Shown piece by piece: positions 1 through 22,020 of a DNA stretch of 22,020 bases. The DNA lies in the IMG/VR virus record IMGVR_UViG_3300006030_000125, positions 1-22,020 of that record, one strand, 5' to 3'. This DNA comes from a virus. The notes under the pieces were generated by a model, which was given only the letters and a program-made list of their open reading frames with translations, had not been told where the DNA came from and did no database searches. How positions within the stretch are numbered: position 1 is the stretch's first letter; the number at the start of each line of letters is the position of its first letter. The translations under genes were made by a program, and so were the position numbers.

Positions 1-153
1 TTAGCTCTTGGTGACTTCCCGTCTAAAGCTTTGAAGAAGTTAAATATAGATCATTTTAAGCTACCTCACCCGTCACCAAGGAATCGTCAATTAAACGACA
101 AAGTATTTGAATCATTAATATTAGAAGAGTGTAGAAGTTATATTTATGATTAA
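1..153 (+). CDS. Uracil-DNA-glycosylase-superfamily protein, C-terminal end (partial)
   Basis: The first 50 codons of the window are the open end of a gene that stops with TAA at 151-153; its start lies outside. The visible peptide contains LPHPSPRNRQLNDK (codons from about 61). HPSP followed by a basic residue and an asparagine is the pattern of the second active-site loop of UDG-superfamily enzymes, where the His contacts the extracted base. A short helix with LEECRSYIYD closes the protein, as expected for the last helix of the fold. Such enzymes normally remove uracil or damaged bases from DNA; whether this one repairs DNA or acts on modified bases cannot be judged from the tail. Its stop overlaps the alpha-glucosyltransferase start by 8 bases, so the two are probably co-translated. 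The family call is moderate because the catalytic N-terminal part is not visible. Confidence 0.5.
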   Translation, partial: LALGDFPSKALKKLNIDHFKLPHPSPRNRQLNDKVFESLILEECRSYIYD

Positions 154-1402
154 AGACATTATAGTACTATTAGCACGTGGCGTTGAAGGATGCGGCGTAA
201 CAAAACATACTGTAGAACTATGCAAGTGGTTTGAAAAAAATAACTATGCATACACAGTAGTTGCATCTAAAGACAAAGCTTGGTCGAGAAAGAAGTGTCA
301 CGAAGTAAAGAACTTACAAGAATATAAGTTCTCACTGCCATCTGAGATCGATAAGATCATAGACAGATGTAATCGTGCTGATTTAGTTATTGTCAACTCT
401 CTTCCATCCAAGAGCAACGATCGTGGTAAAGGCCATGGTGATGAGTGTGTTAATGGATTTAAACGTATATTGGAATCAGTGAATAAGTCATTTGTTCTTA
501 TTCAACATGATCATATCATGCATTCTATTAAGCGTAACGAAGCATTAAAAGAATCTATTGATAAAGCAAAAGTTATCTTTGCACACAGCAACACTGGTGA
601 TTTTGCTACTGTAGTTAATGAGCAGCATTCTACTGGAACAGCCGCATCTCTGATGAATTTTTTTGAAGAAGAGAAGAAGCCATTCTACACTTTTCAACCG
701 GGAATGATGTTTGATGAGTTGAGAGAAAAGTATTGGCGACCAATTGAAGAACAAGATCCAAAGTCGCATAAATGGATCGGAAGAACAACATCATGGAAAG
801 GCTATAACATGATGCTGGATTTCCATAATAAGTACTTAATGCCTAATGGCTACTTGACTACACTTGAAGGAATTGAAAGATCACCTGCTTTCATAGACTT
901 TAAGGCAAAACATAAAGATAGATTCATTAATTATATTAGTCCTACACCACTTGATCCCGATAACATTGATCTATCTAAACACTATGGTGACTATGCAGCA
1001 TGCTTTAGTTTGTATAAAAATGATAATATGTTGAAGAGAGCAGCAAAGACAGGATTCTGTTATCAGCTTTCTATCTTAGCACCACGATTCATCAAACACT
1101 CCATCGAGTATACACATTGCGAATTAGCAGCAATTGGAACCATTCCAGTATTTCGTAAAGAATATGGCGATGCATGCATTCATCGAGCACAGGGTAAACC
1201 ATTAACTGAATGTAAAGATAGCGGTACAATTTGGTTATCAGAAAATAACATGGCAGATGCATTAGATTCGATAAATAAACTATCGGCCGATGATGTGATG
1301 AGAGATGAGCATCGGCATATGGCATATAACTTTTATAAAGAACACCAAGATTCATCTTATGTGTTCACTGACTTGATGGTAAAGATACAAAAGCATGTTT
1401 AA
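146..1402 (+). CDS. agt: DNA alpha-glucosyltransferase (T4 Agt-like)
   Basis: This 418-residue protein is very close to the T4 Agt family (400 residues in T4), which moves glucose from UDP-glucose onto 5-hydroxymethylcytosine in phage DNA, in alpha linkage, and so shields it from host nucleases. Blocks I recognise are RGVEGCGVTK (residues 11-20), QHDH (120-123), WIGRTTSWKG (210-219), EGIERSPAFI (241-250) and EYTHCELAAIGTIPVF (321-336), spread along the whole length in the order of the GT-B fold. Length and ends match, so the gene appears intact. It starts inside the upstream UDG-like gene and overlaps the downstream methyltransferase-like gene by 8 bases; no strong SD site is seen, which fits translational coupling. 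The acceptor base in this phage is inferred: it implies a C5-hydroxylated cytosine or similar base. Confidence 0.93.
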   Translation: MIKDIIVLLARGVEGCGVTKHTVELCKWFEKNNYAYTVVASKDKAWSRKKCHEVKNLQEYKFSLPSEIDKIIDRCNRADLVIVNSLPSKSNDRGKGHGDECVNGFKRILESVNKSFVLIQHDHIMHSIKRNEALKESIDKAKVIFAHSNTGDFATVVNEQHSTGTAASLMNFFEEEKKPFYTFQPGMMFDELREKYWRPIEEQDPKSHKWIGRTTSWKGYNMMLDFHNKYLMPNGYLTTLEGIERSPAFIDFKAKHKDRFINYISPTPLDPDNIDLSKHYGDYAACFSLYKNDNMLKRAAKTGFCYQLSILAPRFIKHSIEYTHCELAAIGTIPVFRKEYGDACIHRAQGKPLTECKDSGTIWLSENNMADALDSINKLSADDVMRDEHRHMAYNFYKEHQDSSYVFTDLMVKIQKHV

Positions 1403-2585
1403 ACACGCAACTATAGTCCCGCTCATAGGTGGTGAAACAATAGGTTCAATGAAAGCATTTGGTACTCCTCCTGAGTATCTTATGTCTTATAAAGCATTCA
1501 ATAAAAATGATTCCCATATTGTCAATTATTTTCAAAATAGTATACCATATTATGTTCTAGATGACGATGCAAAACCAAATAAGAAAGTTGATGTAATTGG
1601 TTCTGTTTGTCCTTGTGCAGGATTATCGATGTTGTCTCAAGGTTATGGCGATGATAATCCTAATAACAAATGGTTACTTGAAACTACTAAGTATGTCTTA
1701 TCTGACCTTAAGCCAAAAGTCCTATGGGGCGAAAACGCGCCACAGCTGATAGGTAAAATTGGTATCAATATTCGTGCACAGATGTATAAAATTGGGCGTG
1801 ACAACGGCTATAGCATGACGATCTACAAGACACGATCTTTGCTACATGGTGTGCCTCAGGTTCGCGACAGAACGTTCTACTTTTTTTGGCAAGGCGATCG
1901 CGCACCACTATTAAATTATTACAACATTCCTCTTACACGTATTGAAGATGTTATTTTAAACATAAAGACATCTAGTCAAATGGAGCCAATCAATCCTAGA
2001 ACACCTACTGATGATCCTTATTACAAGTTTGTCCTTGAGGAAATACATGGCGGAATGAGTCATCGTGATTTTTTCAACGCGGTTGACACAGACAAAGAAA
2101 TAAATGTTGTGATGTATGCTCAAAAGATGGGATACAACTATAAACAAATTGCGGATTGGATGAACAACAGAGGATATGAAAAAGAAATTAGAAAATGTAT
2201 GTATAAGTTTGATAAGTTGAATGATGGAAAAAATGTGATGCAGAGAGGTACAACTATTCCCAAAGGTCATATCGGTGCGTTTGTAAGCCATTACCCAATT
2301 TGCTTAACACATCCCCATGAAAATAGATTCATAACTTATAGAGAAGCAATGTCGATCATGGGTATGCCAGAAGACTTTGAATTATTGAATGCTAAGAGAT
2401 CCGTTAATCATATTTGCCAAAATGTTCCAGTTCAAACTGCAGTAGACATGGCAACTGAGATACGTGAGTATCTATTAGGTAATAGAGAAATGATCAATAG
2501 CACTCATGTATTTCAGTATAACCAAAACAAAACGCATAAGGTGATGGATGAAAGGAGTTCTACTTTAGAGGAGTTTTTACAATGA
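1395..2585 (+). CDS. Divergent cytosine-C5 DNA methyltransferase-like enzyme
   Basis: The 396-residue protein shows the motif order of cytosine-C5 methyltransferases with unusual wording. Motif I is PLIGGETIGS (residues 9-18) instead of FxGxGG. Motif IV is VCPCAGLS (71-78), with Cys74 in the place of the catalytic Cys of PPCxGFS. Motif VI is GENAP in place of ENV. Motif VIII is VPQVRDR, the usual QxRxR. A variable region follows, then FITYREAMSIMGMPEDF, equivalent to the motif IX area, and motif X reads CQNVPV rather than GNAVP. Canonical members add a methyl group from SAM to C5 of cytosine. Here the gene sits 8 bases inside agt, so it may supply the C5 carbon that is later hydroxylated and glucosylated. 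The product could be methyl or another C1/C2 group; this is inference. It overlaps the next gene by ATGA. Confidence 0.8.
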   Translation: MFKHATIVPLIGGETIGSMKAFGTPPEYLMSYKAFNKNDSHIVNYFQNSIPYYVLDDDAKPNKKVDVIGSVCPCAGLSMLSQGYGDDNPNNKWLLETTKYVLSDLKPKVLWGENAPQLIGKIGINIRAQMYKIGRDNGYSMTIYKTRSLLHGVPQVRDRTFYFFWQGDRAPLLNYYNIPLTRIEDVILNIKTSSQMEPINPRTPTDDPYYKFVLEEIHGGMSHRDFFNAVDTDKEINVVMYAQKMGYNYKQIADWMNNRGYEKEIRKCMYKFDKLNDGKNVMQRGTTIPKGHIGAFVSHYPICLTHPHENRFITYREAMSIMGMPEDFELLNAKRSVNHICQNVPVQTAVDMATEIREYLLGNREMINSTHVFQYNQNKTHKVMDERSSTLEEFLQ

Positions 2586-3004
2586 TTAATTACAAGTATA
2601 ATGAAGATAGTGCGTTGCAAGAAATAAAATCATATATAGATTCTACATACAATCAGCACTATAGTGGTAAGTATCAAGCAACTGATATGATAATCGATGC
2701 AGGTCATGGTACAGGATTTTGCATTGGTAATATAATGAAGTATGCAAAGCGCTATGGTAAGAAAGATGGGCGCAATAAAAAAGATCTTTTAAAAATCATA
2801 CATTATGCAATGATTCAATTGTATGTACAAGATCATGATGCAGAAAATGAACAAATTAAGAGCGTTAAGCTTTCCCCAGCGGAAGACTCTATATTTGCTT
2901 TGCTTAAAGCAGAATCTATAACTAACGAAGCATGTTATAGAAATAAACCCATTAACCCTGTATCTAAAATGTGTCATGCGTGTGACTGTTGGAAAAGTAA
3001 ATAA
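2582..3004 (+). CDS. DUF3310-like small phage protein
   Basis: A 140-residue protein. The segment HYSGKYQATDMI, then GTGFCIGNIMKYAKRYGKKDG and DLLKIIHYAMIQLY matches the phage DUF3310 pattern (HY, then a gly/asn-rich turn before IKYxxRxGKKDG and DLxKaxxY). Members are common next to nucleotide-metabolism and replication genes; I know of no firmly established function, though nucleotide kinase has been proposed. After the core there is an acidic stretch and a C-terminal MCHACDCWKSK with three cysteines that may bind metal. The start overlaps the methyltransferase stop (ATGA) and is preceded by GAGGAG. It is part of the modification block, so a role in supplying or guarding modified nucleotides is possible but unproven. 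Confidence 0.6.
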   Translation: MINYKYNEDSALQEIKSYIDSTYNQHYSGKYQATDMIIDAGHGTGFCIGNIMKYAKRYGKKDGRNKKDLLKIIHYAMIQLYVQDHDAENEQIKSVKLSPAEDSIFALLKAESITNEACYRNKPINPVSKMCHACDCWKSK

Positions 3005-3015
3005 AGGAGAATTGA

Positions 3016-3897
3016 ATGAGTGAAGAAAATACACAACCTACTAATAATGGGTTTCAGGTTAAAGTTCCTGTAGAAGTTCTAAGACAACGTAAGTTGTTTC
3101 TTGCTACGCCGATGTATGGCGGCCAGTGTACTGGAATGTTTGCTAGATCGGTCGCTGATTTAGCAGCTCTATGCACACAATATGGTGTGCAGTTACAGTT
3201 ATACTTCTTGTTTAATGAATCTCTAATTACACGAGCAAGAAATTATTGTTGTGATGAGTTCATGCGCTCAGGCGCGACTCACTTGATGTTTATTGATTCG
3301 GACATCGGATTTAACCCTCAAGACGTAATTGCGCTTTTAGCTATTCAAGATGAAACTAGTCCTTATGACGTAATCGGTGGTCCTTATCCTAAGAAGTGTA
3401 TCTCATGGGAAAAGATCAAGATGGCTGTCGATAAGGGTGTTGCAGATGAGGATCCAAATCGTCTTGAGAAGTTTGTAGGCGACTACGTCTTTAATCCAAA
3501 GTCCGGTCAAACCCAGATTCCAATTGGACAACCGGTTGAAGTCTCTGAGATTGGTACAGGGTTCATGATGATTCGTCGTCGCACTTTTGAGAAGTATGCG
3601 GAAGCTTTCCCAGAACTTTCTTACAAGCCTGACCATGTTCGTACAGAGCACTTCGATGGTTCTCGTGAAATCATGGCGTACTTTGATTGCATCATTGATC
3701 CAGAATCAAAGCGATACTTATCGGAAGATTATATGTTCTGTTATAACGTGCAGAAGATGGGTGGTCAAGTTTGGTTCTGTCCTTGGATGCAGTTGCAGCA
3801 TGTTGGCACATATATCTTTGGCGGTTCATTGGCAGATCTTGCATCGATTGGCGCGGCAGCAACAGCAGATGCAGGACTTCTAAAGAGAAAGAAGTGA
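3016..3897 (+). CDS. GT-A fold glycosyltransferase (GT2-like)
   Basis: A 293-residue protein with the layout of a GT-A glycosyltransferase: a Rossmann-like start (KLFLATPMYGG), ARNYCCDEFMRSGATHLMFIDSDIGF carrying the DxD motif (DSD, about residues 96-98) for metal and nucleotide-sugar binding, an acceptor loop, and SEDYMFCYNVQKMGG near residue 237 with the acidic catalytic-base position, followed by QLQHVGTY with a possible metal-binding His. It would transfer a sugar from a nucleotide donor; the acceptor is unknown. Because it follows agt and the C5-methyltransferase-like gene, DNA is a reasonable acceptor, either adding a second sugar or a different one; capsid or tail proteins are the alternative. 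It starts 11 bases after the previous stop with a strong AAAGGAG. No signal peptide or membrane segment is seen. Confidence 0.75.
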   Translation: MSEENTQPTNNGFQVKVPVEVLRQRKLFLATPMYGGQCTGMFARSVADLAALCTQYGVQLQLYFLFNESLITRARNYCCDEFMRSGATHLMFIDSDIGFNPQDVIALLAIQDETSPYDVIGGPYPKKCISWEKIKMAVDKGVADEDPNRLEKFVGDYVFNPKSGQTQIPIGQPVEVSEIGTGFMMIRRRTFEKYAEAFPELSYKPDHVRTEHFDGSREIMAYFDCIIDPESKRYLSEDYMFCYNVQKMGGQVWFCPWMQLQHVGTYIFGGSLADLASIGAAATADAGLLKRKK

Positions 3898-3907
3898 GGT
3901 TAATATT

Positions 3908-4570
3908 ATGAAGTTGAGTGCAAAGACTCTACAGGTGCTGAAGAATTTCAGCACCATCAATCCTTCGATTATGTTTGAGGCAGGTAGCCAATTGGCCACC
4001 ATCTCACCTCAAAAGACAATCATGGCAAAAGCAAAGATTGATGAAGTGATCGAAACCGATTTTGGAATCTTTGATTTGAATCGATTTCTTGGAGTGCTAT
4101 CTTTATTTAATGATCCAAGTCTTTCATTTCATGAAAATTACTTGAAGATTTCGGATGGAGGTAAGAGTGTAAACTTTATCTTTGCAGACCCAATGTTGCT
4201 CATCTTACCCCCAAAGAAAGAGATTAAATTCAATGATCCATATGTTTCATTCAACCTGAGTAATGAAACATTTCAAAGTGTGATGAAGGGTGCTAGTGTC
4301 CTTCAGCTTCCAGAGATTGCAATTGAAGGAAGTAGTGGAAGACTTTATTGTAAGGCTGTTGATGTTAAGAGTCCTACTAATAACTCATTTGAAATTGATC
4401 TTCAAGAAGAATCAAAGAAGTTTAAGATTATTTTTTCATGTAACAATTTGAAACTTTTGAATAAAGATTATAATGTGATGATCACCAAAGGAATTGCTAA
4501 GTTTGTCTCGACAGATAATGAAGTTGAGTATTTTATTGCAACTGAAACAACTAGTACTTATGGGGAATGA
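3908..4570 (+). CDS. 45: DNA polymerase sliding clamp gp45
   Basis: At 220 residues this matches T4 gp45 (228) in length and layout. It starts MKLSAKTLQVLKNFSTINPS, close to the MKLSxxTxxLLKNFATIN opening of the family, then has FGIFDLNRFLGVLSLFND (the AIYDLNGFLGILSLVND block) and FADPMLL in the ADP(S/M) loop. It ends in ATETTSTYGE, like the EADSTH tail. Three copies form a ring that tethers gp43 to DNA; in T4 the same ring is the mobile activator of late transcription with gp33 and gp55. SD GAGG at 3896-3899 overlaps the stop of the glycosyltransferase. It is the first gene of the clamp / clamp-loader operon and ends in an ATGA overlap with the next gene. Confidence 0.95.
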   Translation: MKLSAKTLQVLKNFSTINPSIMFEAGSQLATISPQKTIMAKAKIDEVIETDFGIFDLNRFLGVLSLFNDPSLSFHENYLKISDGGKSVNFIFADPMLLILPPKKEIKFNDPYVSFNLSNETFQSVMKGASVLQLPEIAIEGSSGRLYCKAVDVKSPTNNSFEIDLQEESKKFKIIFSCNNLKLLNKDYNVMITKGIAKFVSTDNEVEYFIATETTSTYGE

Positions 4571-4815
4571 TGATGATTGAACAAGATAAGAATGAACTTC
4601 GTGGTGTGTTGCAAGAGATCTCAAACTCAATGACAAGGATGCATGCAGAGAAAGAGTATATCAAAGAAGCTATCACAGCTGCATCTGAGAAGTATCAACT
4701 TAATAAGAAGTTTCTTCGTAAGATGGCAAAGGTGTATCATCAAAATAATTTTACAGATGAAGTGTCTGACATGGAGGAGTTTCAGCAGCTATACGAAACA
4801 ATTGTTCTGACTTAA
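4567..4815 (+). CDS. Small DsbA-like dsDNA-binding protein
   Basis: An 82-residue helical, charged protein starting ATGATGATG; the first ATG overlaps the clamp stop. The second half (NKKFLRKMAKVYHQNNFTD, then MEEFQQLYETIV) resembles the end of T4 DsbA (a helix, YHKDN, an acidic stretch, then EELYDxV). T4 DsbA is an 89-residue double-stranded DNA-binding protein that lies near gene 33 and is linked to late transcription. Here the gene sits between 45 and 44, so a link to the clamp or to late transcription is attractive, but this is inference. Alternatives are an unrelated small replisome helper. The length agrees with DsbA; no metal or catalytic motif is seen. Confidence 0.6.
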   Translation: MMMIEQDKNELRGVLQEISNSMTRMHAEKEYIKEAITAASEKYQLNKKFLRKMAKVYHQNNFTDEVSDMEEFQQLYETIVLT

Positions 4816-4830
4816 TTGGAGTTTTATATT

Positions 4831-5772
4831 ATGATTCGTGATGATTTTTTGTGGTCTCAGGCATATCGTCCGAGGTCTGTTTCTGAGTGCATTCTTCCAA
4901 CACAGCTAAAGAACACATTTCAACAGTTTGTTGATAAGGGTTCTATTCCTAACATGCTTCTAACCGGACGTGCTGGAGTGGGTAAAACCACTGTAGCACG
5001 AGCTATGCTCGAGCAACTCGAGTGTGATTATATGGTTATAAATGGTTCAATGAATGGTAACATTGATACGTTGAGAAACGATATTAATCAATTCGCTTCA
5101 TCTATGTCTTTGATCGGAGGTAGAAAATATGTCATCCTTGATGAGGCAGATTATCTAAATCCCAACTCTACTCAACCTGCACTTAGAAATTTCATGGAAG
5201 AATTTTCTAAGAATTGCGGGTTCATCCTTACTTGTAATTTTAAGAATCGTATCATTGAGCCTCTGCATAGTCGATGTACTGTGGTTGATTTCAAGATTCC
5301 TAATAATGAAAAAGATAAGATGGCTTCTCAATTCTTAAAAAGAATTAAGACTATCTTGGATAAAGAACAGGTCGAATATGATCAATCTGCAGTTGCACAG
5401 CTTATCATTAGGTATTTTCCAGATTGGCGTAGAGTTCTAAACGAGCTTCAGCGCTACTCTGTAAATGGTAAGATTGATTCTGGAATCCTAGCCAATACAA
5501 GCGATGATAACATCAAGATGCTAATTTCTTTTCTGAAGGAGAAGTCATTTACTAATATGAGAAAGTGGGTTGGGGAAAATAGCGATATCGAATCTTCTGT
5601 CTTGTTTAGGAAGCTCTATGATATAGCTTCAACTACAATGAAGCCAGCTTCCATTCCTCAACTTGTTTTGATAATTGGTGATTATCAATATAAGGCAGCG
5701 TTCGTTGCAGATCCAGAGATTAACATCGTAGCCTGCCTAACGATGATCATGACTGAGTGTGAATTTACATGA
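4831..5772 (+). CDS. 44: Clamp loader large subunit gp44 (AAA+ ATPase)
   Basis: Starting at ATG 4831 gives 313 residues (T4 gp44 has 319). An in-frame TTG at 4816 is possible but GGAG at 4818-4821 is placed correctly only for the ATG. The AAA+ signs are GRAGVGKTT (Walker A, residues 46-54), VILDEAD (Walker B, 101-107), sensor I in ILTCNFKNR (132-140) and the trans-acting SRC finger HSRC (146-149). The N-terminus WSQAYRPRSVSECILP is the usual clamp-loader opening (W-x-x-x-YRP-x-x-x-x-(E/D)-x-I-L-P). With gp62 it opens the gp45 ring and places it on primed DNA using ATP. It overlaps gene 62 by ATGA, which keeps subunit amounts linked, as in T4. Confidence 0.94.
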   Translation: MIRDDFLWSQAYRPRSVSECILPTQLKNTFQQFVDKGSIPNMLLTGRAGVGKTTVARAMLEQLECDYMVINGSMNGNIDTLRNDINQFASSMSLIGGRKYVILDEADYLNPNSTQPALRNFMEEFSKNCGFILTCNFKNRIIEPLHSRCTVVDFKIPNNEKDKMASQFLKRIKTILDKEQVEYDQSAVAQLIIRYFPDWRRVLNELQRYSVNGKIDSGILANTSDDNIKMLISFLKEKSFTNMRKWVGENSDIESSVLFRKLYDIASTTMKPASIPQLVLIIGDYQYKAAFVADPEINIVACLTMIMTECEFT

Positions 5773-6155
5773 AACCATTTGACTATGTCAATGCGGTAAG
5801 TGATAGTAAAAAGAATTTGATGGTAGGAACCGAAAATGATGAGTTAGCTGAGAAAGGATACAATGCTTTCTTGACCAATAAATCGCTATCATATCATATG
5901 GACGTGATCTTGTATGTGAATGAGATGAATCAATATGCATCTCTAGACAACAAGTTACAGTTCGATTATTATCTCCATGGGATCACTAAAAAGAAAAGAT
6001 TTAGCAAATGGGCAAAGAAAATAAAAGATGAAGATGTTGAAGTAGTGTCTGAATGGTATGGGTGTAGTTTTGCCAAAGCCACTGAAATCTTAAAAATAAT
6101 AAATAATAAACAATTGGATTTCATAAAACAAAAATTACAAAAAGGTGGAGCATAA
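5769..6155 (+). CDS. 62: Clamp loader small subunit gp62
   Basis: A 128-residue protein in the invariant 44-62-regA position. The piece FDYYLHGITKKKRFSKWAKK aligns by eye with the HFNYLMxxVPRGKRYGKWAK block of T4 gp62, and the opening FDYVNAVSDSKKNLM resembles its N-terminal helix. T4 gp62 has 187 residues, so this is a short form that lacks much of the C-terminal region. It is the one non-ATPase subunit of the clamp loader and holds the four gp44 subunits in an open ring. The start overlaps the gp44 stop. The last 60 bases are very AT-rich and end in AGGTGGAG, the SD of regA. The call rests on both motif and gene order. Confidence 0.88.
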   Translation: MKPFDYVNAVSDSKKNLMVGTENDELAEKGYNAFLTNKSLSYHMDVILYVNEMNQYASLDNKLQFDYYLHGITKKKRFSKWAKKIKDEDVEVVSEWYGCSFAKATEILKIINNKQLDFIKQKLQKGGA

Positions 6156-6156
6156 T

Positions 6157-6552
6157 ATGAATGTAGTAGACACACTCGTAAAAGTCGAATTAGATCAACA
6201 GGAAGATTTCTTAAAGATAAAAGAAACACTGACAAGAATCGGTGTAGCTTCTAAAAAAGATAAAACACTGTATCAATCATGCCATATTCTTCATAAGCAA
6301 GGATCTTATTATATAGTTCACTTTAAAGAATTATTTATGCTGGATGGGAAACCATCCAATTTTTCAGATGAAGATAGGGCAAGAAGAAACACAATTGCAA
6401 CACTTCTAGAGCAATGGGGTTTGCTCAAGATAAATAATAAAGATCAACTAGAAAGTGGATTGGCTCCTATTAGCCAGGTGAAAATAATCTCACACAAAGA
6501 AAAAGATGAATGGGAATTGGTTGCTAAATATAATATCGGAAGAAAAAGATAA
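6157..6552 (+). CDS. regA: Translational repressor RegA
   Basis: The start is taken at ATG 6157 (131 residues) because GGTGGAG at 6144-6150 lies 6 bases upstream; an earlier in-frame GTG at 6145 lies within that SD. The sequence carries the T4 RegA core: EDFLKIKETLTRIGVASKKDK, LYQSCHILHKQGSYYIVHFKELF, then EDRARRNTIATLLEQWGLL and a final WELVAKYNIG. RegA (122 residues in T4) binds the start regions of early phage mRNAs and blocks ribosome entry, including its own mRNA and that of gp44/gp45. The start region here is likely to be self-regulated. It follows gene 62 by one base. In T4 gene 43 comes directly after regA; here about 3.5 kb of cargo genes intervene. Confidence 0.95.
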   Translation: MNVVDTLVKVELDQQEDFLKIKETLTRIGVASKKDKTLYQSCHILHKQGSYYIVHFKELFMLDGKPSNFSDEDRARRNTIATLLEQWGLLKINNKDQLESGLAPISQVKIISHKEKDEWELVAKYNIGRKR

Positions 6553-6569
6553 AGCAAAAGGAAACAGCA

Positions 6570-6989
6570 ATGACCAAATCATATGCAGATTTTATAAGCC
6601 AGCAACAAGCTAAGCTTAGAGGAGCCGGATTAGCTGATGAAGTTGTTCAAGAAGATATCGAACAAATAGATGAAGTAGGTTATCAGACAAGAAAAGATAT
6701 TGAATTTGAGCTTGGGCATGAAGATCGAGCTCGTGCCGACGCGTGGTCTAGAAGAAATAAGTGGATTCAAACGGGTGGAAGACTTTCAACGAAAGGACCG
6801 CGTCATATATTCAAATCTCATGAAAAAGCAGATCCTAATAATGTAGATCATGTTGGCATGCTTCGTAGATGGGGTGTTAAACCCACCAGTAATGGAAAAG
6901 GCTGGCATGTTGCAGCTGGGTCTATGGGTTCTGACCATATGAGAGCACTTACTGGTCAAGAACCAACAGAATGGAGCCCCAAATCTTAA
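6570..6989 (+). CDS. Unknown 139-residue protein with T4 internal-protein-like N-terminus
   Basis: I do not recognise the body of this protein. The N-terminus MTKSYADFISQQQ resembles the capsid-targeting peptide of T4 internal proteins (MKTYQEFIAEA), and residues IEQIDE-VG near 31-38 fit the (L/I)-x-E cleavage rule of the T4 head protease gp21. The rest is basic and polar (HEDRARADAWSRRNKW, GPRHIFKSHEKADP, a Gly/Trp/His-rich GKGWHVAAGSMGSDHM), with no membrane segment and no known catalytic motif. It starts 17 bases after regA with AAGGA upstream, so it can be read from the early operon, and it opens the island between regA and gene 43. An internal head protein ejected with DNA is a hypothesis. 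Otherwise it is a conserved-type hypothetical. Confidence 0.65.
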   Translation: MTKSYADFISQQQAKLRGAGLADEVVQEDIEQIDEVGYQTRKDIEFELGHEDRARADAWSRRNKWIQTGGRLSTKGPRHIFKSHEKADPNNVDHVGMLRRWGVKPTSNGKGWHVAAGSMGSDHMRALTGQEPTEWSPKS

Positions 6990-7037
6990 ATAATATTTGT
7001 TTTAACTCGTCTGTAACAATCTCCGGTTAAATAATAT
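6986..7037 (+). repeat. Two copies of TTAAATAATAT, 41 bases apart
   Basis: The 11-base word TTAAATAATAT occurs at 6986-6996, across the stop codon of the 139-residue gene, and again at 7027-7037 inside the hairpin before the PstS-like gene. It differs from the T4 late promoter TATAAATA by one early base. Both copies could be weak late promoters. Confidence 0.5.
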
Positions 7038-7052
7038 AGTGTTTAACCGGAG
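7021..7052 (+). promoter_or_regulatory. Hairpin that sequesters the SD of the PstS-like gene, with a late-promoter-like word inside
   Basis: CTCCGGTTAAA (7021-7031) is the exact reverse complement of TTTAACCGGAG (7042-7052), an 11-bp stem extended by a T-G wobble, with an 8-base loop. The right arm contains the SD CCGGAG of the next gene, so mRNA covering both arms should be poorly translated. TTAAATAA at 7027-7034 inside the left arm matches the late promoter except for one base. A start 6 bases after it, near 7040, would give mRNA without the left arm and with a free SD. In T4 the genes e, soc and 49 are known to use this arrangement. The structure is seen; the promoter use is inferred. Confidence 0.65.
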
Positions 7053-7060
7053 TAATGTTT

Positions 7061-8626
7061 ATGAAATTACAATGTATTTTATTTTCTTCCATTCTAGCCT
7101 TTTCTTCCCTCGCTCATTCTTTACCAGCCACTCAATTTGTAGAATCAGATGCCACGAATCAAGTAACGATTCGTATGTCAGGCGCAACCGCGCACGACGC
7201 AGGTCTTTTACTTTTATTGAGAAATACTACACCTGGTTCTGTAATTTGCAAACCAAATACACTCGATGTGTATATCTCTTCTGCAAAGAATGATGCTCTA
7301 TATTTTTGTACTGGTGGAGTAAACTCTGGTGCAAACAATAAGAGAATTGCAATTCTTAAGGAATCAGATGGCGGTTCTGGTGTTGGCGTAGGTCCTCTTG
7401 TTCGTGCTCAGGAAACTCTAAACATTTCTGATGGGACAACCATTACTAGGAATTGGATAGACCCAAGTGATGCTACGATTCGTGCTTCTGTCGGCGTGAC
7501 TAAGCCAGCGTCTGGCGCATTCTCTGCATATAAAGAACATGCTGGAATGCCTGCTACGGCTGTCACCACAGTCGGTGCTGCTGACGTAGGAATATCTGAT
7601 ATTGAACCTGCAAGGTTTGCACAGATTTATACTCCTGTTATAACCGCTGTTGAACTAAACGCTCTACAGATAAATGGTATCTCAGGTGTCATCTTTGGTG
7701 TACCTGTTACCAAATCAATCTATCAGAGGCTACAAGCTCTTCAGTTTGCCACGACAAGCGTATGTCATCCTAGCAATGCTGGGTATGGTTTGATTACTGA
7801 TTCAACGTCCAAGGCTTCTTCAGAAGAATGCATGCCTTCATTGAACAAGGACCAAGTTGCAGGAATGTATACTGGTACTCTTACGACATGGAGCCAGATT
7901 CGTTCTGCAATCAACAAGACTGAAACTGCTGCAAGTGTTGCACCATACGGCGCGCTTACAGACGCCAACATCTATGTTCAAAGAAGATTCGCCACCTCAG
8001 GCACACAAAGAAGTTTTGAGATCTATTTTGCTGACACAGGTTGTGTTGTAGGTGCTCGTAAGTTTCTTGATAAGACCAATGCTCTCGTCACTGAAAACTC
8101 AGGAACAAACAATGTAATCAGTGGGCTCAATGGTGCTGAAACAGCTGGCAAAGGTTCGATAGGAATTCTTACCACAGAAAAGATACCAAGCTCTTCTGAT
8201 GGTTGGAGATTCGTCAAGCTCAATGGCGCTGCGCCAAGTCTACTCAATGTAGTCAAAGGAACTTATGATCTTTATTTTGAATCCACCATTCAATGGAGAA
8301 GAGTTCCTGTTGCAGGGCTACCTGCAATCGCTACTGATAAGAAAGGTGTAGCTACATCCATTGTGAATCAGATGGGTAACCCTGCTGTTGTCTCCACACT
8401 CGATATCAGCTTCTCTCATCCTTTTGGTCGTGCTGGTCTTGTAGGAAACGCCATCAAGAATAAACTTAATGCGCCTACTACACCATTCATTGCCTCTGGC
8501 TCAAATCCTTCTGACACTTCTGACGTTTACGTTCGCCCAATTGCCTCATCCACAAGAGGTCCAAACGGCGTTCCAAATGCATGTCTTAATCCTTCCAAGG
8601 TGAATGCATCACAACCAGGATTGTAA
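7061..8626 (+). CDS. Secreted PstS-like periplasmic binding protein
   Basis: The start is set at ATG 7061 (521 residues) because CCGGAG at 7047-7052 is 8 bases upstream; the ATG at 7055 is only 2 bases away. The protein opens MKLQCILFSSILAFSSLAHSLPA, a clear signal peptide with likely cleavage after the Ala-X-Ala-like end. PstS-type signs follow: IRMSGATAHDAGL early, SLNKDQVAGMYTGTLTTWSQI (the 'seven residues then IFxGxxTxWxxI' block of phosphate-binding proteins), VQRRFATSGTQRSFEIYF (the R-x-x-SGT-x-x-x-F ligand loop) and GSIGILTTEKI. PstS captures phosphate for an ABC importer; at over 500 residues this one is much longer than typical PstS (about 320 to 350). It may bind phosphate or another anion, or be a displayed virion protein. 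It is expressed late if the hairpin switch works. Confidence 0.72.
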   Translation: MKLQCILFSSILAFSSLAHSLPATQFVESDATNQVTIRMSGATAHDAGLLLLLRNTTPGSVICKPNTLDVYISSAKNDALYFCTGGVNSGANNKRIAILKESDGGSGVGVGPLVRAQETLNISDGTTITRNWIDPSDATIRASVGVTKPASGAFSAYKEHAGMPATAVTTVGAADVGISDIEPARFAQIYTPVITAVELNALQINGISGVIFGVPVTKSIYQRLQALQFATTSVCHPSNAGYGLITDSTSKASSEECMPSLNKDQVAGMYTGTLTTWSQIRSAINKTETAASVAPYGALTDANIYVQRRFATSGTQRSFEIYFADTGCVVGARKFLDKTNALVTENSGTNNVISGLNGAETAGKGSIGILTTEKIPSSSDGWRFVKLNGAAPSLLNVVKGTYDLYFESTIQWRRVPVAGLPAIATDKKGVATSIVNQMGNPAVVSTLDISFSHPFGRAGLVGNAIKNKLNAPTTPFIASGSNPSDTSDVYVRPIASSTRGPNGVPNACLNPSKVNASQPGL

Positions 8627-8640
8627 TTTTATTGTACCAG

Positions 8641-8669
8641 TTTACTTAATTATGTGATTGTTGTATAAA
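8641..8669 (+). promoter_or_regulatory. Possible sigma70-type promoter of hsp20, overlapping the late promoter
   Basis: TTTACT (8641-8646) and TATAAA (8664-8669) are separated by 17 bases and match the -35 and -10 boxes in 4 and 5 of 6 positions. The -10 shares all its bases with the late word TATAAATA, so hsp20 could be read both early by unmodified host polymerase and late. Confidence 0.45.
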
Positions 8670-8671
8670 TA
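8664..8671 (+). promoter_or_regulatory. T4-type late promoter of hsp20
   Basis: A perfect TATAAATA. By the T4 rule transcription would start near 8677, giving a leader of about 53 bases that begins with a hairpin. Confidence 0.7.
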
Positions 8672-8703
8672 ATAGTGTCCATGCCTTCGGGGTGGATACT
8701 ATT
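8671..8703 (+). promoter_or_regulatory. UUCG-capped hairpin in the hsp20 leader
   Basis: Bases 8671-8682 pair with 8692-8703 (12 pairs including two G-T), then after one bulged G, CC (8684-8685) pairs with GG (8690-8691) around a TTCG loop at 8686-8689. UUCG loops are exceptionally stable. There is no T-run after it, so it looks more like a stabilising 5' leader hairpin than a terminator, though it may also protect the 3' end of the upstream transcript. Confidence 0.6.
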
Positions 8704-8729
8704 ATTAACCTTGCTACGGGAGGTCTACA

Positions 8730-9212
8730 ATGACTAAGGTCTATACTACTGGTTATCCAAAAGATTGGAATATTAATTCTTTCTTTGTTGGATACGATAA
8801 ATTCTTCAATGAAGCTTCTAAGATTCACGATGAATTGGCGAAGCACGTCCCCAATTATCCTCCATACAACGTCAAAAAGATCGATGAAAATAAGTACGTC
8901 ATCGAACTAGCTGTTGCTGGTTTCTGTCGTTCTGACATCGAAATCGAGTTTGTGGAAGATAAACTCATCGTTCGTGGTGCTTCAAAGAACGACGATTCCA
9001 ATGATTACCTATTCAAAGGAATCAGCAACCGTTCATTCACCAGGACATTTGCTCTAAGCGACGCAATCGAGATCAAGGGTGCAGAGATGCTTAACGGTAT
9101 GCTGCAGATCATTCTCGAAAGAATCATTCCGGAGCATAAGAAACCGAAGAAGATTGAGATTAAAGAGCCTTCAGTTGTAGCCACTACAGATAAACAGCTA
9201 CTAACGGAGTAA
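8730..9212 (+). CDS. Hsp20 small heat-shock chaperone
   Basis: A 160-residue alpha-crystallin-type protein. After an N-terminal arm (FFVGYDKFFNEA) comes NYPPYNVKKIDENKYVIELAVAGF, the start of the crystallin domain typical of IbpA-like proteins. Then follow KLIVRGASK, YLFKGISNRSFTRTFALSD, GAEMLNGMLQIILERIIPEHKKPKKIEI, with the conserved NGxLxIxLxRxIPE end strand. Such proteins bind unfolding proteins without ATP. Hsp20 genes are common in aquatic T4-like phages, where a role in head or replisome folding is suspected but not shown. It has its own promoter region (8641-8671) and a strong GGGAGG SD at 8717-8722. The tail after the domain is low in conserved features. The call is secure. Confidence 0.93.
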   Translation: MTKVYTTGYPKDWNINSFFVGYDKFFNEASKIHDELAKHVPNYPPYNVKKIDENKYVIELAVAGFCRSDIEIEFVEDKLIVRGASKNDDSNDYLFKGISNRSFTRTFALSDAIEIKGAEMLNGMLQIILERIIPEHKKPKKIEIKEPSVVATTDKQLLTE

Positions 9213-9218
9213 TCTAAC

Positions 9219-9335
9219 ATGACTAAACAACAACTCGGTCGTCTATTTTTATGTCTTACATTATGTTTTGCACCAGTCGCATTTGCTATGTATGTGCATG
9301 AAGCAGTAAATATACTTCAACCAGCAATCATTTAA
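9219..9335 (+). CDS. 38-residue secreted or membrane peptide upstream of endolysin
   Basis: ATG 9219 to TAA 9333-9335 encodes 38 residues: a positively charged start (MTKQQLGRLF), a hydrophobic stretch with two cysteines (LCLTLCFAPVAFA) and a short tail MYVHEAVNILQPAII. GGAG at 9206-9209 is 9 bases upstream. The ORF is real by its SD, its placement 6 bases after hsp20 and the terminator that follows within 7 bases. AFA before M24 fits a signal-peptidase site; if uncleaved it would be a single-span membrane peptide. It is immediately before the endolysin, so a lysis role (holin-like or regulator) is possible, but it is also shorter than most holins. No known family is recognised. Confidence 0.6.
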   Translation: MTKQQLGRLFLCLTLCFAPVAFAMYVHEAVNILQPAII

Positions 9336-9341
9336 GATTGC

Positions 9342-9366
9342 AAGGGGGAGGCAACTCCCCCTTTTT
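9342..9366 (+). terminator. Rho-independent terminator with GCAA loop
   Basis: AAGGGGGAG (9342-9350) pairs with CTCCCCCTT (9355-9363) around a GCAA tetraloop, followed by a run of T to 9366. It ends the hsp20 / 38-residue transcript and isolates the endolysin from read-through. Confidence 0.92.
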
Positions 9367-9369
9367 GAT

Positions 9370-9377
9370 TATAAATA
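9370..9377 (+). promoter_or_regulatory. T4-type late promoter touching the endolysin start
   Basis: A perfect TATAAATA directly after the terminator. Start of transcription is expected near 9382-9383, which is the start codon itself (9382), so any mRNA from it would be leaderless or nearly so. Confidence 0.55.
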
Positions 9378-9381
9378 ATGC

Positions 9382-9990
9382 ATGAATAAAGAACTACTCA
9401 AGATTGCTTTTCCTACCGCATCAGATGAAACTCTGACTAAGTATCTTTTACATCTTGAAGATGCACTAGCTAATTACAACATTCAAACCCATCACGACAT
9501 CTCTGCTTTCTTAGCACACATTGGTCATGAATCCGGCGATCTTAGAAGAGTAAAAGAAAATCTTAACTACTCAGTCGATGGGTTACTTAAGGTATTTCCA
9601 AAATACTTTAAAGATCGTCAAGAAGCTGAGAAGTATGCAAGACAACCTATAAGAATAGCGAGCCGCGTGTATGCCAACCGCATGGGAAATAGCAACGAAG
9701 AGAGTGGTGATGGATGGAGATACTGTGGCCGCGGACTGATACAGTTAACTGGTAAAAGCAACTACCAAAAGTTTGCCAAATATGTAAACAAGAGTTTGGA
9801 TGATGTAATTAGTTTTCTAGAAGTACCAAAGGGAGCATGCACATCCGCTGCTTATTTTTGGAAAACAAATCATTGTAATGGTAAGACAATAGAAGAATCT
9901 ACTAAGATAATAAATGGTGGAACTCATGGCTTGGAAGATAGAAAAACAAGATATCAAAGAATAATTAATAAAATTTCAGATGTACTTTAA
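9382..9990 (+). CDS. GH19-family endolysin
   Basis: A 202-residue glycoside hydrolase of the chitinase-19 / lysozyme fold, which in phages cuts peptidoglycan glycan strands at lysis. Visible signs are LAHIGHESGDLRRVKENLNYS (residues 44-64) with Glu50 in the HES position and Glu59 nearby as likely catalytic acids, RVYANRMGNSNEESGDGWRYCGRGLIQLTGKSNY, and a late AAYFW block followed by TKIINGG and RxxRYxxI. There is no signal peptide or membrane segment, so a holin or similar would be needed to reach the wall. Unusually no SD is present: the region just upstream is a terminator and then TATAAATAATGC. No in-frame Met lies between this one and about residue 103, so the start is well fixed. Confidence 0.9.
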   Translation: MNKELLKIAFPTASDETLTKYLLHLEDALANYNIQTHHDISAFLAHIGHESGDLRRVKENLNYSVDGLLKVFPKYFKDRQEAEKYARQPIRIASRVYANRMGNSNEESGDGWRYCGRGLIQLTGKSNYQKFAKYVNKSLDDVISFLEVPKGACTSAAYFWKTNHCNGKTIEESTKIINGGTHGLEDRKTRYQRIINKISDVL

Positions 9991-10035
9991 TTATGAAACG
10001 TGTTAGTATATTCATGATCATAGATGAGATTATAA

Positions 10036-12597
10036 ATGAAATTTTACACAAATGTAATTCTACGTGGAAGCAATATCCTGTTTCGTGGCTACGACAACGG
10101 AAAAAGGATACAACAAAAGATAAAGTGTAAACCTTATCTTTTCATCGAATCACGCAATCCAGACAAAGCTTCTTACTCTACAATCTATGGAACCAAAGTC
10201 GATCGCATGGGCTTTGAGTCTGTCAACGACGCTAAAGAATTTGTAGAGTCCTACACAAACGTTGAAAACTTCAGCATCCATGGGCAATCGCCCCACATGT
10301 TCCATTATACATGGATCAACGATACGTTCACCGGTGATGTTCAATACGACCCAACAAAGATCAGAGTAGCTTACATCGATATCGAGGTTGCTTCTGATGA
10401 CGGGTTCCCTGAGCCTGAAAAAGCAGATAAAGAAATCACAGCTATTTCGATGAGGTTCAGAGATGAAACATTTGTGTTTGGTTGCGGTGATTACAAATCA
10501 TCTTCAGAACATGTTAAGTATGTAAAGTGTACTGATGAAGCTTCTCTGATATCATGGTTCATTAAATCTTTTGCTGCAGTTTCTCCTGATGTAATCAGTG
10601 GCTGGAACGTTGAAAACTTTGATATTCCCTACATCATCAACCGATCCAATCGTCTGCTTGGTGAAGAAGAAACAGCAAAGCTTTCTCCATGGAACATCAT
10701 TAACACTCGTCGTGTTAGTCGTGGTAAAGTCAACGGTGAATCTGAGGTCTATGAAATCTTAGGTGTATCCACACTCGACTATCTTCCTTTGTATCGTAAG
10801 TTTACGTATACGAATCAAGAATCATATAAGCTTGATCATATTGCTTTATTGGAACTCGGTGAGAAGAAACTTGACTATTCTCAATACGGTAACCTAAATG
10901 AGTTGTACAAGCAAGACTATCAACTCTTCATCGATTACAATGTTAAAGACGTAGATTTAGTTATACGTCTCGAGGATAAGCTTAAGCTCATCGAGTTGGT
11001 TTACGCCATGGCTTACTCAGCTAAAACCAACTATACTGATACATTTGGTGTAGTTAGGCTCTGGGATATTATCGTACATAACTTCTTGATTAATCGTAAC
11101 ATCGTCATAACACCAAAAGATAACATCCCTGAGATCCCATATAAGATGGCTGCTTCGTCTGAGGATCCAATTACAGGTGAAGTGACTGACTATGGATCTT
11201 TTACTGGCGCTTATGTCAAAGCACCACAGGTAGGATTGCATAACTGGGTCGTATCGTTTGACTTAAACAGTCTCTACCCACACTTGATCATGCAGTACAA
11301 CATCTCGCCTGAGACGTATTACTCACAGTGCAAAGGCAACATCGATGTTGATAGCTTCTTAAATGGTGAAGCAAACAACTGGGATACGGATCTAATCAAG
11401 ACAGCAAACCGCTGCATCTTTGTTCGTGACAAACAAGGTTTTCTTCCTGAGTTAATGCAACAGTACTATGACATGCGTACTGTGTATAAGAAGAAGATGA
11501 TCGAGGCCCAAAAGCAATATCAAAAAGATAAGTCTTATGAGCTTGAAAAGGAAATATCGAAATACAATAATCTTCAGCTAGCGTTTAAGATCATGTTGAA
11601 TTCAGCTTACGGTGCGCTTGGTAATCAATACTTTAGGTATTACCAATTGGCCTTAGCCGAATGCATCACCCTATCTGGCCAAGTAACGATTCGTTGGATC
11701 GAAGACAAGATGAATCAGTACTTGAATAACTTACTCAAGACTCAGAACCAAGACTATGTTCTCGCTTCAGACACCGACTCAATCTACCTATGTCTTGATA
11801 AATTAGTTAAGCATGTATTCAAAGACGAAGACGATAAGAAAAAGATCGTGGACTTCCTTGACAAAGTTTGTAATGAAAAGCTCGAACCATACATTGATAA
11901 GTGTTACCAAGAACTAGCTACCTACACGAACGCTTATTCTCAAAAGATGAAGATGAAGCGAGAATCAATTGCAGACAAGGGTATCTGGACAGCAAAGAAA
12001 CGATACATCTTGAATGTGTATGATTCAGAAGGTGTTAGGTACGCTCAACCAAAGTTAAAGATCATGGGTATCGAGGCAGTCAAGTCTTCCACCCCTATGT
12101 CTTGCAGAGAATCGATTAAGAATGCTTTGAAGATCATTATGACTAAAGACAATGAGTCTTTGATCGAATACATCAAGCAATTCAAAACAGAGTTTCTGTC
12201 AATGCCGTTTGAAGACATTGCTTTTCCTCGAGGATGCAATGGATTGAATAAATATAGAGACAAAGGTGGGATCTATAAAAAAGGAACGCCGATTCATGCA
12301 AAAGGTGCATTGATCTACAATCACTTTGTAGAAAAGCACAATCTGTCTAAAAAGTATCAATCGATTAGTAACGGGGATAAAATCAAATATTGCTATCTTC
12401 GTTTTCCTAATCGTTACAACATTGAAGTTATTTCTTGCCCAGGAACACTTCCTCCAGAATTTGATTTGTCTTGTTTGATTGATTATGATACTCAATTTGA
12501 AAAAGCATTTCTTGAACCATTGAATGGAATTCTGGAAAAGATTGACTGGGTTGCAGAAAAGAACCATATCGCAACTATCGAGGATTTCTTCCAATGA
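10036..12597 (+). CDS. 43: Family B DNA polymerase gp43
   Basis: An 853-residue replicative polymerase with 3'-5' exonuclease. Exonuclease motifs: YIDIEV (Asp115, Glu117), GWNVENFDIPYI and YNVKDVDLV. Polymerase motif A is FDLNSLYPHL with the metal Asp at 409 (408 in T4), motif B KIMLNSAYGALGN, motif C ASDTDSIY with Asp579 and Asp581, and the template-binding AKKRYI follows. T4 gp43 has 898 residues; this one is about 40 residues shorter between motifs A and C. The C-terminal IATIEDFFQ has the hydrophobic look of a clamp-binding tail. A weak SD (GAG at 10026-10028) precedes the ATG; RegA or self-control at the start is known in T4 but no clear operator hairpin is seen in the 45 bases upstream. 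Confidence 0.96.
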   Translation: MKFYTNVILRGSNILFRGYDNGKRIQQKIKCKPYLFIESRNPDKASYSTIYGTKVDRMGFESVNDAKEFVESYTNVENFSIHGQSPHMFHYTWINDTFTGDVQYDPTKIRVAYIDIEVASDDGFPEPEKADKEITAISMRFRDETFVFGCGDYKSSSEHVKYVKCTDEASLISWFIKSFAAVSPDVISGWNVENFDIPYIINRSNRLLGEEETAKLSPWNIINTRRVSRGKVNGESEVYEILGVSTLDYLPLYRKFTYTNQESYKLDHIALLELGEKKLDYSQYGNLNELYKQDYQLFIDYNVKDVDLVIRLEDKLKLIELVYAMAYSAKTNYTDTFGVVRLWDIIVHNFLINRNIVITPKDNIPEIPYKMAASSEDPITGEVTDYGSFTGAYVKAPQVGLHNWVVSFDLNSLYPHLIMQYNISPETYYSQCKGNIDVDSFLNGEANNWDTDLIKTANRCIFVRDKQGFLPELMQQYYDMRTVYKKKMIEAQKQYQKDKSYELEKEISKYNNLQLAFKIMLNSAYGALGNQYFRYYQLALAECITLSGQVTIRWIEDKMNQYLNNLLKTQNQDYVLASDTDSIYLCLDKLVKHVFKDEDDKKKIVDFLDKVCNEKLEPYIDKCYQELATYTNAYSQKMKMKRESIADKGIWTAKKRYILNVYDSEGVRYAQPKLKIMGIEAVKSSTPMSCRESIKNALKIIMTKDNESLIEYIKQFKTEFLSMPFEDIAFPRGCNGLNKYRDKGGIYKKGTPIHAKGALIYNHFVEKHNLSKKYQSISNGDKIKYCYLRFPNRYNIEVISCPGTLPPEFDLSCLIDYDTQFEKAFLEPLNGILEKIDWVAEKNHIATIEDFFQ

Positions 12598-12920
12598 GAC
12601 AAGTAGATAATTTTGATGATGATTTTGGTTTTTCACTATTAAGTGAAGATGAACTAAAGAAAAGAGAAGAAGATGCAGCAGCTCAAGCTGCACAGTACGC
12701 TGCAACCAAAGCAGCTGAAGCGTTCAAGCAAGAGTTTGAATTTGAAATCAATAAGACTTCTGAATACTATCAAGGAAGACTCAAGCAACTATACGACGCC
12801 ATCATGCCTCTTCTTGTTAATTTGTCTAAAGACAACGACAAGGCTTACATCTATTGGCCTAATCGACAAGAAAAGATACAGAAATTTGTTAACAAGATAA
12901 AGGCACTAGCTGAGCAATGA
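12594..12920 (+). CDS. Conserved-type unknown acidic/coiled protein after gene 43
   Basis: A 108-residue protein that starts within the stop of gene 43 (ATGA). It opens with an acidic FDDDFGFSLLSEDELKKREED, then an alanine-rich helix (residues 30-45) and a second part with MPLLVNLSKDNDKAYIYWPNRQEKIQKFVNKIKAL. The block 'IYWPNRxEKIxxFxxKI' is one I associate with small proteins of aquatic T4-like phages, but without a known function. Overlap with both the polymerase and the next gene suggests a replisome-linked or polymerase-dosed role. The acidic phenylalanine-rich start might bind another protein. No enzyme motif is visible. Confidence 0.7.
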   Translation: MRQVDNFDDDFGFSLLSEDELKKREEDAAAQAAQYAATKAAEAFKQEFEFEINKTSEYYQGRLKQLYDAIMPLLVNLSKDNDKAYIYWPNRQEKIQKFVNKIKALAEQ

Positions 12921-13735
12921 TAAACGTAGTAGCTTTAGTTACAGCAATAGCTATCTCCATCATAGCAGCTTATTATTCTATCATCGGTCTAACCACTATA
13001 TTTGCTGCAGCATTTTGGCCAGTCGTTATCATGGGATCTTTTCTTGAATTAGGAAAGATCGTTACTACTAATTGGCTTTATAGCAATTGGGAAATTGCTC
13101 CTAAATTTATCAAAGTTTATTTGATGACGGCTATCTTTATCTTGATGTTCATAACATCTATGGGTATCTTTGGATACTTATCTAAGGCACACATAGAACA
13201 AACAGTGTCACAGGGTGATAACACCGATAACATCGAACTGATTGAACAGAAGATCGAGTTTGAACAAGATAAGATCAATGATTCCAAACTTGTGTTAAAG
13301 CAGCTCGATGCATCTGTACAAAGACTTGTAGACAACGATCGTATTCGTGGTTCAGATGGAGCCATAGCGATAAGAAACTTACAAAAACAAGAAAGAAAAG
13401 ATTTAACTGAAACTATAGAAAATAGTATGAAAGTTATATCTGACTATAAGATGGAAGCAAATGTACTACAAAAATCTAAACGTCAGATGGAAGCTGAAAT
13501 AGGTCCATTGAAGTACATAGCCGAATTGATATATGGTGATGAAGCAAAAGATCATTTTGAAAGCTCAGTAAGAGCTGTGATCATATTGCTAGTATGTGTA
13601 TTTGACCCATTAGCTATAGTGTTGTTACTTGCTGTGAACGTATCAATGACTCAGAAAAAGAAGTTTACTTTAAAACAGCAAGATAGTATAATGGAGATAG
13701 TACGGAGTTCTATAAATAACATTCGATCGAAATGA
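12917..13735 (+). CDS. Membrane protein with long coiled coil, function unknown
   Basis: A 272-residue protein with hydrophobic segments at about residues 2-24, 30-45, 66-88 and 220-243, and a heptad-rich cytoplasmic or periplasmic stretch between about 98 and 200 ([49 protein letters not shown]). Blocks such as [27 protein letters not shown] and [17 protein letters not shown] in the first part, and KYIAELIYG ... [14 protein letters not shown] at the end, are recurrent in aquatic T4-like phages, from memory. Placement between gene 43 and uvsX with a 4-base overlap to the previous gene means co-expression with the replication proteins. Anchoring replication at the membrane or immunity to superinfection are possible roles; neither is shown. 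It is not a holin by length or topology. Confidence 0.75.
13711..13718 (+). promoter_or_regulatory. TATAAATA word inside the end of the membrane-protein gene
   Basis: A perfect late-promoter word 24 bases before uvsX, with predicted start near 13724. It lies in coding sequence (codons for Ser-Ile-Asn-Asn), so chance is possible. Confidence 0.3.
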
Positions 13736-13742
13736 GGTATAC

Positions 13743-14810
13743 ATGACGACATTTCTAAAAAACTTATGTGAGCAACTCAAAGATGAAGACACAAACATCG
13801 TCGCTGATGGACAAGGTTCTGCGGAGTTTAGTGGATGCATTGATTCTGGTTCTTTTATTCTCAATGCTGTTCTTAGCGGGAGCATATACGGCGGCGTTCC
13901 TAACAATAAGATTACTGCTTTCGCCGGTGAATCGGCTACTGGAAAAACGTTCTTTGTTCTAGGAATAGTTAAGTCTTTCCTCGACGCTCATCCTGAAGCT
14001 GGTGTCATGTATTACGATACAGAAGCAGCTGTGACCAAACAGATGATGGAGGAGCGCGGTATCGATACCAAGCGCGTTATCGTTGCTGAGATGGATACCA
14101 TTCAGCGGTTTAGAACCCACGCACTAAAGACTCTTGATTTTTATGAAAAGACTGGTAAGGATCGTCCTCCGTTCATGATGGTCCTTGATTCACTCGGCTT
14201 ATTGTCAACAACTAAAGAAATGGAAGACACCGCTGAGGGTAAAGAAACACGTGACATGACAAAGGCTCAGGTTATCAAGGCAGCTTTTCGTGTGCTGACT
14301 CTCAAGTTGGCCAAAGTCAAAGTACCATTGTTGGTTACCAATCACGTCTACGCTGCCGTAGGATCGTATGTTCCTACCAATGAAATCTCAGGTGGATCGG
14401 GTTTGAAATATGCAGCATCAACCATTGCAATGCTTTCAAAGAAGAAAGACAAGGATAGTAACAACGATGTGGTCGGTAACATCATCAAGGTCAAGATGCA
14501 CAAGTCAAGGTTATCAAAAGAAAATGGACAGGTAGAAGTACGCCTGTCATATGATAAGGGACTCGACAGGTATTACGGTTTACTCGAATTAGCGGAAAAG
14601 TATAATATAATCAAGAAAGTATCAACTAGGTACGAGATGCCTAATGGTACTAAGTTGTTTGGTAAAGAAATTAACACCAATCCAGAAAAATACTTTACTG
14701 AAGATCTCCTAAAGATTCTCGATGAATGCGCTAAGAAAGAATATTCTTATGGCCAGGGTTATGAAGAAATTGGAGAAATGAATGACGATCGAGAAGACGA
14801 TACTATCTAA
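13743..14810 (+). CDS. uvsX: RecA-like recombinase UvsX
   Basis: A 355-residue RecA-family protein (T4 UvsX has 391). GESATGKT (residues 62-69) is the Walker A loop, [10 protein letters not shown] holds the post-Walker acidic residue, [10 protein letters not shown] (145-154) is Walker B, and [28 protein letters not shown] covers the L2-side DNA-binding loop. The end [14 protein letters not shown] is acidic, as in other recombinases. It forms filaments on ssDNA and drives strand exchange for recombination-dependent replication and repair. SD: TGAGGT before the ATG at 13743, partly overlapping the preceding stop. The last 29 bases overlap gene 41, so recombinase and helicase are coupled. Confidence 0.94.
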
Positions 14811-16146
14811 TCTCCTCTTTAATGAGGAATATACTCGTAAAGTTCTACCATTCATTAAAGATGAATACTTTCGTGATCATAGCGACAAGCTTACATTCAA
14901 GCTAATTCAAGAGTATATCAACAAATATAATGCTCTTCCATCAAAGGAAGCATTGAATATTGATTTACAAAACAAAACAAATGTAAGTGAAGAAACGTAT
15001 AAACAAGCTATCAATATCATTGAGAGTTTGAAATGTGATAAAGATACAAACAGTAAGTGGTTGACTGAGCAAACTGAAAAGTTCTGTCAGGATCAAGCAT
15101 TATTCAATGCTATCTCTAAGTCAATTCAGTTGATCAATGGAGACACTAAGCAAGATATATCTAAAGGCGCTATTCCTGAATTGCTGTCGACGGCTTTATC
15201 TGTATCGTTTGATACCAACATTGGCCATGATCTGGTTGATGATTGGGAACATCGATATGACATGTATCACACACGTGAAACTAAGATACCTTTCAACTTA
15301 GAATACTTTAATAAGATCACTAAAGGTGGACTGAGTAAGAAGACTTTGAACATTTGTCTTGCTGGCACAGGTGTAGGTAAGAGTATGTTCATGTGTCATT
15401 GCGCTGCAGGTAACCTCCTTGACGGTTTGAACGTTCTATACATAACTCTTGAGATGGCAGAAGAAAAGATTGCTGAAAGAATCGATGCAAACTTGATGAA
15501 CGTAGCTATTGATGAGTTGTCTGAGCTTCCTAAAGATGTATACCAGAAAAAGATTGATAAAATAAAGAGTAAAACAGTTGGTAAGCTTATCATCAAGGAG
15601 TACCCAACGGCTTCAGCCGGTGCAAACAATTTTAGGTACCTATTGAATGAGCTTAGATTGAAGAAGAACTTCAAGCCAGATATCATCTATATCGACTACT
15701 TGAACATCTGCAATTCATCCAGGCTTAAGGTCGGATCCAATGTTAACTCGTATCTATATGTTAAGGCAATCGCCGAAGAACTTAGAGGTCTTGCTGTTGA
15801 GATGAACTTGCCAATCGTTAGTGCTACACAAACAAATAGAACTGGGTACACAAACTCAGATGTGGGGCTTGAGGACACATCTGAATCATTTGGCTTGCCA
15901 GCAACAGCTGACTTCATGTTTGCCATCATAACTAATGAACAGTTGGCTAATCTTAATCAATTGCTTGTAAAGCAACTTAAGAATAGATACAGTGATCCAA
16001 ACATTAATCGAAAGTTTATCGTAGGTGTTGACAGATCTAAGATGAAGTTGTATAACGCAGAAGCAAGTGCTCAACGTGATATCGTTGATGATACACCACA
16101 AGCAAAAACTAAATTTGATAAGTCGGTGTTTGAGGGGTTTACATAA
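14782..16146 (+). CDS. 41: Replicative DNA helicase gp41 (DnaB-like)
   Basis: A 454-residue ring helicase (T4 gp41 has 475). The N-terminal helical part ends near residue 150; the RecA-type core has [10 protein letters not shown] (192-201, Walker A), [20 protein letters not shown] (the H1a block), [10 protein letters not shown] (Walker B region), IVSATQTNR (sensor Gln) and MFAIITNE, then [11 protein letters not shown]. It unwinds the fork 5' to 3' on the lagging strand and works with a primase not seen here. The start is inside uvsX with GGAG at 14772-14775 six bases upstream. The C-terminal SVFEGFT is a plausible partner-binding tail. The -35 box of the next promoter lies over the last codons. 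Confidence 0.93.
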
Positions 16147-16166
16147 TTGTATGTACATGTTACAAT
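16138..16166 (+). promoter_or_regulatory. Sigma70-type promoter with operator-like palindrome
   Basis: TTTACA (16138-16143) and TACAAT (16161-16166), spaced by 17 bases, match the host-type boxes in 5 of 6 positions each. ATTGTA (16146-16151) and TACAAT (16161-16166) form an inverted repeat spaced by 9 bases, with the small palindrome ATGTACAT (16151-16158) between. Transcription would start near 16173 and read the gene at 16195. It is the best early-promoter match in the AT-rich part of the window. Confidence 0.6.
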
Positions 16167-16194
16167 ACAAAAAAATAAATTATAAGCTAATCAC

Positions 16195-16770
16195 ATGAAT
16201 ATATTTTTTCTTGACGCTTCTCCAGAAATTTGTGCGCAACAGCACTGCGACAAACATGTGCTTAAGATGATTATCGAGTACGCACAGCTTCTATCGACTG
16301 CTCACCGCGTGATTGATGGAGAAGTTTATACTCACATCACCGACAAAAAACATAAGATTAAGCGATGGAAGCTTAATGATGATCGTGATCAGATCCTTCA
16401 TCTTGCTGCTCATGTCAATCACCCATCTAATATCTGGACTAGGTCTTCAACAGCATCTTACACATGGCTATATAGTATGTGGAGACACTTATTGAAAGAA
16501 TATACATATCGGTATGAGAAGCAGCACAGCAACGAGCGATTGATCTTTGCATTAGCTAATCCTCCTCAGGGACTGACATTTGATAAGTGGATCAATCCTC
16601 CTAAAGCTATGGATGACATCTATAAAAAAGATGATGTGATTGAAAGTTATCGTAACTTCTACATCAACAGTAAGAGTCGATTTGCTAAATGGACAAGGCG
16701 AGATATACCAGAGTGGTACATCCAGGGAATGTTTGTGTCTTCAGCAAAAGTTTATAGCCTAAATGATTGA
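16195..16770 (+). CDS. Conserved phage protein of unknown function, His-rich
   Basis: A 191-residue protein starting MNIFFLDASPEICAQQHCDKHVLKMIIEYAQLLSTAHRV. The 'HCDKHVxKMIxExAQxLSTAHRV' opening, the middle HPSNIWTRSSTASYTWLY and the end FAKWTRRDIPEWY are ones I know as a repeated theme in T4-like phages of aquatic bacteria. The many histidines and cysteines (HCDKH, HLAAHVNH) suggest metal binding, perhaps a nuclease-like or radical enzyme, but I cannot name a reaction. It is the first gene after a good promoter at 16138-16166. No SD is seen in the short leader. It overlaps the next gene by 8 bases. Confidence 0.75.
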   Translation: MNIFFLDASPEICAQQHCDKHVLKMIIEYAQLLSTAHRVIDGEVYTHITDKKHKIKRWKLNDDRDQILHLAAHVNHPSNIWTRSSTASYTWLYSMWRHLLKEYTYRYEKQHSNERLIFALANPPQGLTFDKWINPPKAMDDIYKKDDVIESYRNFYINSKSRFAKWTRRDIPEWYIQGMFVSSAKVYSLND

Positions 16771-17233
16771 TGTAGATATAATCAATTGTAGATCTAAAAA
16801 AAAGATAGAACTTTATGATACTGCAATTAGATTTTTCTACAATAAGTTATTGCCTAAAGTGAATAACATAGAAATAAATCTATGTCTAGAAAACAACATA
16901 GAATCAGATGCGTTCTGTACACAAATTGAACCAAAGTGTTTTATAATAGAGTTATACAAAAAGCTTCCAATCACAGAACAGTTGAAGTGTATTGCTCATG
17001 AGATGGTGCATGTAAAACAGTTTTTTCGTAGGGAATTAAGATGTGTAGGTCATATGATCATCTGGAAGAATCAAACATTCTCAGCCGAGACATTATCTAG
17101 ACATAATGTAACTCGTAATTCATATGATGAATATATAAATATGCCATGGGAAAGAGAAGCATTTCTCAAAGAAGAATTACTTTTTAATGAATTTATAATT
17201 GAAAATGAAAGGAAGGTTAGATCATGTTTATGA
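16763..17233 (+). CDS. HExxH zinc metallopeptidase-like protein
   Basis: A 156-residue protein with the zinc-binding helix AHEMVHVKQ (His79, Glu80, His83) and, 45 residues on, PWEREA (128-133), in which Glu132 is a good third ligand, as in SprT-like and related small metallopeptidases. The N-terminal half has no named domain. Proteins of this pattern are known in T4-like phages, and their targets are not known to me. It could cut a host protein or a DNA-protein crosslink; the latter would fit with SprT-type roles, as inference. It overlaps the previous gene by 8 bases and the peroxiredoxin by 10, so it is within one operon. No signal peptide. Confidence 0.65.
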   Translation: MIDVDIINCRSKKKIELYDTAIRFFYNKLLPKVNNIEINLCLENNIESDAFCTQIEPKCFIIELYKKLPITEQLKCIAHEMVHVKQFFRRELRCVGHMIIWKNQTFSAETLSRHNVTRNSYDEYINMPWEREAFLKEELLFNEFIIENERKVRSCL

Positions 17234-17763
17234 CTGAAAATATTGTACCAAAAGTTACATTTAAGACTCGTGTTCGTGATGAATCGATTGGCGGTCCTAA
17301 TCCTTATCGTTGGCAAGATGTAGATAGCCACGATTTGTTTCGTGGTAAGAGAGTTGTAGTATTCTCTCTTCCTGGTGCATTCACTCCTACCTGTTCCACC
17401 ATGCAAGTTCCCGGTTATGAATCTAACTATGATTTGATTCGTAGTCATGGTATTGATGAAGTATATTGCATTAGTGTAAACGATGCTTTTGTGATGAATG
17501 CATGGGCAAAGCAACAGAACATTCAAAATATCAAGATGATTCCAGATGGGTCTGGTATTTTTACTCGTAGAATGGGAATGCTAGTCGATAAAGATAATCT
17601 AGGATTTGGTATGCGTTCATGGAGATATTCTATGGTTGTTGACAATGGTGTTATTCAAAAAATGTTTGTCGAACCAGGTTGTGTTGATAATTGTGAATCA
17701 GATCCTTATACTGTAACTGATCCTCAAACAATTTTGACTTATCTAGGAAGTAATTCTAAGTAA
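17224..17763 (+). CDS. Peroxiredoxin (Prx5-like)
   Basis: A 179-residue thiol peroxidase. The peroxidatic cysteine is in VVVFSLPGAFTPTCSTMQVPGYE, the classical PGAFTPTCS loop of the Prx5/Prx-like family; ISVNDAFVMNAWAKQQ and RSWRYSMVVDNGVIQKMFVEPG follow in family order. These enzymes reduce hydrogen peroxide and organic peroxides with thioredoxin, glutaredoxin or glutathione. An extra Cys pair near the end (GCVDNCESDPYTV) could act in the reaction cycle. GGAAGG at 17211-17216, 7 bases upstream, fixes the start at 17224 rather than at the next ATG. In a phage it is likely to protect the infected cell during replication. It is followed by tRNA-Asn after 5 bases. Confidence 0.92.
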   Translation: MFMTENIVPKVTFKTRVRDESIGGPNPYRWQDVDSHDLFRGKRVVVFSLPGAFTPTCSTMQVPGYESNYDLIRSHGIDEVYCISVNDAFVMNAWAKQQNIQNIKMIPDGSGIFTRRMGMLVDKDNLGFGMRSWRYSMVVDNGVIQKMFVEPGCVDNCESDPYTVTDPQTILTYLGSNSK

Positions 17764-17768
17764 ACAAA

Positions 17769-17844
17769 TCCCCGGTAGTTCAGCTGGTAGAACGGTGGAC
17801 TGTTAATCCATATGTCGTAGGTTCAAGTCCTACCCGGGGAGCCA
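17769..17844 (+). tRNA. tRNA-Asn (anticodon GTT)
   Basis: A full cloverleaf of 76 bases. The acceptor is TCCCCGG / CCGGGGA, D stem GTTC / GAAC, anticodon stem GTGGA / TCCAT with loop CTGTTAA and anticodon GTT at 17802-17804, variable ATGTC, T stem GTAGG / CCTAC with loop TTCAAGT, discriminator G, and an encoded CCA at 17842-17844. It reads AAC and AAT. It lies 5 bases after the peroxiredoxin stop and 9 before the next ATG, so it must be cut from an mRNA. Confidence 0.96.
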
Positions 17845-17853
17845 TTTAATAAT

Positions 17854-18609
17854 ATGAATTTTAGCGATATAGTAAAAGTTCCATATACTACAATCCCTCG
17901 TATGCAAAAATACGAGGGAGATCTTTTGGTCCAGCCAGCTTCTCAAATTCATCTTAATGAAAAAAGAAAAGAGTTGTTGTGGGAAAAATCATTAAAGAAC
18001 ATTGATCCTAATTTTGGTTTGTCTTTTGCTTCTGACTTAGCTAGAGCAAGAAAACTCATCAAAAAAACATCAAACATTTTAGGTTTCGGTAATATCAATC
18101 ACATCGTTGAACTGTGTTCTAATATACAAGAAGACTTGGTGATAATGGATCATGGCAGGATCTCAGCAGCATGTGTTTGTTTTCCAAGTGGCTGGAATCC
18201 TTTCACAGCACAAGGTAAAACACTGGAGCAAATTCATGCTCCAGTTGCAGATGGCGATACACTCCGTAAGATGAGTGATAAGCTTTCACATTTAATGTGT
18301 GGAGAGCACCGGTATCATCGTTACGTATGGACTGTGACCACTAATAAGTATCTTAGTGCTCATCCATTCTATAAAAGAAGTCCTGCATCATCCATCAATG
18401 ACCTATGGTTCAGACAAGAACATCAGATAACTTTTCCAATTCAAAAGAATTACACGTCTGGGTTTTTAATCGATGTTAGTGTTTGTCCCTTGACTTTTTT
18501 ATCCAATGAACAACAAGAACTAATTCGTAAATCCATAAATAGCATGTCTGACAATGTTTTAAAGTATAAACATTTAGAAGACATAAAGCTTTTAATAAAC
18601 ACAAATTAG
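17854..18609 (+). CDS. DUF3445 protein (heme-dependent oxidative N-demethylase-like)
   Basis: A 251-residue protein. The segments FPSGWNPFTAQGKTLEQIHAPV, RYVWTVTTNKYLSAHPFYKR and LWFRQEHQITFPI match the DUF3445 pattern (PxxW-x-x-x-x-K-x-G-x-x-LxxIHxPVP, then R-x-x-WxxxxxxxLxxHP). Founding members are the alpha subunit of a heme-dependent dimethylamine-type oxidative N-demethylase. The phage form is on the short side and has no obvious partner subunits here. Substrate and heme binding cannot be read from sequence. No clear SD is seen: the nearest G-rich run, GGGGAG at 17836-17841, is inside the tRNA. The gene starts 9 bases after the tRNA. A role on methylated amines of the host, or on a base side chain, is speculation. 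Confidence 0.72.
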   Translation: MNFSDIVKVPYTTIPRMQKYEGDLLVQPASQIHLNEKRKELLWEKSLKNIDPNFGLSFASDLARARKLIKKTSNILGFGNINHIVELCSNIQEDLVIMDHGRISAACVCFPSGWNPFTAQGKTLEQIHAPVADGDTLRKMSDKLSHLMCGEHRYHRYVWTVTTNKYLSAHPFYKRSPASSINDLWFRQEHQITFPIQKNYTSGFLIDVSVCPLTFLSNEQQELIRKSINSMSDNVLKYKHLEDIKLLINTN

Positions 18610-18624
18610 TAGTAGGAGATGTCT

Positions 18625-18813
18625 ATGCTAATGCAAAGAGAATATAATTTTTACGAGGTCGATAACATGAATACGTTGCAAGCTATGTACCAAATGGTAT
18701 GCAATGGATATACTGAAATTGAAAAGAAACTTAAGAACATCATAGCAGAGAATGAGTATCTAAAGCGAAAGCTTCAAGAACAAAACAAAAATTTGCATCC
18801 ATTCATGGATTAA
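18625..18813 (+). CDS. Small coiled-coil protein, unknown
   Basis: Taken from ATG 18625 (62 residues) because AGGAG at 18614-18618 lies 6 bases upstream; the earlier ATG at 18619 touches the SD. The sequence is polar with a heptad-like charged second half (TEIEKKLKNIIAENEYLKRKLQEQNKN) expected to form a short coiled coil, ending HPFMD. No motif is recognised. It lies between the DUF3445 gene and the GT9-like gene and may be a small adaptor. The good SD and tight spacing support it as real. Confidence 0.6.
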   Translation: MLMQREYNFYEVDNMNTLQAMYQMVCNGYTEIEKKLKNIIAENEYLKRKLQEQNKNLHPFMD

Positions 18814-18839
18814 CATTATTATTTTCGAGATGTTATGTT
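18810..18839 (+). promoter_or_regulatory. Possible sigma70-type promoter before the GT9-like gene
   Basis: TTAACA (18810-18815) and TATGTT (18834-18839), 18 bases apart, match 5 and 4 of 6 positions. It would give a leader of about 65 bases containing the hairpin at 18861-18881. Confidence 0.35.
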
Positions 18840-18860
18840 TGAGCAGTGTAAAGCAGTAAA

Positions 18861-18881
18861 GCGTCGATTTCATATCGGCGC
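18861..18881 (+). promoter_or_regulatory. Leader hairpin upstream of GT9-like gene
   Basis: GCGTCGAT (18861-18868) pairs with ATCGGCGC (18874-18881) around a TTCAT loop, 8 pairs with one G-T. It is G+C-rich in an AT-rich gap and has no T-run, so it is not a usual terminator. Its role is unknown. Confidence 0.45.
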
Positions 18882-18913
18882 GTTTCATAATAGATATTTT
18901 AATTGAGGAAACT

Positions 18914-19765
18914 ATGACAAAACCATTAAAGATAGGAATCATTCAACTGAGAGGAGCAGGAGATTGTTTAATCGCTGCTCCTATAGCAAAGTATCTATTC
19001 AATAAAGGAATGGAAGTTCATTGGGTTATAGATGAAAAGTTCTATAAGGCATTCAAATATGCATTCCCATATGTTAAGTTTCATTCTCTTTCAGTAGAAG
19101 AAAAATCCATTCAATCAAATATCAGAAACCCATATTGGTTTGAAACTCCACACAAGATGTTGATTGAAGATGCTGGTTGTGATGAAGTAATTTGTTTTCC
19201 ATACGAAGAAACACTTCACTTCGATAAGATCGGGTTGCCATCACGCTTAATAGATCCAGTTGCTATTCGTGCTAAAGACTTAAGATTGGCGTTTCATACA
19301 ACATTTGATCAATTCAAGTATGCAGTAACGAATGTTCCGTTTGAAGAAAAATGGAACTTAGACATGAGAAGAAATTTGAAAAGAGAACAAGAGTTCTTTG
19401 ATAAGATCATAGTCAACAAAGACAAACCATATGTTGTGACTCATTTGTCTGGCGCAATGGGAAGAATTGAATTCAGTCTAAACACAAAATCATTTATTGA
19501 AAGCATAGGATTGATGGACCATGAAATAATCAATATCACGCCAGTTACAGATAATGTGTTTGATTGGACAACCATCATTGAAAAATCAGCATGTTTTATA
19601 GGAATAGATTCGTTTTATGTAAACTTAGTCGAACAGATGAATATGAAGATTCCTAAGTTCTTTATAAGAAGATCACCACTCAATTTTACTCCAGTATTAA
19701 GAAATAATTGGGATTTTTTGCCAATAAAACTAGCATCAGATGAACCACACGAATTAAAATTTTAA
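18914..19765 (+). CDS. GT9-like (heptosyltransferase-type) glycosyltransferase
   Basis: A 283-residue protein with GT-B design: KIGIIQLRGAGDCLIAAPIAKYL at the N-terminus (the family 'GDxxxxxPxxxxL' start), WVIDEKF after the second strand, and in the second half VVTHLSGAMGRI and FIGIDSFYVNLVEQMN. The last resembles the G(I/v)DSg-x-x-H-L-A nucleotide-sugar block of heptosyltransferases, with changes. It would transfer a sugar to an unknown acceptor. In the phage, this may be DNA carrying a modified base or a virion part; LPS change of the host is a further option. It is short for GT9 (about 320 to 350 in bacteria). SD GAGGAA lies 5 bases before the ATG. Confidence 0.6.
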   Translation: MTKPLKIGIIQLRGAGDCLIAAPIAKYLFNKGMEVHWVIDEKFYKAFKYAFPYVKFHSLSVEEKSIQSNIRNPYWFETPHKMLIEDAGCDEVICFPYEETLHFDKIGLPSRLIDPVAIRAKDLRLAFHTTFDQFKYAVTNVPFEEKWNLDMRRNLKREQEFFDKIIVNKDKPYVVTHLSGAMGRIEFSLNTKSFIESIGLMDHEIINITPVTDNVFDWTTIIEKSACFIGIDSFYVNLVEQMNMKIPKFFIRRSPLNFTPVLRNNWDFLPIKLASDEPHELKF

Positions 19766-19777
19766 AGGATAAATAAT

Positions 19778-19954
19778 ATGAAATCAAACGAAAATTACAA
19801 AATGAGTAAGCCACTAAAAACACAGCTTAACATGATGCTAACGAACGAGCAGAAGCCGATTCACCAAGAATTATTTGTTGAAGCTGAATTTCATCACTTA
19901 AATATGAAGAAGAGAATGGCAGTAAAGGTTATAGCTGAAACAGAAGAAGAATGA
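19778..19954 (+). CDS. 58-residue unknown protein
   Basis: A short gene from ATG 19778 to TGA 19952-19954. AAAGGA at 19764-19769 is 8 bases upstream and the stop overlaps the next ATG (ATGA), which together support it as real. The product is polar, Met- and Lys/Glu-rich (KPLKTQLNMMLTNEQK, then FHHLNMKKRMAVKVIAETEEE). No motif or family is recognised. It is likely to be co-translated with the zinc-finger protein. Confidence 0.6.
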   Translation: MKSNENYKMSKPLKTQLNMMLTNEQKPIHQELFVEAEFHHLNMKKRMAVKVIAETEEE

Positions 19955-20265
19955 AGAAAAAGAAACCTGCACACAGATACAAAGAAAAACAATGTCCTGT
20001 GTGCGGCGTCTTGCATAAGAAGAGATGGCAGTGCTGCAGCTTAAAGTGTGGCATAGAGTTCAGGTCTTTAACACCACCTACCCAAGAAGCTGTCAGAGCT
20101 AGAGCAGAAGGTGTAAGGAGATGGAAATATACCGATAGAGGTGAGGCTACAAATACTAATTTGAAACAATATATGAATGATGATGATTTTGCTTTACCGC
20201 CCGAACAGCATGATAATGATTATTTTCTAGAGGATGGAGATATCTGGAGTCCCGCTAATATATAA
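19951..20265 (+). CDS. Small zinc-finger protein
   Basis: A 104-residue protein. A basic start (KKKKPAHRYKEK) leads into CPVCGVLHKKRWQCCSLKCG (residues 15-34), a Cys-x2-Cys ... Cys-Cys-x3-Cys set fit for one zinc in a treble-clef-like fold of the kind seen in small DNA- or RNA-binding phage proteins. The remainder is a mixed stretch with TPPTQEAVRARAEGVRRW, and the end is strongly acidic (DDDFALPPEQHDNDYFLEDGD). It may bind nucleic acid or a host polymerase; no more can be said. It overlaps the 58-residue gene by 4 bases. Its stop lies inside a late promoter word (20261-20268). Confidence 0.65.
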   Translation: MKKKKPAHRYKEKQCPVCGVLHKKRWQCCSLKCGIEFRSLTPPTQEAVRARAEGVRRWKYTDRGEATNTNLKQYMNDDDFALPPEQHDNDYFLEDGDIWSPANI

Positions 20266-20268
20266 ATA
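20261..20268 (+). promoter_or_regulatory. T4-type late promoter of the disordered protein gene
   Basis: A perfect TATAAATA over the stop of the zinc-finger gene. Transcription is expected near 20274, giving a 17-base leader that keeps the GTGGA SD-like site before ATG 20291. Confidence 0.7.
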
Positions 20269-20290
20269 AGAATAAACTAGTGGACATCAC

Positions 20291-20968
20291 ATGGCTAAGA
20301 CTCTAAAGGCAATAAAAGAACACTTCATCGATCTAATCTCAGAAGTTACGATTGATGGTCGTACCGGAGAGATTGAAGACGATAATAGTTCACGAAATAA
20401 GAGTCTTCAGCAAACTCCAAAAAATATCAAGTCGCCTAAGCAGCAACCTAACTTAAATCAGCAGAAGCAATTGCCTCCTCCTGAAAAGAAACAGTTAGCT
20501 CCTGTTTCTAAAGCCATAGCCAATCCCAGCCGAATTCCAGTTGTAGTTCGTACCACCAGCTTACCTACTGCTGTGGAAAAGAAGCCTGAAGAAAAGTACA
20601 TGGGTAAGATTCAGCCTGAGAAAAAGCCTGAGTTAGCTAAACCTGAAGTCAAGCCAACACAAGAACCACAAAAGAAGCCTGAAGTCAAGCCAACACAAAC
20701 ACCCGAGAAAAAGCCTAGCGTTGACGCTCAAAAGACTTCTACCATCGCAAAACCAAAAGCCAAACCCACTCCCAGTGTCCCGCTAAAAACAACAAAACCA
20801 ACAAAGAAGAACGATCATATTGTGAAGACGGGTGAAACACCTAAAGAAACTCAAAGAACAAGCAAAGACGATTCATCTTTGCTCAAGGGGATTCTTCGTG
20901 GAGGCTCAGCGAGAGTTGGTGCTAGATACTCTGGCCCTGAGCACTTAATTAAACCGCCAACAGCTTAA
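20291..20968 (+). CDS. Disordered Pro/Lys-rich late protein
   Basis: A 225-residue protein made almost wholly of Lys, Pro, Thr, Glu and Gln from about residue 35 on, expected to be unfolded and extended. A 12-residue period appears as KPEVKPTQEPQK / KPEVKPTQTPEK, coded by a 21-base perfect repeat. The N-terminus MAKTLKAIKEHFIDLISEVTIDGRTGE is amphipathic and LISE-V fits the (L/I)-x-E cut site of the T4 head protease. The end (SSLLKGILRGGSARVGARYSGPEHL) is Gly/Arg-rich. The late promoter implies a structural or internal head protein; a TonB-like spacer is the other look-alike, but no membrane anchor is present. Function is unknown. Confidence 0.65.
   Translation: MAKTLKAIKEHFIDLISEVTIDGRTGEIEDDNSSRNKSLQQTPKNIKSPKQQPNLNQQKQLPPPEKKQLAPVSKAIANPSRIPVVVRTTSLPTAVEKKPEEKYMGKIQPEKKPELAKPEVKPTQEPQKKPEVKPTQTPEKKPSVDAQKTSTIAKPKAKPTPSVPLKTTKPTKKNDHIVKTGETPKETQRTSKDDSSLLKGILRGGSARVGARYSGPEHLIKPPTA
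20642..20698 (+). repeat. Direct repeat of 21 bases in the disordered gene
   Basis: Bases 20642-20662 recur exactly at 20678-20698, with a period of 36 bases or 12 codons. It codes for PEVKPTQ and is the likely source of length changes in this gene. Confidence 0.85.
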
Positions 20969-20969
20969 T

Positions 20970-21007
20970 CAAAACTCAGTGCCCAACCAAAGGCATGGTC
21001 GGTTTTG
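20970..21007. terminator. Possible bidirectional terminator between convergent genes
   Basis: CAAAAC (20970-20975) pairs with GTTTTG (21002-21007); an inner GTGCC (20979-20983) pairs with GGCAT (20992-20996). T-runs lie on each side for both strands. It sits at the stop of the + gene (20968) and over the last codons of the minus gene. Confidence 0.45.
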
Positions 21008-21236
21008 TTTCTAGGTGCTGGTTGTATCTACTTTTCTTCTTAACTTCTTTTGTCTTCTTAGAATCTTGAGCACCAGAAGGTGTTGGGATAGTTGAGAGGT
21101 CAAGAGGTCCCATGACAGCAGGTGATACACCAGCAAACTCTAGAAAAGTCTTGAGCTTCTGGCCAGGAGTATCTTTCTTGTAGGTGTTCACGAGGGAGGT
21201 AGTGGCTTCTTCTCTTTTCTTTGGATCTTTTATCAT
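20976..21236 (-). CDS. Minus-strand 86-residue unknown late protein
   Basis: The only minus-strand gene I support. It runs from ATG at 21236-21234 to TGA at 20978-20976. On the minus strand AGGT precedes the ATG by 5 bases, and a perfect TATAAATA (21273-21266) lies with its expected start near 21260, giving a leader of about 24 bases. The product begins MIKDPKKREEATTSLVNTYKK, has a short hydrophobic middle (KLKTFLEFAGVSPAVMGPLDL) and a Lys-rich end (SKKTKEVKKKSRYNQH). No family is recognised. Late timing and basic character would fit a small head or DNA-packaging associated protein, as inference. It converges on the disordered gene with 7 bases between stops. Confidence 0.62.
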   Translation of the reverse strand: MIKDPKKREEATTSLVNTYKKDTPGQKLKTFLEFAGVSPAVMGPLDLSTIPTPSGAQDSKKTKEVKKKSRYNQHLETKPTMPLVGH

Positions 21237-21246
21237 AACATACCTG

Positions 21247-21275
21247 TTTACTTATTTTTATTTCTTATTTATAAT
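21247..21275 (+). promoter_or_regulatory. Sigma70-type promoter of the rightward early-looking module
   Basis: TTTACT (21247-21252) and a perfect TATAAT (21270-21275), spaced by 17 bases. Transcription would start near 21282 and read the genes from 21305 on. The -10 box overlaps the opposing late promoter at 21266-21273. Confidence 0.6.
21266..21273 (-). promoter_or_regulatory. T4-type late promoter of the minus-strand gene
   Basis: TATTTATA on the + strand is a perfect TATAAATA on the minus strand, 30 bases before the minus-strand ATG. It overlaps the -10 box of the rightward promoter by 4 bases. Confidence 0.65.
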
Positions 21276-21304
21276 CTACTCATAATGATGGTGTGGAGGT
21301 AACT

Positions 21305-21478
21305 ATGGGCTACGATGATCGTGATGATGGTCAACAGCAACAAGAAGAGGAAGCCTTCTTCTTCCATACGTTGGCCGATGTAAACGAGTTGCTCGCGAGC
21401 TTTGGCCCGAGTAACTTCTTCTATCACCTGTTTGAGCAGTACCCTGAGCTCAAGAAGGTAGCTAGGGAGTACGTCTAA
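21305..21478 (+). CDS. Small acidic protein, unknown
   Basis: Taken from ATG 21305 (57 residues), as GGAGG at 21295-21299 is 5 bases upstream; an in-frame GTG at 21293 overlaps that SD. The protein opens with an acidic/Gln-rich MGYDDRDDGQQQQEEEAFFFH and continues as an amphipathic helix pair (LADVNELLASFGPSNFFYHLFEQYPELKKVAREYV). No family is recognised. It is the first gene after the rightward sigma70-type promoter, so it is probably made early, when small phage proteins commonly act on host targets. It shares one base with the next gene (TAATG). Confidence 0.6.
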   Translation: MGYDDRDDGQQQQEEEAFFFHTLADVNELLASFGPSNFFYHLFEQYPELKKVAREYV

Positions 21479-21690
21479 TGGAAGTTCTCAAGGAAACGAC
21501 TGAGTGGTCAAACAACGTACAGAACAACACCTATGTTCTGTCTGGTGGAAGGTTGGTAGCCTACATGAGCAAACTGACTGGTGAGTTCAGGGTCTTTTCT
21601 AAACCTCTTCATTTTGATAAGAACTATCGTACTTTCGAGCAGGTCCGCGGGTCTGTGCTCGAAGACATAGTCTTGTCGATGACGATCTGA
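21478..21690 (+). CDS. Small conserved-type unknown protein
   Basis: A 70-residue protein starting MEVLKETTEWSNNVQNNTYVLSGGRLVAYMSK and ending LHFDKNYRTFEQVRGSVLEDIVLSMTI. The theme 'KETTEW ... HTY-x-L-x-x-G-x-LVAY ... F-x-K-P-x-x-FDK-x-YR-x-F' is one I recall from many small hypotheticals of marine phages, with no known function. It is compact with several likely beta strands and no membrane part. It starts within the stop of the previous gene (TAATG), so the two are translationally coupled, in the rightward early-looking unit. Confidence 0.68.
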   Translation: MEVLKETTEWSNNVQNNTYVLSGGRLVAYMSKLTGEFRVFSKPLHFDKNYRTFEQVRGSVLEDIVLSMTI

Positions 21691-21711
21691 TGGTGTACTT
21701 ATTTTCATATA

Positions 21712-21740
21712 TTGATTAGTATCTACTTGTAATTGATAAA
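21712..21740 (+). promoter_or_regulatory. Possible sigma70-type promoter before the DUF932 gene
   Basis: TTGATT (21712-21717) and GATAAA (21735-21740), spaced by 17 bases, match 4 of 6 positions each. The gap 21691-21757 holds nothing else I can name. Confidence 0.35.
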
Positions 21741-21757
21741 CAACTGGAGATTATAAC

Positions 21758-22020
21758 ATGGCACATATGATTGAAACGATGGCTTACGCTGGCGAAACCC
21801 CTTGGCACGGTCTTGGCACGAAGGTTCCTGCTGACTTGTCACCCGACCAGATGCTTAAGAAAGCCGGCCTTGATTGGTCGGTACGTAAGGTCCCTGCCTT
21901 TGCAGAGGTTGCTGGCAAGAAGGTCGCGGTTGGTAAGTCCGCGCTTGTTCGTGACTCTGACGACCGCATCCTTGATGTAGTGTCCGATGACTGGAACATC
22001 CTTCAGAATGAGAAGGCGTT
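21758..22020 (+). CDS. DUF932 family protein, N-terminal part (cut by window end)
   Basis: The open frame from ATG 21758 runs off the window after 87 full codons. It begins MAHMIETMAYAGETPWHGLGTKV, the typical start of DUF932 phage/plasmid proteins (a short lead then xWHGLG), followed by a helix (SPDQMLKKAGLDWSV) and a strand region ALVRDSDDRILDVVSDDWNILQNEKA, which fits the 'R-x-D-x-x-x-L-x-x-V-x-x-x-W-x-x-x-Q' pattern. Such proteins are frequent in phages and plasmids; their biochemical role is not known to me. GGAG at 21746-21749 is 8 bases upstream. G+C is about 56 percent in the sampled 120 bases, well above the rest of the window, with codons such as GGC, CGC and CTC. Confidence 0.8.
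   Translation, partial: MAHMIETMAYAGETPWHGLGTKVPADLSPDQMLKKAGLDWSVRKVPAFAEVAGKKVAVGKSALVRDSDDRILDVVSDDWNILQNEKA

Follow-up and report, generated by a model that had tools for sequence, protein, structure and literature searches.

Can a gene that lies downstream of the early or middle genes of a T4-like phage be held silent on their read-through RNA, and what would then release it? The question is raised by a 22,020-nucleotide stretch of viral DNA (IMG/VR record IMGVR_UViG_3300006030_000125, positions 1 to 22,020; hereafter the window), a T4-like phage fragment with the gene order 45, 44, 62, regA, one ORF, a binding-protein-like gene, hsp20, endolysin and 43, every one of them on the + strand. 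The encoded DNA polymerase shares about 50% identity with those of marine cyanophages, and the phage is represented by a second contig (L001/G001), which prolongs the window leftward; a tRNA-Asn (GTT) gene stands amid the phage genes at 17769-17844. A first-pass annotation had read the leader of the binding-protein-like gene as a late-gene translation switch, i.e., a hairpin that hides the Shine-Dalgarno sequence (SD) and carries a promoter word. Read-through RNA from the regA operon is plausible, because the binding-protein-like gene lies downstream on the same strand, a terminator scan from regA to this gene found no clear terminator between them, and in the relative L103 the conserved leader starts directly after the regA stop codon.

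The 11-bp perfect stem described over the SD is indeed present (window 7021-7052, + strand: CTCCGGTTAAATAATATAGTGTTTAACCGGAG; pairs 7021-7031/7042-7052, loop of 10 nt) and is the longest of the inverted repeats in the window. No perfect stem of at least 11 bp, with at least 5 G-C pairs and a loop of at most 12 nt, occurred in any of 60 dinucleotide shuffles of the whole window. Folded as RNA, the hairpin is predicted by RNAfold to close 13 pairs (7021-7033/7040-7052), with an extra outer helix (AACA/UGUU) around it, and its minimum free energy of -20.4 kcal/mol (z -4.4) was equalled in 0 of 200 shuffles; a search of Rfam gave no family match for the hairpin up to E=1. The GGAG lies wholly inside the right arm, of which it forms the end, and in the predicted fold of the read-through RNA the SD and/or AUG of the binding-protein-like gene is sequestered (Table 1).

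Table 1. Features of the regA to binding-protein-like gene region, in window coordinates
Feature	Position	Strand	Basis
Translational repressor gene regA, which closes the upstream 45-44-62-regA run of T4 core genes	6157..6552	+	Pfam Translat_reg 2.3e-44, PHROG 242
Small ORF in the regA-to-leader interval; swapped or missing in relatives	6570..6989	+	Comparison with relatives
Conserved leader words TTTAAC-N5-TGTAACAAT	7001..7020	+	TTAAY-N5-TGTAACAWT in 5/5 phages
Rival sigma70-like pair GTAACA-16-TATAGT	7013..7040	+	Conserved in 4/5 leaders; regional match count not above chance
Left outer-helix strand (AACA)	7015..7018	+	RNAfold
Hairpin left arm	7021..7033	+	11 perfect pairs from 7021-7031, 13 as RNA
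Late-promoter-like box GTTAAATA, core TAAATA	7026..7033	+	Predicted start near G7039; activity inferred
Hairpin right arm, carries SD	7040..7052	+	RNAfold, shuffle test
Shine-Dalgarno GGAG	7049..7052	+	Sequence; 8 nt before ATG 7061
Right outer-helix strand (UGUU)	7056..7059	+	RNAfold
Gene of the 521-aa protein ('PstS-like')	7061..8626	+	Signal-peptide-like N-terminus, weak periplasmic-binding-protein signature

The first-pass annotation had proposed folding both transcript forms. The computed cost of opening the region from SD to AUG is 18.4 kcal/mol in an RNA with both arms and 3.8 kcal/mol in an RNA starting 6 nt past the TAAATA box. In the T4 gene e control, the corresponding values are 15.9 and 14.6 kcal/mol for the long against 4.1 and 1.6 kcal/mol for the short forms (its two late promoters), and the lock modelled here would be about as strong as that of gene e.

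The gene is present in five distinct forms, namely those of the window (with L001 and L003), L092 (with L090 and L104, the L104 contig being without the leader), L103, L007 and L002, whose proteins are 79% (L092), 78% (L103), 72-73% (L007) and 94% (L002) identical to that of the window. The genes between regA and the leader vary, with one ORF in the window, one, partly different, in L092, two others in L007 and none in L103; in L002, which is likewise T4-like, the gene occupies an unrelated locus. All five leaders begin with TTAAY-N5-TGTAACAWT and fold so as to hide the SD in a hairpin. Within the 45 nt of the hairpin element, the sole change between L092 and the window is a compensatory one, from a G-C to an A-T pair at 7026/7047; L007 has A-T at 7025/7048 in a rebuilt stem, and L103 keeps 11 contiguous outer pairs plus a one-base bulge. 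L002 retains the outer words alone, and the fold of its leader nonetheless covers both SD and start (z -5.9). The SD is held less tightly in L007 and L002, at a mean unpaired probability of about 0.25. Identity at fourfold codon sites of the gene is no higher than 43-44% among the window, L092 and L103, while stem and loop are nearly fixed, which indicates strong selection on the leader for pairing; the structural alignment was made by hand and covers the four to five independent leaders in the searched collections. The stem itself, the compensatory changes that conserve it and the predicted gap between long and short RNA are thus all in place, and from the comparison it is nearly certain that selection has kept this hairpin as an RNA structure in which the SD is buried. 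The window, L092 and L103 also share one and the same unpaired loop, TAATATAGTG, which speaks for an additional signal inside the hairpin, at the level of the DNA.

For the start codon, ATG 7061 appears most likely, because it lies 8 nt from the SD and is the start used in the relative L007, the in-frame ATG 7055 being spaced merely 2 nt from the SD. The 521-aa product is probably exported, judging from its N-terminus. The earlier label 'PstS-like' did not hold up at curated thresholds, all domain matches being sub-threshold: PBP_like_2 scores 23.8 bits against a cut-off of 27 (19.6-24.5 bits in six homologues, with the match covering the middle of the protein) and TIGR02136 23.1 against 206.6, so that no curated cut-off for membership of the PstS or periplasmic-binding-protein superfamily is passed. 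Comparison with solved structures gave no significant match for the protein, and AlphaFold returned no usable model of it (pLDDT 27.6); it has perhaps a periplasmic binding-protein fold. No such protein was found in the phage collection; viral contigs hold it behind five distinct leaders, plus truncated copies, and genomes yielded one homologue, in a MAG. As a separate observation, the leader and signal peptide of L002 (L002:3004-3075, against window 7061-7125) are almost completely different from those of the window in genes that are 94% identical, and near-identity starts at the mature protein (LPATQF), as if a front end for export and control had been swapped by recombination.

The promoter word placed by the first-pass annotation inside the left arm, TTAAATAA (7027-7034), lies there in part and runs on into the loop. 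The box itself, GTTAAATA, differs from TATAAATA by two mismatches, which occupy its two 5' positions, and so falls outside the T4 late promoter defined as TATAAATA or a one-base variant of it; an exact late consensus, considered for the hairpin site, was rejected, being absent there. The window and L007 carry GTTAAATA as the box, L092 and L103 carry ATTAAATA, and L002 carries GCTAGATA, where even the core is altered (TAGATA). In the window the second position of the box is T, against A in all clear late boxes of the same phage. The TAAATA core is at the right spot for a late promoter, in a box two positions off consensus and with a sigma70-like pair overlapping. In the L001/G001 contig, the density of ATAAATA words is about 18 times as high upstream of genes as within them, and such words precede genes of the capsid and tail-tube region in the same phage; from this density and placement, a T4-type late promoter system is apparently in use. 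Of 50 late promoters in T4, 32 match the consensus perfectly and most of the rest carry one change, and in Aeh1 the late consensus itself differs at -13/-12 (PMC2988020), the two positions changed in the present box. Since late promoters vary in this way, GTTAAATA is by analogy plausible as a functional late-promoter variant. That expression would be 'late only' is something we infer, because the box departs from the late consensus and the sigma70-like pair at the same place is conserved too. The logic of the lock would hold for either promoter, because either mRNA would be without the left arm; the timing would differ.

The same lock could thus work with a host sigma70-type promoter (GTAACA-16-TATAGT), possibly helped by an activator that binds the conserved TTAAY-N5-TGTAAC; the short mRNA would then appear early or in response to host signals, and the hairpin would do no more than silence read-through RNA. 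The 16-nt spacing of GTAACA and TATAGT is kept in the window, L092, L103 and L007, and TATAGT lies in the unpaired loop, which three phages share unchanged although their fourfold codon sites are saturated. However, pairs matching the consensus at 9 of 12 positions are no commoner in the region than chance predicts (28 found against 34.5 expected), L002 loses TATAGT yet keeps the lock, and pairing in the outer helix partly explains the conservation of GTAACA; we consider this reading unlikely. A Pho box was also considered, as TTTTAAC and CTGTAAC stand 11 nt apart in the window. The idea was dropped, because the distance to TATAGT exceeds the usual spacing in Pho promoters and pairing in the outer helix accounts in part for both words.

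Burial of the SD and covariation require no promoter at all, and a lock opened instead by RNase processing, a protein or temperature would account for both. It is the less expected in that the loop is conserved though pairing does not constrain it, that the TAAATA core stands where T4 e, I-TevI and others have a late promoter (PMC2988022, PMC3014915), and that a stem of 13 pairs and -20 kcal/mol would seem too stable to serve as an RNA thermometer; a promoterless lock is accordingly improbable. The symmetric changes would preserve a DNA palindrome, at which a bound repressor would block a promoter, as well as they preserve an RNA stem, but bulges break the symmetry in L103 and L007 with RNA pairing kept, and the sequence of L002 is wholly different with the RNA fold remaining, which leaves this reading highly improbable. 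A role of the hairpin, which a loose terminator scan lists, in ending regA operon transcripts by intrinsic termination is hardly credible, given a tail (TAATGTTT) without a U tract, a right arm that is the SD, properly spaced to a conserved gene, and a textbook terminator elsewhere in the window (9342-9363).

The geometry of a switch with an internal promoter was sought in 137 box-gene pairs of T4-like sequences, with a gap between long and short RNA of at least 8 kcal/mol as criterion. Eight pairs matched, three of them leaders of the binding-protein-like gene and the others preceding genes for GIY-YIG, HNH and SegE-type proteins, endonuclease VII (the product of T4 gene 49) and one unassigned product. 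The geometry was thus found at TAAATA words in 8/137 cases, against 0/60 and 1/81 at control words; this enrichment is at most suggestive, three of the eight being leaders of a single gene family and the sites also being overlapped by several other control words. As homing endonucleases (PMC2988022) and gene 49 (PMC3014915) are described users of the device, the blind scan recovered the known user class. Hairpins that hide the SD and have TATAAATA or AATAAATA in their left arm or loop were recorded at L020:1777-1839, L123:10689-10751, L123:15526-15588 and L124 before 18031 (minus strand), preceding the GIY-YIG, HNH, SegE-type and endonuclease VII genes of these other T4-like contigs.

The leader resembles that of T4 gene e (PMC3014915) in having the SD in the 3' strand, a TAAATA box in the 5' strand or loop, a position downstream of early genes and a similar computed strength; in contrast, T4 e has two perfect TATAAATA boxes where a single off-consensus box is found here, and the present stem is longer and G-C-rich, in front of a non-lysis gene. 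With the I-TevI, segB and mobE leaders (PMC2988022), it shares mobile cargo in an early or middle operon, a hairpin and late promoter of its own (mobility and late promoter being putative here) and an SD about 8 nt before the AUG, whereas the cargo is predicted to be an exported, binding-protein-like product and not an endonuclease. T4 gene 49 and soc follow the same logic (PMC3014915), and the endonuclease VII gene of G009 (L124) surfaced in the scan; the genes and sequences differ, and the likeness lies in the logic.

The neighbouring leaders have arrangements of their own. That of hsp20 (8664-8723) contains a perfect match to TATAAATA (8664-8671), which extends into a hairpin with arms of 14 nt (8668-8681/8693-8706) and loop CCTTCGGGG, which is kept in L103, L104 and L007 and leaves the SD (8718-8723) uncovered, as in seg43(25) of Aeromonas phage 25; late hsp20 RNA would begin with a short 5' hairpin. 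The terminator at 9342-9363 is followed immediately by TATAAATA (9370-9377) and the endolysin ATG (9382), without an SD, and the late endolysin transcript would be leaderless or nearly so. The same succession of terminator, TATAAATA and endolysin is found in L103; L104 has a different endolysin, and TATAAATA just before a GGGGGAG hairpin.

The single bacterial homologue found, in a gammaproteobacterial MAG (L242, 59% identity), has a leader with an ordinary AAGGAG and without TAAATA, TGTAACA or an SD-hiding hairpin of this kind, and the lock is therefore seen on phage copies alone (n=1 bacterial gene). At L242:2929-7512, this homologue adjoins a long ORF resembling an exoprotein of the filamentous-haemagglutinin type (two-partner secretion), which may hint at what the family does. 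The binding-protein-like cargo may move among T4-like phages as a cassette with its own lock and internal promoter, a tentative idea to which we give somewhat less than an even chance; if it is true, the cassette could settle in an early operon without early expression, i.e., the strategy of homing endonucleases applied to a secreted cargo.

In the proposed mechanism, read-through RNA from the regA operon would carry both hairpin strands, and the hairpin would bury the SD and the bases up to the start codon, so that the long RNA would yield little protein. The left arm and loop would also contain a promoter, for which a variant of the gp55 late type (GTTAAATA, initiating near G7039) is the best candidate; its short mRNA would have the right arm alone and a free SD, and the protein would be made when this promoter is active, probably late. 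A complete switch with an internal promoter of either type is probable; that the lock depends on a promoter of the late type is the version we favour, with more reserve. Of the translation switch first annotated, the lock is well supported by the compensatory changes, the five phages with varied upstream genes, the fold energy and the bacterial leader without the hairpin, and the promoter half is weakened by the off-consensus box and the conserved sigma70-like pair.

The kind of device is known; within the literature searched, the cargo gene and the phage group are new to it, and a T4 control device is thereby extended to uncultivated aquatic T4-like phages with a cargo that is neither lysozyme nor a homing endonuclease. 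The arrangement suggests that early production of the exported protein is selected against, and it offers a sequence signature for spotting late-only cargo genes embedded in early operons.
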